Shown piece by piece: positions 1-64,000 of a DNA stretch of 64,000 nucleotides (position 1 is its first letter; each line of letters begins with the position of its first letter). The notes beneath the pieces are model-generated. The model worked only from the letters and a program-made list of their open reading frames with translations. It was not told the DNA's origin and ran no database searches. The stretch covers positions 4,734,581 through 4,798,580 of the forward strand of contig NC_007645.1 of NCBI RefSeq assembly GCF_000012985.1. Direction: 5' to 3'. A program made the translations under genes and the position numbers. The DNA is from Hahella chejuensis KCTC 2396. Its GTDB lineage: Bacteria; Pseudomonadota; Gammaproteobacteria; Pseudomonadales; Oleiphilaceae.

Positions 1-556
1 TGGAAGGGCTGTCGAGCTCACTCACGATGCGCTCAATACGGGCGATGTTATTGACGTGGTCACTGATAATCAGACCATTGGCGGCGGCGACCCCGGCAAG
101 GTGTCCATACTTGGCCACCATCGGACGTAGAATCGGCACCAGCTCAAGGGCGTTGGCGTTCTTGACCTGTATGACCCGGGTCACCAACTGCTCCTGCGGC
201 ACCGTCTTAAAAATCGAGGTGTTCTCCGCGGTCTGCTTGGCCTCGTTCTGCTGCACAATTTTGATGATTCCCTCGGAAGGAATCGCCGCGAAACCATGTA
301 CATTCAACACGGAAAGAAACATTTCGTAGACTTCATCACGCCCCATGGCGGCGTTCGACACCACTGTAACTTTGCCTTTCACCCTGGGGTCGACGACAAA
401 GCTGTAGCCGGTGATGTCGGCGATTTGAGTAATGAAGGCGCGAATATCGGCGTCTTTAAGGTTGACCTTCCATGTCTGATCTTCGGCCCCCGCCACGCCG
501 GAGAAAAAACCCGCAATCAACAACCAGGCAAATGTAAAGGCTCTAAAATGTTTCAT
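1..556 (-). CDS. gspD: Type II secretion secretin GspD, N-terminal part (runs off window)
   Basis: Outer-membrane secretin of the type II secretion system, which forms the exit channel for folded exoproteins. Only the first ~185 residues are inside the window. They show a signal peptide (MKHFRAFTFAWLLIAGFFSG, cleavage near VAGA), then the N0 domain (WKVNLKDADIRAFITQIADI and TGYSFVVDPRVKGKVTV) and the start of N1 (TRVIQVKNANALELVPILRP). A second ATG two codons upstream (562) is equally possible; neither has a strong Shine-Dalgarno. It lies 69 bp downstream of gspC, so the order is gspN-gspC-gspD on the minus strand. Confidence 0.93.
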   Translation of the reverse strand, partial: MKHFRAFTFAWLLIAGFFSGVAGAEDQTWKVNLKDADIRAFITQIADITGYSFVVDPRVKGKVTVVSNAAMGRDEVYEMFLSVLNVHGFAAIPSEGIIKIVQQNEAKQTAENTSIFKTVPQEQLVTRVIQVKNANALELVPILRPMVAKYGHLAGVAAANGLIISDHVNNIARIERIVSELDSPS

Positions 557-625
557 GTCCATTCAACAATCTTTTTTTGATTTTCATTACTTTGAGGAAG
601 TCGCTTAGCGCAGCGGGTAACTGGC

Positions 626-1462
626 TCAGCGTAATGGGTAACTGATAGTGAAAGTCGCCCCATCCCGTTCTATTTCCACCTCCAGCATGCCGCTTTCATA
701 CAGCTGCTGAATCATCTGTTTATCCTGCTCGATGTTGCCGAGGGTATGACCATTCACAGAGCGAATCACATCCCCTTTCTGCAGGTTCATGGCGCCCAAC
801 ATAGGGTTATTGCCATCATACTGGTAGCCGGACGCTCCATCGCCGCTACTCACTGGCGCCAGACCCACCGAAGCCAGGGCTCCTCGCGGATCTTCCTCCA
901 GTCTTTTCTGAGCGACGCTGACGAACTCTTCGGGAGAGTCAATTCCGCCGCTGTTTTTGGGTCTCGCCACCTGTTCGATAGCGCTGCCCGCAACGGTGAC
1001 GGATTCGTCAAACGCCAACTTCTCCAAGGCGCCATTTCGGCTGATCAGCACATGATCAGGAAACACTGCCGACAATTTGGCTCCGCCGGGCAGCATTTCA
1101 TTAATACGATAATATTCGGCCGATTTTCCCTTTTCCGCAATGATAGCGCCGGACCCACCCTCTTCACCGCCGACTACGACCCCATACAGATCCAGCCTTA
1201 ACGCAGTGATTGGCGCGTCCACTTGGCTCAACGCCTTTTTGGCGGACGCATCTTCCGCCTTGCCGAATAAATTCCACGCAGGATAGTTAGCCTGCGTCGC
1301 CTGATTCTTGTTTGCATTCGCCACGCCGCCGACCGGCATGACGATAATGTCCGGGGTTCCCACCCAAACGCCCCAGGTCACCCTTGCGGCTTGCCACGCC
1401 AGCGTCACGACTATGGCGAGCAAGAGCACCCAGGTTATCTTAGTAATATGGCCTGTCAACAT
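626..1462 (-). CDS. gspC: Type II secretion inner-membrane protein GspC
   Basis: Inner-membrane clamp protein that links the secretin to the inner-membrane platform. The 278-residue product has one N-terminal membrane helix (residues ~8-28), a homology-region domain around residues 80-150 (LRLDLYGVVVGGEEGGSGAI and AEYYRINEMLPGGAKLSAVF, the usual GspC HR pattern) and a C-terminal PDZ-like domain (NLQKGDVIRSVNGHTL, ~residues 228-278). Length and domain order are normal for the family. The start lies 6 bp after the gspN stop, so the genes are co-transcribed. The Shine-Dalgarno is weak, consistent with translational coupling. Confidence 0.93.
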   Translation of the reverse strand: MLTGHITKITWVLLLAIVVTLAWQAARVTWGVWVGTPDIIVMPVGGVANANKNQATQANYPAWNLFGKAEDASAKKALSQVDAPITALRLDLYGVVVGGEEGGSGAIIAEKGKSAEYYRINEMLPGGAKLSAVFPDHVLISRNGALEKLAFDESVTVAGSAIEQVARPKNSGGIDSPEEFVSVAQKRLEEDPRGALASVGLAPVSSGDGASGYQYDGNNPMLGAMNLQKGDVIRSVNGHTLGNIEQDKQMIQQLYESGMLEVEIERDGATFTISYPLR

Positions 1463-1468
1463 GGGTCG

Positions 1469-2218
1469 TTAAAGTATCCGTTGCTGTACCCGGAAAACAA
1501 TGTCGTCAGGATTCGCCTGTTTACTCCAGGGCGCGCCCGCCAGGTCCAACAACCGTTTGCGAATTTGTATCTTCGCCGTGCCGTCCCGCGTTACCTGAGC
1601 GCTCATAACGGGTTTGTTTTCCGTGCTATCCAGTACTTCCAGGTGAATTTCCTCACCCTCCTGTTTAATCAGCCCCTGCAACGGAGGCATCGTGGCGGTC
1701 TTATTTTCCCGGCCCATCGGATAGGTAACCGGCCCGCCCGCCCACTGCGCTCGCCCTGAAGCTCGCACAGGAAGACCCGTATTGGTGTCCAGCGTCACAT
1801 CCAAGCCACTGATCTTCAGCTCTCCGCTCAGATTCAGACGATGGCGGCGCAACGCCGGCGCCAGCGCCGCCAGATCCAGAGAACCGTCAGCAAGCACCCG
1901 GACCTGATCGAATCCATCCAGAGCGGCTTTGGCGTCTATATCGATTTTGTTAGCGCGAAAGTTCAGCGCCAGAGCATCGCCCATCAGCAGAAGGCCGGAT
2001 GGATACACATCCCAGTCCAGCACGCCAGTGGCCCAAGAATGAGAAATCAGAGCTTTGCCTTCCCAAAGCGTGCCCTGCAGCTTCTGCACCCGCACGGGAA
2101 GTTGGTTGGCGGGAACGCCGGCCTGACGCCAAACAAACTCCACGGGCACGAGCAACACCAACCCCGCCAGATAGGTCAGGCCGCCAATAATAACCAATCC
2201 CACAATTTTTTTTATCAC
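1469..2218 (-). CDS. gspN: Type II secretion protein GspN
   Basis: Accessory inner-membrane protein of type II secretion; its exact role is not settled and it is absent from many systems. The 249-residue product has an N-terminal membrane helix (KIVGLVIIGGLTYLAGLVLL, residues ~4-24) followed by a periplasmic domain. Features typical of the family are LQGTLWEGKALI and the closing region of paired beta strands (VMSAQVTRDGTAKIQIRKR). It is the first gene of the leftward operon, whereas many systems carry gspN at the end of the cluster. The promoter should lie in the AT-rich stretch right of 2219. Confidence 0.88.
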   Translation of the reverse strand: MIKKIVGLVIIGGLTYLAGLVLLVPVEFVWRQAGVPANQLPVRVQKLQGTLWEGKALISHSWATGVLDWDVYPSGLLLMGDALALNFRANKIDIDAKAALDGFDQVRVLADGSLDLAALAPALRRHRLNLSGELKISGLDVTLDTNTGLPVRASGRAQWAGGPVTYPMGRENKTATMPPLQGLIKQEGEEIHLEVLDSTENKPVMSAQVTRDGTAKIQIRKRLLDLAGAPWSKQANPDDIVFRVQQRIL

Positions 2219-2596
2219 TTCTTTGGCCTACAACCTTCCCAATCAACCACTGAACATATGCATACGCGCAATGGACTACATTCTAATTGTTGAACCGACA
2301 AACCCTACTACGCCAAGCCTCGGCGGCCATTGTCGCTGGCCGGGCTCCGCCTCCGGGAGGTTTAAGACAACTGTCGCGAACAGCAGAATTCTTTTATCTT
2401 CGCCTCAAAATACAGGCTATAAATTTTTACATGGTAACAAAAGCATAGCAGTGTTTTCTAAAGAATATTTGCAACATTGGCAACGAGTTTGAGGTTAAAC
2501 ATTCTTAATAGACCTCTCCAGCCGCTCCAGGCTCTTCGCGCCATAAAAAAACCCGGCCGAAGCCGGGTTTTTCCGCGGGTGCGTTATGGGGGATGA
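2219..2596. other. Intergenic stretch between gspN and groEL
   Basis: 378 bases without a credible gene. The left two thirds are AT-rich and should hold the leftward promoter of the gsp operon, although no clean -35/-10 pair was identified. The right part carries the groEL terminator. Confidence 0.5.
2545..2572 (-). terminator. Rho-independent terminator after groEL
   Basis: Stem ACCCGGC / GCCGGGT (2551-2557 with 2562-2568) closed by a CGAA loop. On the minus strand it is followed by a run of T (A run 2545-2551 on the plus strand). It lies ~25 bp past the groEL stop. A short T run on the other side means it could also work rightward. Confidence 0.88.
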
Positions 2597-4258
<1,662 letters not shown>

Positions 4259-4299
4259 TTACTTGTTAGTTGATGACAAAAGTCTTTAGTTTCGGAGGG

Positions 4300-4590
4300 T
4301 TAGCCTTCGATAACGCCGAAGATGTCGCTCTCGCTCATGATCAACAGCTCTTCGCCATCAATCTTAACGGTGCTGCCGGCATACTGGCCGAAAACCACCT
4401 TGTCACCGACTTTGACCGCCAACGGACGGACATCGCCATTATCCAAAATACGGCCTTCGCCCACAGCCAGTACTTCACCCTGTGAAGGCTTTTCTGCCGC
4501 ATTGCCGGGCAACACGATACCACCGGCAGTTTTGGTTTCTTCTTCCTTACGGCGCACGACAACACGTTCGTGTAACGGACGAATTTTCAT
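4300..4590 (-). CDS. groES: Co-chaperonin GroES (10 kDa)
   Basis: Heptameric lid that caps GroEL. The 96-residue length matches the family. It starts [20 protein letters not shown], contains the mobile loop ([14 protein letters not shown], residues ~18-32), and ends in the beta-strand region [20 protein letters not shown]. The Shine-Dalgarno GGGAG lies 8 bases before the ATG. It is first gene of the groESL operon. Confidence 0.98.
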
Positions 4591-4700
4591 TTCGTTTTTT
4601 CTCCCAGTTAGAACATTTAACTAGCTGACTTTTTGGTTTTAAACAGCAGCCGGACATCCGGGTTGGACCAGGAACGCCGAGTGCTTAAATTGTGGAGGTT

Positions 4701-4730
4701 TAAATGGGGCCCGGGGCGAGGATTTCAACA
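4701..4730 (-). promoter_or_regulatory. Sigma-32 heat-shock promoter of groESL
   Basis: Read on the minus strand, GTTGAAA (plus-strand 4723-4729) is followed after 13 bases by CCCCATTTA (4701-4709). The known sigma-32 consensus is CTTGAAA, 11-16 bases, CCCCATNT, so both elements match nearly perfectly. It lies ~110 bp upstream of the groES start. No CIRCE inverted repeat is seen, so control is probably by RpoH and not HrcA. Confidence 0.9.
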
Positions 4731-4748
4731 CCCCGGCTATAATTTTTT

Positions 4749-5267
4749 TTAATTTTTTTCCGAGTCCTCTCGGGTGTACTCGCCTTCAATCACTTTATCC
4801 CCGCCAGCGCCTTGGCGTGGGCCGCCAGAGGGGTCTCCGCGGAAGGGACCGTCCCGTTCAGCGGTCGCCGAATAGGTCGTTTGACTATAACTGCTTCTTA
4901 CTACTCGCGCACTACGCAGCAACGCCCCGCCAATACGGCCGATCAGCAACTTGCGCGTCAGCGGCGTCAACAGAACGAATCCCATGAAATCGGTCAAAAA
5001 CCCTGGCGTCACCAGCATGGCGCCGCCGATCAACAGCGCAACGCCTTCCAGCATTTCTCCCGCCGGCAGCTCACCCGCCTGCATTTTCGCCTGCAGGCTG
5101 CTGAGGAGAGAAAATCCCTGCCGTCGCAGCATGGTCACACCGATAATCCCGGTGACGATAAAAATCGATACAGTAGGCCAGAAGCCAATGGCGCCGCCGA
5201 CTTCTATGATCAGATAAATCTCAATGAGCGCAATAATGGGGATAAGAAAAGGTATTCTGCTTAGCAT
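4749..5267 (-). CDS. fxsA: FxsA family membrane protein
   Basis: Small cytoplasmic-membrane protein; E. coli FxsA overproduction relieves F-exclusion of phage T7. The 172-residue product has hydrophobic segments at residues ~4-26, ~28-48 and ~75-105, the family pattern VGGAIGFWPTVSIFIVTGI and GALLLVTPGFLTDFMGF-like core (here GGAMLVTPGFLTDFMGFVLL). It has a hydrophilic, glycine-rich C-terminal tail. Its position just upstream of groES is conserved in many gammaproteobacteria. The groESL promoter begins within ~20 bp of its stop, so the two can be expressed independently. Confidence 0.93.
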   Translation of the reverse strand: MLSRIPFLIPIIALIEIYLIIEVGGAIGFWPTVSIFIVTGIIGVTMLRRQGFSLLSSLQAKMQAGELPAGEMLEGVALLIGGAMLVTPGFLTDFMGFVLLTPLTRKLLIGRIGGALLRSARVVRSSYSQTTYSATAERDGPFRGDPSGGPRQGAGGDKVIEGEYTREDSEKN

Positions 5268-5582
5268 GATTCCGTCGTTACATCAGCCAGTGTTATGCAG
5301 GTGGAAATCGGTTCCTGGACCGTTTGGTGGTCGGCGAAATTACTGCCATAATACTGGCTTTACGAGCGCCTCCCGGCGCAGCCGCAAACCCTAGAACACC
5401 ATATAATTCAATATAGTAAGCGGTAATTCAGCGTGGAGGAGTCCCGCCCCTGGCGGTCCGCTCCTCTCTATGAAGCGTATGTATCTTCACCTGTCGTTAC
5501 TATAGATGGAGTTGTTTATTTCTATTTCAACGCGACGGACAAAGATTATTGTTTTTTCACTATCGAGAGAGTGGGACAAGTT
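5268..5582. other. Divergent intergenic region between fxsA and the SDR gene
   Basis: About 315 bases with no supported gene. It should contain the promoters of both flanking genes. The open frame continues upstream of the SDR start to 5433, but the extension matches nothing in the SDR fold and lacks a Shine-Dalgarno. Confidence 0.45.
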
Positions 5583-6344
5583 ATGCAATTGAAAGATTCT
5601 GTGGTTGTGATTACCGGTGGCGGCCAGGGCCTGGGCCGCGCCATGGCGCTGTATCTCGCCGAAAAAGGCGCCCGTCTGGCGCTGATTGATCTGTCTGAAG
5701 AGAAGCTGCAGGAAAGCGTCGCCAAGTGCGAGGAATTGGGCGCAGAAGCCAGGTACTACCTGTGCAACGTCGCCAAAGAGGCGGAGGTTGAGAGCGTTTT
5801 TTCCAAAATCGCCGAAGACTTTGGCGGCGTCGACGCCCTGATCAACAACGCCGGCATTTTGCGCGACGGCATGTTGATTAAATACAAAGACGGACAGGTC
5901 ACCCATCGCATGAGTCTGGAGCAGTGGCAATCCGTCATCGACGTCAACCTGACTGGCGTTTTTCTGTGCGGTCGCGAAGCCGCCGCCAAGATGCTGGAAA
6001 GCGGCCGCAAGGGCTGCATCATCAATATTTCCAGTATTTCCCGCGCCGGTAATATCGGCCAGACCAACTACTCCGCCGCCAAAGCCGGCGTCGTGGGCAT
6101 GAGCGTAAGCTGGGCGAAGGAGCTGGCGCGCTTCGGCATTCGTTGTATGGCGATTGCGCCCGGCTTTATCGAAACCGAAATGACCGGCTCCATGAAGCCT
6201 GAAGCGTTGGAGATGATGACCAAGCAGATTCCTTTGCGCCGTATGGGTCAGCCTAATGAGATAGCGCAAACCGTATGCTTCATCCTGGAAAACGACTACC
6301 TTTCCGGTCGCGTCATCGAAGTGGACGGGGCGCTGCGTATCTAG
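5583..6344 (+). CDS. SDR family NAD(P)-dependent oxidoreductase (FabG-like)
   Basis: Classical short-chain dehydrogenase, 253 residues, most like 3-oxoacyl-ACP/3-hydroxyacyl-CoA dehydrogenases. Visible are the Rossmann glycine motif TGGGQGLG (11-18), NNAG (88-91), and the catalytic set Ser150/151, Tyr163 and Lys167 in NYSAAKAG. The acidic Asp36 (LALIDLS) after strand 2 suggests NAD preference. The ATG at 5583 was chosen because the Rossmann strand starts right after it and GGGA precedes it at a suitable distance. Longer upstream starts add non-homologous sequence. The substrate cannot be told from sequence; a strong terminator follows. Confidence 0.9.
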   Translation: MQLKDSVVVITGGGQGLGRAMALYLAEKGARLALIDLSEEKLQESVAKCEELGAEARYYLCNVAKEAEVESVFSKIAEDFGGVDALINNAGILRDGMLIKYKDGQVTHRMSLEQWQSVIDVNLTGVFLCGREAAAKMLESGRKGCIINISSISRAGNIGQTNYSAAKAGVVGMSVSWAKELARFGIRCMAIAPGFIETEMTGSMKPEALEMMTKQIPLRRMGQPNEIAQTVCFILENDYLSGRVIEVDGALRI

Positions 6345-6345
6345 C

Positions 6346-6372
6346 AAAAAAGGGGCTTCGGCCCCTTGCTTA
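6346..6372 (+). terminator. Rho-independent terminator after the SDR gene
   Basis: Stem AAGGGGC / GCCCCTT around a TTCG tetraloop (6350-6367), starting 6 bp after the stop. The T tract is weak on the plus strand, but A6 precedes it, so it may act mostly as a 3'-end stabiliser. Confidence 0.75.
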
Positions 6373-6443
6373 TTCACCTCACCGTGAAGCAGAACTCCGC
6401 TTCTTTTCGCTAACAGTTCCACTGAACAATCAGCGTCGCGATT

Positions 6444-6764
6444 ATGTCTGAACTCAGTCAACAGGAAAAACTGCAAGCTATCTGGTTCGTTGTCAGCCAG
6501 ATTCCTCCTGGAAAAGTGGCGACCTACGGACAAGTCGCCATTCTGGCGGGATTGCCAGGCCTGTCCCGCTATGTGGGGTACGCCATGAAGCAACTTCCGG
6601 AGGGCTCCAGCATTCCCTGGCACAGAGTCATCAACAGTCAGGGGAAAATCTCTTTTCCACCGAAATCGAAGGCTTTTTTCCGCCAGCAAAGCGTATTGAC
6701 GCATGAAGGCATCGAAGTTCACAACGGGCGTATTGCCCTTAAGCGCTTTCAGTGGGCGCCCTGA
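6444..6764 (+). CDS. Alkyltransferase-like protein (ATL/MGMT family, no active-site Cys)
   Basis: 106-residue protein homologous to the DNA-binding domain of O6-alkylguanine-DNA alkyltransferases. The motif that is PCHRV in active enzymes reads PWHRV here (Trp59 in place of Cys), the hallmark of ATL proteins. ATLs bind and flip O6-alkylguanine without repairing it and hand it to nucleotide excision repair. The DNA-binding helix GQVAILAGLPGLSRYVGYAM (29-48), with Arg42 as the base-flipping finger, is intact. A true, active Ogt lies elsewhere in this window (41273). Confidence 0.9.
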   Translation: MSELSQQEKLQAIWFVVSQIPPGKVATYGQVAILAGLPGLSRYVGYAMKQLPEGSSIPWHRVINSQGKISFPPKSKAFFRQQSVLTHEGIEVHNGRIALKRFQWAP

Positions 6765-6786
6765 CCTGAGCCGGCCGCCCTCCCCT

Positions 6787-8373
6787 TTATTTCAAAACCG
6801 CTTCCAGACGCACTCTCAAGAAGGTCAGAAAGATCAGGCTCGGCGTAATCATCAGCGTGGTGATGATAAAAAACATCACCCAGTCGCCATCGAGACTATC
6901 CACCAATGCACCGCTGTATGACGCGAGCAAGGTCCGTCCCAAGGTCCCGAGGGACGCCATCAGCGCATACTGCGCCGCCGTGAAGGCGCGGTTGCACATG
7001 ACGGACAAAAACGCCACAAAGGCGACGGTGGACCAGGCGGAGGTAAAGCCGTCCACCACCACCGCCGACACCAGCATGGGCACGCTCGGCCCCACCATCG
7101 CCAGCGCTGCGAACATCAGGTTGGAGGCGGCCATGGCGATACCGCCGATCATCAGGCCTCGATATAAGCCATAGCGAATGTTGACCAGACTGCCCAATAT
7201 TGAGAAGACAATGGTCACCCACCAGGTAACCGCCTTGGAATAGATGCCAATCTCTTCGTCCGTGAAGCCGACTTCTTTATAAAAAACCACCGACATCTTG
7301 CCGAGAAAGGCCTCGCCGATTTTGAACAGAAAAATAAACAACAGGATCGACGCCGCCAACTGCACGCCATTGCGGCGGAAGAACTCCGCCAAGGGTTCGA
7401 TAAACGTAGTGAGCAGCCAGATCAGCGCGCGCTGATCCCAGCGACTTGCCGACCTCCCGGACGCATCCTCCACCGCCTGCGACTCCCAGCGCCATAAGGT
7501 GCGGATCATCCAGGCCAGCGCCGCCAGATCCGCCATGGCGATAAACAGGGTCAACGGCGTGGAGGCGCGCCACTCTTCCGCCAGCCCTGGCTTGCCGATA
7601 ATGGACCACACCGCCAGCGCGATCATCACCATCAGGGCGACAAACATGGCGAGAGGCTTCGCTTCGCCTTTTGACCCCAACACCCGCGCATAGCGGGATT
7701 CCGCCGCCTGCTGTCCATTCTCACGGTTATTGTCCGGCTCGCTCGCCGCCAACCAGGTGAACGCCATCAACAGCACCACGACGGCGGCCATCAGCACATA
7801 CATATCGGCCCAGCCCCAATCCCAGCGTCCAACCAGAATAAACGGCGCCGCGCCCAGGCCGGCGTAGCCTGTCCACCAACCGGCGGTGGCCATGGCGGAC
7901 GCCGCCGACATCATCTTGCCGTCCCCTTCCGGGACCACATCAATGCGGTAGGCGTCGATGGCGATATCCTGCGTCGCCGCGAAAAACGCCAGCGCCAGGG
8001 CAATAGACTTCGCGAGCAGCAAATCATCCGCCAGATCCACCCCTGACATGGCCCAGCAACACACCGCCACCAGGGCCTGCATCATCAGCACCCAACTGCG
8101 ACGCTGTCCCAGCGCGCGAGTCAGCCAGGGCAAGCGCACGCGGTCCGCCACGGGCGACCACAAAAAGTTGGTTGAGTAGGCCAGGAACACCAGACCAAAA
8201 AAACCGATATCCGTGCGCGAGTAGCCCACGTCTTTTAACCAGGCTGTGACCGCCGAGCCGATCATGACAGCGGGAAATCCACTGGAGATGCCAAATACAA
8301 AAATGGTCAACAGGCGTTTGTCGAGGTAATAGCGCACCCCGTCGCGCCAGGAGGTCGGCGTTTCCAAGTTCAC
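6787..8373 (-). CDS. ampG: AmpG-family muropeptide permease (MFS)
   Basis: Inner-membrane major-facilitator protein predicted to import GlcNAc-anhydroMurNAc-peptides for cell-wall recycling. The 528 residues contain about 12-14 hydrophobic segments. AmpG-type features include YLDKRLLTIFVFGISSGFP at the N terminus, AWLKDVGYSRTDIGFFGLVF, and AATQDIAIDAYRIDVV around residue 135. The last is a well-conserved AmpG stretch. It is slightly longer than E. coli AmpG (491) because of a longer central loop. Stops 23 bp from the convergent ATL gene. The name rests on family resemblance; substrate range is inferred. Confidence 0.88.
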   Translation of the reverse strand: MNLETPTSWRDGVRYYLDKRLLTIFVFGISSGFPAVMIGSAVTAWLKDVGYSRTDIGFFGLVFLAYSTNFLWSPVADRVRLPWLTRALGQRRSWVLMMQALVAVCCWAMSGVDLADDLLLAKSIALALAFFAATQDIAIDAYRIDVVPEGDGKMMSAASAMATAGWWTGYAGLGAAPFILVGRWDWGWADMYVLMAAVVVLLMAFTWLAASEPDNNRENGQQAAESRYARVLGSKGEAKPLAMFVALMVMIALAVWSIIGKPGLAEEWRASTPLTLFIAMADLAALAWMIRTLWRWESQAVEDASGRSASRWDQRALIWLLTTFIEPLAEFFRRNGVQLAASILLFIFLFKIGEAFLGKMSVVFYKEVGFTDEEIGIYSKAVTWWVTIVFSILGSLVNIRYGLYRGLMIGGIAMAASNLMFAALAMVGPSVPMLVSAVVVDGFTSAWSTVAFVAFLSVMCNRAFTAAQYALMASLGTLGRTLLASYSGALVDSLDGDWVMFFIITTLMITPSLIFLTFLRVRLEAVLK

Positions 8374-8474
8374 AACCTTTTGTTTGCGGAAGAAATTCTG
8401 GCTCAGGATATAGTCAGGCGTGGCAAAGCTCCAGCACCCTGAAGCTTACTATGTAGTAAGAATATGCGGTGAGA

Positions 8475-8497
8475 AAAGGCCGGCCAAGAACCGGCCT
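8475..8497 (-). terminator. Terminator downstream of yajQ
   Basis: Minus-strand stem AGGCCGG / CCGGCCT with an internal loop, followed by TTTTC on the minus strand. It starts 7 bp after the yajQ stop and separates yajQ from ampG. Confidence 0.75.
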
Positions 8498-8503
8498 GAA
8501 AAA

Positions 8504-8989
8504 TCAGTCGCGGAAATTGTTGAACTGCATTGGAACATCCAGGGATTCGTCGCCGCGCAACAACTGGATGGCTTCTTGCAGATCATCCCTTTTTTTACCG
8601 GTGATGCGCACTTGGTCGCCCTGGATAGACGCCTGTACTTTCATTTTGCTTTCTTTGATCTTCTTGACGATGTCTTTCGCCACTTTCTGCTCCAGACCTT
8701 CTTTCAAGGCGTAGGAGCGCTTCACTTGCTTGCCGGATTTTTGATCTGTTGAGTCGCCCAGAACACGCAGGTCGACTTTGCGCTTGGACAGTGTGGTGTT
8801 GAGGATCAGCAGCATCTGCTCCAATTGGAACTCCTGCTCCGCCGCCATTTCCACCGACTTTTCAGACAGGGTGAATGAAGCCTCGACGCCCCGGAAGTCA
8901 TACCGCATTTCCAGTTCCCGATTGGCCTGGTCCACCGAATTGGTGAGTTCGTGACGGTCTATTTCTGAAACAATATCAAACGAAGGCAT
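8504..8989 (-). CDS. yajQ: YajQ family nucleotide/c-di-GMP-binding protein
   Basis: 161-residue cytosolic protein with two ferredoxin-like domains. Family signatures are MPSFDIVSEIDRHELTNSVD at the start, MRYDFRGVEASFTLSEKSVE (28-47) and VRITGKKRDDLQEAIQLLRG near the end. Xanthomonas and Pseudomonas YajQ homologues bind cyclic di-GMP and modulate transcription; whether this one does is inferred. Full length. Confidence 0.95.
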   Translation of the reverse strand: MPSFDIVSEIDRHELTNSVDQANRELEMRYDFRGVEASFTLSEKSVEMAAEQEFQLEQMLLILNTTLSKRKVDLRVLGDSTDQKSGKQVKRSYALKEGLEQKVAKDIVKKIKESKMKVQASIQGDQVRITGKKRDDLQEAIQLLRGDESLDVPMQFNNFRD

Positions 8990-9509
8990 TCAATTCTCCA
9001 AATAGTCATTAACGTTTGCGCCCATCATACCCGCCCACGCGATAAAGGTCGCGCCTGGCGAGCGTCTTTCGTCGACTCCGCGACGAATACGAACTCTCAT
9101 CAGCATTCCTGGCCGGAATACTAACAATCAGTATTCACGGCGAGCCCGCCGAGGCCATCCTGACGCAGCTGAACTCAAAACTGTAAAAACAACCTTACAC
9201 TTGGCTCAATCGCCAAGATCCGCCATGTGTCCGATAGCAATAAACTACAAGCCGTTTATTATAACTCGCACGAAAAATGCAGCTATACTTCTGACAACTT
9301 AGTTATTTCGAATAAAGTCTTGCAAGAACGCACGTCCGGACCCATCGCCCAGGCCTGACGGCGGGGCAAGCCCGGGCCGATTATCGCGGCCGGTTACGAA
9401 AGTTCTCACTTCATTCAATCCATCCCGGCAATCCCATCCGCCGGAGCGTTTATTGAACTATCGAGAATTTTTAAATGTATAACCAAAAAGGTTGAACTGG
9501 ACTTATTCC
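8990..9509. other. Long intergenic region upstream of the response regulator
   Basis: About 520 bases without a supported gene. It lies between divergent yajQ and the response regulator, and becomes AT-rich near 9240-9320 and 9460-9490. No recognisable RNA element or operator was found. Confidence 0.4.
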
Positions 9510-10496
9510 ATGCCGAATCTAGATTTATCCATCCTTGTGGTCGACGACGCCAAATTCAGCAGCGCCATGATCGCCAAGACATTGAGAAACTCCGGTTATC
9601 ACGATGTGCGCATCGCCCACAACGCCCCCTCCGCTCTGCAAATGCTTGAAGAACGCCCTGTCAGCGTATTGATCGCTGACTGGCTGATGCCCGAAATGGA
9701 TGGGTTGGAATTGACGGCCAAGGTTCGGCAACTTGACGAAGCCAGCAATCACTTTACCTACATCATTCTGCTGACCGCCAAAGAAGGCGTGGAAGCGCTG
9801 GCCGAGGCCTTTGATCGCGGCGTCGACGACTTTGTTTATAAGTCAGAGATGAACAAGCAATTGCTGCCCCGCGTGTTCGCCGCAGACCGTCTTTCCGATA
9901 TGCAGAACACCCTGCTGGTGGCCAATCAGCTGTTAATGGATAACATCAAAGAACTGCAGGAACGCAATGTGCTGGATCTGGCGACAGGTCTGGGCAATCA
10001 GGTGCTGGCCCGCGAACGGCTCACCGATACACTGCGCCAGATGGAATCCCGCGGCGGCGCTGCAAGCTATCTGTTGCTGGGCATCAAGAACTGGCAGACC
10101 ATCAAAAAGCACTTCAACCCGGCCATTCTTGAAGAGATCGCCAACGGCGTGTCCCGCCGCCTGCGCCACCTGACCCGACCTTTGGATACGGTCTGTCGCA
10201 TCTCCGAGAATCAGTTCGCGGTCATTGGCCAGTTTTCCAGCCTCGAACAGTGCACCACCAGCTGTTATCGCCGCATTCACGACGGCATTAACTTGAAGGC
10301 GTTCAAAACCACCGCTGGCTTCGTTTCCGTTCAGGCGGGCACCAGCGTGTGCGCCATCGACGGCAGCACCACCACGCCAAAGGCTCAGCAAGTGGAGAAA
10401 GTCGCCTTGCGCCGCCTGCAATACGCCTACGAAACAGCCACCATCGCTCTGGCCCTGTGGCCGGAAGTCAGCGACGAAATCAAAGACTCGGAATAA
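9510..10496 (+). CDS. Response regulator with REC and degenerate GGDEF domain
   Basis: 328-residue cytosolic two-component output protein. REC domain: acidic pair Asp12/Asp13, phospho-acceptor Asp57 (LIADWLMPEMDG), Thr89 (LLTAKEG) and Lys111 (DFVYKSE). The C-terminal half has the GGDEF fold (DLATGLGNQVLARERL start). The active loop, however, reads SENQF where GGDEF is expected and the metal-binding Asp of helix 1 is missing, so it is unlikely to make c-di-GMP. It may bind GTP or partners instead. The ATG at 9510 is preferred; a TTG at 9492 would add six residues but has no properly spaced ribosome site. Confidence 0.88.
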   Translation: MPNLDLSILVVDDAKFSSAMIAKTLRNSGYHDVRIAHNAPSALQMLEERPVSVLIADWLMPEMDGLELTAKVRQLDEASNHFTYIILLTAKEGVEALAEAFDRGVDDFVYKSEMNKQLLPRVFAADRLSDMQNTLLVANQLLMDNIKELQERNVLDLATGLGNQVLARERLTDTLRQMESRGGAASYLLLGIKNWQTIKKHFNPAILEEIANGVSRRLRHLTRPLDTVCRISENQFAVIGQFSSLEQCTTSCYRRIHDGINLKAFKTTAGFVSVQAGTSVCAIDGSTTTPKAQQVEKVALRRLQYAYETATIALALWPEVSDEIKDSE

Positions 10497-10542
10497 TCAC
10501 GCCTCGCGCTGTCCACCCTGAAATAATTCGGGGCCGCACATC

Positions 10543-10576
10543 AAAAAAGCCGGGACAACTTTCCCGGCTTTTTTAT
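10543..10576 (+). terminator. Terminator after the response regulator
   Basis: Perfect stem GCCGGGA / TCCCGGC around a short loop, flanked by A6 on the left and T6 on the right. It is a classical, possibly bidirectional intrinsic terminator 45 bp after the stop. Confidence 0.92.
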
Positions 10577-10943
10577 GCCTGCTCGACAATCTTTATCACA
10601 TCGCTTCGAAACTGCCAGAAAACCACTCTTTACGTAACCCCCTTATTCCAATCGGGCTATAAACTTAAAGCCCTTTCTGGCCCGGCATAACAAATACTTA
10701 CGTCAATAACAGAAATGTTTCAGCAACCGCTCCGTTATATTCTTTTGTTACAAAAGCAAAACAACCCATTACTCAAACACAACTGAGATTCGAGCTGGCG
10801 GACACTAAGATTAAATCGTGGATTTGAGTAGTATCCCCCACTTAGAGCAGGGGGGTTAAGTTGTACCCCCTGCTTCTTTTGGGATTCAAATCTCCAGGTT
10901 TCCTTGCCTTTTTGTTTCATTTTTATCCTTAGCAGGTTTCTTT
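10577..10943. other. Intergenic region with an inverted repeat, possible small RNA locus
   Basis: About 370 bases between two plus-strand terminators. It contains a perfect 9-bp inverted repeat AGCAGGGGG / CCCCCTGCT (10846-10854 with 10866-10874). A 61-codon minus-strand frame (10735-10920) has an AAGGA five bases before its ATG but a composition unlike a real protein. No known RNA family was recognised. Confidence 0.35.
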
Positions 10944-10971
10944 GGGGTGACGCAGTTTGTCGCCCCTTTTT
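10944..10971 (+). terminator. Intrinsic terminator on plus strand, 40 bp beyond the kinase stop
   Basis: Stem GGGGTGAC / GTCGCCCC (10944-10951 with 10959-10966, one G-T pair) followed by T5. It is oriented for plus-strand transcription, yet the nearest plus-strand gene ended 450 bp earlier at its own terminator. It may serve an unannotated transcript. Confidence 0.7.
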
Positions 10972-11010
10972 GTTTATAGCCTCCTGTTTTCAACCCAGCC
11001 TCATCGCACT

Positions 11011-12582
11011 CTATCCCGGATAGCCCGTTATCTCTCTGATCGACTGATAGAGAGGCTGCAACTGTCGGTACATCTTCAAGTACACCTCGGAATACAGGCG
11101 CTCATATACGCTCACCACCTCAGGCCGCGGTTGAAAGGTTTTCCCCACCCGGGTCATGGCGGCGATGGCGGAATCAAAATCCTGATGCACGCCCAGCCCG
11201 ACCATTGCGTCAATGGCGGCGCCCAGCGCCGATGTTTCATAAGTATGAGGACGCTCCACCGGGAGATTGAAGATATCCGCCGTCAATTGCAGGGCGGCGT
11301 CGCTCTGCGAACCGCCGCCGGATACCCGTAACACGCGCATTTTGACGCCTGACTTCTTCTCGATTTTTTCCCGCCCTTCCCGCAGCGCGTACGCCAGCCC
11401 TTCCAAAATGGCGCGATACATATGAGCGCGGGTATGCACGTCGCCAAAACCGATAATCGCTCCTTTCGCCTCCGGCCCAGGGCTGCGCACGCCGGGGGAC
11501 CAATAGGGCTGTAAAGTCAGCCCCATAGAACCCGGTGGGACGGCGTCGACCAGTTCGTCAAACAATTGCTCTGGCTCAATGCCTCGTTCTTTCGCCACGC
11601 CTTCCTCGCGCAGACCAAACTCCTTCTTGAACCAGCTCACCATCCAAAAACCCCGGTAAATCATCACTTCCGTGCAATAGCGTCCTGGGATGGCGGAAGG
11701 ATACGGCGGCATATATGGAATGGCTTCCACGTACTTGACGTTGGTGGCGTTGATAGTGGCGGTGGTGCCGTAGCTCATGCAGCCGATATGAGGAGCGGAG
11801 CCGCCCGAGCCGATAATCTCGCAGGCTTTGTCGGACGCTGCGGCGATAACAGGCAAGCCAGCGGGCAACCCCAGCCAGGCTGCGGCGTCAGCAGCCAATG
11901 TTCCTACTGACTGCCCCGGCTCCACCAAATCAGGTAACTGCTCCGGGCGCACAGGCATAGCTCGCCACTTCCAATCTCGCGCCGGCGCCCAGCGTAGCTT
12001 TTTATAGTCGAAGGGTATGTATCCCACCTGACTTCCGATGGAATCCACATAATTTCCGGTAAGACGAAAGTTCAGATAGCCAGACAGCAGAAGAAACTTG
12101 TGCGTGCGCCGCCAGAGATCCGGTTGCTGCTGCGCCAGCCAGTTGGCCTGGGTCTTTTCCCGGAAACGCTTGACCGTATCCTCCACCCTGGCGACTTTGA
12201 ATAGCAGATCCCAGACGCCGCCCAGCTTATCCTCCGCCAGCGCATGACGCTGGTCCAGCCAGATGATGGCGGGACGCAGAGGCGTTCCTTCCCGGTCGAC
12301 GCAGATCACCGTACCGCGTTGCGTGGTCACTGTGACCGCAGCCACTTGCTCGGGCTGCACAGGGCTGTCGCGCCACATCGCGCGGCAGGCGTCGCCCAGC
12401 GCCTCCCAGTAATATTCGGGGCGCTGCTCCGCCCAGCCCGGCTGCTCGGAGAAGTAGGGCTCGATGGGTTGTTTGCCTTTAGCAACCACATTGCCAAGGT
12501 CGTCGATCAACAGGGCGCGCACGCTCTGAGTGCCGTTATCGATGGCCATTACGTAGGTGCGGGCGGATGCGACCGTGGTCAT
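11011..12582 (-). CDS. FGGY-family carbohydrate (glycerol-like) kinase
   Basis: 523-residue ATP-dependent sugar/polyol kinase of the FGGY family. N-terminal ATPase-fold signature VMAIDNGTQSVRALLIDD (11-28); C-terminal FGGY motif VSGGGSQSDAALQLTADIFN. The Trp-Asp-Gln loop (IIWLDQRH) is the usual active-site segment. It resembles glycerol and xylulose kinases but is not a standard GlpK. Its start overlaps the stop of the GlpD-like gene by ATGA (12579-12582), so it is the last gene of the three-gene operon. The context points to a glycerol derivative as substrate (inference). Confidence 0.88.
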   Translation of the reverse strand: MTTVASARTYVMAIDNGTQSVRALLIDDLGNVVAKGKQPIEPYFSEQPGWAEQRPEYYWEALGDACRAMWRDSPVQPEQVAAVTVTTQRGTVICVDREGTPLRPAIIWLDQRHALAEDKLGGVWDLLFKVARVEDTVKRFREKTQANWLAQQQPDLWRRTHKFLLLSGYLNFRLTGNYVDSIGSQVGYIPFDYKKLRWAPARDWKWRAMPVRPEQLPDLVEPGQSVGTLAADAAAWLGLPAGLPVIAAASDKACEIIGSGGSAPHIGCMSYGTTATINATNVKYVEAIPYMPPYPSAIPGRYCTEVMIYRGFWMVSWFKKEFGLREEGVAKERGIEPEQLFDELVDAVPPGSMGLTLQPYWSPGVRSPGPEAKGAIIGFGDVHTRAHMYRAILEGLAYALREGREKIEKKSGVKMRVLRVSGGGSQSDAALQLTADIFNLPVERPHTYETSALGAAIDAMVGLGVHQDFDSAIAAMTRVGKTFQPRPEVVSVYERLYSEVYLKMYRQLQPLYQSIREITGYPG

Positions 12583-14231
12583 GCCCCGCTCTCCTCAGTC
12601 TTGCGCTGCGTCCGCGCCGCATCATCACTCGTCGTCACCCCTGGTACGCCAAAGTGGCGCTGAAACAGATTCCGATAACGATTCGCCTCATCACGCCAAA
12701 CCGCATCGGACCATCCCAGGTAGCGCTGGCAACGCCGTCCCACCTCATCGAGCATGGCTTCCGCTCCGTTTGGCGCCAGCAGGCCCAGGCGGGTGCGCCG
12801 CAACATCAGGTCGTCCAGATGAACTACGGATTCGTTTTGCAGCGCGTGATCAATCTCTCCCCAGAGCAAATTGGTTCCGGTGATGGGCCGCAGGCGCTCT
12901 TTGTCCTTTTCCAGCATGCACGCCCCAGCGGCGCCGTAGCGTCCGCACAGACGCCGGTATGCCGACGCCGATACGCCACAATCGGGACTGTAAGGCGGCG
13001 CGCCACTGGCGAATACCCGGGCGTCCGAAGCATTGAACGCCACGCCATCAAGATAGCGGGCGGCTTCTTGCAGCACATCCAGCGCAATCAACCTGAAGGT
13101 GGTCAACTTGCCGCCAGCGACGGAAATCAGCCCATTATCATTCCAGATCGAATGTTCGCGCTTTTCCTTGGAGGGGTCCGCCGCGCCACTGGATACGACG
13201 GGGCGAATGCCGGAGTAAGTACACATGACTTCCTCCGGCTGCAATCGCAGGGACGGAAACATATGGTTCACGCCGCGCATCAAGTAATCCATTTCGGCGA
13301 CGCTGATGCTGACATCCTGCTCCATGTCCTGCGTATGATCGAGGTCCGTGGTGCCCACTACAGTGACGCCTTCCCAGGGAAACGCGAAAACGGGACGCTT
13401 ATCTTCCGGGTGAAATCCACTCACCGCGTAGGCGACCGGCAGCCGCCAGTGAGGCAAGACCAGATGACTGCCGCGCAGTGGGCGTATTTGCGCGTCGACG
13501 CCTTCCTGCATGCGCAGTTGATCCGACCAGGCGCCAGTGGCGTTCACCACGACCCGCGCACGCACTTCACAATTGCGATCAGCAATGGCGTCATGCAGCA
13601 CCACGCCATGCAGACGTCCATTGACGCGCACAATTTCTCTGGCGCCGCAGTAATTCACCGCCACGCCGCCTTCCGCCACGCCCTGGCGCAGGATTTTCAA
13701 CACCAGACGGGCGTCGTCAGTCACTGCGTCGCCAAAGCGACTGAGACTGCGCAGTCCCTCGGCGTTTATGCCCGGGGCCAGATAGGCAGCCTGTTCCGGC
13801 GCAAAGGCTTCGTGATTACGCGCGCCCGCCATACGGTCGTACACGTCCAGCACCCGCTGAAAAATAAAACCCGGGGGGAATTCGCCGCGATAATGCCCCA
13901 TCAAAAAGTTCAACGGCTCCACCAGCCCTGGCGCTTCCTCCAACAGACGTTGACGCTCGCGTACAGAGTGACGGGTCAGCGAAAGCTGCCCCGAGGCGAG
14001 ATAACGCAGCCCCCCATGCACCATTTTCGAAGACTTGCTGGAAGCGCCCCAGGCGAAGTCGCGCTTTTCCACCAGCAGCGCCTTCAGGCCGTATCTCACC
14101 GCTTCCCGCAGTACGCCGGCGCCAGTCACTCCGCCGCCGACAATCACCAGATCCCAGACGTGCTTGCCGGACTCCAGCATGTCCCAGAGTTTTTCCCGCT
14201 GTTGTGGCCGCCAGTAATTCAGGTTGTCCAT
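12579..14231 (-). CDS. GlpD-like FAD-dependent glycerol-3-phosphate dehydrogenase/oxidase
   Basis: 550-residue membrane-associated flavoprotein of the DAO/GlpD family, oxidising sn-glycerol-3-phosphate (or a relative) to DHAP with electrons to quinone. The FAD Rossmann motif VIVGGGVTGAGVLREA is at residues ~30-45. GlpD signatures are SKSSKMVHGGLRYLASGQ (~65-82) and TYSGIRPVV. Its 3' end overlaps the kinase by 4 bp and its start overlaps the AGPS-like gene by 13 bp, so the three are translationally coupled. Substrate assignment is by family. Confidence 0.9.
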   Translation of the reverse strand: MDNLNYWRPQQREKLWDMLESGKHVWDLVIVGGGVTGAGVLREAVRYGLKALLVEKRDFAWGASSKSSKMVHGGLRYLASGQLSLTRHSVRERQRLLEEAPGLVEPLNFLMGHYRGEFPPGFIFQRVLDVYDRMAGARNHEAFAPEQAAYLAPGINAEGLRSLSRFGDAVTDDARLVLKILRQGVAEGGVAVNYCGAREIVRVNGRLHGVVLHDAIADRNCEVRARVVVNATGAWSDQLRMQEGVDAQIRPLRGSHLVLPHWRLPVAYAVSGFHPEDKRPVFAFPWEGVTVVGTTDLDHTQDMEQDVSISVAEMDYLMRGVNHMFPSLRLQPEEVMCTYSGIRPVVSSGAADPSKEKREHSIWNDNGLISVAGGKLTTFRLIALDVLQEAARYLDGVAFNASDARVFASGAPPYSPDCGVSASAYRRLCGRYGAAGACMLEKDKERLRPITGTNLLWGEIDHALQNESVVHLDDLMLRRTRLGLLAPNGAEAMLDEVGRRCQRYLGWSDAVWRDEANRYRNLFQRHFGVPGVTTSDDAARTQRKTEESGA

Positions 14232-15874
14232 GCGTCACCCCGTTTGACGGACTTTTTTACGGTCGCCTGCGGCGGCTCCACGCTGGCTATCAGGGTTCCC
14301 GGGTTCATCAGCTGTTGCGGATCGAATTCCCGACATAACGCCGCGATCGCACACATGCCCAGCTCGCCTTTCTCCACTGGCAGGTAGGGCGCATGATCTT
14401 TGCCCACGCCGTGCTGGTGACTAATGGTGCCGCGATTATTGACAATAATGTCGGAAGTAGACGTTTTCATGCGCCGCCAACGCGCCAACGTCTCCTCATA
14501 AGTGACGCCGGACTTAAACACGTAGGTGGTGTATATGGAGCATCCCTGTCCGTAAAAGTGCGAAAGGTGAGTAAACACATGCACCCGCTCCCCTTCAGGC
14601 TCCAGACCTGCCCGTAGATTGGCTTCGACTTTGTTGAGCAGGTGATCGACATTGTCCCAGTCAGTGGCGGTTTCCAGAGTGTCCACCACATAACCGTCGC
14701 GCCATAACGCCTCACGGAGATAGGGCATGAGAAAACGTTTCTGCGCCCATTTACGTCCCAGCAAAGTACCCGTGTTGACGCCCCGATGCTGCTTTATAAG
14801 CGCGTTGAATTGACGTTTGGCGGCGCGGCACTGATCTGCGCTCCCGGTCACCCCTACCGTCATCATGCATTTGCCTTCGCTGGCGCCCCGCCATTTCAGA
14901 TAACGCTCCAGCCATTCGATTTGCCTGGGGTGTCCCGCCAGCGCCAATTGGGTTTCCGTCTCCACCGCATTGCTGACTCGCAGCATGGATAGCTGCGTTT
15001 TGCCCTGAACCAGCTCGCGGGCGGCGGTTTTAGCCTGAGTCCAGGAAGGGAACACGATGACGTAGAAATCTTCTTTTTCCGCCAGGGGCGTCACCCGCAC
15101 TTTCACTTCCGTGAGCACGCCCATGCGCCCTTCCGAGCCGAGGATAATTTCACGAATATCCGGCCCTGCCGACGAAGCGGGAAAAGTGGGGATATACAGC
15201 GTTCCTCGCGGCGTCTCGACGCGACCGCCGGCAAAGAGTTGCTCGATACGGCCATAGCGCAGGGACTGCTGGCCGCTGGAGCGGCTGGCGACCCACCCTC
15301 CCACCGTGGAGAGTTCAAAAGATTGGGGGAAATGTCCGAGGGTGTAGCCCCGCGCCCGCAATTGCGCCTCCAGATGCGGGCCTGGCGTCCCAGCGCCAAA
15401 AGTGGCGAGCTGACTCTCTTCATCCAGCTCCAACAGACTGTTCATGCGCCCCATATCCATCGTCAGGATAGGCATGTCCGAGTCAAACGGGTTGATGTGT
15501 CCCGCCACGCTGGTGCCGCCGCCGTAGGGAATCACCACGATGTCCCGCTCCAGACAAAAGTCCAGCAGTTCGCGCACGTCCTCAGAGCTTTCAGGAAAGG
15601 CCACGCCGTCTGGGAAATATTGGAAGTCGCCGCTGCGCATGGCCAGCCAGTCCGGCAGACTTTGTCCGCGCGCATGCCTGACGCGCGCCTCAGCGTCAGT
15701 CGTGATCAATGGGTGCGCAGGCAGGCGCGACGGCGGCGTTCGCGCCAGCACGCTCTCCAGCGAAGCGTCAGCGAGCGCCTTCGCCTTACCAACGCGCTCA
15801 TGCAGAAAACCAACGCCGCCCGGCGGCAGCTCCATCCCATTATTTTCGTCGCCCCAGCCATTCCAACGCCGCAT
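14219..15874 (-). CDS. Alkyl-DHAP synthase-like FAD-linked oxidoreductase
   Basis: 551-residue FAD_binding_4 (VAO-type) flavoenzyme. PP-loop VIPYGGGTSVAGHINP around 115-130; then GYTLGHFPQSFELSTVGGW, which closely parallels the eukaryotic alkylglycerone-phosphate synthase (AGPS) signature. Near the C terminus AGPS has a HHH active-site motif followed by GVGK; here it reads HQHGVGK (486-492), keeping the outer histidines. The family makes or processes glycerol ether lipids, and related members oxidise 2-hydroxy acids. First gene of a tightly overlapping operon with GlpD-like and FGGY genes, and divergent from an AraC regulator. An ether-lipid or DHAP-linked role is inferred. Confidence 0.85.
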   Translation of the reverse strand: MRRWNGWGDENNGMELPPGGVGFLHERVGKAKALADASLESVLARTPPSRLPAHPLITTDAEARVRHARGQSLPDWLAMRSGDFQYFPDGVAFPESSEDVRELLDFCLERDIVVIPYGGGTSVAGHINPFDSDMPILTMDMGRMNSLLELDEESQLATFGAGTPGPHLEAQLRARGYTLGHFPQSFELSTVGGWVASRSSGQQSLRYGRIEQLFAGGRVETPRGTLYIPTFPASSAGPDIREIILGSEGRMGVLTEVKVRVTPLAEKEDFYVIVFPSWTQAKTAARELVQGKTQLSMLRVSNAVETETQLALAGHPRQIEWLERYLKWRGASEGKCMMTVGVTGSADQCRAAKRQFNALIKQHRGVNTGTLLGRKWAQKRFLMPYLREALWRDGYVVDTLETATDWDNVDHLLNKVEANLRAGLEPEGERVHVFTHLSHFYGQGCSIYTTYVFKSGVTYEETLARWRRMKTSTSDIIVNNRGTISHQHGVGKDHAPYLPVEKGELGMCAIAALCREFDPQQLMNPGTLIASVEPPQATVKKSVKRGDAWTT

Positions 15875-16093
15875 ACCTGTCTCCCGGTGTGAACCTGTTT
15901 CTTTCGCTGTCTGCGTCCGTCGATAACAGCGTCACCGCTGCAGCGGACCCCCAGCCCTATGGTCTGTCGCCATTTCGGGCCTGTTCTCTGCGGCATATAC
16001 TAATTAAAATCCGTCGTCAGTCACTGTCGGATTAAGACAGCCCCGGTATCATTTGGCGACAAGCGTCAATAAACGTTGTAATAGACATAAAAA

Positions 16094-17137
16094 ATGAACG
16101 CCAACCAGCATTTGGGATTCGCCTCCGTTCCCGCCGTTAATCAGTATCTGCGCTTCGCCGCCGACTCCGGTCTGGACTGCGGCCGCGCCCTCGCCGCCGC
16201 CGGCGTGGACCCGGTCATCCTGCAAGGCGGACAGAATCAACGTATCAATGGCGATCAATTTCAGTCTTTGTTGCGCGATCTGGCGCAGCAGGCCCAAGAC
16301 CCTTTATTGGGATTGAAAAGCGGAAATTATGTGCAACCCGGCTCCTATAGCGTACTGGGCTATATCGTCATGAGTTGCAGCACGTTGCGGGAGGCGGTGG
16401 AGCGCATCATTCCATTTGAAAAGCTGGTTGGCGACATGGGCGTCACCAGCCTGACGCAAGAGGGCGCGCGAACGCTGATACGCTGGGACTGCGCTTACCC
16501 TGACCCGGATGTGCGCCCGCATATGATCGCCAATGTGCTGGCGTCCTGGGTCAATTTCGCCCGCTGGCTGGCCAATGCGGACAGCGCTGCGCCGTTGCAG
16601 GTTTTATTTGAGCATCCATCTCCCGGACCTGAGTTCGAACCCGTCTATCAGCGCGCTTTCCAATGTGAGGTCATCTTCGACAGCCCGGTGAGCGGGCTGG
16701 TAGTGAACGACGCGCTGTTGGACACGCCTTTGCGCCAGCCGGACCTTCTGCTGCGGCAAACGTTGGAAAGCCACGCCAGCGCCCAGATCAAAACCCTGGA
16801 TGAAGAGGACCTGAGCTTATTGACCCGGGTGAAAAACACTATTCGTCACCAATTGCGCCATGGCGTCAGCCGTCAGGACATGGTGGCGGAACGACTTGGC
16901 GTCACCGCCCGCACGCTGCAGAGGCGATTAAGCGAATACCATAGCAGCTACCAGCTGTTGCTCGACGAGGTGCGTCTGGAAATGGCGCAGGATATGTTGA
17001 CCCATTCAGACGTCCCTATTCCGGATATCGCCCGCCAGCTGGGTTTTGCGGAAGTGCGCTCTTTTCATCGCAGTTTTAAGAACCATACGGGGGTGACGCC
17101 TGGCGAGTTTCGCGACAACGCCGGCGCGCCAACCTGA
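16094..17137 (+). CDS. AraC family transcriptional regulator (OruR-like)
   Basis: 347 residues: an N-terminal ligand-binding domain of the 'arabinose-binding domain of AraC regulators' type (residues ~20-200) and a C-terminal double helix-turn-helix (~240-340). The latter includes the signature DIARQLGFAEVRSFHRSFKNHTGVTPGEFR. It is divergent from the AGPS-like/GlpD-like/FGGY operon with ~220 bp between, so it is the likely regulator of that operon. The inducer is unknown. Confidence 0.92.
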   Translation: MNANQHLGFASVPAVNQYLRFAADSGLDCGRALAAAGVDPVILQGGQNQRINGDQFQSLLRDLAQQAQDPLLGLKSGNYVQPGSYSVLGYIVMSCSTLREAVERIIPFEKLVGDMGVTSLTQEGARTLIRWDCAYPDPDVRPHMIANVLASWVNFARWLANADSAAPLQVLFEHPSPGPEFEPVYQRAFQCEVIFDSPVSGLVVNDALLDTPLRQPDLLLRQTLESHASAQIKTLDEEDLSLLTRVKNTIRHQLRHGVSRQDMVAERLGVTARTLQRRLSEYHSSYQLLLDEVRLEMAQDMLTHSDVPIPDIARQLGFAEVRSFHRSFKNHTGVTPGEFRDNAGAPT

Positions 17138-17168
17138 TTACGCCGACCGAAGCCCCGACTGAATCCGC

Positions 17169-17972
17169 TTAGGCGTCCTGCTTCGATAAAGCGTTCAACG
17201 CATCCTCAGGATTGACCTCCAACTGCGCAAACCAGTCAAAGGGGCTCAGACACAGCGTCCATTTTACCGGGACCAGCTGATCCGTCGGCAGCAGTCGTTC
17301 ATCCTGATAGGCGCTACGGCGCACCTGCCGGATCAGTTCTTCCATCTCCCGTCGCCAACGCTGCAGGGTGCTTTGGGAAACGCGCCGAAAGCCGCTGTCA
17401 AACAACCGGTCATCCTGCTCATACTCGTCCAGCACCTGGGACAGGAAGCGGCTGTTCATACCTTTAATATGCTCATGCAACGCCCCGCCCAGAGGAAAAC
17501 TCAAATGCCCCTCCACTCGCAGCCGAATCTCCAGGCCCTGCTTGATATCCAGAAATCGCCAGACTTCCAGCGCGCGCAAAAATGCGTACATCTGCGCCTC
17601 CGATAAACGATGGCGAGTCTGAATATCAGTGACGCTATAACCCTGGGTGAGCAGGAACAGTATATTGAAATGACTGATATGGGAGGCCAGAAAACCTTCC
17701 TGTTCCGGGGTGATCCGGGTCAGCGGCTCCTGACGATGGCGCGCCACCAGCATCAGATCCAGCAATGAGACGCCAATCGCCTCACAGATTTTTTCCAGTC
17801 TGCTCAGTGCGCAATCCTGGTCGCGAAAAAGCCGCTTAACGCTCTGCTCGGATACGCCTAATTTTTCCGCGATGTCGCGATAGGTGAGCCCTTTGGCTTT
17901 CAACGCGGTTTTTAGCACGGCGATCAGTTCTGATCGGTCGCTCCCCTGATTAACGGCCTGCTCTTGCTTCAT
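17169..17972 (-). CDS. XRE-family helix-turn-helix regulator
   Basis: 267-residue transcription factor. The N-terminal Cro/CI-type HTH (residues ~14-75) is clear: LTYRDIAEKLGVSEQSVKRL followed by DLMLVARHR. The remaining ~190 residues resemble no effector domain I can name; they hold a helical region with a possible winged-helix repeat (GYSVTDIQTRHRLSEAQMYA). Divergent from the SMP-30-like gene; an imperfect palindrome sits between them. Confidence 0.88.
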   Translation of the reverse strand: MKQEQAVNQGSDRSELIAVLKTALKAKGLTYRDIAEKLGVSEQSVKRLFRDQDCALSRLEKICEAIGVSLLDLMLVARHRQEPLTRITPEQEGFLASHISHFNILFLLTQGYSVTDIQTRHRLSEAQMYAFLRALEVWRFLDIKQGLEIRLRVEGHLSFPLGGALHEHIKGMNSRFLSQVLDEYEQDDRLFDSGFRRVSQSTLQRWRREMEELIRQVRRSAYQDERLLPTDQLVPVKWTLCLSPFDWFAQLEVNPEDALNALSKQDA

Positions 17973-17991
17973 GTGTCGCCTTCAATGAACA

Positions 17992-18014
17992 AAAGGTACA
18001 TATAATGTCACTTT
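17992..18014. promoter_or_regulatory. Imperfect palindrome, candidate operator
   Basis: AAAGGTACAT, 3 bases, ATGTCACTTT: 8 of 10 positions pair as an inverted repeat. It is located 20 bp upstream of the XRE regulator start and ~90 bp upstream of the SMP-30-like gene. Candidate autoregulatory site; unproven. Confidence 0.4.
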
Positions 18015-18101
18015 ATTATTGATAGTTTTAGAAAAGATCCATAAAAACATAACCTGATCGCATTCAAACGACAACCTAATTGTTCATCCTCAGGAGATGC
18101 C

Positions 18102-18989
18102 ATGCACGCTCGACTTATCAGCCTACTCGCACTCGCCGCCCTGCCCGCACTCGCGTCAGCGGAGACCGCAACCCCCACACAACCCGCTCTCCAAAACGTC
18201 TGGACCGCCTCAGGATTCGACCAGCCGGAGTCGGCGATTTATGATCGCAAACGTCATCAGATTCTGTTGTCCAGCATGAATGGTGGGGCTGACGCCGCCA
18301 ATGGACTGGGTTATATCTCTGTACTGACAGAGGACGGGGACATTGTGAAAAAGCACTGGGTGCAAGGCCTGAATGCGCCCAAGGGCTTGGGCGTCTATGG
18401 CGACCACCTTTATGTGGCGGACCTGACCCGCGTTCTGGATATCGATATTCCTACAGGAAAGGTTTTACACACTTATGATGCGCCAGAAGCTAAATTTCTC
18501 AATGATGTGACGGTTGCGGACAACGGCGACGTCTATATCTCCGACCTTTTGGCGCAGCGTATTTACCGCTTGCATCAAGGCGCCCTGGAAATCTGGCTAA
18601 GCTCTGCAGAACTGAATTTCCCCAATGGTCTGTGGGCGCAGCGTGATCGCCTGCTGGTGGCAGCCTGGGGGCAGGATCTGCAGGCTGACTTCAGCACACG
18701 CATCCCCGGCCGCCTCAAACAGGTTCAGTTATCCGACAAACGCATTAGCGATTTGATTGACGACCAGCCGCTTGGCAACCTGGACGGCGTGACCGACGAT
18801 GGCGCAAGCGGCCTGCTGGCGACGGATTTCATGCGCGGTCGTCTATTCCATTTCAACTCTTTGAACACAGCTCCGGCGGAATTCGAACTTCCCCCCGGCA
18901 GCGCCGACCTGGACTACATTCCAGAACAAAAACTGGTGCTGATGCCGCTCATGTGGAAAGGCGAACTGGCGGCCTATCGACTGCCTTAA
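18102..18989 (+). CDS. Secreted SMP-30/gluconolactonase-like beta-propeller protein
   Basis: 295 residues with a signal peptide (MHARLISLLALAALPALASA, cleavage after ALASA) and a six-bladed propeller of the SMP-30/strictosidine-synthase type. Repeats such as GLGVYGDHLYVADLTRVLDI, FLNDVTVADNGDVYISDLLA and GNLDGVTDDGASGLLATDF match metal-binding loops of the family, including the Asn/Asp pairs. Probably periplasmic, perhaps a lactonase or sugar-binding protein; substrate unknown. CAGGAG precedes the ATG by 6 bases. Confidence 0.82.
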   Translation: MHARLISLLALAALPALASAETATPTQPALQNVWTASGFDQPESAIYDRKRHQILLSSMNGGADAANGLGYISVLTEDGDIVKKHWVQGLNAPKGLGVYGDHLYVADLTRVLDIDIPTGKVLHTYDAPEAKFLNDVTVADNGDVYISDLLAQRIYRLHQGALEIWLSSAELNFPNGLWAQRDRLLVAAWGQDLQADFSTRIPGRLKQVQLSDKRISDLIDDQPLGNLDGVTDDGASGLLATDFMRGRLFHFNSLNTAPAEFELPPGSADLDYIPEQKLVLMPLMWKGELAAYRLP

Positions 18990-19098
18990 GCCTCATTTCC
19001 CTTCCATCTGGTTGCGTAAGGGCTAAAAACCCTGCGCAACTTTACTTCAGAAAGCGTTACCCAATGCAGACAAACAGTCAGTATGAGGGAACGTAAAA

Positions 19099-19593
19099 GT
19101 GGTAGACCAAACCGGCCAAACTAAAATTAACTCTTTCCTGCGCCAATTGGGCCAGGATTACAATCTGCCGTTTATGAAGCTCGACGAGAACGGCGTCTGC
19201 TCCCTTTCCGTAGATGGCCACCTTTATTCCATTGTTCAAACCCACGACAGCCCCTGGCTGCTATTGCATGCAGATTTTGGCCATGCGCCCAGTGCGGAAG
19301 CAAGCAAAGCCGCCCTGCTGGAGAAACTGCTTGAGTGGAATTTCCTGGGGAAAAGCACTCGTGGCGCCACCCTTTCCCTTAACCCGGACAGCCATCGTCT
19401 TACGTTCCATATGCAATATCTGACCGAACAGGTTAACGAGGCGGTTCAGTTAAATAACTTACTGGATTTCTTTATTGAAAGCGCCACCCAAACCCGCGAG
19501 CAGTTAGTGGACGCCATCGGCTCTGGCCATAAAGCGCCGAGCGCGTCGACGACCGCTCAGCCGGCACATCCAAGTAGCTTTATGCGAGTATAG
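19099..19593 (+). CDS. CesT-family type III secretion chaperone
   Basis: 164-residue small acidic protein with the class I type III chaperone fold. LRQLGQDYNLPFMKLDENGVCSLSVDG is the typical first helix and strand set, and LLEKLLEWNFLGKSTRGATL LSLN the dimerising helix and strand. Starts with GTG at 19099 after GAGGGA eight bases upstream. The C-terminal ~25 residues are low-complexity. Ten bases downstream begins an effector-like gene, the usual chaperone-effector arrangement. No secretion apparatus gene is in this window. Confidence 0.83.
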   Translation: MVDQTGQTKINSFLRQLGQDYNLPFMKLDENGVCSLSVDGHLYSIVQTHDSPWLLLHADFGHAPSAEASKAALLEKLLEWNFLGKSTRGATLSLNPDSHRLTFHMQYLTEQVNEAVQLNNLLDFFIESATQTREQLVDAIGSGHKAPSASTTAQPAHPSSFMRV

Positions 19594-19603
19594 GAGTCGT
19601 CAG

Positions 19604-20152
19604 ATGACCAATATCCATGGCGTATCATCCGCCAATCAAGTGCAATCAACCCAACAACCCAATTCGACCAATCCATCGTCGAGCCTGAACCATGCCTCGC
19701 CCTCTAACGACAGTGGGCGACTTGGCGGCTCTGATCTGGGAGGAGGCTCTTCCTCTCACCCAACGGGTTCGTCAGACGGCCGGGCTTATCTCGCGTCCAG
19801 CACCGAAAGCGCCCAAACCTTCTATGGGCAGGCGGTCAACGGGGTAAACGGTTTCCTGCAGCAAAACGGCGTGCCATTGCCTAGCGATCAGGCGCAGAGC
19901 ATCGCCCATAACGTGTCAGAGCATGAGAGAGGCGCATTGTCCCAAGGCGAAGCCCACATGCGGGAAGCCAGAGTGTTCGCTGGCAGCGCCGTACAATACG
20001 CGGCCCAGGGCGATTTCAAAAATGCTGCAATCAATGGCGCTGGCGCAGTAGCCAACACTGTGGGCGCAGGCATCGTGGCGCCGGTAACGGACCAATCTGA
20101 GGCAGGCAAAAAGTTAGAAGAATTTAATAACGCCGTCAGCGGCACATTCTAA
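19604..20152 (+). CDS. Putative type III secreted effector or translocated protein
   Basis: 182-residue protein I cannot assign to a family. The first ~60 residues are disordered and rich in Ser, Asn, Gln, Gly and Pro, as is common for type III export signals. Residues ~65-182 are helical and alanine-rich, with hydrophobic stretches (YAAQGDFKNAAINGAGAVAN and TVGAGIVAPVT). It follows the chaperone by 10 bp and shares its operon. The effector assignment is inferred from context and composition. Confidence 0.6.
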   Translation: MTNIHGVSSANQVQSTQQPNSTNPSSSLNHASPSNDSGRLGGSDLGGGSSSHPTGSSDGRAYLASSTESAQTFYGQAVNGVNGFLQQNGVPLPSDQAQSIAHNVSEHERGALSQGEAHMREARVFAGSAVQYAAQGDFKNAAINGAGAVANTVGAGIVAPVTDQSEAGKKLEEFNNAVSGTF

Positions 20153-20154
20153 CT

Positions 20155-21357
20155 TTAGTTGAACCGTTTTTTCGGCGATGAGGAACCCCCCTGTTCCATC
20201 AGGGCGTCTATCTCAGCGTCGTTAAAACCCAACTCCGTCAATACTTCCTGGCTGTGTTGGCCCAATGCGGCGCCAGCGCGGCCAGGAACAAAGGCGTCTC
20301 CCTCAAATTTGATAGGGGACGCCAACTGTTTGCGACTCACGCCATCATCATCAGACACCTGACAAAACATGTCTCTCGCCTTGAAGTGAGGATGGTTTTC
20401 CGCTTCAGACAGACTCAAAACCGGCTCCACGCAGGCGTCCACTGACGCGAAAACCTGCCGCCATTCCGCCAGCGTTTTACCCAGGAAAATTTCCGTTAAC
20501 TTTTGCTTGCTGGCTTGCCGATCCAATTCCCGAGGGCTCAGCATCAGCGGCAGCATGTGAGGAACGTCCAAAGCGCGGCAAAGCGCCTCGGCGAATTGCG
20601 GCTCCAGAGCGCCCACAGAAAGGTAGCGCCCATCCTGGGTGCGGTAATAGTCGTAGCAGCCTCCGCCGTTGAGGATTTCCTTCTCCAGCTGCGGGTCTTC
20701 CCCGGTCGCCAGATAGCCCGCCATCGCCATATGGTTCATCGCCAGGGCCGCGTCGCTCATGGAGATATCAATACGCCGCCCCTCCCCGTTCAGTTGACGC
20801 TGCACGACCGCAGCCAGTATCCCCATTACGGCATGATGGGAGCCTCCCGCCACATCAGCGGCCTGAACGCCAAACGGAGAAGGGCCGCTTTCCGCTCTGC
20901 CGCTGTAGGAACTGACGCCAGCCAACGCCAGATAATTGATATCGTGACCTGGCCGGTCCCTGTAGGGCCCACTTTGTCCGTACCCGGTGATGGAGCAATA
21001 GATCACTCGGGGATTGATCGCCCTCAGGGTTTCATAGTCCAACCCCAATCGTTGCATTACTCCCGGCCGGAACTGCTCCACCAGAATGTCGTACTCAAGA
21101 ATCAGCTTTTTGACGATATCAACGGCCTGCGGCTGTTTCAGGTCCAGAGTCAGAGAGCGCTTTCCCCGGTTCAGATAAGCATGGCTGGCGGATACCTCGC
21201 CCACCATCGGCGGTACGACTCTCAGCAGATCCGTGCGCGTGGGCGATTCGATTCGCAAAACCTGAGCCCCCATATCCGCCAGCATCATGGTGGCGCAGGG
21301 ACCGGGCAATAGCGTGGAGAAGTCGAGTATTTTCAGGGAGGATAAGGGCGCAGACAT
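20155..21357 (-). CDS. CaiB/BaiF family CoA-transferase (alpha-methylacyl-CoA racemase-like)
   Basis: 400-residue class III CoA-transferase family member. The N terminus (LKILDFSTLLPGPCATMMLA) and VYCSITGYGQSGPYRDRPGH plus DINYLALAGV agree best with alpha-methylacyl-CoA racemases, whose active-site Asp lies in the HDINY segment. Likely involved in branched-chain or sterol side-chain acyl-CoA metabolism. Its stop is 2 bp from the stop of the convergent effector-like gene. A hairpin repeat element lies just upstream of its start. Confidence 0.88.
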   Translation of the reverse strand: MSAPLSSLKILDFSTLLPGPCATMMLADMGAQVLRIESPTRTDLLRVVPPMVGEVSASHAYLNRGKRSLTLDLKQPQAVDIVKKLILEYDILVEQFRPGVMQRLGLDYETLRAINPRVIYCSITGYGQSGPYRDRPGHDINYLALAGVSSYSGRAESGPSPFGVQAADVAGGSHHAVMGILAAVVQRQLNGEGRRIDISMSDAALAMNHMAMAGYLATGEDPQLEKEILNGGGCYDYYRTQDGRYLSVGALEPQFAEALCRALDVPHMLPLMLSPRELDRQASKQKLTEIFLGKTLAEWRQVFASVDACVEPVLSLSEAENHPHFKARDMFCQVSDDDGVSRKQLASPIKFEGDAFVPGRAGAALGQHSQEVLTELGFNDAEIDALMEQGGSSSPKKRFN

Positions 21358-21383
21358 ATTATAAAGAAACCACCGTTTTACTT

Positions 21384-21432
21384 TTTTAATCAGGCAGACA
21401 AATAGTTTCCTTCTATTTGTCTGATTATTAAC
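21384..21432. repeat. Hairpin repeat element, copy D (hairpin h4 only)
   Basis: Minimal copy of the dispersed element: TTAATCAGGCAGACAAATAG, a short loop, then CTATTTGTCTGATTATTAA. It equals the outermost hairpin of the full copy at 51015 plus the opposite terminal arm, as if modules h0-h3 were deleted. It lies between the divergent CoA-transferase and AraC genes. Confidence 0.8.
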
Positions 21433-21656
21433 TCGACAACGCCCGGATAGCCGGACGCGTCACGTCAGCCACCTCCATTATCATGCCCTTTGATCAGACG
21501 CCAATGGGATTCCGCGCCAAAACCATTGGCGAAATCATCCTTGATCATGACAGGCAATTAGTTAAGACTGAGCAAATCAGAGTTTCTATAGATTCCAATG
21601 GGTTAGAGCCCCACAAGGGCATGACGAACAGTATTCTCCGCCGGTATACCCAAAAC

Positions 21657-22676
21657 ATGGCAAAACTTACGGTTTCCAGTCATTTTGTTCGCGCTGCGCT
21701 CAGCGGCGCGGAAAGACAAGGCAAGGACGTTGCCGAACTATTGCGCTGCGCAGGCATCCCTCTGCAGGCGTACCAGAATCCGCGCAGTCGTGTGGGCGGT
21801 CCGCAGTACACCAAATTGATGCAATGCATCTGGAAGGTTCTGCAGGACGAATTCATGGGATTGACGGACACCGTCTGCAAAACCGGAACCTTCGCCACCA
21901 TGTGTTATCTGGTGGTGCACTGCAATAACCTGGAAAGCGTGCTGCGTCGCGGCCGCATCTTTTATTCTCTGTTCGAAAAGCCAGTGACCTTGAAACTGGA
22001 AGTACATGGGGATCAGGCAGTGCTTATCGTCGACGCCGAGGCGACTTTTCATGATCCTTACCACTTCTTTCAGGAAAGTCTTTTGGTGATCTGGCACCGA
22101 CTCGCCTGCTGGTTGACCGGACAGCGGGTGGCACTGGACGAAGCGCGCTTCAATTATCCTGAACCGGAGCACTCCAGCGAGTATCGTCATTTGTTCTATT
22201 GCCCACTGCAATTCAATCAACCGGACACACGCATTTACTTTCATAAACGCTATCTGCAATTGCCAGTGATTCAGGACGAGCCCTCTCTCAAGGAGTTTTT
22301 GAAAACCTCCCCCGCCGATTTGCTGGCTCGACCGGACGACAGCAATACCTACACGTCGAAAATCCGCGCACTGGTGGGGCGCGATCTCAGCCAGCAAATG
22401 CCGGATTTTGAGTTCATCGCCTCCCAGATCAATGTCAGTCCGCAGACCCTAAGGCGGCGCCTGAAAGAGGAAAACACGTCGTTTCAGGAGATTAAGGACA
22501 ATATGCGACGAGACGCGGCGATTTATTATCTTTCGCGCCGGGAAATGTCCATCAACGAGATTGCCTTCAAAGTAGGATTCACCGAACCCAGCACTTTTCA
22601 TCGGGCCTTCAAGAAATGGACGGGGGTAACGCCGGGGGATTACCGGGAAAGCGTGCTACGAGAGCGTCAGCACTGA
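21657..22676 (+). CDS. AraC family transcriptional regulator (OruR-like)
   Basis: 339 residues from the chosen ATG; frame is open from 21483, with other candidate starts at 21483 and 21621. N-terminal AraC arabinose-binding-like domain (LLRCAGIPLQAYQNPRSRVG onward) and C-terminal AraC HTH (~240-335) with SINEIAFKVGFTEPSTFHRA and FKKWTGVTPGDYRE. Divergent from the CaiB/BaiF gene, which it may regulate. Start choice rests on alignment with the paralogue at 16094; no good Shine-Dalgarno is seen for any start. Confidence 0.88.
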   Translation: MAKLTVSSHFVRAALSGAERQGKDVAELLRCAGIPLQAYQNPRSRVGGPQYTKLMQCIWKVLQDEFMGLTDTVCKTGTFATMCYLVVHCNNLESVLRRGRIFYSLFEKPVTLKLEVHGDQAVLIVDAEATFHDPYHFFQESLLVIWHRLACWLTGQRVALDEARFNYPEPEHSSEYRHLFYCPLQFNQPDTRIYFHKRYLQLPVIQDEPSLKEFLKTSPADLLARPDDSNTYTSKIRALVGRDLSQQMPDFEFIASQINVSPQTLRRRLKEENTSFQEIKDNMRRDAAIYYLSRREMSINEIAFKVGFTEPSTFHRAFKKWTGVTPGDYRESVLRERQH

Positions 22677-23719
22677 TCCTGAGACGACAGGCGCGTCGCG
22701 GCGCTGGGCTTACGCTTTTTCTTTTCATACAAGCGCTTGTCCGCCAGCTTCAACAGCGATCGAGCGCTTCCCGTCCCGATTTGACTGGTGGACGCCACGC
22801 CAATGCTTACTTTGACGGGAATGCGCATATCGTCAATAACCAATGGATTGGCGTAGAGATAGTCGCATAGCCGCTCAGCAATTTGCTCTGCGCCCTCCTG
22901 ATCCTGATCGGGCAGCAGCACCACAAACTCATCGCCGGCGAAGCGAAACGCCTGATCGGACTTACGCAGCATCGCACACAGGCCCTCGGCGACATGTTTC
23001 AGATATTCGTCGCCCACATCATGGCCGTAAGCGTCGTTGACCAGCTTAAAGTCATCGCAATCAATAAACGCCAGCGCCAATGGCTGATCATTACGCCCTG
23101 CTCTACTGATCTCCACCTCCAATGCGTCTTCCATTTCCCGGCGATTGCGCAATTGCGTCAGCGGATCGCGGGTGGCGAGATCGGCGATTTTCTCCCGCGC
23201 CACCACAGAGCTCAGACATAGCGACGCCTTGACGCTCAGCTGACGCAAAAAGAAGCATTCTTTATCGGCGCGATAACGCTCCTGATCGTCGGCCGCCAGA
23301 TTCAGGCTTCCCGCCAAACGTCCTTCAAGAATCAACGGCAGTATCGCGATGGAGCGGATCTGAGTGCGAATCTCCGGCGGCGTCATGAAGAAAAAACGAT
23401 ACAGGTTAGCGTGATCCACTAATGGCTCACGCGCGCCTTTCGTCGCCGCCAGATACTCAACGGAAGGCGCGCTGACCCACTTCCCCGCCAACTCCGGCGA
23501 GGCTTTTAGCGTTTTTATCAAAGATTCTGTGTGAGCGCTTTCGACCGTGGCGTACCAGACATGCTTGACGCCGAATTTGTCTTGCACGGTTTGCAGCAGG
23601 TGTTCAAGAAACGGCTGCACCTTGGCGACATTGAGCATCGCAACCTCAATATCGAACAGGTTACGCGCAATTTCTTCATTCTTGCGCGCCCGGGCGAACA
23701 ATTCTTCCAGGGAATCCAT
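22667..23719 (-). CDS. Diguanylate cyclase with N-terminal DUF484/GAF-like domain
   Basis: 350 residues, cytosolic. Residues 1-170 resemble the DUF484/GAF sensor domain; 180-345 form a GGDEF domain. The active loop is AGDEF (261-265), an accepted active variant. The metal Asp (FIDCDDFKLVND, 219-229) is present and an inhibitory I-site RKSD (252-255) lies exactly five residues upstream. It should therefore make cyclic di-GMP with product inhibition. Its 3' end overlaps the convergent AraC gene by 10 bp. Confidence 0.92.
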   Translation of the reverse strand: MDSLEELFARARKNEEIARNLFDIEVAMLNVAKVQPFLEHLLQTVQDKFGVKHVWYATVESAHTESLIKTLKASPELAGKWVSAPSVEYLAATKGAREPLVDHANLYRFFFMTPPEIRTQIRSIAILPLILEGRLAGSLNLAADDQERYRADKECFFLRQLSVKASLCLSSVVAREKIADLATRDPLTQLRNRREMEDALEVEISRAGRNDQPLALAFIDCDDFKLVNDAYGHDVGDEYLKHVAEGLCAMLRKSDQAFRFAGDEFVVLLPDQDQEGAEQIAERLCDYLYANPLVIDDMRIPVKVSIGVASTSQIGTGSARSLLKLADKRLYEKKKRKPSAATRLSSQDQC

Positions 23720-23967
23720 CGAAGTGCTGACTCACTCTCTCAAATGCCTTTTCGGGCTGTTTCTTGATGTCGCCGCTTTATTATTCGCCCCCTTCTCTAA
23801 GCGCCAGAGAGAAACGCTGGAGCAGCCGCCATCGATGCGGACGGACAGTTCAACTTACAAATACAAGCACTTGAGCTAAATAATAGTCAAACATCCAGAT
23901 TTTGTTCACGCCAGAAGCCAACTCCGCGCAACATTTGACCACGCCGTTAAGTTTTTCTCACAAGGGG

Positions 23968-23996
23968 TTGACGAATGCAAACAAGGTCTTTAGTAT
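23968..23996 (+). promoter_or_regulatory. Sigma-70 promoter of the first tRNA-fMet gene
   Basis: TTGACG (23968-23973), 17-base spacer, TAGTAT (23991-23996). The -10 hexamer ends 14 bp before the tRNA. Confidence 0.82.
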
Positions 23997-24010
23997 ACGC
24001 ACCTCGTTGT

Positions 24011-24087
<77 letters not shown>

Positions 24088-24095
24088 GCATTCCA

Positions 24096-24127
24096 AAAAG
24101 CTCGATTTTATATCGGGCTTTTTTATT
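24096..24127 (+). terminator. Terminator after tRNA-fMet copy 1
   Basis: Stem AAGCTCGAT / ATCGGGCTT with a TTTAT-type loop, followed by T6. Same hairpin recurs at ~24785 and ~24893. Confidence 0.85.
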
Positions 24128-24194
24128 GCCTGAAAGACGACCTTAGCGGTCGTATGCGGAGGCCCGCCGCGATCAAATCCTGCCCCCGCAATCA
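24098..24194 (+). repeat. ~97-bp repeat unit ending in a tRNA-fMet 3' fragment (unit 1)
   Basis: Terminator hairpin, then the segment GACGACCTTAGCGGTCGTAT and a 22-base fragment (24173-24194) nearly identical to the 3' end of the initiator tRNA. The last bases are ATCA where the tRNA has ACCA. Same unit recurs after the second tRNA gene. Confidence 0.85.
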
Positions 24195-24203
24195 GCTTTC
24201 TTA

Positions 24204-24230
24204 AAGCCAGCTTTTTAGCTGGCTTTTTTA
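24204..24230 (+). terminator. Second terminator after repeat unit 1
   Basis: Stem AGCCAGCT / AGCTGGCT (24205-24212 with 24217-24224) followed by T6. Confidence 0.85.
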
Positions 24231-24656
24231 TTGTCTAAAAAAACGCCCTCTCTCCAGATAACAAGCCTACGAAGGCCACGGGTAGTCCACGCCAACTTAC
24301 GTAAGCCCCCTCACGCACTCACCATATTCATGGCGAATTCGGTATACCTTTCTTTGTTAAACACAGATCATTCAGGTTTCACAGAATGATATAAGCGCAT
24401 TATCAGCGAGACGGAATATTAGATAGAAATAAGTCGCTGCATAGGCGTCACCTTTATCCCTGCATACATTTCAAACTGGAGTAGACAGCTAGCCGAGAGG
24501 TGGAAGGCAACAAATTCCGCTGCCGAACCCTGATTCGTACAGCTAATAGAAGGATGCCCTTCTGCTATTTGCGCAGGAAAAGCCTTGCCCACCAGGGCTT
24601 CATCCAAAGCCAACCGATAAATAGCGATTTTTTCAAAAGTTTTTTAGCAATTGCCA
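24231..24656. other. Spacer between the two tRNA-fMet loci
   Basis: About 425 bases with no supported gene. Short frames on both strands (24419-24613 minus, 24500-24682 plus) overlap each other and lack ribosome sites. No insertion-sequence signature was seen. Confidence 0.4.
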
Positions 24657-24685
24657 TTGACGTACGCCACTCGGATCTTTAGTAT
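24657..24685 (+). promoter_or_regulatory. Sigma-70 promoter of the second tRNA-fMet gene
   Basis: TTGACG (24657-24662), 17-base spacer, TAGTAT (24680-24685): identical hexamers and spacing to the first copy, although most of the spacer differs. Confidence 0.82.
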
Positions 24686-24698
24686 ACGCCCTCGTTGT

Positions 24699-24775
<77 letters not shown>

Positions 24776-24784
24776 GAATTCTTA

Positions 24785-24882
24785 AAAGCTCGATTTTATA
24801 TCGGGCTTTTTTATTGCCTGAAAGACGACCTTAGCGGTCGTATGCGGAGGCCCGCCGCGATCAAATCCTGCCCCCGCAACCA
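24785..24882 (+). repeat. tRNA-fragment repeat unit 2 (with terminator hairpin)
   Basis: Almost identical to unit 1: hairpin AGCTCGAT / ATCGGGCT with T6, GACGACC stretch, and tRNA 3' fragment TCAAATCCTGCCCCCGCAAC then CA (24861-24882). Confidence 0.87.
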
Positions 24883-24891
24883 GCATTCCTA

Positions 24892-24991
24892 AAAGCTCGA
24901 TTTTATATCGGGCTTTTTTATTGCCTGAAAAAACGATCTTGGCGGTCGTATCCGGATGGCCGGCCCGTTCAAATCCTGCCCCCTGCAACCA
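24892..24991 (+). repeat. tRNA-fragment repeat unit 3 (diverged)
   Basis: Third tandem unit with the same terminator hairpin; the middle has diverged (GATCTTGGCGGTCGTATCCG). The tRNA fragment at 24968-24991 has one extra T before GCAACCA. Confidence 0.83.
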
Positions 24992-25017
24992 ATATTCCTA
25001 GCCGTTTGTCTCCTCTG

Positions 25018-25683
25018 TCACAGCTCACATTCCACTACAAACAGCCCGCCTTGTTTCAGCCATGTCTTTCTCTCTTCAGACCGGTAGAAGGCGTCGGCCA
25101 CTATTTCCAGTACCTGTTCCGGGGCGATTTTGTGGGAACAGAATTCCAGTTGTTCCGGGCCGTTGGCGTAGTCTTCAAGGATGGTGGGGGTGAGTTCATC
25201 GTGGCGGTACACGCCGACCACGGCGTCAGCGGCGAACTTCACGCCGCCCTGCTCCAGTTGTCGCTTAACATCGCCAAGGGAATTCAGCATTTCGTATTCA
25301 ATCGCGGTTTTCAGCATCGAGATCAGATCATCGGTGATTTGAGAATCCTGTAGCGCGGTGAATTCGTCGGAAACGCCGATTTTGTTGGCGATTAACGCCG
25401 CCAGATTGAGAATGAAAGGGCAGTGATGGCCGTCATCAACGCTCTCCGGCAAGGCTATAGGCGCTCCATACAGATCTTTATCGGGTAATCCGATCAGGGC
25501 CGCCCTCTCCTCGCCGTCACAAATCCACTCAAATCCTCCCAGGCAAACCTCAACATCGTCACCAGTGGCCAACAAACGGGACACCTGTTGTCCCGGGCTG
25601 ATTTCTATTGAAAGGGCGTTATACCAATGCGCCGCCAAGGCGGCCCCGATTTGCTCGATGCAGTCGAATTGCGGTTCGTTCAT
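25018..25683 (-). CDS. Hypothetical protein
   Basis: 221-residue soluble protein, no signal peptide or membrane segment, acidic (many Asp/Glu). I do not recognise the family. The chosen start is the ATG at 25683 (MNEPQFDCIEQIG...); the frame stays open to 25776, but that extension is Arg-rich and unlike the rest. It sits alone between the tRNA array and a 390-bp gap. Base usage is normal for the window. Confidence 0.6.
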   Translation of the reverse strand: MNEPQFDCIEQIGAALAAHWYNALSIEISPGQQVSRLLATGDDVEVCLGGFEWICDGEERAALIGLPDKDLYGAPIALPESVDDGHHCPFILNLAALIANKIGVSDEFTALQDSQITDDLISMLKTAIEYEMLNSLGDVKRQLEQGGVKFAADAVVGVYRHDELTPTILEDYANGPEQLEFCSHKIAPEQVLEIVADAFYRSEERKTWLKQGGLFVVECEL

Positions 25684-25776
25684 CGTATCTGTACATCTCA
25701 AAGCTGTTATCCGAGGCAAGCTGAAGTTCACACATCGTCGCTGATGTCTTGGAATCTTCACCTTCCTTCGGCTCAC

Positions 25777-26168
25777 GCCTGATTGAACAGGCCCAATTCA
25801 ACTTGTCATCCCTTTACAAGTAACATACTCCCTTTAATATCAGCACACAGACAAGCAGATCACAAATTTTGCACATCGTCCCAGCCCCGGCTCACATGCA
25901 GTTTCGCCCCAACACAATTATCGATTTCATTTTTTAAACACATACCGGATAAATCAGTAGAAAGAGAAATGTAGGCGTTGTTCGGAATTAGCTGACCACT
26001 ACTGATCAGCACAAAAACAAAGCCGTCCAATGCAGGACGGCCATAAGACCACAAAGTAGTCGATAGTCATTGATTTTGAACACCAGCCTGTCCTGCCAAC
26101 ACTATTCAGAATGGACAAGCCGGCCTCACGGCGCTTGTTTGCACATATAGCCGAATAGACAGCGAGGA
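25777..26168. other. Intergenic region right of the hypothetical gene
   Basis: About 390 AT-rich bases between the start of one leftward gene and the end of another. It contains a terminator for the methyltransferase and presumably the promoter of the hypothetical gene; no gene is supported. Confidence 0.4.
26012..26041 (-). terminator. Candidate terminator downstream of the methyltransferase
   Basis: Perfect stem GCCGTCC / GGACGGC (26022-26028 with 26035-26041). On the minus strand it is followed by TTTGTTTTTG. It lies ~130 bp past the methyltransferase stop. Confidence 0.65.
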
Positions 26169-26996
26169 TTACTTTTTAAATGCCAAACACACCCAAAATG
26201 GCATGTTGGGAGAAAACTTAATATCGCGAAAGCCGTTCCTCTCCAACATGTTTGAGATTTCCTCCCGGCTGAACCTCTTTTCAAGCCTAGTCCCAAATCT
26301 GTCCAGAGCGTCCGTCTTCATATAGTAGAACTCTTTACCGCGGTAATCAGACAAAGGCATTCCCTCCACCTCAAAGCCCAACTTTTCGAAGCATAGAGCA
26401 GCTCTTGCAAGAGGAAGATAAACCAGAGCGGCGATACAGGTAGAAAGCGGCTTTTTCGCAGCGAACGGCAGGCTGGAAATAAACCTTCTGATCACATCAG
26501 ATACTCGCCACAGCAACTTAAAGGCCATCCCTCTGTTTTCAAAGTTGTAGTAAAGATACAGCAAAAACGGAGCGCCGCTTTTAAGTAACTCTGAGCAGGA
26601 TCTTATTCCGCTTTCCGTATCAGGAATGTGATGCAGCACTCCAAGGCAATATCCGAAATCCTGACTTCCATGCTCAACGGAAACGCTATCAACCGGCGCG
26701 CACTCATAGCTGATATTGCTGTATTTAGATAGCTTTTTCCTGGCGACGTCCAGGGCTTTATCACTGGGATCAATGCAAGTCAGTCTCCCCACACGCGGAG
26801 CGACAAAACTGGCCCACCTGCCGCTTCCGCATCCCATATCGAAGCCGGCTGCGTTTTTATCAAGCAGATCAAAGGGAAAGATATCGAAGTATTGATTAAA
26901 AGCTTTTTCGAGAGAGCATTGAGCTACCTCATCCTGAGGGTATGCGTCCCATTCATTTCCGAAATCCTCTACCACTTTGGCATCAACATTCTTCAT
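26169..26996 (-). CDS. Class I SAM-dependent methyltransferase
   Basis: 275 residues with a UbiE/Methyltransf_11-type Rossmann fold. Motif I GFDMGCGSGRWASFVAPRVG (~48-67), acidic motif II LTCIDPSDKALDVARKK (~70-86), motif III FGYCLGVLHHIPDTESGIR (~112-130). The C-terminal half has extra hydrophobic helices (LLWRVSDVIRRFISSLPFAA) typical of methyltransferases acting on lipids or glycans. Start chosen at 26996: AGGAGA lies 5 bases upstream. The gene is visibly AT-richer than its neighbours, which suggests horizontal acquisition. Substrate unknown. Confidence 0.85.
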   Translation of the reverse strand: MKNVDAKVVEDFGNEWDAYPQDEVAQCSLEKAFNQYFDIFPFDLLDKNAAGFDMGCGSGRWASFVAPRVGRLTCIDPSDKALDVARKKLSKYSNISYECAPVDSVSVEHGSQDFGYCLGVLHHIPDTESGIRSCSELLKSGAPFLLYLYYNFENRGMAFKLLWRVSDVIRRFISSLPFAAKKPLSTCIAALVYLPLARAALCFEKLGFEVEGMPLSDYRGKEFYYMKTDALDRFGTRLEKRFSREEISNMLERNGFRDIKFSPNMPFWVCLAFKK

Positions 26997-27535
26997 AGTA
27001 TCTCCTATGGATTCTGGTGAAGTTGATCGCTCAATGCTCGTAGCGCGACAGTCTGGATTTTAGCAGTCCTGCGATCCAACTCCAGTCCATTCCTCTTTCT
27101 CTTTCTCTTTCTCTTTTTATCAACGTTCCTTTGAGTTTTAGTTGATGACTGCGCCTTTAGCCAAAGAACACGCCATTTTTTGAAATGGTCGTCACAGGAA
27201 AAATCATCGAATATTTTGCAACCCCCCTCTACAACCTCAAATTTGGACTATATTTAATACAGAGGGCCAACCGCCGCGTTCGCGGCTCCAGGAACGGCCC
27301 CTTGCGACTAGCCGGCAGTATCCGGGAAGCGGGTGTGTTCAACCAAAGCGCCTGCGCCGGAGTTACGGTGGAGATGCTTCGCGAGGACGGTCGGTTAGTG
27401 AATTTTCCACAAATTGAAAGCGCATTGTGTTACAGAGGATTGTTCGGCCCTCTGATCTAATAGCTATTGCAATTTCAAAGCTGATCCAGAACTTCAACCT
27501 CCGAGAGTAGTAGCAACTACAAAAAGAGCCGTCCT
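26997..27535. other. Intergenic region upstream of the methyltransferase
   Basis: About 540 bases. It holds the promoter of the leftward methyltransferase and a hexanucleotide repeat (27093-27118). A 91-codon plus-strand frame (27185-27460) has no ribosome site or recognisable domain and is not called. Confidence 0.4.
27093..27118. repeat. Hexanucleotide simple repeat (TTTCTC)~4
   Basis: CTC followed by about four TTTCTC units running into T5, ~100-120 bp upstream of the methyltransferase start. Length changes would alter promoter spacing, not reading frame. Confidence 0.8.
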
Positions 27536-27847
27536 ATGAAAGTCTATATTGATGCGCCACTGGTCGCCGTCGCTCTCTTTTGCGCCGTCGCCGCCAGCAT
27601 CGCCTTTGAAAGGATGCCTATCAGTGACGATAAACACTTTCAGTCAGTTCAAGACAAAGCCCCCACACTGAACCCATTAATCGGCCAGGATAGCGTTTCT
27701 GGAGCACCCACTGGCGTACAGCCTGGACTACGCCCGGTCGCTTTATCCACCGATTACCTGCGCTACCCGCCGCTGATCAGTGACGAGGCTATTCTGGAGT
27801 TATGGGCGCAAAACAAAAGGACATCCGCGCCGCTAATAGCGCCCTGA
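27536..27847 (+). CDS. Small membrane-anchored or exported hypothetical protein
   Basis: 103 residues; N-terminal hydrophobic segment APLVAVALFCAVAASIAFE (residues ~7-25) acts as a signal or anchor, followed by a Pro-rich hydrophilic domain with no known motif. AAAGAG lies 11 bases before the ATG. Convergent with the CRP-family gene. No family recognised. Confidence 0.5.
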   Translation: MKVYIDAPLVAVALFCAVAASIAFERMPISDDKHFQSVQDKAPTLNPLIGQDSVSGAPTGVQPGLRPVALSTDYLRYPPLISDEAILELWAQNKRTSAPLIAP

Positions 27848-27872
27848 AAGACAAGGATTATCGCGCGCCGAC

Positions 27873-28523
27873 TCAATAGTGGGCCGGCAGCGCGTCATTG
27901 ATGACGATTTTCTTCTTCTCCACCTTGATATATCCGCCTATCTCCAGGTCTTTCATAATGCGTGAGACCATCTCACGACTGGCGCCGACCCGGTTGGCGA
28001 TCTCCTGCTGCGTCAGCGGAATCTCAGTAATCAAACGGTCGCCTTTGCGCTCCGATAGCTGTAACAGCGTGCTGGCGACTCTGCCGTAGACATCCATCAG
28101 CGCCAGGTTTTTCACATTATTGGTCAGTGCGCGCACGCGTTGGGTGAGGTGGATAATCAGGTTATAGGCAAGATCGGGTGTTTGCCTGAACGCTTCCAGC
28201 AGGCTGGATTTGTTCAACATCAGAAAGCGGCAGGGTTCGGTAGCCATCACCGAAGCTGAGCGTTCTTTGTCATCAAATAAGGCCAATTCTCCGAAATATT
28301 CACCGGCTTTAAGATCATTCAGAGTGACCTCCTTGCCGTTTTCATCGCTACAGAACACTCTGACGCGTCCCGAGACGATGATATAAAGGGAGTCGCTGTG
28401 GTCGCCTTCCGTAATGACAATGCTGTTTTTCTGGAAACACCGAAAAACAGCGTGCTTTTCCAAGTGCTGGAGTTGTTCAGCGTCGAACCCGGAGAAAAGT
28501 GGAATCTGCGATAAAAGACTCAT
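27873..28523 (-). CDS. Crp/Fnr family transcriptional regulator
   Basis: 216 residues: cyclic-nucleotide-binding domain (1-120) with phosphate-binding cassette GEYFGELALFDDKERSASV, where Glu79 and Arg88 are the residues that hold cAMP in CRP. Then the dimer helix (~115-145) and winged helix (LTQQEIANRVGASREMVSRI, ~165-190). No Fnr-type cysteine cluster, so cyclic nucleotide and not an iron-sulphur centre is the expected signal. Divergent, 100 bp apart, from a membrane adenylate cyclase gene, which makes a local cAMP circuit plausible. Confidence 0.92.
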   Translation of the reverse strand: MSLLSQIPLFSGFDAEQLQHLEKHAVFRCFQKNSIVITEGDHSDSLYIIVSGRVRVFCSDENGKEVTLNDLKAGEYFGELALFDDKERSASVMATEPCRFLMLNKSSLLEAFRQTPDLAYNLIIHLTQRVRALTNNVKNLALMDVYGRVASTLLQLSERKGDRLITEIPLTQQEIANRVGASREMVSRIMKDLEIGGYIKVEKKKIVINDALPAHY

Positions 28524-28623
28524 ACTGTATTAGCTCCGACATCATTTTTTCTTGTTACGCCGTCCCCGGCTATGTTTTATATGTTACGCGCTAGTGAGTG
28601 ATTTTTCCGTAAAAATTAATCAG

Positions 28624-30633
28624 ATGCCCGAGCTACGACGATACCGCCCGCCCCTTCGACAGCACTTGAAAATATGGCTGCCGCCCTTGCTGCTGAGCCT
28701 GCTTCTGGCTCTGGGTCTGTTGACGCCGGTTGGCCAGAGCATGGAAGAAGGCTTCGGATTGGATACGCTGTTTCACCTGCGTGGCGAGCGCACGCCTCCT
28801 CCCAAGGTGGCGGTGATCGCCATCACGGAAAACACCGCTGCGTACTTGCAGGCGCCAGCGCGCCTCACCGAGTGGCCTCGTTCAGTGTACGCAAAGCTGG
28901 TGGACGCACTGGACGCTCAACAAGTGGGCTTGATCGCGTTCGACATCTATTTCAGAGAAGCCCGCGACCCTGTAGCGGACGCCAGTTTCGCCGACGCCAT
29001 GACCCGCAGCGGCAAGGTGGCGCTATTCGCTTTCAGCATGCGCCGCATCACTAATGTGGATGGTCGGCGCATTGTCGAGGACAGCGTCAGCGAACCACTT
29101 CCCCTGTTCGCCATCGCAGCAACGACAACGGCGCCTTTCGCACTGCCGAAAGTGTCTTCCAAAATCAGCCGTTTCTGGTTGCGGCAACCCGCCAACCCGC
29201 CGCGCTGGGCGATGCCCTCGGCGGCGTTGTTGCAACGCGCCCCTGATCGCGAGGCCGCCGTCGCCCATCTGCAAGGACTGCAGCCCACACAGCTGTATAA
29301 CTTTTATGGTCCGCCCCGATCCATTCCCACCGTTTTCATGGAGAGCTTCCTGGCCCGCCCCAATGACTATGCCGAGTTATTGCGCGACGCCACTGTCTTC
29401 ATCGGGTATGCAGCGGAATATCAGCCCGACCAGCGCGATGGTTTTTACACTCCTTTCACGCCAGACACCGGCTTGGACATCAGCGGCGTGGAGCTGGCCG
29501 CCACCGCTTACGCCAACCTGCTTGAAAACAGCGCTGTGAGTTATCACTTGGGAGTTTGGTTCATCTCCGTGCTGATCTACGCCGCACTGGCGTTCACATT
29601 GAGCAACCTCGCCTCTCCCGGACGCGGACTATTGTTGTTGTGCTTGCTGGGCGCAGGCTACATGGCGCTGACATACGCATTATTCGCGCAAAGTTACTAC
29701 TGGCTTCCGTGGATGACGCCCGTCCTGGGCGTTACTCCCGCTGCGGCGCTACATGGCGTGTGGCGCCGCGTTAAAATTATCGACTTGCAGAAGCGTCGCC
29801 TGGAGCTGGCTTTTGGCCGCTATATTCCGGCGAATGAAATTAAACGCCTGGCCACTCAGCCGGGACTCCCGCAGCAGCAAAAGCTGTTCGGCGTTTGTCT
29901 CGCGACCGACGCCGCCGGGTATACAGCGCTATCCGAAAGCGTGCCGCCGGAAAGACTGAGCCAGATCATGGACAGCTACTACCAGGCGGTGCTATCGCCA
30001 ATACGCCAACATGGCGGCATCATTTCCGATGTAGCGGGCGATGGCGTGATCGCGCTTTGGCCGCATATCCCTACCGATAAGACCTGGACGATGATCGAGC
30101 CAGCACTAAAGGCTCTGCGCGCATCCATAGATCTGTTTAATCAACAGTATCCGGATACGCCGCTCCCCACCCGCATCGGTCTGCACGCCGGCGAGGTGGT
30201 GCTGGGTCATTTCGGCGCTTCCGACCACTTCGAATACAGAGCGATGGGCGACATCGTCAACACGACGTCGCGTATCGAGAACGCCAATAAACTACTGGGC
30301 ACGGACACACTGATCAGCGAAGCCTGCGCCGACATACAATCCCGTTCATTACGCACCCTGGGACGATTTCTGCTACAGGGCAAACAACAACCTGTCGCCT
30401 TGTTCAGCCTTATGCAGGATAACTGGAGTCATGAAAATGAAATCGCGTTTCGACAAGCGCTGCGCTGTCTGGATCAGGAGGACATTGCGCAAGCCCGAAC
30501 CATCTTTACGCGCTTGCACGAAAATAGCGCCGACTCCGTATGCAAATTTTATTTGCGCCAATGTGATGCAATATCTTCACAGTCAACATACAAAGGCGCG
30601 CCGGAATTTGTTTCCCTGCTCAGCAAGGCCTAG
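28624..30633 (+). CDS. CHASE2-domain class III adenylate/guanylate cyclase
   Basis: 669 residues: N-terminal membrane helix (~18-37), extracytoplasmic CHASE2 sensor (~45-310), three membrane helices (~310-390), then a class III cyclase catalytic domain (~430-600). Metal-binding aspartates lie in CLATDAAGYTALSE and ISDVAGDGVIALWP. The substrate and transition-state segment FEYRAMGDIVNTTSRIENAN is intact, so activity is expected. Start is the ATG at 28624; the frame extends to a TTG at 28552 with no clear ribosome site. Base-specifying residues favour ATP, but GTP is not excluded. Followed by the FecR/TPR gene. Confidence 0.9.
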   Translation: MPELRRYRPPLRQHLKIWLPPLLLSLLLALGLLTPVGQSMEEGFGLDTLFHLRGERTPPPKVAVIAITENTAAYLQAPARLTEWPRSVYAKLVDALDAQQVGLIAFDIYFREARDPVADASFADAMTRSGKVALFAFSMRRITNVDGRRIVEDSVSEPLPLFAIAATTTAPFALPKVSSKISRFWLRQPANPPRWAMPSAALLQRAPDREAAVAHLQGLQPTQLYNFYGPPRSIPTVFMESFLARPNDYAELLRDATVFIGYAAEYQPDQRDGFYTPFTPDTGLDISGVELAATAYANLLENSAVSYHLGVWFISVLIYAALAFTLSNLASPGRGLLLLCLLGAGYMALTYALFAQSYYWLPWMTPVLGVTPAAALHGVWRRVKIIDLQKRRLELAFGRYIPANEIKRLATQPGLPQQQKLFGVCLATDAAGYTALSESVPPERLSQIMDSYYQAVLSPIRQHGGIISDVAGDGVIALWPHIPTDKTWTMIEPALKALRASIDLFNQQYPDTPLPTRIGLHAGEVVLGHFGASDHFEYRAMGDIVNTTSRIENANKLLGTDTLISEACADIQSRSLRTLGRFLLQGKQQPVALFSLMQDNWSHENEIAFRQALRCLDQEDIAQARTIFTRLHENSADSVCKFYLRQCDAISSQSTYKGAPEFVSLLSKA

Positions 30634-30965
30634 TCCATTTATATGAGTTTGTTGGAATTTTTCCACTGAATTACCGGCACTAATACCTGGATTTATTGCT
30701 ACAATCCTCTCAAAGTATTTACATGACTATGCGACACTTTCTGAAGTGTTGAAGGAAGCCAAAAGACGGATGAGTTTCTCTGCAACCGGATTTAATCCTT
30801 AGGGATAAGTTCGAAACGCCGGAGCCACATCAAGATAAGAACATGGTCATATATCTGGGCGGATATTGAGCTTGCCGGAAGCTGTTCCCTGATCCGGCGC
30901 GTTGTCCTCACGTCGTTGTCAGCCTGAACATCAATAATAATGCGGAACCCGTTAAGGAGTTCGCC
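30634..30965. other. Leader region of the FecR-TPR gene
   Basis: About 330 bases. It contains a small perfect inverted repeat ACACTT / AAGTGT near 30735 and a TACAAT that could be a -10 element near 30700. No known riboswitch was recognised. Confidence 0.4.
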
Positions 30966-33900
30966 GTGGGCTTATTGCTGCGAGGCAAGTTACTGCGTCG
31001 TGTTTCAAAGGGAGCGCTGTTTTCCTTTAGCCTGACTCTGTCCGGCATCACCGTCGCCGCCCCTCCCTGCGCGGACTGGATGGGCAAAATCATCGCCGTA
31101 CAGGGAACACTGGAAAAGTCACTTCCTCAACAGTCTTGGACCTCGCTAGCGCCGGAACAATATCTCTGTCCTGGCGACACGCTCCGCACCGGGCAGGACA
31201 GTCGCGCATCCATTTACCTGCGCAACAACACGTATATGCGCCTGAGCCAGAACGCCATCATTCGCTTCCCCGTCAACGGCGAAAAAGAAAGCTTCTGGGT
31301 GCAACTCAAGCTAGGCGTCGCTCACTTTCTCAGTCGCATCGTCAACCGCTTTGAAGTCGACACTCCGTATGTTAACGCCATGGTGGAAGGCACCGAGTTC
31401 GTAGTAGAGGCGACGGAAAGCGGCTCCGTCACGGTGATCGAAGGCAAAGTGCTGGCTTTCACCGACACGGAAAGTTTGAGACTGACCCAGGGTGAACAAG
31501 CGCTCAGCGAGGCGGACAAACGCTTGCGCAGTTTAGAGGTCAATACTCAGGACACCGTCGCCTGGGCGATTTATTACCCTCCAGGCGCCGTGCTGACGGA
31601 GTTGGCCGCTATAAGCGATAGCCTCGTCGCCACCACGTTGACCCAGGCGCAGGAGATGACTGAGCGCCATCGGCCAGATGCAGCTTTACAAACATTACGC
31701 GCCGGCGCCGATGACGAGCCGTCCATAAAGCTGGCGCGGGCGGCGATATTGTTGACGTCCGGGCAACAGCAGGAAGCAGGCAGCCTGTTGGAGTCCCTGC
31801 AAAATGACCAGCGCCTGGGACATCTCGCCCTCGCCATGAAAGCCGTGCTCGCTGCGGTCAACAGTCAGTCTCAGCAGGCATTACAGCTGGCGCAGGACGC
31901 TGTCGCCCTGAACGCTGACAGCCCGTCAGCGCTGCTCGCCTTATCTTACGCCTGGCAAGCCAACATAAATCTGCCGGAAGCCATTGCCGCCGCCGAAAGA
32001 GCGACAGTGGCCGCGCCGCATAACGTTATCGTATGGACTCGCCTGGCGGAGCTACAGCTCACCTCTGGCGCTTACAGCAATGCAAAGTACGCCGCCAGCC
32101 GCGCCACGGAAATTGCGCCAACGCATCCTCAGGCGCAAATCGCCGAGGGCTTTATCGCGTTATTCGAGCATAAACTGGCGGACGCCGACGCCCACTTTCA
32201 GCGTGCGATCAAAGCTGATCCGGGCGTCCCTGACGCCTGGCTGGGACTGGGCCTGACCAAATTGCGCGGCGGCGATCTGGAAGCCGGTCGCAATAACCTT
32301 GAAGTCGCCGTCAGCCTGTCCCCCAACAACGCCGTATTGCGCAGCTACCTGGGCCGCGCCTACTTCGAAGAAAAGCGCAGCGACGACGCCGGCGAGCAAT
32401 GGTTGTTAGCGAAAGAGCGGGACTCGAAAGATCCAACGCCGTATTTTTACGATGGCGTCAACAAGCTCTTCAGCAACGATCCGGTCGGCGCCATAGAAGA
32501 ACTAGAGCAATCCAAGCAACTGAACCGCAATCGCGCCGTCTACCGTTCAGACGGGCTGCTGCAAAGCGACTCCGCCGCCCGCAGCGCAGCATTGGCTCGC
32601 GCCTATGGTGAAGCGGGCTTCGACCAGGCGGTGCTTTTAGAGGGCTGGGAAGCGCTCAGACAAGATCCGACCAGCGCCGACGGCCATCGTTTGTTGGCGG
32701 ATCGCTACCTGTCGCAACCCAATCATCAGGCCGCCCGGGTTTCCGAACTGATGCAGGCGCAGCTCTGGCAACCCGTCACCGCTTATCCGCTGCAACCGCA
32801 ACTCTACGAGACTGGACTACCTATCGTGGAAGGGCTTGGCCCCTCACGCAGCGGCGTCAATGAATACCATCCCTTGTTTCTACAAGATGGCGTTTACGGT
32901 CTGAGCAACGGCTTTGTCGGCAGCGACGACACCTGGGGAGAAGACATCGTCGTCTCTGGTTTACAGGGCCCGGTGAGCGCCAGCCTGGGCCAGTATCATT
33001 ATGAGAGCGATGGTTTTCGCAACGGGCAGGATCAAGATCAGGAACAGAATATCTACAACGGGTTTTTGCAGTGGCAGGTCCATCCCTCCATCAGCATTCA
33101 ATTGGAAGCGCGGAAGGCTGAAAAAGATGATCATCTGTTTAAGCTGAAAACCATTGCCCCAGACACCGATCCAGAGAGCCGCAGTGTAGATACGAAAACC
33201 TACAGAGTTGGCTTAGCCAGCCGCCTGGACAACCACAACAGTTGGCTGTTTTCCGCTATTCGCCAGAAGTTCGAGGAAGAGCAGGCGCTGGCTGCGGCAG
33301 ATACCGTTTCAGACCGTAAGCCGCGTACTTACGAGGTGCAGTATATCCATACCGCATCAAACTTCTATGCTCAAACCGGCGCCGGAAGGGCCTCGATTGA
33401 AACGAAAACGAACATTCAGAACCCTGCTGGATATATCAATAACGACGACGACATAACCCACCGAAATATATATACCTATTTTGGAATCCAGCCGACAGAA
33501 TCGATATTTTTATTGGTCGGCGCAGCCTACGATAATTTACAGCTTGAACGAACAAGCAACACTTTTATTGATTTTCCATTCCCGTTACCGGATATCGATT
33601 TAAGCGACAGCGCCACTGACGAAATTAAACAATGGTCCCCCAAATTCGGCGTTGAATTCACGCCAACTGAACAGCTTACTCTCCGATTGGCGACATTTAG
33701 ATCCCTCAAACGCGATATCGCCGCTGACCGCACCATCGAGCCAGCGCAAATCCTTGGTTTCAATCAGTTGTATGACGATCCCAACGGTTCAGATGTAAAG
33801 ACCTACGCCGCGGCAGTGGATTACAAGTTGGGCAGCCGCATTGGTGGGGGCTTGGAAGCGATGCGACGCACCGTGGATATTCGCCCAAGACTTCTGCAGA

Positions 33901-34361
33901 AAGAACCTGAAAGGCCGCACCATGAGTTTGAAAATTACAAGCTCTATTATTTTGGCGTACTTTCTCCTTCCGCTACAGTAGATATCGCCTATGAGTATGA
34001 AGACCAGGACCTGGAAGACAGTCAGTTTGGCACAGGGTCTATTTACCGGGCGAAAACACACAGCCTTCCACTGGGCGTAACGCTTTATCTACCCAGACAT
34101 CTCTCTATGCGAATGGAGAGCATATACACCGACCAAACGATAAAAGCGTCTTTCGCCTCTGATGATCAAAGAGACTTTAACGTCAATCTTTGGACTTTCA
34201 ATGTCCGCCTTGACTATAAACTGCCGCGCCGCTTTGGTGAGTTGCAGTTTGGCGTCGACAATCTCTTCGATAACAACAAAGAAATCCTGAACAGTGAGCT
34301 GGATTACCCAAGGTATTACCCGAAAAGATTCCTATACAGCCGCATACAGCTGTCTTTCTAA
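30966..34361 (+). CDS. Giant FecR domain-TPR-outer-membrane barrel protein
   Basis: 1131 residues. Signal peptide (GALFSFSLTLSGITVAA, cleavage near 32), FecR domain (~60-150: CPGDTLRTGQDSRASIYLRN, ARHFLS-like VAHFLSRIVNRFEVDTPYVN, AMVEGTEFVVEA). Then a long TPR array (~230-600, for example AWLGLGLTKLRGGDLEAGRN) and a C-terminal beta barrel (~680-1131). The barrel has alternating aromatic strands, ends in Phe and has a TonB-receptor-like close FGELQFGVDNLFDN. GTG start at 30966 with AAGGAG seven bases upstream. Likely an outer-membrane protein with a periplasmic sensing/scaffold half. Shares the operon region with the cyclase. Function not known; export or assembly of envelope material is only a guess. 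Confidence 0.85.
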   Translation: MGLLLRGKLLRRVSKGALFSFSLTLSGITVAAPPCADWMGKIIAVQGTLEKSLPQQSWTSLAPEQYLCPGDTLRTGQDSRASIYLRNNTYMRLSQNAIIRFPVNGEKESFWVQLKLGVAHFLSRIVNRFEVDTPYVNAMVEGTEFVVEATESGSVTVIEGKVLAFTDTESLRLTQGEQALSEADKRLRSLEVNTQDTVAWAIYYPPGAVLTELAAISDSLVATTLTQAQEMTERHRPDAALQTLRAGADDEPSIKLARAAILLTSGQQQEAGSLLESLQNDQRLGHLALAMKAVLAAVNSQSQQALQLAQDAVALNADSPSALLALSYAWQANINLPEAIAAAERATVAAPHNVIVWTRLAELQLTSGAYSNAKYAASRATEIAPTHPQAQIAEGFIALFEHKLADADAHFQRAIKADPGVPDAWLGLGLTKLRGGDLEAGRNNLEVAVSLSPNNAVLRSYLGRAYFEEKRSDDAGEQWLLAKERDSKDPTPYFYDGVNKLFSNDPVGAIEELEQSKQLNRNRAVYRSDGLLQSDSAARSAALARAYGEAGFDQAVLLEGWEALRQDPTSADGHRLLADRYLSQPNHQAARVSELMQAQLWQPVTAYPLQPQLYETGLPIVEGLGPSRSGVNEYHPLFLQDGVYGLSNGFVGSDDTWGEDIVVSGLQGPVSASLGQYHYESDGFRNGQDQDQEQNIYNGFLQWQVHPSISIQLEARKAEKDDHLFKLKTIAPDTDPESRSVDTKTYRVGLASRLDNHNSWLFSAIRQKFEEEQALAAADTVSDRKPRTYEVQYIHTASNFYAQTGAGRASIETKTNIQNPAGYINNDDDITHRNIYTYFGIQPTESIFLLVGAAYDNLQLERTSNTFIDFPFPLPDIDLSDSATDEIKQWSPKFGVEFTPTEQLTLRLATFRSLKRDIAADRTIEPAQILGFNQLYDDPNGSDVKTYAAAVDYKLGSRIGGGLEAMRRTVDIRPRLLQKEPERPHHEFENYKLYYFGVLSPSATVDIAYEYEDQDLEDSQFGTGSIYRAKTHSLPLGVTLYLPRHLSMRMESIYTDQTIKASFASDDQRDFNVNLWTFNVRLDYKLPRRFGELQFGVDNLFDNNKEILNSELDYPRYYPKRFLYSRIQLSF

Positions 34362-34390
34362 ATAAAAAACGTAAAAACAAGGAGACGATA

Positions 34391-34774
34391 ATGAAATTGA
34401 TGAAGCTGCTTTACACCCTGGCGTTGGGCTCCTCCCTTTCCCTCAGCGCCTGCGCTCATACTCCGGGAACCAAACCCAGCGACGGAGACCCAAACTTCCC
34501 TAACCATCCGAATACCGGGGAAAGACATGATGCTAAAAATGTGGATAAATACGCGCCATTCAGAATTACGATGACCAGTGACGGCAGGATGGTAGTACTG
34601 AACGAAAAAGGCGAGGAAATGCGCCCTAACGCAAAACTGCCTCTTAAAGTGGTGGCTCACTATATTGAATCAGCCGAGTCCACGATGATTATGCGCTACA
34701 GAGGCTCGCCAGAATATTATGTGCTGGAAGTGGGAGGCGATATCTATCATGTTCCCATTCCTCACACCCATTAA
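34391..34774 (+). CDS. Small lipoprotein of unknown function
   Basis: 127 residues with a lipoprotein signal peptide and lipobox LSAC (Cys21). Mature part is hydrophilic with C-terminal beta strands (STMIMRYRGSPEYYVLEVGG, DIYHVPIPHTH). AAGGAG seven bases before the ATG. Thirty bp after the FecR-TPR-barrel gene and likely co-transcribed, so it may be its partner. Its stop codon is the left arm of hairpin element A. No named family recognised. Confidence 0.75.
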   Translation: MKLMKLLYTLALGSSLSLSACAHTPGTKPSDGDPNFPNHPNTGERHDAKNVDKYAPFRITMTSDGRMVVLNEKGEEMRPNAKLPLKVVAHYIESAESTMIMRYRGSPEYYVLEVGGDIYHVPIPHTH

Positions 34775-34848
34775 TAATCAGGCGCATGGATGCGCCTGCG
34801 CGGCGGTTAGCCGCGGGAGACAGGGCCTGACATGCGCAGGCCCTGTCG
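34771..34848 (+). repeat. Hairpin repeat element, copy A (hairpins h1-h2-h3)
   Basis: TTAATAATCAGGCGC start; h1 CAGGCGCATGGATGCGCCTG (34779-34798), h2 CGCGGCGGTTAGCCGCG (34799-34815), h3 stem GACAGGGCCTG / CAGGCCCTGTC (34819-34847). It begins on the lipoprotein stop codon and ends 13 bp from the stop of the convergent permease, so it can act as a two-way terminator. Confidence 0.88.
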
Positions 34849-34860
34849 ATTTAGACGAAA

Positions 34861-36126
34861 TCAGATCATATCCTCAACTCGTTCAATATGCTCTTTGCGC
34901 CCAGCGGGCATCGGCAGTAGAACATTCAGAATAATGGCGACAAAGGCGCACAGGGATATTCCCTTCAGGCCTAACTCTCCATCTCCAATCACCATGCCGC
35001 CAATCCCGAACACCAGCGTGACGCCGACTATCACCAGATTACGCGCTTCACTCAAGTCCACTTGATGACGAATCAACGAGTTCATACCCACCGCCGCGAT
35101 GGAGCCGAACAACAGGCACAGTATGCCGCCCATTACAGGCGCAGGAATCGTTTGCAGCGCCGCGCCGAATTTACCGACAAACGCCAGCGCCACGGCAATG
35201 GCCGCCGCCCAGATCATGACTTTGGGATTATAGTTTTTGGTCAACATAACGGCGCCGGTCACTTCAGAATAAGTCGTATTAGGTGGTCCGCCAAACGCCG
35301 CTGCGACCGAAGTGGCCACGCCATCGCCGAGCAGCGTACGATGCAACCCCGGCTTCTTCAGATAGTTTTTGCCAGTCACAGAGCTGATCGCCAGGATATC
35401 GCCAATATGCTCCACCGCCGGCGCCAAGGCGACAGGGATCATGAACAGAATCGCTCCCCAACTGAACTCCGGCGCCACAAAAGCGGGCAGCCCGATCCAG
35501 TCGGCGTTAAGCACTGGCGTCATATCCACTACGCCAAAAGTCATCGACAACGCATATCCAAACGCCACGCCGCATAAAATCGGCAACAAACGCAGCAGCC
35601 CCTTGCCCATCACCGCCACAATCAGGGTCAACGCCAGCGCAGGCAGGGATATCATCAACGCCGTGTCATAGGGAACCAGTTGTAGAGCGCCATTACCGCT
35701 TTTACCCATCGCCATGTTGGCGGCCACGGGCGCCAGGCCAAGGCCAATGGACATAATCACCGGCCCCACCACCACCGGCGGCAACAGTCGATCCAGAAAG
35801 CCGGTTCCTCTGAATTTCACCGCCGCGCTCAGAGCCATGTAGGTCAAGCCGGTGGCGATCAGTCCTCCCATGGTGGCGGGCAGACCGAAAGTGGATTTCG
35901 CCGCCATGATCGGCGCGATAAAAGCAAATGAAGAAGCCAGGAATATGGGAACCTGGCCGCCAGTAATCAGGTGGAACAGCAGCGTGCCTACGCCGGCGGT
36001 GAACAATGCGACATTGGGATCAAGTCCGGTAATGAGGGGCATCAAAACCAGCGCGCCAAATGCGACAAACAGCATCTGCGCGCCAGCCAGCGCCTGTTTC
36101 CACAGCGGATCGGTCGTACTCATCAT
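34861..36126 (-). CDS. uraA: Uracil/xanthine permease (NCS2 family, UraA-like)
   Basis: 421 residues from the preferred ATG, with 14 hydrophobic segments of the NCS2 fold. Recognisable UraA features: the substrate-site helix with PVALAPAVEHIGDILAISSV (conserved Glu and His in the middle) and GGPPNTTYSEVTGAVMLTKN. Proton-coupled import of uracil or xanthine is the family function. Start taken at 36126 (MMSTTDPLWKQA), with AGGA eight bases upstream; a longer frame to 36255 is open but adds Arg-rich sequence. Confidence 0.93.
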   Translation of the reverse strand: MMSTTDPLWKQALAGAQMLFVAFGALVLMPLITGLDPNVALFTAGVGTLLFHLITGGQVPIFLASSFAFIAPIMAAKSTFGLPATMGGLIATGLTYMALSAAVKFRGTGFLDRLLPPVVVGPVIMSIGLGLAPVAANMAMGKSGNGALQLVPYDTALMISLPALALTLIVAVMGKGLLRLLPILCGVAFGYALSMTFGVVDMTPVLNADWIGLPAFVAPEFSWGAILFMIPVALAPAVEHIGDILAISSVTGKNYLKKPGLHRTLLGDGVATSVAAAFGGPPNTTYSEVTGAVMLTKNYNPKVMIWAAAIAVALAFVGKFGAALQTIPAPVMGGILCLLFGSIAAVGMNSLIRHQVDLSEARNLVIVGVTLVFGIGGMVIGDGELGLKGISLCAFVAIILNVLLPMPAGRKEHIERVEDMI

Positions 36127-36329
36127 GGATGTTTTCCTACCTGAAAAAGCGAGTGTGTTTTTTGGCTTAAGCAAAACCCGTGCAATATAACGAAAGGCGC
36201 GCGCAAGGTCACGGCGAACCGCGCCTCCAACAGGGACTTTCCCGTTATTAAGCATTTACATTTCACTTGCCAAAAGCCGAAATCACTATAAAATCGGCGC
36301 ACCTTTCCACTGGTCACATATCACCCAAT

Positions 36330-37574
36330 ATGTCAGCCGCTGTTCCGCTGCATCCTGACGCCGTCTCTGAGCGGGACGATCTGGATTTACGTCAACGCTT
36401 CCAATCCCTCGACGCCCTTCTTGCCGTGCATGAGAATTTCTGGAAACCCCGCCCCTTTGAAGAGGTTCTTCCGAATTGGCGTCATACGCACCCGGAGCTC
36501 TATAACGCAGTCATTAGTCTGTCTGACACAGTGGTCGAATCCTGCTCCGCCGAACCAGCCCGGTTTCAGGCGATCGCTCATCCTTTTCTGCCCTGGCTGC
36601 AGGAGTTGGCGCGGGCCAGTGAGTTAGTCGCCGCGCCAAGTCGTTCTCTGACGTTTTCACCTTTTGACGCGCTGCACGCCCCTGGGCGCAAATGGCGTCA
36701 GGTTACCGCCTTCGCCGCCGCCCTTCCGCCACTGAGCGGACCCGTTCACGACTGGTGCTCAGGCAAAGGCCATCTCGCCCGGGCCGTAGCGGACGCCAAC
36801 AACGTCGAGCTGTTCTGTTTTGAACTGGACGCCCAGTTATGCGAAAGCGGCCAGACATTGGCGGACAAACAGAAACTGCCGATTCGCTATATTCGACAAG
36901 ACTTGCTACAACCGTTCGACTCCCGCAGGGAAGAGTATCGCGGCGGTTGGCGTTTGGGCTTACACGCCTGCGGACAGCTGCACGTAAACCTGTTGCGCGC
37001 CAGTGTGGACAGCGCGGCGGACGGCGTCGCCATCGCGCCTTGCTGTTATCACAAACTCTGTCTCGGCGAGCAATACCAACCGCTCTCGAAGACCGCCCGT
37101 GAGGCCAAACTGACCTTATCTCTGAAGGATGTTTCGCTGGCGGTGCAGGAAACGGTGACCGCTTCCGCGAAAGAGCGCGCACAAAGAGAGAAAGAAAGCC
37201 AATGGCGTCTGGGGTTTGACCAGCTACAACGCCAATTACGGAGCCAGGACGAATACCTTCCCACGCCCTCTTTGCCCAAAGCAATGCTGAATGGCGACTT
37301 CAACGCTTTCTGCGCATGGGCGGCGCGTGAAAAACACCTCACTCTGCCCACAGATATCGATTACTCTCACTTCGCGGAAACCGGCCGTTCACGCTACCGC
37401 GAAGTGCGCAGATTAGAACTGGTGAGGCATCTTTTTCGCCGACCACTGGAAATCTGGCTGGCGCTGGATCGCGCTCTGTTTTTACAAGAGCGGGGCTATG
37501 AGGTGACAGTGCGGGAATTTTGCAGTCGCGAGATAACGCCTAGGAATATTTTGATAACAGGACAACTGTTGTAG
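36330..37574 (+). CDS. SAM-dependent methyltransferase (METTL25/Methyltransf_32-like)
   Basis: 414 residues. Motif I lies in VHDWCSGKGHLARAVADANN (~130-150). A downstream HACGQLHVNLLRASVDSAAD and IAPCCYHKLCLGEQ carries the HACG and CCYH signatures of the Methyltransf_32 family, related to tRNA methyltransferases. Target not known. Start set at the ATG (MSAAVPLHPD); a TTG at 36267 would add 21 residues. Divergent from uraA. Confidence 0.82.
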   Translation: MSAAVPLHPDAVSERDDLDLRQRFQSLDALLAVHENFWKPRPFEEVLPNWRHTHPELYNAVISLSDTVVESCSAEPARFQAIAHPFLPWLQELARASELVAAPSRSLTFSPFDALHAPGRKWRQVTAFAAALPPLSGPVHDWCSGKGHLARAVADANNVELFCFELDAQLCESGQTLADKQKLPIRYIRQDLLQPFDSRREEYRGGWRLGLHACGQLHVNLLRASVDSAADGVAIAPCCYHKLCLGEQYQPLSKTAREAKLTLSLKDVSLAVQETVTASAKERAQREKESQWRLGFDQLQRQLRSQDEYLPTPSLPKAMLNGDFNAFCAWAAREKHLTLPTDIDYSHFAETGRSRYREVRRLELVRHLFRRPLEIWLALDRALFLQERGYEVTVREFCSREITPRNILITGQLL

Positions 37575-37579
37575 TAAAG

Positions 37580-37644
37580 AATAACATTTTGTATTGAATA
37601 CTTTACACATCTCGCCATTCTCGCCGATACAACAAAATGTTATT
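37580..37644. repeat. 13-bp inverted repeat upstream of the PEP-CTERM gene
   Basis: AATAACATTTTGT (37580-37592) and its perfect complement ACAAAATGTTATT (37632-37644), 39 bp apart. It lies 30-95 bp upstream of the candidate sigma-54 promoter, where activator sites usually lie. It could instead be a long hairpin after the methyltransferase gene. Confidence 0.6.
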
Positions 37645-37673
37645 TACATGAAATGCAAAACAACACACAATTA

Positions 37674-37689
37674 TGGAATATATTTTGCT
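37674..37689 (+). promoter_or_regulatory. Candidate sigma-54 (RpoN) promoter
   Basis: TGGAATATATTTTGCT has GG and GC separated by 10 bases as RpoN promoters require (consensus TGGCAC-N5-TTGCW). The -24 element departs at two bases. It is 180 bp upstream of a PEP-CTERM gene; RpoN control of such genes by PrsK/PrsR is known in exosortase-bearing bacteria. Confidence 0.5.
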
Positions 37690-37868
37690 TTATATTCTAG
37701 TCCTGATTCAGTACGTTACTTTGCTGAGTAAAGATCCGCACAGTGTCATGGAAAGATACTTCCGCCTGTCGATTACTGCCGGGTTTTGACCAGAAAAGGC
37801 GCTTTAAAGCGCATGATTTAAAACCAAATCCACTACTAAGAATAACCTGCCACATTGGAGGTGTTTCA

Positions 37869-39362
37869 ATGAAACCCATACGGACATATTCAGTCCTGCC
37901 GTTATTACTCCTTAGCGTTCCATCATTATCCAACGCAGGAATCATTGAATGGAAAGAACCAGTAAATGGAGCCTTTTCCGACGCCTCTAACTGGCAAGGC
38001 GGAGTAACTCCAAAGTCTGGCGATACAGCAGTTTTCAATACTGGCGGAGCCAGCCCCTATACAGTCACTTTTAATGATAGCGACGCTACCACAGTCGAAA
38101 GTGTAGAAATCCACAACGACCAATTGACGATAGAGAATAGCTTTGCAATCGAAAAAAACCTCACCATCGGCGGTACAGGAGGGGAAAACACAAGTTTGAC
38201 GTTCAATAACGGACAAATCCTTTTTCAAGACAATCCGAGCGGCCATAACCCTCCGTTAACCTCAATTAAGAGTTCAACTGGCGGCTCTTCCGAAATGGTT
38301 ATGAACAATAGCCAACTATCGTGGGTTAATCTGGCAGTGAAAATGGAGGGGAAATCCAGCTCACTCGTCATGCAAGATCATTCTGGAATTGAGGGACTTT
38401 ATTTGCAGCAACGTGACGGCGCCAGTCTGGTCGTTGACAATTCATCTTTAAGTCTTTCTTCTGCATTCTACCAGGATGATGGCGTCGCCCTCTTTACCAA
38501 TGGAGCATACGCCGGCCTGTCAGACTCCTTTATTGGCGGTAAATTTACCGCGGAAGGCCCAGACACACGTATTTATCATGGAGGTTACCTTAGCGCTGGC
38601 GGTGAACTGACCTATCGAGATGGCGCCTATGCCCAAGCGGGCATGTTAGCCGGTGGCGGTACGATTAATATTGACGGGGCCGGTTCACAGCTTGAGTTTA
38701 ACAGCATTGGTTTGTACGACCCCTATTCACCTATCGAATTCTCCGGCGAAGTTAACGTTACTAACGGCGGCGTTTTTGGTGATCTAAGCGCTACTGGGTA
38801 CTCTTCAGGCTGGGTATCTGACCATATGAAAGTGAACCTTTCAAACGGAAGCTTTGGAGCCCAATTTATAGACAACAACGGAACTATTTCCGGTCACGGC
38901 CAAATGGTTGGGAAGCTGAACAACAAAGAAGGCGGCCGGATTGAATCTAAAGGCGGCTCTCTGACGTTAAATGGCGACTTTACGCAAGACAGCGCCAGCG
39001 TTCTGTCCATTACCATCGGCGACTGGATGCTCAGCGACGACACAGCTGCGCTAGCAATCGATGGAACAGCAACTTTGGATGGCTTTGTCACAGTTCAGCT
39101 TGAAGACGCGTTCAAGCCAAAGTTAGGGGACGCATTCAGCCTGTTCAGCGCGACATCTATCGTCGGCGAGTTTAGTGACTTCTCCTTTCCTGGTTTGAGT
39201 GGGGGTATGGGTTGGACTTGGGAAGTCATAGCCGGCGCCGACTACGAGACCTTAGTTCTAAAAGTGGTTGCAAACCATGTACCAGTACCAGAGCCAAGTA
39301 CACTCGCACTCTTTGGTTTGTCAGCAAGTTTGATTCTTCTACGAAGAAGGAAGTCTGCTTAA
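37869..39362 (+). CDS. PEP-CTERM protein with autotransporter-like beta-helix repeats
   Basis: 497 residues. Signal peptide (TYSVLPLLLLSVPSLSNAG), a long beta-solenoid-like region rich in Gly, Ser and Asn, and a C-terminal sorting signal. The sorting signal is VPEPSTLALFGLSASLILLR (PEP motif, membrane helix), then the basic end RRRKSA. Exosortase is expected to cleave at PEP and place the protein on the surface; no exosortase lies in this window. GGAGG seven bases before the ATG decides the start over the longer frame from 37743. Confidence 0.88.
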   Translation: MKPIRTYSVLPLLLLSVPSLSNAGIIEWKEPVNGAFSDASNWQGGVTPKSGDTAVFNTGGASPYTVTFNDSDATTVESVEIHNDQLTIENSFAIEKNLTIGGTGGENTSLTFNNGQILFQDNPSGHNPPLTSIKSSTGGSSEMVMNNSQLSWVNLAVKMEGKSSSLVMQDHSGIEGLYLQQRDGASLVVDNSSLSLSSAFYQDDGVALFTNGAYAGLSDSFIGGKFTAEGPDTRIYHGGYLSAGGELTYRDGAYAQAGMLAGGGTINIDGAGSQLEFNSIGLYDPYSPIEFSGEVNVTNGGVFGDLSATGYSSGWVSDHMKVNLSNGSFGAQFIDNNGTISGHGQMVGKLNNKEGGRIESKGGSLTLNGDFTQDSASVLSITIGDWMLSDDTAALAIDGTATLDGFVTVQLEDAFKPKLGDAFSLFSATSIVGEFSDFSFPGLSGGMGWTWEVIAGADYETLVLKVVANHVPVPEPSTLALFGLSASLILLRRRKSA

Positions 39363-39371
39363 TTTTCCATC

Positions 39372-39399
39372 AAAAAAGCGCCCCTCGGGGCGCTTTTTC
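39372..39399 (+). terminator. Terminator after the PEP-CTERM gene
   Basis: Stem AGCGCCCC / GGGGCGCT with a short loop, A6 before and T5 after; about 10 bp past the stop. Confidence 0.9.
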
Positions 39400-39428
39400 T
39401 TTAGCTGTTTAACGTTGATACAGCCACA

Positions 39429-39665
39429 TCAAACCGGCTTCAATATGGTCAGCAGGGCCTGGGCGTGTTCCGCCGCGTCGTGGCCGAGGCTGGTCAGGTA
39501 ACCGCCGTCCGCCTGGGTGATCAGCCCTTTCGCATGCAGCCTTTTCGCCGCCGTCACCATTTTCTGCCCTGCAGTCTGGTGCACTTTCAACCCTTCCTGG
39601 GTCGTGGTGAGATTGTATTTAGCGAGGATCTCGATTTCATCAATCAGCTCGGGCGTATAGGCCAT
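39429..39665 (-). CDS. TIGR02647 family small protein
   Basis: 78 residues. The sequence MAYTPELIDEIEILAKYNLT and HQTAGQKMVTAAKRLHAKGL matches the TIGR02647 family of small, probably DNA-binding proteins of gammaproteobacteria. Those members begin with the same EL..EI.ILA..NL pattern. A winged-helix-like layout is visible (KGLITQADGGYLTSLG). Function not known; convergent with the PEP-CTERM gene. Confidence 0.8.
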   Translation of the reverse strand: MAYTPELIDEIEILAKYNLTTTQEGLKVHQTAGQKMVTAAKRLHAKGLITQADGGYLTSLGHDAAEHAQALLTILKPV

Positions 39666-39825
39666 ATAAGCTCCTGGTTATTATCATTCAGCGCAATTGC
39701 GGGGGACCGGTTTTCCGGATAATACAACGAACTGCCTGAAGTGAAAAACGGTCTGTCGGGAATGAAAAAACAACAGTTCCGAAAATGGCGAGACAGGCTT
39801 CGTGTTGAGGATTAGCATAGCCTCT

Positions 39826-41280
39826 ATGAAGACAAACGCCAACCTCGACCACGACACTTGTTACAACGCGCTGATCAGCAGAGATCCCCGCTTTGACGGC
39901 TGCTTTTTCGTCGGCGTCACCAGCACCGGCGTATACTGCCGACCTGTCTGCGCCGTCCGCAAGCCAAAGAAGGAAAATACACTGTTTTTCCGTAGCGCTG
40001 CGGCGGCGGAAAACGGCGGCTTTCGGCCCTGTTTGAAATGCCGGCCGGAACTCGCACCCGGGCTCGCGGCGGTGGACAGCAAGCGACAGCTGGCCCGCGC
40101 CGCCTCCAACCTGATTGAACAAGGCTTTCTGCGTGGACGTTCACTGGCGCAACTGGCTGCGCGGGTCGGCGTCAGCGACCGCTATCTGCGCGACCTGTTT
40201 CAGAGCGAGTTCGGCGTATCACCCGTTCAGTATTCACAAACACATCGCCTGTTGCTGGCCAAACAACTACTCACGGAAAGCGACTTGTCTATGACGGATG
40301 TGGCGCTGGCGGCGGGATTCAATAGCACCCGTCGTTTCAATGATCTGTTCCAGAAACACTACGGACTGATTCCCTCCAAAGTACGGCGTCGTTCAGGGCC
40401 GGCGCAAACCGATATGATCAGCTTTGAGATGCCCTACCGTCCGCCGTACGCCTGGGACGCCCTGCTCAGCTTTCTAAGCGCCAGGACCATCGCCGGCGTG
40501 GACGCGGTCGTCGACGGACGTTATCACAGGATTGTCCGAGTCGAAGCGGGAGAGGACTCCGCCGTGGGCTGGTTTGAAGCCAGCCATGAAGCAGACGCCG
40601 CCCGTATTCGCATTCGTCTGGACAGTACGCTCAGCCGCCACATTGGCTACCTCATCAACCGTCTGCGCGCCTTTTTCGATGTTTCCTGCGTTCCACAGGA
40701 GATCAATAAAGTGTTGGGAACGTTAGCGCAAAACGAGCCTGGAATGCGTATTCCCAGCGGTATGGACGGATTTGAAATCGCCGTGCGCGCCATTCTCGGG
40801 CAACAGATCACCGTCGCGGCGGCGCGTACGTTACTGGCCAGATTGGTGGACAAGTTCGGCGACCCTATTGAGACCCCATTTCCAGAGATAAACCGCACTT
40901 TTCCCAGCGCAGCGACGCTGGTCAACCTGCCCGTTGAGGAGCTGGCCTCCCTTGGAGTCATTCGAACGCGAGTGCGCGCCATTCAGGAAATCGCCGCTGC
41001 GATGCTGCGTAGCGAGTTGACACTGAGTCCGGCAGCCAACGTCGAACAGGAAATTCAACGCCTGCACGCTATCCCCGGCATCGGCGACTGGACAGCCCAA
41101 TATATCGCCATGCGCGCCATGTCCTGGCCGGATGCATTTCCCGCGTCGGATGTCGGCGTGCGCAAAGCGCTGGGCGGCGTGGACGCGAAACAGTCTGCGC
41201 GGGCGGCGGAGGAATGGCGACCGTGGCGAGGATACGCCGTCATGCATTTATGGAGAAGTTTGGAGTTACCCCATGATTGA
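39826..41280 (+). CDS. Ada-AlkA fusion: DNA-3-methyladenine glycosylase with Ada regulatory domains
   Basis: 484 residues. N-terminal Ada zinc domain with four cysteines (YCRPVC and PCLKC, ~residues 36-72; the first Cys is the phosphotriester methyl acceptor in E. coli Ada). AraC-type HTH (~95-180: LAQLAARVGVSDRYLRDLFQ), and an AlkA N-terminal plus HhH-GPD glycosylase domain (~200-480). The HhH motif reads LHAIPGIGDWTAQYIAMRAM and the catalytic Asp is in FPASDVGVRKAL. Senses methylation damage and removes 3-methyl purines. A GTG at 39802 would add eight residues. Overlaps ogt by 8 bp. Confidence 0.92.
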   Translation: MKTNANLDHDTCYNALISRDPRFDGCFFVGVTSTGVYCRPVCAVRKPKKENTLFFRSAAAAENGGFRPCLKCRPELAPGLAAVDSKRQLARAASNLIEQGFLRGRSLAQLAARVGVSDRYLRDLFQSEFGVSPVQYSQTHRLLLAKQLLTESDLSMTDVALAAGFNSTRRFNDLFQKHYGLIPSKVRRRSGPAQTDMISFEMPYRPPYAWDALLSFLSARTIAGVDAVVDGRYHRIVRVEAGEDSAVGWFEASHEADAARIRIRLDSTLSRHIGYLINRLRAFFDVSCVPQEINKVLGTLAQNEPGMRIPSGMDGFEIAVRAILGQQITVAAARTLLARLVDKFGDPIETPFPEINRTFPSAATLVNLPVEELASLGVIRTRVRAIQEIAAAMLRSELTLSPAANVEQEIQRLHAIPGIGDWTAQYIAMRAMSWPDAFPASDVGVRKALGGVDAKQSARAAEEWRPWRGYAVMHLWRSLELPHD

Positions 41281-41755
41281 GTATTTCGATATCGACTCGC
41301 CCTTAGGGCGCATCCGTCTGGCCGCCCAGAATGGCGAACTTACCGGTTGTTATTTTGAAGACCAGAAGTATTATCCAGAGCTCACGACGCTATGGCGTCA
41401 TAACCCTGATTGCACCGTTTTGCAGGAGGCGGCGCGCCAGCTTGAGCTCTACTTCGCCGGCCAGTTACAGCGTTTCGACCTTCCTCTCGCTCCGAAAGGC
41501 ACTGCGTTTCAGCAGGAGGTATGGAGCGCGCTGTCCGACATTGAGTCCGGGCGCCTTTCCACCTACCAACAGATCGCCAATTTTCTAGGCCGCCCCCGCG
41601 CCACGCGAGCGGTTGGCGCTGCGGTGGGACGCAACCCTATTTCCGTCATTATTCCCTGCCACCGCGTCATCGGCGGTAATGGCTCATTGACCGGTTACGC
41701 CGGTGGATTGAATAGAAAGCAGGCGCTTTTAGAACTGGAAAACGCACTTCTCTAA
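41273..41755 (+). CDS. ogt: Methylated-DNA-[protein]-cysteine S-methyltransferase
   Basis: 160-residue suicide DNA-repair protein that takes methyl groups from O6-methylguanine onto Cys129 in PCHRV. Helix motif ATRAVGAAVGRNPISVIIPC is intact. Start ATG lies inside the 3' end of the Ada-AlkA gene (8-bp overlap), with TGGAG seven bases upstream; the two form an adaptive-response operon. Confidence 0.96.
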   Translation: MIEYFDIDSPLGRIRLAAQNGELTGCYFEDQKYYPELTTLWRHNPDCTVLQEAARQLELYFAGQLQRFDLPLAPKGTAFQQEVWSALSDIESGRLSTYQQIANFLGRPRATRAVGAAVGRNPISVIIPCHRVIGGNGSLTGYAGGLNRKQALLELENALL

Positions 41756-41848
41756 ACACCCTTAATAACCGGATATTTCCACTTATATCATTGGCTTGCA
41801 AAAGAGGGCATGTTGTCATCTTTACCCGTATCAGTATGAGCGTCGACA

Positions 41849-42730
41849 ATGGAAAAGAAAGACTTGATCAACCTGCTCGCCCTCGCAGGATTATGGGGCG
41901 CCTCCTTTCTGTTCATGCGCATCGCGGCGCCGGAATTCGGTCCGGTAGCGATGGTGCAGTTGCGCATTACCATCGCCGCGCTCTGCCTGACGCCGATTAT
42001 GTTGATCAAATACCGGCGCCAGCTGCGCTGGGCCCATGTGCCTCACTATATCTTTTTGGGCGTGAGTAATTCCGCTCTGCCCTTCGTTCTATTGGGATTC
42101 GCCACGCTGCATGTAAGCGCCGGCTTTACCTCCATTCTGAATGCCGCCGTGCCTTTGTGGAGCGCCATCATCGCCGCGCTCTGGCTGGGGGACTGGCTTA
42201 ACCGCTGGCAAACAGTAGGGTTGTTGATTGGCTTTTTTGGCGTTTCCATCCTGATCGTCAGTAAAGGCGAGTTCTCGCTGACCGGCCCCACTCTGGCGAT
42301 TATGGCCGCCCTGACCGCCACCCTCAGCTACGGCGTCTCCGCCAATTACACCAAGCGTTTCATGACCGGCGTACAGCCCATGGTGCTGGCCGCCGCCAGC
42401 CAGATCGCCGCCGCTTTGGCGCTGGCGCCGTTCACCTGGAGTTCTATGCCGCAAGGAGATATTTCCACCGCCGCCTGGACTTCAGTGATCGTTATGGGCG
42501 TATTTTCCACCGCCCTCGCGTACATTATTTTCTATGGCCTGCTGTCCCGCATCGGCCCCACCAAGACGGTTACCGTGACCTACCTGATTCCGGTGTTCGC
42601 CATGTTCTGGGGATATGTCGTCCTTGACGAGCCGGTCACTATTTACATGCTAAGCGGCTGCCTTGTGGTGTTCGCCGGCACGGCGCTGACCAACAGTCTG
42701 ATCAAGCCGAAACTGGCGGCTGCGCAGTAA
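41849..42730 (+). CDS. EamA/DMT family transporter
   Basis: 293 residues with ten hydrophobic segments forming two EamA repeats (LLALAGLWGASFLFMRIAAP at the start; second repeat LAIMAALTATLSYGVSANYT onward). Drug/metabolite exporter superfamily; substrate unknown. About 95 bp after ogt and before a terminator. Confidence 0.9.
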   Translation: MEKKDLINLLALAGLWGASFLFMRIAAPEFGPVAMVQLRITIAALCLTPIMLIKYRRQLRWAHVPHYIFLGVSNSALPFVLLGFATLHVSAGFTSILNAAVPLWSAIIAALWLGDWLNRWQTVGLLIGFFGVSILIVSKGEFSLTGPTLAIMAALTATLSYGVSANYTKRFMTGVQPMVLAAASQIAAALALAPFTWSSMPQGDISTAAWTSVIVMGVFSTALAYIIFYGLLSRIGPTKTVTVTYLIPVFAMFWGYVVLDEPVTIYMLSGCLVVFAGTALTNSLIKPKLAAAQ

Positions 42731-42747
42731 AGATTGAACTTGCCTCC

Positions 42748-42780
42748 GGGCGCTCGGTAGCAGCGCCCTCTCTTTTTATT
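42748..42780 (+). terminator. Terminator after the EamA gene
   Basis: Stem GGGCGCT / AGCGCCC (42748-42754 with 42762-42768) followed by pyrimidine-rich TCTCTTTTT. Confidence 0.88.
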
Positions 42781-42871
42781 TTTCTCTCTTCTTTTATTTT
42801 CCTCTCTTACATTCCTCCCTTAACTTTCCTCTCGCTCTCACACCTCCCCTCACACTTTGCGACTTTCCGTG
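42769..42871 (+). other. Polypyrimidine tract upstream of the arsenic operon
   Basis: About 100 bases almost free of purines on the plus strand (mostly C and T, with repeated CTCT and TTTTC). No gene. It may be structural or a leftover of sequence drift. Confidence 0.7.
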
Positions 42872-42894
42872 CTTATCTTTCCCGTTCTTTAGCA

Positions 42895-42924
42895 TTGACA
42901 CATACGAAATTTCATATATATGAT
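42895..42924 (+). promoter_or_regulatory. Promoter and candidate ArsR operator of the arsenic operon
   Basis: TTGACA (42895-42900), 18-base spacer, TATGAT (42919-42924). A perfect 12-bp palindrome TCATATATATGA (42912-42923) covers the -10, where ArsR-family repressors block RNA polymerase. Confidence 0.75.
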
Positions 42925-42953
42925 ATTCCGCATATACGATACAGGAAATCATC

Positions 42954-43301
42954 ATGTCTCCCGTCTCATTCTTTAAGTGTCTGGCGGATGAAACCCGTCT
43001 GCGTCTTATGCTTCTGATACAGAGCGAAGGCGAATTATGCGTATGTGAACTGACCCACGCCTTACAGGAAATCCAACCTAAGATCTCCCGTCATCTGGCG
43101 CAACTCCGCAAGTCCGGCCTGCTTCTGGACAGCAAGCGAGGGCAATGGGTCTACTATCGTCTGAACCCAACCCTGCCCTATTGGATAAAAGCCACGCTTG
43201 AGCATTCCGCATCGGGCAATGAAGGGTTCATGCAGGAGGTCAAGAGCAGACTCGCTGATATGTGCGCAAGGCCCGGCGCCGGTTCCACCTGTTGCGAATA
43301 A
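42954..43301 (+). CDS. arsR: Arsenic-responsive repressor ArsR
   Basis: 115-residue winged-helix repressor. It has the As(III)-binding motif ELCVCELTHAL (residues ~26-36; two cysteines in the recognition helix region). It also has the HTH QPKISRHLAQLRKSGLLLDS and a further cysteine pair at the C terminus (STCCE). It represses its own operon until arsenite binds. AGGAA precedes the ATG; first gene of arsR-arsI-gapdh-arsJ. Confidence 0.95.
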   Translation: MSPVSFFKCLADETRLRLMLLIQSEGELCVCELTHALQEIQPKISRHLAQLRKSGLLLDSKRGQWVYYRLNPTLPYWIKATLEHSASGNEGFMQEVKSRLADMCARPGAGSTCCE

Positions 43302-43349
43302 CGCCGGCCCACGAATACATATCTTTAACCATATATACAGGAGAATGAT

Positions 43350-43820
43350 ATGAAACGTCTTCATGTACACTTAAGCGTCAAAGACCTGCAGTCCAGCGTA
43401 CGCTTTTATTCACACCTGTTTGCGGCTGAGCCGACTATTCTTAAAGACGACTACGCCAAGTGGGAATTAAACGATCCACGGGTTAACTTCGCTATTTCCA
43501 ATCGTTCGGCGCAACAGGGTCTGGACCACCTCGGCATTCAGGCGGAAAACGAAACTGAGCTTGATCAAGTAAGAGAAATGATGGAGAACGCCGGCCGCCC
43601 AATGACAGAGGAAGAAGGGACCGCCTGTTGCTACGCCCGCTCCAACAAGCATTGGACCATTGATCCCGATGGCGTCGCCTGGGAAGCCTTCCATAGCCTG
43701 GAAGCCATTCCGACTTACGGTGATAAGAGCGTCGCCAAACAGGAGGCGATGGCCTCAACGGCTGAACAAAGCTGTTGCGTAAGCACGATAAAACCCGACA
43801 GCGCCCGTTCCTGCTGCTAA
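43350..43820 (+). CDS. arsI: ArsI/CadI family metalloenzyme (C-As lyase-like)
   Basis: 156-residue vicinal-oxygen-chelate (glyoxalase-fold) protein. Conserved ArsI features: vicinal cysteines Cys93-Cys94 (ACCYARSNK), nearby Lys100, metal ligands around His60 and Glu112 ([10 protein letters not shown]). ArsI cleaves the carbon-arsenic bond of trivalent organoarsenicals using Fe(II) and oxygen. The C-terminal tail has four more cysteines in two pairs (SCC), of unknown role. CadI from mycobacteria is homologous, so metal tolerance beyond arsenic is possible. Confidence 0.85.
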
Positions 43821-43873
43821 AGTCTGCAAGCATCGCCATATCGCTGAATAAACAACGCAAACAGGAGTTGGTT

Positions 43874-44875
43874 ATGACAATAAAAATCGGCATCAACGGC
43901 TTTGGCCGTATTGGTCGTCTGGCGCTTAGAGCCGCCTGGGATTGGCCCGAGGTGGAGTTTGTACGTATCAATGACCCCGCCGGTAATGCGGCGACCCACG
44001 CCCACCTGCTGAATTTTGATTCCGTCCACGGTCGCTGGGCGCATGAGGCCGTGGCGAACAATGATGGTATTAACATCAATGGCAAGCACATTGCTCTTAG
44101 TGCGGAAAAGTCCATCCCCGGCGCAGACTGGTCTGACTGCGACGTCGTCATCGAGGCTTCCGGCAAGATGCGCAAGAAAGAGTTGCTGGAGGCTTATTTC
44201 GCTCAGGGCGTCAAACGCGTCGTGGTGACCGCGCCAGTAAAAGAGGAAGGCGTATTGAACGTCGTCATGGGCGTTAATGACCATTGTTTCATTCCACAGG
44301 CGCACCGCATTGTCACCGCCGCCTCCTGCACCACTAACTGTCTGGCGCCCGTAGTGAAGGTCATTCATGAAAACCTGCATTTACGCCATGGCTCCATCAC
44401 CACTATTCATGACCTCACCAATACGCAGACCATTCTTGACGCCGCGCACAAGGACCTGCGTCGCGCCAGGGCCTGTGGTATGAGCCTGATTCCAACCACC
44501 ACCGGCTCCGCCACCGCCATCACGGAAATTTTTCCCGAGCTGTCGGGGCGCCTCAATGGACACGCCATTCGCGTCCCCCTGGCCAATGCATCCATCACCG
44601 ATTGCGTATTCGAAGTGGAGAAGCCCACCACCGTAGAGGAAGTCAATGCGCTGTTTAAAAAGGCGGCGGTGAGCGAGTTGAAAGGCATCCTCGGTTATGA
44701 GGAGCGCCCGCTGGTGTCCATCGATTACCGTACCGATCCACGTTCCAGCATTATCGACGCACTCTCCACCATGGTGGTGAACGGAACCCAAGTGAAAGTC
44801 TACGCCTGGTACGACAATGAATGGGCTTACGCCAACCGTACGGTGGAGCTGGCGCGCATGGTCGGCGCCGCATAA
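43874..44875 (+). CDS. ArsJ-associated glyceraldehyde-3-phosphate dehydrogenase
   Basis: 333-residue GAPDH with NAD motif [10 protein letters not shown], active Cys152 in SCTTNC and His in IHDLTNTQ. When paired with arsJ, this enzyme uses arsenate to form 1-arseno-3-phosphoglycerate, which ArsJ exports (known pathway). AGGAG eight bases before the ATG at 43874. Twenty-four bp separate it from arsJ. Confidence 0.95.
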
Positions 44876-44899
44876 AGGGATATTGGAGCAGAAGCCGTT

Positions 44900-46141
44900 A
44901 TGTCTTTCATCGCCAGCTTGTCTCCTCAGGTGCGTCAGTATTTACTAATCACTGGCAATTACTGGGCGTTCACTCTGACCGACGGCGCGTTGCGAATGCT
45001 GGTGGTGCTGCATTTTCACCAGCTTGGTTATGCGCCCCTGGACATCGCGCTGCTGTTTCTCTTTTATGAGCTTTTCGGCGTCGTCACCAACCTTTTCGGA
45101 GGCTGGCTCGGCGCCCGCATCGGCCTCAACCGCACCATGAATCTGGGGCTGGCGTTACAGGTCATCGCCCTGGCCATGCTGACAGTTCCTTCCTCCTGGT
45201 TAAGCATTCCCTGGGTCATGAGCGCCCAGGCGTTGTCCGGCGTCGCCAAAGACCTCAACAAGATGAGCGCCAAAAGCGCGATCAAACTCCTGGTCCCCAC
45301 CAACGCTCAGGGCAAGCTCTATAAATGGGTGGCGTTGCTGACCGGCTCCAAAAATGCGCTGAAAGGCGTTGGCTTTTTTCTTGGTGGAGCGCTACTGGCG
45401 CTGTTTGGCTTTCGCGGCTCTCTGGCGGGTATGGCGATAGCGATCATGTTGGTCTGGATCGCCAGCCTGTATTGGCTGAAGCAGGATATGGGCAAAGCCA
45501 AGAATAAGCCGAAATTCCGGGATATTTTTTCCAAAAGCCGGGCGCTGAATATTCTGTCCGCAGCGCGGCTGTTTCTATTCGCATCACGGGACGTCTGGTT
45601 TGTGGTCGCCCTGCCCGTTTTTCTTAGTGAGCAATTGGGATGGGAATTCTGGGGAGTGGGGGGTTTTCTCGCCGCCTGGATCATCGGTTACGGCGTCATA
45701 CAGTCCGTCGCCCCCAGGCTGACCGCAGGCGCAACGCCTGACGGCGTCAGCGCAACCGTCTGGGCCGCCGCGTTGGCGGCGACGCCTGCTGCGATCGCCA
45801 TAGGTCTGTACATGCAGTTTCCGCCCGGCCCAACCATCGTCGCAGGACTGCTGGCGTTCGGCGCCGTCTTCGCCGTCAACTCTTCATTGCACAGTTATCT
45901 GATCGTCAGCTACGCCAAAGAAGACGGCGTCTCCCTCGACGTCGGCTTCTACTACATGGCCAACGCCCTGGGACGGCTATGCGGAACCATCCTGTCAGGC
46001 TGGCTGTTCCAGACCGCAGGACTGACCGCCTGCCTATGGACCTCCGCCGGGTTTATCGCGGCGACAGCGGTGATATCACTGTGGTTACCGCGACATAAAT
46101 CCTATAAGGCGGACAACATGGGTTCTGGCGTATCGGAGTGA
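44900..46141 (+). CDS. arsJ: Organoarsenical efflux MFS transporter ArsJ
   Basis: 413-residue major-facilitator protein with ~11-12 membrane helices. N terminus VRQYLLITGNYWAFTLTDGA and SAKSAIKLLVPTNAQGKLYK are typical of ArsJ. It exports 1-arseno-3-phosphoglycerate made by the adjacent GAPDH and so removes arsenate. Last gene of the operon; its stop touches the stop of the next, convergent gene (46141/46142). Confidence 0.94.
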   Translation: MSFIASLSPQVRQYLLITGNYWAFTLTDGALRMLVVLHFHQLGYAPLDIALLFLFYELFGVVTNLFGGWLGARIGLNRTMNLGLALQVIALAMLTVPSSWLSIPWVMSAQALSGVAKDLNKMSAKSAIKLLVPTNAQGKLYKWVALLTGSKNALKGVGFFLGGALLALFGFRGSLAGMAIAIMLVWIASLYWLKQDMGKAKNKPKFRDIFSKSRALNILSAARLFLFASRDVWFVVALPVFLSEQLGWEFWGVGGFLAAWIIGYGVIQSVAPRLTAGATPDGVSATVWAAALAATPAAIAIGLYMQFPPGPTIVAGLLAFGAVFAVNSSLHSYLIVSYAKEDGVSLDVGFYYMANALGRLCGTILSGWLFQTAGLTACLWTSAGFIAATAVISLWLPRHKSYKADNMGSGVSE

Positions 46142-46558
46142 TCAGTCCATACCCAGCCAAAATTTGAAAACATTCAGGCTGATTCTTTCTCTTTCTGTCA
46201 GTTCCGTCTCCGCCAGTTCATTCACGACCATCACAACGCGTTCTATGCCGCAGAGCAAGACCAAGTATTGCGGTAGCTCTTGCACACTGATGTAGTAGGT
46301 CGCCAAGCAGTCTTTTATCACCCGCCGCAGATCTAAGTGCAACCGGGGGTATAGCTTGTACAGCAGCCTGCCAGCCAGTTCTTGCCGATTTTGGTAATTG
46401 CTGTCGTCGGATAGAAACAGGCTGTACAAACCTTTAAATAACGCGGAAGGATCACATGGCGCCAGTTGCGCCCGCAGCTCTTTTATTAATAGGCGATCGG
46501 TGTAGCCTCTGGCGTCGGCGGATTGAATAATCAGCTGGCGGATTTCGTCTTGATTCAT
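46142..46558 (-). CDS. Hypothetical protein
   Basis: 138-residue soluble helical protein, no signal or membrane segment. I do not recognise the family. It has a hydrophobic middle (LPQYLVLLCGIERVVMVVNE) and Leu-rich helices. Two cysteines plus a C-terminal KFWLGMD. Stop adjoins arsJ; upstream lies the chemoreceptor locus. Ribosome site is weak. Confidence 0.55.
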   Translation of the reverse strand: MNQDEIRQLIIQSADARGYTDRLLIKELRAQLAPCDPSALFKGLYSLFLSDDSNYQNRQELAGRLLYKLYPRLHLDLRRVIKDCLATYYISVQELPQYLVLLCGIERVVMVVNELAETELTERERISLNVFKFWLGMD

Positions 46559-46643
46559 TGCTTGTCGCGTACAGTTGAGTGCTTACGAAGCTGTCACGAG
46601 GCTTGTGCTCAGAACCGTGACAACAGAGCGGGCAATATACCCG

Positions 46644-48698
46644 CTACAAGCTCAACTTATCCACCAGTTGCTGCAATTGCCCGCTGATGGCGACCAGTTG
46701 TTCGCTGCAGCGTTCGCCTTCTTCGGCGGCGCGGCGGCTTTCGTCGCTGAGGCTGGAGATTTTCTGGATGTGCTGGTTGACGCTGTCCGCCACGGTGGAC
46801 TGTTGCTCGGTGGCGGAGGCGATGACTGTGCTCATTTGATAGATCGTAGCGACGGCGGTTTCGCCTTCGCGCAACTGATGGCCGGATAACTGGTTTTTCT
46901 CCGCTGCGGCGCGGGAAATATCTCCCTGCCTGGAAATAAGTTCAACTGTCGCGTTAGCGCCGCGCATAACCTTGTCGATAATGCCGCGAATTTCGTCGGT
47001 GGAGCTGGAAGTACGCTGGGCCAGTTGGCGCACTTCATCCGCGACGACGGCGAAGCCGCGCCCCATTTCACCTGCGCGGGCGGCTTCAATCGCCGCATTC
47101 AACGCCAAGAGATTCGTCTGCTCGGCGACGCCCTGAATGACCGCCAACACTTTCTCAATATCCTGGCTATCCTTCTGCAGCTGCGCGATGACGGCGTTAC
47201 TATGGCCGATGCTGTCCTGCAGATCATTCATTCCCTGGATCGCCGCCGCCATGGCGTGCTGCCCCGCTTTCACCGTCTCGGTCGCGCGGGAGGCGGAATC
47301 AGAAGCTTCCTGGGTGGTCTGCGCCACGTCGCGAATGGAGGCGCTCATTTCGTTGACCTCCGTAGCGCACATGGCGGCCAGGTCATTCTGCGCATCGATT
47401 TTATCCGTCAATGCGCTGGACAACGCCTTCATCTGCGCGCTGACCGCCACCACGCTGCTGGCTTGATCTGTAATGGTCCTGGCCAGTTGCGACAGGTAAT
47501 CACGCAGCTCACTGCTGGAGCGGCCCAGGCTATCAATTTCCTTCACTCTGGAAGAGATCCGCTGCTTATCCGTGAAATCCCCATTGGCCAGCGCTCTGAG
47601 GGACGGGGTAATCGCTTGAATGCGCCGGGCGATGCGCGCCTAAATGAATGCAAACACCAATGCGAGAACCATTACCGTCGCCACAGCAACCCCCAGAGCC
47701 CAGTATACCGACTGCACAATGCGTTCGCGCTGCACGTCAATAACCGTCCGAACGTCGCTGATCGCCGAGGTTAGCGCGGTCAGCAACTCTTCCGCCCGCA
47801 CATGCGAATTATGGATGTTCTCAATGATCTGACGCGTGTTATCCAACTCCCGTAAATAGCGTCCGGACAAACTTTGCAGCTCACTGCGATAGTCCTCCAC
47901 CAGATCGTATTGCTCTGCATCCGATCCGCTCTCGCCCGTCAGCATACTGAGAAAGTCATCTTCTTCCTTCTCACTCATCACGCCAAGGGGCTCCAGCCCT
48001 GTGAGCGCAGCGATGTTATTCACCAGTTGGCGATGGCTGTTGGTGACTGTCTCATACAGGCTGGCGTCAGAAGTTCTGAAGTAGTTTTCACGCTTTTCGC
48101 TCAGCCCCAGCAGGCTTTCATAGGCGGCGGCGATCTTGACGAAATATTCCCCCGCCGCCTCCGGCTTCTCTTCCATACCCTTACGGGCGTACCCGGACAG
48201 CAGTGACAGTTGATCGGAAATCTCCCGCTCATTCTGTTGCAGTAGTTGCTGGGTATTGCCGGAGAGCTTGCCCGAGGCTCGCAGATCCGTGCGCATGAAT
48301 TCGGACAGCGTCTGCAACGGCGGTGCAATCGCTGTCTGGATATCCTGAGGGAACTGCGACAGCTTTACTTCATTTAGCTCGCGGACAGTATCTTCCATAG
48401 CAGTCAGCAGCGTCGCTTCCCCCGTAGAGAGATAGCCGTTGAGTTGTCCCGCCAGAGTCTCATTCACCGTGGCGCGGGTATCCTGGTAGGCCAGATTCAG
48501 TTGCTCTGGCAAAGACAACCGATACATGCTGAAAGCCAGCACGCCAGCCATCGCCAACAGCACCACCATTAACACAATGGTGTTCAGTCTACTGATGAAA
48601 AGTATGGAAAATTGACGACCAGGCAAAACAGCGCCCCTATGAACAAGCACAAGATAAGGCCGCTTTCCTGAAGATTCACCTGTCACATAAACCTTCAA
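46644..48698 (-). pseudogene. Methyl-accepting chemotaxis protein interrupted by one in-frame amber codon
   Basis: One continuous frame of ~684 codons with a single TAG at 47640-47642. N-terminal part (48698-47643): membrane helix (~35-57), periplasmic helical-bundle sensor (~60-325), second helix ending FAFI. After TAG the same frame continues [23 protein letters not shown], the expected HAMP start, and then a complete signalling domain with [20 protein letters not shown]. The stop falls exactly between helix 2 and HAMP. An internal GTG at 47546 could restart the soluble signalling part. Either a recent nonsense mutation (for example CAG to TAG), a sequencing error, or two polypeptides. Confidence 0.85.
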
Positions 48699-48925
48699 AG
48701 TTGCGGCGTATTGGAAATAAACAATAGTACAAGCAAGCCTATATCAACATACAAATGGATTATGACAAAAGGATTGCATAGTTTCTTAATCCTGCCATTG
48801 CAGGCGACTTCCAGGCCAAAGACAAGCTCTCCATCATCTGCTTGCAACCGCAGCGTCCGATTGAATTGCGCCTGGGTTGACCTAGACTTTTAAACACATT
48901 CAAGGAACCCGAGAAGGTCGCTCTC

Positions 48926-51010
48926 ATGCTGAATACGATCTCCGTGCGCCAGAAGATGTACGCCCTTATCGCAGTAGCCATCGCGGGCACGCTCATTCTA
49001 TTGATTCTGGCGCTTTACACTCACTACAAGACACTGGAAGAAACCCGCCAGCAAGAACTGCGTCATCTGGTGGAAAACGGATATTCCATCATAGAAAGCC
49101 ACTACCAGTCTTTCCAAAACGGAGCGCTCACGGAAGCGGAAGCAAAAACCCGCGCTCTGGAAGACATATCGAAGTTGCGTTACGACAATGGCAACTACTT
49201 TTGGGTCAACGATTACCATCCTCATGTGGTGATGCATCCCATCAAACCCGAACTGAACGGAAAGGACGCCACCGGGATCAAGGACCCCAACGGCAAAGCG
49301 CTGTTCGTGGCCTTTGCGGAGAAAGTGAAGGCGGACGGAGAAGGCGTGGTTGACTACTACTGGCCCAAACCCGGCTTCGAAAAACCCGTAGAGAAGTTTT
49401 CCTTTGTGAAGGGGTTTGCTCCGTGGGAGTGGGTGCTGGGAACCGGCGCCTATGTGGACGATCTCAAGGCAGAGTTTCAATCCAGTCTGATTGCAGGATT
49501 GACTATCGCCCTGGCGATAATCGCTCTGGTTATCGCCTGCTCACTGATGATCATACGCAGTATTACCCTGCCCCTTTCCCACATCGAAAAAGTACTGCTG
49601 GACGTAGAGGAAAGCGGCGACCTTTCCCGCAGGATTGAGAGCGTGAGAAAGGACGAACTGGGAAGAGTGGCGAACGCGACCAACCATCTGTTTGATCGTT
49701 GGCGGAAATTCATCGGGGAAGCCGGACATTCCGTAAAAAAACTCGGCGACGGCGACTTCGGCTCCCCCATCACCTCCGAGTATAAAGGCGACATGCAACA
49801 GTTGCGCGAGCACATCAATCACTCTATCGCCGTCACCGGACGCTCCATGGGCCGCATCAACTCCATCATGGAGGCCATGGCCGCAGGCCGCCTGACGACT
49901 CTTGAAGAAGACCACCGCATCCAGGGCGAGTTCGCACGCACGCTCACGCTGGTCAATAAAGCAGTGGAACAGTTCCAACACACGATTCGCATCGTACAGG
50001 AAAGACTTCAGGCCATGCGCGAAGGGGTCTTTGACAACCGCATAGAAGAAACCTTCCCGGGCGACCTTAACCATCTGAAGGTGGCGATCAATGACACGCT
50101 GGACACGCTGGCTTCCAGCTTCGCAAGGCTGGAAGAAAGCTTCCGGCGACTGAGCCAGGGACAGCTGGACCTGAGAACGCGAGACAAACAGCCTGGGCAG
50201 TTCGGCGAATTACAGGACCACCTGCGCCAGACCATCAGGTCATTGCATGAGATCGCCATTCAGTGTCGCTCCGATAGCACAAGTCTCACGTCCAGCACCG
50301 GGGAAGTGTCCAGCGCCTCCAGAGATCTGTCCCGCCGCACCGAAGAACAGGCCTCTGCGATTGAAAGCGCAACGCGCCTGATCGGAGAGCTGCGTGAGGA
50401 GCTGGATAACACCTCCGAGCTGGCGAAAGCCACGCGCAACGTCTCCGAGACCGCCGCCAAAGAAGCCCAACTGGGCCTCAGTGTTTCCGCCACTACCCTC
50501 GAGGCGATGTCTTCCATCAAGTCATCCAGCGAGAAGATCAATAACATTATCGGAGTCATCAACGATATCGCCTTCCAGACCAATCTGCTGGCGCTGAATG
50601 CCTCGGTCGAAGCGGCGCGGGCCGGTGAGCAAGGCCGTGGATTTTCGGTGGTGGCGGCGGAAGTGCGCGCTTTGGCGCAACGCTCCGCGGACGCCGCCAA
50701 AGACATCAAGAGTCTGATCGAGCTGGCGGTGACTGGCGTAGGCAAGGGCTCCGATCAGGTCTCACAGATGGCGGAGCAATTAAAAACCATCGCCGCAGGA
50801 ATTGAGGAAGTCAGCGGCAGAATTTCCAGCGTGTCGCAATCGAATTCGATTCAAACCACCCGGATTCGAGATGTCTTCACCCAGCTGGAGCAATTGAAGG
50901 ACATCACCCATCGTAACGCCTCCATGGCGGAACAAACCGCCGCCACCAGCGAGTCACTGGTCAATATGGCGGACTCTCTGGATGACAAGCTCAGTTTCTT
51001 CAAGACTTAA
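48926..51010 (+). CDS. Methyl-accepting chemotaxis protein with single-Cache sensor
   Basis: 694 residues. Membrane helix (~10-32), sCache domain (~35-185; NYFWVNDYHPHVVMHPIKPE is a classic sCache_2 stretch), second helix (~190-212), HAMP (~213-265). Then a second HAMP-like region and the signalling domain with core [20 protein letters not shown]. No C-terminal CheR-docking pentapeptide. Divergent from the interrupted chemoreceptor. Hairpin element B begins 5 bp after the stop. Confidence 0.95.
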   Translation: MLNTISVRQKMYALIAVAIAGTLILLILALYTHYKTLEETRQQELRHLVENGYSIIESHYQSFQNGALTEAEAKTRALEDISKLRYDNGNYFWVNDYHPHVVMHPIKPELNGKDATGIKDPNGKALFVAFAEKVKADGEGVVDYYWPKPGFEKPVEKFSFVKGFAPWEWVLGTGAYVDDLKAEFQSSLIAGLTIALAIIALVIACSLMIIRSITLPLSHIEKVLLDVEESGDLSRRIESVRKDELGRVANATNHLFDRWRKFIGEAGHSVKKLGDGDFGSPITSEYKGDMQQLREHINHSIAVTGRSMGRINSIMEAMAAGRLTTLEEDHRIQGEFARTLTLVNKAVEQFQHTIRIVQERLQAMREGVFDNRIEETFPGDLNHLKVAINDTLDTLASSFARLEESFRRLSQGQLDLRTRDKQPGQFGELQDHLRQTIRSLHEIAIQCRSDSTSLTSSTGEVSSASRDLSRRTEEQASAIESATRLIGELREELDNTSELAKATRNVSETAAKEAQLGLSVSATTLEAMSSIKSSSEKINNIIGVINDIAFQTNLLALNASVEAARAGEQGRGFSVVAAEVRALAQRSADAAKDIKSLIELAVTGVGKGSDQVSQMAEQLKTIAAGIEEVSGRISSVSQSNSIQTTRIRDVFTQLEQLKDITHRNASMAEQTAATSESLVNMADSLDDKLSFFKT

Positions 51011-51014
51011 TTTT

Positions 51015-51164
51015 TTATTAATCAGGCAGTCAAATAGCTTCCTTCTATTTGTCTGCAACGACAGGGCCTGCACATGTCAGGCCCTGTCTCCCGCGGCTAA
51101 CAGCCGCGCAGGCGCATCCATGCGCCTGGTTATTAACATGTCAATATCATTGCCATATTAATAA
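51015..51164 (-). repeat. Hairpin repeat element, copy B (full length, five hairpins)
   Basis: The most complete copy, 150 bp, inverted relative to copy A. From left: h4 (51026-51056), h3 GACAGGGCCTG / CAGGCCCTGTC (51060-51088), h2 CGCGGCTAACAGCCGCG (51092-51108), h1 CAGGCGCATCCATGCGCCTG (51109-51128), h0 with arms TTATTAACATG and ATATTAATAA (51130-51164). It fills the gap between convergent genes. Confidence 0.9.
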
Positions 51165-51206
51165 AACTTGTTCTTTCAAGGTCTGTTCTTTCAAGACCAG
51201 ACCTAA

Positions 51207-51226
51207 GCTGACGCCAAGGCGTCAGC
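51207..51226 (-). terminator. Hairpin overlapping the stop of the DUF6713-like gene
   Basis: Perfect stem GCTGACGCC / GGCGTCAGC with a 2-base loop, spanning the stop codon. The T tract is weak. Confidence 0.55.
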
Positions 51227-51590
51227 GTTGATGTCTTTCGAATAACCGGGTCTGAAAAAACTGCCAGAGGCCGCTGACCAGACAGGCGATAATCAACGCG
51301 ATGGACAGCGGCAGCTTGAACTGCGTGTAACCGGCGAGAAAGAAGCCGGCGTGAATGAGGAACGTGAGCATGCCAAGGCCCGCGCAGATATAGGAAAACC
51401 AGACCGCATTGCGTTTCTTCAGCAACACTTGTCGATATCCGTAAAGCAGCATGGGCAAAGCCAGCATGTTGAAAATCAGATATCCCTGCACGCCTCCCGG
51501 AAGTTGAAACATCTCCCACTCTTTCCAGTAAGCGGCGTCAATCTGGTGAAAAACCAACAAACATAAGGTTGTCAGGTAACCACGCTCCAT
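51222..51590 (-). CDS. Small membrane protein (DUF6713-like)
   Basis: 122 residues with four hydrophobic helices (~6-18, 33-52, 62-84, 92-110). The sequence LLVFHQIDAAYWKEWEMFQL and LPGGVQGYLIFN agrees with the DUF6713 family of uncharacterised integral membrane proteins as I recall it. Function unknown. Ends inside a hairpin; preceded by an AT-rich gap before rluA. Confidence 0.7.
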   Translation of the reverse strand: MERGYLTTLCLLVFHQIDAAYWKEWEMFQLPGGVQGYLIFNMLALPMLLYGYRQVLLKKRNAVWFSYICAGLGMLTFLIHAGFFLAGYTQFKLPLSIALIIACLVSGLWQFFQTRLFERHQR

Positions 51591-51805
51591 GCTCTATCCC
51601 CCGCGACGATTTCCGTCCCAGTTTTCTTCTTGATGGATCTCTTGCCTGCTCTACGCGCCAGCGCCTCTGTATCCAGCGCCGAGGTAGTGTATGGCCGGCG
51701 ACTCGGCAATAATAATACTTGATTGATTTATCCTGCGAACCGCCTTATAACTGCCGGATTCCCGCCCTTGGGGTTTATTATTTCACTTGGCCAGCCGTTC
51801 CGCCC

Positions 51806-52480
51806 ATGCAAGATGATTTCGTTTATTCCCCTCCAACCGACCCCTGGTTGGAAACGCTGTATGAAGACAAAGATATTATCGTCGTCAACAAACCCAGCGG
51901 CATTCTTACCAGTCCGGGACGCGGCGCGCATTTGTACGACAGCGTCTGGAGCCGGGTAAAAGAGAAACATCCCCTATCCCATGTCGTACATCGGTTGGAT
52001 CTGGCGACATCCGGCGTATTGGTGCTGGCGTTAAGACGCAAGGCGGAAAAAGAGCTGAAACGGCAGTTCATGCAGCGCGAGGTGCGCAAGACCTACGTCG
52101 CCAAAGTCTGGGGTGTGATCAAAGAAGATCAGGGCGAAGTGGATCTGCCTTTGATCTGCGACTGGCCCAACCGCCCCAAGCAAAAGGTATGTTTTGAGCA
52201 CGGCAAGCCGGCGGTGACCGGCTACCGCGTGCTGGCCCGGGAAGAAAACGCCACCCTGGTGGAGCTGTATCCCATTACCGGTCGCTCGCATCAGCTGCGC
52301 GTACATATGCTGTCGCTTGGGCATCCCATCCTGGGCGACCGTTTCTACGCTTCCCCGGAGGCCCTGGCCGCCAGCGAGCGTCTGTTGCTGCATGCGCAAT
52401 CACTGAGCTTTAAGCATCCCTATTCCGGCGAGGACATGACTTTCCATACTCCCGCTGACTTCGCTCAAAGCCGCGGGTAA
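51806..52480 (+). CDS. rluA: RNA pseudouridine synthase RluA
   Basis: 224 residues. Catalytic Asp65 in VVHRLDLATSG; RluA signatures NKPSGILTSPGRG and GRSHQLRVHMLSLGHPILGD. Modifies 23S rRNA U746 and tRNA U32 in E. coli. Start ATG at 51806 (MQDDFVYSPP) matches family length; the frame is open 29 codons further upstream. Confidence 0.93.
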   Translation: MQDDFVYSPPTDPWLETLYEDKDIIVVNKPSGILTSPGRGAHLYDSVWSRVKEKHPLSHVVHRLDLATSGVLVLALRRKAEKELKRQFMQREVRKTYVAKVWGVIKEDQGEVDLPLICDWPNRPKQKVCFEHGKPAVTGYRVLAREENATLVELYPITGRSHQLRVHMLSLGHPILGDRFYASPEALAASERLLLHAQSLSFKHPYSGEDMTFHTPADFAQSRG

Positions 52481-52642
52481 GGGCCCCGCGCCTCAAATCA
52501 CCCAAAAAAATATTTTAAAATCAATAAGATAACATTTTCACCTTTACGCCATGCTAAACTAAGGGCGCGCCTGACCGCACCCCATCAGCATGGCTGACCA
52601 GTCAGACGCCGAGATCCTTAACTTCACATCTTCGGAGTCCAT

Positions 52643-54376
52643 ATGCCACATCGCGCGCATCTGCGTTCGGTACGTCTGGCCAGCGCCTTTGTCGATAGCT
52701 GCATCAAAGAACCCTACAACCTTCACCGCTTTCGCAAGGACCTTATCGCCGGCGTAACTGTGGGTATTATCGCCATCCCCCTGGCCATGGCGCTCGCTAT
52801 CGCCAGCGGCGTGCCGCCGCAACACGGCCTTTATACCGCCATGATAGCGGGCTTCCTGATTGCGTTGACCGGAGGCTCCCGCCTGAGCATATCCGGCCCT
52901 ACCGCCGCCTTTGTGGTGATCCTGTTCCCCATCGCCTCCCAGTTCGGACTGGCGGGCCTCCTGATGGCGACACTGATGTCCGGCTTCATTCTGGTGGGGC
53001 TGGCTCTGGCGCGATTGGGCAGACTGATCGAATACATCCCTGAATCCGTCACCCTGGGCTTCACTTCCGGCATCGCTATCGTTATCGCCACGTTACAGGT
53101 GAAAGACTTTTTCGGACTCAGCCTCGCCGAAATGCCGGAATCCTATATCGGCAAAGTCCACGCCTTGGCGCTGGCGCTGCCGACCTTGGACTGGGCGAAT
53201 GTCCTGGTGGCGTCTCTCACTCTGGCGTTACTGATACTGTGGCCGCGACTGAAAATGCCGATCCCCGGACACTTACCCGCCGTTTTGCTTGGCGTCGCAG
53301 TTTCTCTTGCACTGGGATCAGCCGGGCATCCTGTAGACACCATTGGCTCTCGCTTCACTTATCCGCTCGCCGACGGCGGCGTGGGCCACGGCATTCCCAG
53401 TTTATTTCCCGACTTTACCTGGCCCTGGCTGCAGCCAGGGCCGGACGGTCAGCCATTGGCGTGGACCTGGAGCACCTTTGAACAGCTGCTGCCGGCGGCG
53501 TTCTCCATCGCCATGTTGGGCGCGATAGAGTCTTTGCTCTGCGCCGTCGTTCTGGACGGTATGACCGGGCGCCGCCACCAGGCTAACGGAGAACTGCTGG
53601 GTCAGGGCATCGGCAATCTTGTGGTCCCGTTTTTCGGCGGTATTACCGCGACCGCCGCCATTGCGCGCTCCACCGCCAATTACCGTTCCGGCGCCGAGTC
53701 TCCCGTTTCCGGCATGGTTCATGCCGCCGTGGTGCTGGCCGGGTTAATCGCGCTGGGACCGCTGCTCGCCTATCTGCCGATGGCCTCCATGGCGGCGCTG
53801 TTATTAATGGTGGCGTGGAATATGAGCGAAGCGCATAAGGTGGTCGCCCTGATCAAAAAAGCGCCTACCGGAGATATTCTGGTATTGATGACCTGCCTCA
53901 CGCTGACCGTGCTATTCGATATGGTGTTGGCGATTTCCGCCGGTATCGTCCTGGCCGCGTTGCTGTTTATGCGCGATATATCGATGATGACCAAGGTCTC
54001 CGATATCTCTGCTCATCCCAAGCTGGTCTCCACGCCGCTACCGGACAATTGGGCGGTGTATAAAATCAACGGCCCCCTGTTCTTCGCCGCCGCCGACCGG
54101 GTGTTCTCCGAGCTGGAAATGCTGACGACGACAAAACAGGGCCTGATTCTGTATATGGACGCGGTTTCCCTGCTGGACGCAGGCGGGTTATCCGCTTTCA
54201 ACAAATTCTCACGATTGTGTCAGCAACGGGGCCAAACGCTCATCCTGGCGGATCTGCAGTTCCAACCTTTACGTACGCTGGCCAAAGCCAACGTAAAACC
54301 CGTCGAGGGCAGTCTGGGCTTCGCCCCTACTCTCAGCGACGCCTTGCAGTTAATTATTAATCAGGCAGACAAATAG
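52643..54376 (+). CDS. SulP family anion transporter with STAS domain
   Basis: 577 residues. 10-14 membrane helices with the SulP core KDLIAGVTVGIIAIPLAMAL AIASGV at residues ~33-58, and a C-terminal STAS domain (~440-560, LYMDAVSLLDAGGLSAFNKF). Transports sulfate, bicarbonate or related anions; substrate unproven. The last residues INQADK and the stop TAG (54374-54376) are encoded by hairpin element C, whose left arm begins at 54354. The original end of the gene has probably been replaced. Confidence 0.92.
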   Translation: MPHRAHLRSVRLASAFVDSCIKEPYNLHRFRKDLIAGVTVGIIAIPLAMALAIASGVPPQHGLYTAMIAGFLIALTGGSRLSISGPTAAFVVILFPIASQFGLAGLLMATLMSGFILVGLALARLGRLIEYIPESVTLGFTSGIAIVIATLQVKDFFGLSLAEMPESYIGKVHALALALPTLDWANVLVASLTLALLILWPRLKMPIPGHLPAVLLGVAVSLALGSAGHPVDTIGSRFTYPLADGGVGHGIPSLFPDFTWPWLQPGPDGQPLAWTWSTFEQLLPAAFSIAMLGAIESLLCAVVLDGMTGRRHQANGELLGQGIGNLVVPFFGGITATAAIARSTANYRSGAESPVSGMVHAAVVLAGLIALGPLLAYLPMASMAALLLMVAWNMSEAHKVVALIKKAPTGDILVLMTCLTLTVLFDMVLAISAGIVLAALLFMRDISMMTKVSDISAHPKLVSTPLPDNWAVYKINGPLFFAAADRVFSELEMLTTTKQGLILYMDAVSLLDAGGLSAFNKFSRLCQQRGQTLILADLQFQPLRTLAKANVKPVEGSLGFAPTLSDALQLIINQADK

Positions 54377-54462
54377 CTTCCTGCTATGTGTCAGCAACGA
54401 CAGGGCCAGCACATGTCGGGCCCTGTCTCCCTCGGCGCTCGCCCATACGCGACATGTGGTTA
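54354..54462 (-). repeat. Hairpin repeat element, copy C (h4-h3, decayed h2/h1)
   Basis: Same orientation as copy B. TTATTAATCAGGCAGAC start, h4 with CTATG in place of CTATT, h3 GACAGGGCC / GGGCCCTGTC (54399-54427). A degraded tail follows, with GACATGTGGTTAAAT in place of h1/h0. It provides the stop codon of the SulP gene and likely its terminator. Confidence 0.82.
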
Positions 54463-54662
54463 AATTTCATTAATTTTTCTCGATGGGGCCATTTTTTTCT
54501 TATATTAAAGCCCCTATTTTTTATCGCGCCCGGGAATCGGGTTTAATGACGTTTCGATGTCGAAAAGTCAAAAAACACGCCGCCCGGAATCATATCGGCG
54601 CAACGCCGAACATAATCAATAAGCATTATTCGTTGTAAATGTCAGAAGGGAGACATGATTCC

Positions 54663-55610
54663 ATGATCAATGTCCAGAACCTCAGCCGTCATTACGGCGA
54701 CTTCACCGCCGTCAATAACGTGAGTTTCAATATCGAAAGCGGCCGCATCGTTGGTCTACTTGGCCATAACGGCGCCGGTAAAACCACTATCATGAAAATG
54801 CTGATGGGCTATCTTGAACCTTCCTCAGGCAATATCCGCATCGACGGCAAAGACATGCGCGAGCACTCACTCGCGCTGCGCGCCGATATGGGATATCTGC
54901 CGGAGAATCCGCCCACTTACCCGGAAATGACTGTAGTGGATTACCTGGACTACGCCGCGCAGCTAAGAGGAACGCCCGCGGACAAGCGTCGCCAGGCGGT
55001 GATCGAGGCCGTCGCCCGCACCGATTTGCGGGATAAAGCGCTCAACCCCATCAGCACCTTATCCCGGGGATATCGGCAACGAGTGGGCGTCGCCCAAGCC
55101 ATTATCAACCGCCCCAAAATCCTGATTCTCGATGAACCCACCAACGGCCTTGACCCTTCCCAGATACAACACATGCGCGACCTCATCACCTCGTTGCGCA
55201 GCCATTCCACGGTGATCCTGTCCACCCACATCATGCAGGAGGTGAGCGCCATGTGCGATCGCGTGCTGATGATCCGTCACGGTGAGCTGGCGCTGGATTC
55301 CTCCCTCGCGGAACTGCAGAAATCACAACGTCTTCTGTTGCGCAGCAGCTCCGGACAGGCGCAAATAAAAAGCGCACTGGCGGATTTAGGCGCGTTGCAG
55401 GACATTCAACCCATCGCCACTGACGGCGACACGTCCACCTACGCCCTGAACACATCGCTGCAGCATGTGGACGAAAGCTTCGTATCCGACGTAGCGCGCA
55501 AACTGGTTAACGCCAACCTGCCTATTCTGGCGCTGCATCCGGAAGTGCGCGATCTGGAGACAGTCTTCAAAGAAGTGAATCAGGTCGCGGAGGTTCCTCA
55601 TGCTGCCTGA
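54663..55610 (+). CDS. ABC transporter ATP-binding protein (GldA-like)
   Basis: 315 residues: Walker A GLLGHNGAGKTTIMK, signature LSRGYRQRVGVAQAIINRPK, Walker B ILILDEPTNGLDP, and a C-terminal DUF4162-like region. Most like GldA of gliding or copper-type exporters. Start chosen at MINVQNLS with GGGAG about ten bases upstream; an ATG at 54639 adds eight residues. Overlaps the permease by 11 bp, so first gene of a three-gene operon. Confidence 0.93.
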   Translation: MINVQNLSRHYGDFTAVNNVSFNIESGRIVGLLGHNGAGKTTIMKMLMGYLEPSSGNIRIDGKDMREHSLALRADMGYLPENPPTYPEMTVVDYLDYAAQLRGTPADKRRQAVIEAVARTDLRDKALNPISTLSRGYRQRVGVAQAIINRPKILILDEPTNGLDPSQIQHMRDLITSLRSHSTVILSTHIMQEVSAMCDRVLMIRHGELALDSSLAELQKSQRLLLRSSSGQAQIKSALADLGALQDIQPIATDGDTSTYALNTSLQHVDESFVSDVARKLVNANLPILALHPEVRDLETVFKEVNQVAEVPHAA

Positions 55611-58536
55611 TAAAAACGTTCTGCGGATGGCCGGCAAAGAAGTCTCTCAGTTCTTCTCTTCGCCGGTGGCGTTTGTATTCCTGGCCGCATTCCTGGCGGT
55701 TAATCTGTTTATTTTCTTCTGGGTGGAAGCCTTCTTCGCCCGCAACATCGCCGACGTGCGCCCCCTGTTTGAATGGATGCCGCTGCTGCTGATCTTCCTG
55801 GTGGCGGCGCTGACCATGCGCATGTGGAGTGATGAAAAGCGCATGGGCACCATTGAGTTTTTGATGACGTTGCCGGTAACGCCATTACAACTGGTGCTGG
55901 GCAAGTTCATCGCCTGTTTCATTCTATTGCTCATCGCCATGGCGCTGACCTTGCCAATTCCGATTACCGTGTCTTATCTCGGACATCTGGACTGGGGACC
56001 GGTTATCGGCGCCTATGTGGCCGCTCTGTGTCTCGGCGCGGCCTACCTCGCCATTGGTCTGTATGTCAGCGCCAAGAACGAGTCCCAGATCGTCAGTCTG
56101 ATTATCACCGTACTGGTTTGCTCACTGCTGTATCTGCTGGGCTCCGACACACTGGTGGACCTGTTCGGCTACTCAACGGGGGAAGTCCTCAAACAACTGG
56201 GAACCGGCTCCCGTTTTGAATCCATCACCCGCGGCGTCATCGACATTCGCGATCTGTATTACTACCTCAGCCTGGTCGGCGTCTTCCTGGCGTTGAACGT
56301 GCTGGCGCTGGAAAAACAACGTTGGGCCAACAGCGACGGCGCCCGCTCCCATCATCGCGCCTGGTACGCTGTTTCCGGCCTGATGATCGCTAACCTGTTC
56401 GCCGCCAATCTGTGGCTGAGCGAAGTTAAAACGTTGCGGGCGGATCTCACTGACGGCAATTTGTACTCCATCAACGACGCCACTCGCGATTACTTGAGCC
56501 AACTGCAGGAACCGCTGCTGGTTCGCGGCTACTTCTCCGCCAAAACCCATCCTCTGCTGGCGCCTTTGGTTCCCCAGCTACGGGACCTGATCAAAGAATA
56601 TGAAGTGGCCGGCGGCGACAAGGTGCGGGTGGAATTCGTCGATCCGCAAAGCAACCCCGAGCTGGAAGACGAAGCCAACAACAAATACAGCATCCGTCCG
56701 GTGCCTTTCCAGGTGTCGGATAAATACCAGGCGTCACTGGTGAATTCCTACTTCAACGTGCTGATCAGCTACGGCGACCAGTTCGAAGTACTGGGCTTCC
56801 GCGACCTGATCGAAGTGAAAGATCGCAATGAGTCGGATCTGGACGTACGTCTGCGCAATCCGGAATACGACATCACCAAAGCCATCAAAAAAGTGCTGTA
56901 CGCCTATCAGAGCCAGGGCGACCTGTTCGCCACCATTAACACCCCGGTAAAACTAAATGGTTACGTCTCCTCCGCGCAGCAGTTGCCGCCAGAACTGCAA
57001 ACCCTGGCGCAGGACCTGAATGACGTACTGGCGGACATTAAACAGGAGTCCAATGGCAAATTCAGTTATGAACTGCAGGACCCGAACGCGGGAGACGGCT
57101 CTCTGGCGCAGCAGATTCAGCAGGATTTCGGCATGCAGCCGATGACCACCAGCCTGTTGTCCGATGACCGCTTCTATTTCTACCTGCTGATGAACGACAG
57201 CAAGCAGTACGTGCAGATCGCCCTGCCCGACTCCCTCGACAAAGAAGGCCTCAAGCGCAATATCGAAAGCGGCCTGAAGCGCTTCTCGGCGGGCTTCACC
57301 AAGACACTGGCGCTGGTGGTTCCGGAAAGCGACGCCGATCCTTATATGCAGCAATTCGGTCAGCAAAGTTCTCCCAGCTTCAAAACGCTGCGCGACAAGC
57401 TGATGGAAACCATGACCGTTAAAACCATCGACCTGAAAGACGGTCTGGTCCCGGAAGACGCCGATATTCTTATGCTGGCGGCGCCGGAGTCACTGTCTGA
57501 CAAGCAGCTGTTCGCCGTTGACCAGTTCCTGATGAAAGGCGGCACGGTACTGTTGTCCACTTCGCCGTACCAAACCCGCATGACCTCCAGCTCCCTCACC
57601 GCAGGCAAGCACACTTCCGGGCTGGAGACCTGGCTGCAGAATTACGGGATCAATCTCGCTCAGTCCATGGTGCTCGACCCGCAGAACGCCAGCTTCCCCA
57701 TTCCGGTCACCCGCAATGTGGGCGGCATGTCTTTCCGGGAAGTCCGGCTGCTGGATTACCCCTATTTCGCCGACATTCGCGACACCGGCATGAACCAGGA
57801 TTCAGCAATCACTTCCGGTCTGCCTAACGTCACCATGAGCTGGGCCTCCCCCATCGAGTTGGACAAGGAAAAAACCAAGGCGCTGCAGGTCACAGAACTG
57901 CTGCGCTCCTCACCGCAATCCTGGGTCTCCGACAAGCTGGACGTCACGCCCCGCGTTTCCGCCGACGGCCACATCAGCCCCTGGACCAGCGAAGGCGAAC
58001 CGGAGTCCTATCTGGTGGGCGTCGCATTGGAAGGGCGCTTTGAGTCCTCATTCAAAGGCAAGGAGTCCCCTCTGCTGAGCGAAGCCAACAACGCCAATGA
58101 AGCGGATCAGGCGCCCACTGAAGGCGGTCAGGCCGCCCAGCAAGATGACAAAGCGGAGAAAACCCATTTCGGCGGCGTGATTGATAAATCGCCGGAATCC
58201 GCGCGCATCATTCTGTTCTCCTCCAACGAGTTCCTGAATGACCAGACCATCAGCCTGATCAGCTCCACCGAGCGGGCGCCTTATCTCAACTCCATGCAAC
58301 TGGTGCAAAACGCCGTGGAATGGTCGTTGGAGGATCGCAGTCTGCTGCAAATCCGCTCCCGCAGCCATTTCGCCAATACGCTCTACCCCATGAGCGCAGA
58401 GCGTCAGCAGTTCTGGGAGTACCTGAACTATGGACTGGCGATCGCCGGACTGGCGTTGCTGTATGCATTGTTCCGCTTATGGTTCAACCGCCGGCAGAGC
58501 TATTACGCCGGCATGCTGGAATTAGGGAGGGCTTAA
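55600..58536 (+). CDS. Fused ABC permease and GldG-like periplasmic subunit
   Basis: 978 residues. N-terminal ~250 residues: six-helix ABC-2 type permease (GldF-like: NVLRMAGKEVSQFFSSPVAF, EFLMTLPVTPLQLVLGKFIA). Then a GldG-like domain (~290-930) with LYSINDATRDYLSQLQEPLL and RVEFVDPQSNPELEDEANNK, and a C-terminal helix (GLAIAGLALLYALFRLWFNR). In Bacteroidetes these are separate proteins; here they are one. A low-complexity acidic linker lies around residues 830-850. Role in envelope assembly or export is inferred. Confidence 0.9.
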   Translation: MLPDKNVLRMAGKEVSQFFSSPVAFVFLAAFLAVNLFIFFWVEAFFARNIADVRPLFEWMPLLLIFLVAALTMRMWSDEKRMGTIEFLMTLPVTPLQLVLGKFIACFILLLIAMALTLPIPITVSYLGHLDWGPVIGAYVAALCLGAAYLAIGLYVSAKNESQIVSLIITVLVCSLLYLLGSDTLVDLFGYSTGEVLKQLGTGSRFESITRGVIDIRDLYYYLSLVGVFLALNVLALEKQRWANSDGARSHHRAWYAVSGLMIANLFAANLWLSEVKTLRADLTDGNLYSINDATRDYLSQLQEPLLVRGYFSAKTHPLLAPLVPQLRDLIKEYEVAGGDKVRVEFVDPQSNPELEDEANNKYSIRPVPFQVSDKYQASLVNSYFNVLISYGDQFEVLGFRDLIEVKDRNESDLDVRLRNPEYDITKAIKKVLYAYQSQGDLFATINTPVKLNGYVSSAQQLPPELQTLAQDLNDVLADIKQESNGKFSYELQDPNAGDGSLAQQIQQDFGMQPMTTSLLSDDRFYFYLLMNDSKQYVQIALPDSLDKEGLKRNIESGLKRFSAGFTKTLALVVPESDADPYMQQFGQQSSPSFKTLRDKLMETMTVKTIDLKDGLVPEDADILMLAAPESLSDKQLFAVDQFLMKGGTVLLSTSPYQTRMTSSSLTAGKHTSGLETWLQNYGINLAQSMVLDPQNASFPIPVTRNVGGMSFREVRLLDYPYFADIRDTGMNQDSAITSGLPNVTMSWASPIELDKEKTKALQVTELLRSSPQSWVSDKLDVTPRVSADGHISPWTSEGEPESYLVGVALEGRFESSFKGKESPLLSEANNANEADQAPTEGGQAAQQDDKAEKTHFGGVIDKSPESARIILFSSNEFLNDQTISLISSTERAPYLNSMQLVQNAVEWSLEDRSLLQIRSRSHFANTLYPMSAERQQFWEYLNYGLAIAGLALLYALFRLWFNRRQSYYAGMLELGRA

Positions 58537-58539
58537 TCA

Positions 58540-59559
58540 ATGAACGCCAAGTGGACCAAATTACTCTCCGTCGCGCTGGTGGCGCAGGCGGCGCTCATCG
58601 TCGCCCTGCACTGGCCGGGTTCGCAACCGGAATACATCCACACCGATCAGGCGCTGCTTGACCTGGAGTCCAAACAGCCTGACGCCATTCATATCTACGG
58701 CGAGGAAACGGCGAAAGTCGACCTGAAAAAAGAGCAGGACGGCTGGGTGGTAGCCAGTTACTACAACCTGCCCGTCGCCAACGGCAAAGTGGACGCCATG
58801 CTGGCCAAGCTGAAAGAGCTTAAAGCCGGCTGGCCGGTAGCCACTTCCGCTTCCGGCGCCAAGCGCTTTGAAGTCGCCGAGGATACGTTCCAGCGCAAAC
58901 TGGAGCTGACCCAGGGCGACGATACGCTGGCCACGCTTTATCTGGGCACATCCCCGGGATATCGCAAAGTACATGCGCGCCTGAATGAACAGGACGCCGT
59001 CTTCGCGGTCAATTACGCCACCCATGAGCTTCCCCTGACCGGCAAAGACTGGGTGGACAGCAAGCTGACCGCCGTGCCCGAGGAGAGCATCAGTCAGGTT
59101 AAAATCAACGATATCGTTCTGAATAAGAACGGCGATAAATGGGACCTGGAAGGCTTGCAAGACGGCGAAATCACCAATGAGGAAGCCGCTCATCAAATAC
59201 TGGCGTCCCTGGCGGACATGCGCTTTGAGGACGTATTGGGCGCGGAAGTGAAACCGGAATATAACCTGAGTGAGCCCAAACTGCGTTTCACCTTAGAGTT
59301 AAAAGAGAAAAACGCCAAAGGCGAACAATCTCTTGAGCTGACCTTCGGTAAACCGGCGGAAGGCGACTACTACAGCCTCACCCGCTCTGACCGTCCACAG
59401 GTGTTCAAGATCAACGCAAACCATGTCGACTCGCTTCTGGACCTGGAACGCGCCCGCTTTGTCAGCGCCGCGCCCGTGACAGAGCCGGAACAAAGCGAAA
59501 TCGACCTCGGGCAAAAAGGCGACGCCGCCGAGGCGGAGCAAGCGCCCGCCTCATCTTGA
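58540..59559 (+). CDS. DUF4340 domain-containing protein
   Basis: 339 residues with an N-terminal signal/anchor helix (LLSVALVAQAALIVALHWPG) and repeated beta-rich DUF4340 units (AIHIYGEETAKVDLKKEQDG, SQVKINDIVLNKNGDKWDLE). C-terminal tail acidic and Ala-rich. Starts 3 bp after the permease stop; the trio ATPase-permease/GldG-DUF4340 is a recurring but functionally undefined module. A terminator follows. Confidence 0.88.
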   Translation: MNAKWTKLLSVALVAQAALIVALHWPGSQPEYIHTDQALLDLESKQPDAIHIYGEETAKVDLKKEQDGWVVASYYNLPVANGKVDAMLAKLKELKAGWPVATSASGAKRFEVAEDTFQRKLELTQGDDTLATLYLGTSPGYRKVHARLNEQDAVFAVNYATHELPLTGKDWVDSKLTAVPEESISQVKINDIVLNKNGDKWDLEGLQDGEITNEEAAHQILASLADMRFEDVLGAEVKPEYNLSEPKLRFTLELKEKNAKGEQSLELTFGKPAEGDYYSLTRSDRPQVFKINANHVDSLLDLERARFVSAAPVTEPEQSEIDLGQKGDAAEAEQAPASS

Positions 59560-59576
59560 TCAGCCAACACCGACCA

Positions 59577-59604
59577 TAAAAAGGCCCCGAATTCGGGGCC
59601 TTCT
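59577..59604 (+). terminator. Terminator after the DUF4340 gene
   Basis: Stem AAGGCCCCGAA / TTCGGGGCCTT centred at 59591. A run of A precedes it and a few T follow; probably usable in both directions. Confidence 0.85.
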
Positions 59605-59660
59605 CTCATCGTTTTTTTATTCACCGTTTTTTATTCACAGCCACGGACTGCTTTCGCTCG

Positions 59661-60587
59661 TTACGCCTGCTGCTTACGACGCAATGCGCCTGCGCCCACT
59701 ATCGCCAGCGCGGACAACATCATGCCGAACGTCGCCGGTTCCGGCAGCTCCACATTGTGTTCATATGGACGCCAGTTCAGTTGATTGGCTCCTTGCCAGG
59801 AGTGGGCGATCACCTGACCGTCCACATGGCCGCCATTAGCGAAAATATCCGCACCCGGGGCCAGGATGGTTCCATAAAAGCCAGCGGACAGATTAATCTG
59901 CGTCGCTTCATAGAAATTGAAGATCACGCTGGTCTCATTGCCCGCCCAGGCCCAATCGCTGGCTTTGATCTTGTAGTCGGCGGGATCGATGTCGATCACG
60001 TCGCCCGCCACGTTGATGATCAGCTCCTGATGTTGGCCGATGTCTTTGGCGAAAAAGCCCCAGACCGACTCGAAATCCTTCTCACTGATATTGAAGATCT
60101 GCTGCCCGCCTGAACTATCGCCATTGAAAGTCAACGCGCCCCATTGTTCAGTAACGCCCAGCGAGTCCGCCAGAGACAGTTCTTGCGAAAGTTGCGTCAG
60201 CTTGGCGAATTCCGCGTCAAAATTAATGGGCAGCATCGCATGGTCCTTCACGGTTCCAAAGACGCCAGCGCTGGCGGTGGTGAACTGGCCGCCGACCAGA
60301 GCGTCCCCATGGATATCGCCGCCAACGTGGCTGTAATCGCCGCCGACCACAATCGCCAGACCATCATTTTCGCGGAATGAGTTCAACGTATAGCCAGTCA
60401 GGCTGGCGTTGCCGCCGACCGCCAGCGCGCCTTCACTGTCGTTTGGGGAAGACGTGAAGTCGCCGTGAAAGAATCCGTTGTAGTTCGCCGCCGCGCCAAG
60501 ATTCACCGGCGTCGCGTAACTGTTAGCGGAGATAGCCGCACTGAAACCAACAAGTGTGATTGCGTAAAACTGTTTTACTGAGATCAT
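59661..60587 (-). CDS. Choice-of-anchor A family protein with PEP-CTERM signal
   Basis: 308 residues. Signal peptide (QFYAITLVGFSAAISANSYA), choice-of-anchor A (collagen-binding A-like) domain with the opening NLGAAANYNGFFHGDF and GALAVGGNASLTGYTLN, and the sorting tail LPEPATFGMMLSALAIVGAG then LRRKQQA. Surface protein expected to be processed by an exosortase located elsewhere. Start at 60587 (MISVKQFY) with AGGGTGG upstream. Confidence 0.88.
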   Translation of the reverse strand: MISVKQFYAITLVGFSAAISANSYATPVNLGAAANYNGFFHGDFTSSPNDSEGALAVGGNASLTGYTLNSFRENDGLAIVVGGDYSHVGGDIHGDALVGGQFTTASAGVFGTVKDHAMLPINFDAEFAKLTQLSQELSLADSLGVTEQWGALTFNGDSSGGQQIFNISEKDFESVWGFFAKDIGQHQELIINVAGDVIDIDPADYKIKASDWAWAGNETSVIFNFYEATQINLSAGFYGTILAPGADIFANGGHVDGQVIAHSWQGANQLNWRPYEHNVELPEPATFGMMLSALAIVGAGALRRKQQA

Positions 60588-60791
60588 TGACCACCCTGAC
60601 ACATCAAAAAGAAATCCATATGAAAAAAGAGGGGAACGCGCCTGCGGCTAAATGTTTGACACTGCTAAAAGAAACTACCTGTCACCCTTCGCGAAGGCAT
60701 GCGCATCATACCGAAGACAACCTTGCAAACCCACGACATAGCGGTTCCCAAGGGTAAATAAATGTAAAAAACTGTAAGTGTTTTCAAGGCG
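60588..60791. other. Intergenic region between PEP-CTERM gene and hairpin element E
   Basis: About 205 bases; promoter region of the leftward PEP-CTERM gene. No sigma-54 motif with correct GG-N10-GC spacing was found. Confidence 0.4.
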
Positions 60792-60868
60792 TTATTAACA
60801 TGGCAACGATATTGGAATGTTAATAATCAGGCGCAGGGAAACGCCTGCGCGGCGGCCAGCCGCGGGAT
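60792..60868 (+). repeat. Hairpin repeat element, copy E (h0-h1-h2)
   Basis: h0 arms TTATTAACAT (60792-60801) and ATGTTAATAA (60817-60826) enclosing CAA/TTG pairs; h1 CAGGCGCAGGGAAACGCCTG (60828-60847); h2 CGCGGCGGCCAGCCGCG (60848-60864). The similarity to copies A and B ends at GGGA. It overlaps the start of the open frame of the MASE1 kinase. Confidence 0.87.
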
Positions 60869-63624
60869 CAATAAATACCCCAAGGTTATATCCGGCCAAC
60901 GTGGCGCAAACTTGTGTCTATAATCAGAGTGGCGCTGATTATTTTTTAGCCCAACAGGAGGTTGCCCGCGCCGGTTTGCTACTGTCACTGCCCGGCAGCA
61001 ACGCCAGCCCGGTATGGATACCCGCCGGCATCGCATTGGCGGGAATGATTCATTATGGCCGTAATATCTGGCCCGCCATCTGGCTCGCGAGCTTCGCTGT
61101 GGAATTAGTCTCCCAGCAAGCGGACTCCTTCAGTAAAGTTATGCTGGCGCTCGCTATCTCCGTCGGCGCCCCGCTGCAAGCCTTCATCGGCGCCGCACTG
61201 ATTCGCATGCGTGCGAATTTCAGTCCTTCTCTGGAAAAAAAAGAGGATGTGGCGCGCTTACTTATACTTGGCGGACCAGTGGCTTGCGTCACCAGCGCAA
61301 CCATCAGCATTACCCTCATGACCAGCCTGGGCGTCATACACATTCGAGACGCCGGCGCCCATTGGCTGGCGTGGTGGTTTGGCGATACTTTCGGCGTATT
61401 GATCTTCACCCCGATTCTTCTGCTGTGGCTGCGAAAGGAAAACAGTACGCTGAAACGAAGGCTGCTGGTCACGCTTCCCGGGCTGGCGTCTTTCTCTCTC
61501 GCCGTGATTTCTCATTATTATCTGGTGCAAGCAGACCAGAAGCAGGTTAAAGAAGACGTGCATCAACAGGGCGTGCAACTACGCTGGTCCACGTTCAATC
61601 AAGTGCAGGGGATCACCAACGCCGTCAGCGCCCTCGCCTTGCTGTTTGAGGGGGCGAAAGTCATCGTGCCGCAAGACTTTGAACGTTACGCCTCACAGTT
61701 TCGCAATTTCCATCACGATATCAGCGGCATGGGATGGGCCCCTTATATTGATAAGGCCAACCGTTCCCATTTCGAACACTGGGCGTCGTTGCTGCTGGAG
61801 AAGGAATATCAAATACACGAAACCCTGGGCCAACAACAAATTCCCGCCTCGGAGCGCAATTTCTATGTCCCAGTGTTATATGTGACGCCTAATAATGAAC
61901 TCACCCGCGCCGCACAGGGGTTCGACCTGTATTCCAACGAGATACGCCGTAACGCCATTCTGAAAGCCATGCATAACGGCGATCTGACGCTCACGGCGCC
62001 GATCACTCTAGTGGGAAACTATGGCAAAGGCGCAATATGTATTGCGCCGGTTTACTCCACTCCGCCGCAGACCTCCAACTCTGATGAAGCGCGTCAGGTC
62101 ATGGGATTCATCGTAGGATCGGTCCAGATCGGCAACCTTATTGATCGTTTATCCCAGGACATCAATCTTGAACTGTTTCATATCGAAATTTTCGATATCA
62201 CCGACCCCGAACAACCCGAGGCGTTATTCATTTCACGCCAGAGCGCGCCGGACAACCCTTTGGAGGATATGTTCACTCAGACCCTGCAAATGGAAATATC
62301 AGGGCGGGTCTGGCGAATTTCCATCACGCCGACGCGTTTATTCATCAAACAAAACGCCTCCGTCACCCCCTGGATAGCGCTGATTCTGGCTGTCTTGTTC
62401 AGCAGTCTGCTTACCGCCGTCCTGCTATTGGAAACTGCGCATACCGTCAAGATCGAAAAGGCGGTCATCGATCAGTCACAGCGACTGGAAAAAGCGGAAA
62501 CTCGTTATCAGGAACTATTCACCGGCCTGAAGCAGGTCATCTTTCAGGTTGATAAAGCCTATCAGTGGCAGGTGTTGAATCCCGCCTGGAGCGGCTTGAC
62601 AGGAGAAACCCCAGAGAACGCCATTGGCCGTGAAATGTTCCATTACATTCACCCTGACGACTGCGACAAGCTAAGAGAAGCGTTACAGAAGATCTCCCGA
62701 CTGGAAGAATCCAGTCTGTTTTTGGAGTTGCGCCTGAACGCCCTGCAACTGGAACGCGCGCCCTGGGTGGAAATCCATCTGCAACGCAGCAAAGACGCCA
62801 CTGGCAAAATGGACGGCTATAGCGGTTTCATCGCCGACATCAGCGAGCGCAAGCGCCTGGATATTCTGAAAAACGAGTTTATTTCCACTGTTTCCCATGA
62901 ACTGCGTACGCCTCTGACGGCCATCAACGGCTCCCTGGCGCTACTGGATTCCGGTCGCCTCGGCCTGCTGCCAGATCAGGCCAAACAAATGCTGCACATC
63001 GCTTACAGTAACTGTGAACGCTTGCTGCGCCTGATCAATGACTTACTTGATATTCAGAAAATAGAGTCCGGCGGTCTGGAGTTCAGCTTCGAGCGCGCCG
63101 ACTTACGAGATCTTATCGAGGAAGCCTTGAACGCCAATCGGCAACTCGCGGAAAAAGCGTCCGTCACCCTTGTCTTTGCAACGCCCGAGTCTCCTGCCCT
63201 GGTGAAAGCAGACCGGGATCGATTGCGGCAGGTGTTGGATAACCTGATTTCCAACGCCATCAAATTCTCACCCGCCGATGAGGCGGTGACGCTGACGCTG
63301 AACGCTCACGCCCACTATTGGGAAGTCGCTGTACAGGATCAGGGGCCAGGGGTGCCGCCTGAGTTCCGCAACAAGATCTTCCAGAAATTCGCTCAGGCGG
63401 ATAGCTCCGACACCCGCTTAAAGGGCGGCACCGGCTTGGGATTAAGCATCTCCAGAGAAATCGTCCAGCGTCATCATGGCCAGATCGGCTACCATTCCGA
63501 GGCGAATTGCGGCGCCACATTTTATTTTCGTCTACACGCCTTGACCAACGGAGCAACCTGGGACGCGCAAGCATGTCGTAGCGCTGGGGGAGGTAATATT
63601 CCCGTCGAAAGGACCTTTCTTTGA
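60817..63624 (+). CDS. MASE1-CHASE-PAS sensor histidine kinase (N terminus probably disrupted)
   Basis: 935-codon frame. MASE1 membrane sensor (~60-250: GSNASPVWIPAGIALAGMIH), CHASE (~250-430), PAS/PAC (~560-680), HisKA with H-box STVSHELRTPLTAINGSLAL and HATPase with NLISNAIKFSP, DQGPGVPP and GGTGLGLSISREIV. No receiver domain. The first ~37 residues are translation of repeat element E and its flank. The first MASE1 helix is seen only in another frame (WRKLVSIIRVALIIF) joining after a T6 run at 60942-60947. A lost base is likely, so the true start is unknown. Confidence 0.85.
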   Translation: MLIIRRRETPARRPAAGSINTPRLYPANVAQTCVYNQSGADYFLAQQEVARAGLLLSLPGSNASPVWIPAGIALAGMIHYGRNIWPAIWLASFAVELVSQQADSFSKVMLALAISVGAPLQAFIGAALIRMRANFSPSLEKKEDVARLLILGGPVACVTSATISITLMTSLGVIHIRDAGAHWLAWWFGDTFGVLIFTPILLLWLRKENSTLKRRLLVTLPGLASFSLAVISHYYLVQADQKQVKEDVHQQGVQLRWSTFNQVQGITNAVSALALLFEGAKVIVPQDFERYASQFRNFHHDISGMGWAPYIDKANRSHFEHWASLLLEKEYQIHETLGQQQIPASERNFYVPVLYVTPNNELTRAAQGFDLYSNEIRRNAILKAMHNGDLTLTAPITLVGNYGKGAICIAPVYSTPPQTSNSDEARQVMGFIVGSVQIGNLIDRLSQDINLELFHIEIFDITDPEQPEALFISRQSAPDNPLEDMFTQTLQMEISGRVWRISITPTRLFIKQNASVTPWIALILAVLFSSLLTAVLLLETAHTVKIEKAVIDQSQRLEKAETRYQELFTGLKQVIFQVDKAYQWQVLNPAWSGLTGETPENAIGREMFHYIHPDDCDKLREALQKISRLEESSLFLELRLNALQLERAPWVEIHLQRSKDATGKMDGYSGFIADISERKRLDILKNEFISTVSHELRTPLTAINGSLALLDSGRLGLLPDQAKQMLHIAYSNCERLLRLINDLLDIQKIESGGLEFSFERADLRDLIEEALNANRQLAEKASVTLVFATPESPALVKADRDRLRQVLDNLISNAIKFSPADEAVTLTLNAHAHYWEVAVQDQGPGVPPEFRNKIFQKFAQADSSDTRLKGGTGLGLSISREIVQRHHGQIGYHSEANCGATFYFRLHALTNGATWDAQACRSAGGGNIPVERTFL

Positions 63625-63689
63625 CTTTCAAATGCTTTAATTCTCTAATATTTCCCTTTTATCAGCCCAATAGTTAAAGGATAGGCCGC

Positions 63690-64000
63690 ATGCCGTGGAC
63701 CTGGGGATTTTTACGCGTTTCTTTTTTCGTTTGGATTGCGGTCAGCGCTGTACTTATCGCAATGATGGTCAGCATTTTCAGCTCGCCCCTGCAAGATATC
63801 CTGCATCCAGAGGCCGGCAAAAGCTGGATCGCCGCCATTGACCCCCGTATCGTCGCGGTGGTGCTGGGCGCCATCCTGATTCAGATTCTGATTCCCGCCG
63901 CCCGCTATTACCTTACTTTGATCAATGCCCAGCAACAGGCGCTGGCGCAGATGGACGCCTTGGTGGAAATGCTGTTCGAAGACTTCGGCTTGATGTTGTC
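63690..64000 (+). CDS. Membrane protein of unknown function, 5' part (runs off window)
   Basis: First ~103 residues only. AAAGGA nine bases before the ATG at 63690. Two hydrophobic helices (~6-32 FLRVSFFVWIAVSAVLIAMM and ~55-75 IVAVVLGAILIQILIPAARY) are followed by a hydrophilic, coiled-coil-like part. Family not recognised; 65 bp after the kinase, probably the same transcript. Confidence 0.75.
   Translation, partial: MPWTWGFLRVSFFVWIAVSAVLIAMMVSIFSSPLQDILHPEAGKSWIAAIDPRIVAVVLGAILIQILIPAARYYLTLINAQQQALAQMDALVEMLFEDFGLML

Follow-up and report, generated by a model that had tools for sequence, protein, structure and literature searches.

Why does a stretch of DNA that folds into five hairpins, edged by TTAATAA or TTATTAA, recur with different subsets of those hairpins inside one 64,000-nucleotide segment of the Hahella chejuensis KCTC 2396 genome (the window), and what spreads it? 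An earlier note, made from the letters alone, named five copies (A through E) and offered two possibilities, namely a non-autonomous mobile element or a modular REP/BIME-like family that evolves by the loss of whole hairpins. It looked ahead to a covariance scan of this genome and its relatives, to empty sites in related strains, and to a transposase associated with the same terminal arms. The copy treated here, B, belongs to a family that numbers a few hundred in the 7.2-Mb genome. From the comparisons described below, we judge B very probably to be a MITE, a non-autonomous, TA-inserting element of 144 bp that is most likely moved in trans by a resident IS630-family transposase.

All five named copies are recovered in the window. 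The parts of copy B and the extents of the other four copies are as follows.

51018..51161, plus strand: copy B, the full-length element proper, 144 bp, TTAATCAGGC...GCCATATTAA, with ends taken from the empty sites of related copies
51016..51017, strand not applicable: left TA of the target duplication of copy B (sequence and empty-site comparison)
51162..51163, strand not applicable: right TA of the target duplication of copy B (sequence and empty-site comparison)
51026..51056, plus strand: hairpin h4 of copy B, beside the left end (DNA and RNA folds)
51060..51088, plus strand: hairpin h3 of copy B (DNA and RNA folds)
51092..51108, plus strand: hairpin h2 of copy B, whose loop is the most variable place in the family (DNA and RNA folds, variation count)
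51109..51128, plus strand: hairpin h1 of copy B (DNA and RNA folds, palindrome matches)
51130..51164, plus strand: hairpin h0 of copy B, largely made of the IS630-like right end (DNA and RNA folds, end match)
60795..60871, minus strand (match to B at 60792-60867): copy E, with an internal deletion (consensus 7-73, h4 and h3 gone), both ends, and a TA on each side; the corresponding site in genome G005 is empty (DNA match, G005 comparison, deletion listing)
34771..34859, minus strand: copy A, h1-h2-h3, with h0 lost in this lineage and h4 absent also from the G005 orthologue (DNA match, G005 comparison)
54354..54440, plus strand (match to B at 54354-54436): copy C, the left end with h4, h3, and the start of h2 (DNA match)
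21385..21448, plus strand: copy D, the left end with h4, decayed, and present and decayed in G005 as well (match to model positions 3-59 only, G005 comparison)

Relative to B, matches in the window place copies E and A in inverted orientation and copy C in direct orientation. Copy B folds as DNA into five successive hairpins with a free energy of -44.9 kcal/mol (z -9.44) and as RNA into five successive hairpins as well (z -9.37). In both cases, 0 of 200 shuffled sequences are as stable. The 20-base h1 palindrome alone has five matches at three places in the window, where 0.05 would be expected.

The family is far larger than the window reveals. We refer to the genome of the window (a single contig of 7,215,267 bases, on which the window spans 4,734,581-4,798,580) as G000 and to six other Hahella genomes as G001 through G006. 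A DNA search of G000 yields 272 first-look candidates, and each of the 40 that were scored is near full length with 93-100% identity. An 800-kb sample of G000 yields 31 matches of at least 20 bits (15 at full length), which extrapolates to ~280 in the genome; an equal sample of G005 holds 15 such matches, including nine of full length. For the covariance scan, the default RNAalifold structure (model R1, 26 pairs) fitted the hairpins poorly, and a five-hairpin structure (model R2, 50 pairs) was used instead. Model R2 gives at least 150 matches in G000 (150 being the number scored, and thus a lower bound), 138 in G005, 78 in G001, 48 in G004, and four in G006, but none in G002 or G003, such that the element is present in four of the six other Hahella genomes. 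Thus, a scan that might have returned only a few copies returned hundreds, with more in the relatives.

Outside Hahella, the searches made here return no more than a fragment of the element. A DNA search of 29 genomes finds it in five, all Hahella, and in none of 22 genomes from 22 other genera. Likewise, R2 finds no match in six genomes from other genera in which a related transposase occurs, among the 150 candidates scored per genome (of 1,587-3,329), a set that holds no positive genome; the same model does recover copies in Hahella. An exact-pattern scan of named genomes, in a collection that may omit near genomes, hits Hahella sp. HN01 in five stretches and a Salinisphaera MAG in one. The latter match (Salinisphaera sp. 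UBA6602, L148:3921-3947) covers 27 bases of the left end and nothing of the element beyond it.

The copies lie between genes. A simple gene caller predicts 606 genes of at least 90 codons in the 800 kb (81% coding), and of 30 copies scoring at least 40 bits, none has its midpoint in a predicted gene. Copy E and the gene next to it overlap at that gene's predicted start. Nine of these copies are located between convergent genes, 16 between codirectional genes, and five between divergent genes; convergent gaps make up ~14% of the non-coding bases and divergent gaps ~25%. A promoter scan of positions 50900-51300 reveals no promoter-like site, and a terminator scan around copy B locates three terminator-like sites, none of them inside B.

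Are the hairpins themselves maintained? Selection might keep the array, acting on single-stranded DNA or on transcripts of neighboring genes, over and above the status of the element as a MITE, but we regard this as rather doubtful. To count changes, we collected 146 copies (103 full length, 99 distinct), a sample that leans to high scorers. The count on the 99 distinct copies uses 50 pairs and omits consensus pairs 122-142 and 126-138, which are often or mostly unpaired, and a second alignment holds 46 of 50 chosen copies, with L217, L218, L219, and L227 omitted for odd length. The compensatory base changes in stems that the earlier note looked for do exist. Specifically, double-sided changes that keep a pair fill 21 cells of 13 types in the 99 distinct copies, compared with 3.4 and 3.2 in shuffles, and 12 cells at nine pairs in the 46 copies, compared with 1.8 and 1.7; in each set, 0 of 500 shuffles are as high. 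Furthermore, variation is lower in stems (0.042) than at other positions (0.079), and the frequency of convergent gene pairs around the copies (9 of 30) exceeds the share of non-coding bases in such gaps.

These observations must be weighed against several others. The shuffles leave the relatedness of the copies in place, most stem changes either break a pair or leave a G-T, and paired cells are scarcely more frequent than in shuffles (95.2 versus 94.7% in the 99 copies and 93.9 versus 93.3% in the 46). When pairing partners are slid by -3 in the 46-copy alignment, 11 double-change cells still appear with a covariation score of 0.040 versus 0.039, though at only four pairs. Moreover, template-switch repair of imperfect palindromes could yield the same double changes, and copy B contains no terminator-like site. 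Because stems show more double-sided changes than shuffles, the data suggest that the hairpin form may be maintained, whether by selection or by template-switch repair. It seems unlikely that the five-hairpin array of active copies is itself selected, with stems restored by double changes, because it helps the element to spread or makes its insertions tolerable. If true, the array would act in single-stranded DNA during transposition or in transcripts, and the element would be a MITE with a structured inner array unrelated to its parent IS. The loop of h2 (consensus 84-86) varies far more than the rest of the family, as might result from lack of constraint or from local hypermutation.

Evidence for mobility comes from empty sites in a related genome, which were sought by setting 800 kb of G000 against the corresponding 800 kb of G005. 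This comparison was restricted to full-length copies, i.e. 24 of the 46 matches of at least 20 bits. A spanning alignment in the other genome (83-94% identity) exists for 18 of these 24 copies and is lacking for six. In all 18 cases, TA-element-TA of the filled allele corresponds to two bases in the empty one. Those two bases are TA in 11 cases and CA, AA, CG, TG, TG, TG, and AA in the remainder, which we attribute to the 6-17% divergence between the genomes. For five of the 18 sites the ends were set only approximately by script, and several have indels beside the joint. Particularly clear empty alleles are found at G005:2570372 (GTGGAAACTTATAACAAAAACGCC), G000:5257226 (CCTCGTATTAAATTTGTAAG), and G000:4939741 (CATGTCATTAAGATTC), and the site of copy B in G005 is also empty, with CA at the joint. 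Insertions of the element are species-specific among the Hahella genomes compared. Duplication of TA is given as a trait of IS630/Tc1/mariner elements in the relevant passages of one source (PMC7325037).

The joints of the empty sites also define the element as TTAATCAGGC...GCCATATTAA, and they explain the outer TTATTAA and TTAATAA as a duplicated TA followed or preceded by the TTAA end of the element. The TTAATAA arms described earlier thus combine target and element end at the outer edges, whereas the inner TTATTAA at the border of h0 and h1 is part of the element. The terminal inverted repeats, TTAATCAGGCA and TTAATATGGCA, agree at nine of their first 11 bases and are imperfect further in; the longer ends read TTAATCAGGCAGACAAATAG on the left and TTAATATGGCAATGATATTGGCAT on the right. 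By eye, the h4-h1 core carries an inverted repeat of its own (consensus 1-12 versus 108-121), with TTATTAATCAGGC outside and GCCTGATTATTAA inside, and for this reason h0 looks like an added unit carrying a second copy of the end.

A DDE_3 search of the seven Hahella genomes led to an insertion sequence (IS) of ~1.1 kb whose only frame has 348 codons. The encoded protein is an IS630-family transposase (NF033545, 235 bits versus a cut-off of 100) that also matches PF13358. Intact frames number one in G000, three in G001, and three in G005, each beside broken copies. In G004 there are 15 transposase fragments with 87-97% identity, some of which have their first base at position 2 or 3 of a contig, a pattern that a draft assembly would be expected to show for a multi-copy IS. 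At E 1e-10 or better, G006, G003, and G002 contain no match to this transposase. Element and IS go together across the seven genomes, since the same four copy-rich genomes (G000, G005, G001, and G004) carry both, and G002 and G003 carry neither. The four element matches in G006, where no IS was found, count against this agreement.

The ends of the IS follow the pattern TA|TTAAYnnGGCA (for example, TA|TTAATCCGGCACCGATATAAGCAT and TA|TTAACCAGGCATCGATATAGGCAT), and an IS with similar terminal arms, such as the earlier note proposed to look for, is present in G000. We built a scoring matrix from nine IS ends and used 1,592,196 other positions in the 800 kb as background. The right end of the element scores 22.2 bits, a value reached by none of these positions, and the left end scores 4.2 bits, which 51 of them reach. 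Neither score is attained at any of 239 other TATTAA sites. Beyond TTAA the right end is still strong (14.2 bits, with seven positions as good), but the left end is weak (-3.8 bits, with 3,119 of 1.59 million positions as good). At L139:1457-1791 in G001, an IS shortened to ~335 bp retains both termini; the left one is TTAATCAGGCA, as in the element.

Three further features of these sequences deserve mention. The ~335-bp IS derivative at L139 sits inside an apparent recombinase gene and is a possible intermediate from IS to MITE. A broken IS copy at L144 (~920-960 on the transposase strand; G000:6032400) directly abuts the right end of a MITE remnant. Finally, G000 has a second IS630-family group (L125, L129, L133, L137, and L140) with frames of 114 and 208 codons, possibly read by frameshift, whose copies are nearly identical and end in TAAGTA/TAAGCA. 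This group, with its 208-codon frame, was rejected as the mover of the element because its ends are unrelated.

Might a different TA-targeting transposase of the same genomes move the MITE, the end match being mere family likeness? The element resembles the IS only over ~24 bp of its ends, such that another transposase of the same group could be responsible. ISs in three genomes of other genera, with transposases 57-63% identical, begin with TA|TTAACCnGG at both ends; since a TTAAYCnGG start is common to related IS630-family elements of several genera, several transposases could recognize such ends. G005 also encodes a second, distant 348-codon relative (34% identity). Nevertheless, the right-end match runs over the full 24 bp, the other multi-copy IS630 group of G000 has the unrelated ends noted above, and the distributions of element and IS agree across seven genomes. 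Thus, we consider a different mover improbable.

REP/BIME families with RAYT transposases are intergenic hairpin repeats in high copy number. Spread of the Hahella element by a RAYT (Y1) transposase through single-stranded hairpins would fit its hairpins, copy number, and intergenic position, as well as the three Y1_Tnp genes that a PF01797 search finds in G000, but this reading is very improbable because those loci are not flanked by the element (one copy lies ~1.1 kb off, and the other two loci have none within 1.5 kb) and because the element has a TA duplication and IS630-like ends on both sides, neither of which, to our knowledge, is expected of REPs.

Of the two possibilities offered by the earlier note, the REP/BIME-like family is thus abandoned and the non-autonomous mobile element is borne out by the empty sites and by the IS with similar ends in the same genomes. 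The element has the character of a MITE in being short, non-coding, and dispersed in many copies, and in having ends that resemble those of a resident autonomous IS, strongly on the right and less so on the left. We propose that an IS630-family DDE transposase would bind the ends of the short element, move it, and insert it at a new TA, leaving it flanked by duplicated TA. This proposal draws on the 2-bp duplication (mostly TA), end similarity, co-occurrence across seven genomes, species-specific insertions, and intergenic location. We infer that the 348-codon protein is most likely the transposase that acts in trans. Once inserted, copies accumulate point mutations and lose internal or terminal segments, in several cases with short repeats at the break, and the family comes to look modular as a result.

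The shortened copies are in keeping with such decay. From a listing of 86 entries, 13 copies were counted by eye (L046, L047, L050, L051, L056, L065, L089, L094, L097, L099, L100, L151, and L157), the remainder being inner or reverse-strand matches or other sequences. These 13 retain both ends and measure 61-138 bp, and the repeat at their junctions spans 0-5 bases. Two of them share a deletion (consensus 76-88), and all others differ; six have lost only ~10-13 bases, and many breakpoints, judged by eye, are inside hairpins. Copy A has lost h0 in this lineage, given that its G005 orthologue keeps a decayed h0 (by eye), and a copy at G000:4840131 appears cut short at TCCATGCGA, a match shared by h1 and the flank (by eye). 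Judged by their sequences, then, the "modular" forms result from deletion, internal or terminal, at breakpoints that vary. Clean mosaics of whole hairpins do not describe them, and the proposal of whole-hairpin loss holds only roughly. Copy E, which lost h4 and h3, is one of these deletion forms.

Elements of this kind are already known, but we found no description of this particular Hahella family, which is apparently undescribed; the IS or the MITE may be in ISfinder. A scan of the window against Rfam at the gathering score, made to check for a catalogued repeat family, gives only two tRNA matches and leaves the element unmatched. Searches of the available literature on Hahella, bacterial MITEs, and IS630 MITEs showed no account of the family; the word Hahella is absent from the available portions of one MITE review (PMC10969869).

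The closest parallel is RUP (repeat unit of pneumococcus) of Streptococcus, which excerpts of two papers propose to be mobilized by IS630-Spn1 because of its ends and TA target (PMC2229807; PMC3049150). As excerpted there, RUP is short, non-coding, and intergenic, with a TA-containing target and ends like those of a resident IS630-family IS; at 107 bp and ~100 copies, it is set beside our element by description only. Unlike RUP, the Hahella element folds into five consecutive hairpins, is present in a few hundred copies, and resides in a gammaproteobacterium. BOX of pneumococcus, in the sections of PMC3049150 that treat it, is likewise a composite structured repeat of variable make-up whose proposed mover is an IS with similar ends; however, BOX gains and loses tandem boxB modules, whereas the Hahella element varies mostly by heterogeneous deletions. 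Correia/NEMIS elements of Neisseria, according to partial accounts, are also MITEs with TA at their termini and filled and empty sites, in forms of ~107 and 155 bp. Their terminal repeats of 24-26 bp pair with each other, whereas each end of the Hahella element is in or beside its own hairpin.

A MITE of a few hundred copies, with a likely transposase (one intact copy in G000) and readable empty sites in a congener, offers a favorable setting in which to learn how short elements become more numerous than their parent IS, and whether they gain from being built of hairpins. It also accounts for many intergenic repeats of Hahella, and it warns against calling them REPs or regulatory RNAs.

One other repeated structure occurs in the window. 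At positions 24002-24983, ARAGORN calls only two full tRNA-Met genes, which are nearly identical and 688 bases apart. They are followed by more copies of the 3′ part of the tRNA (TCAAATCCTGCCCCCGCAACCA), together with terminator-like sequences, at a spacing of ~107 bases.
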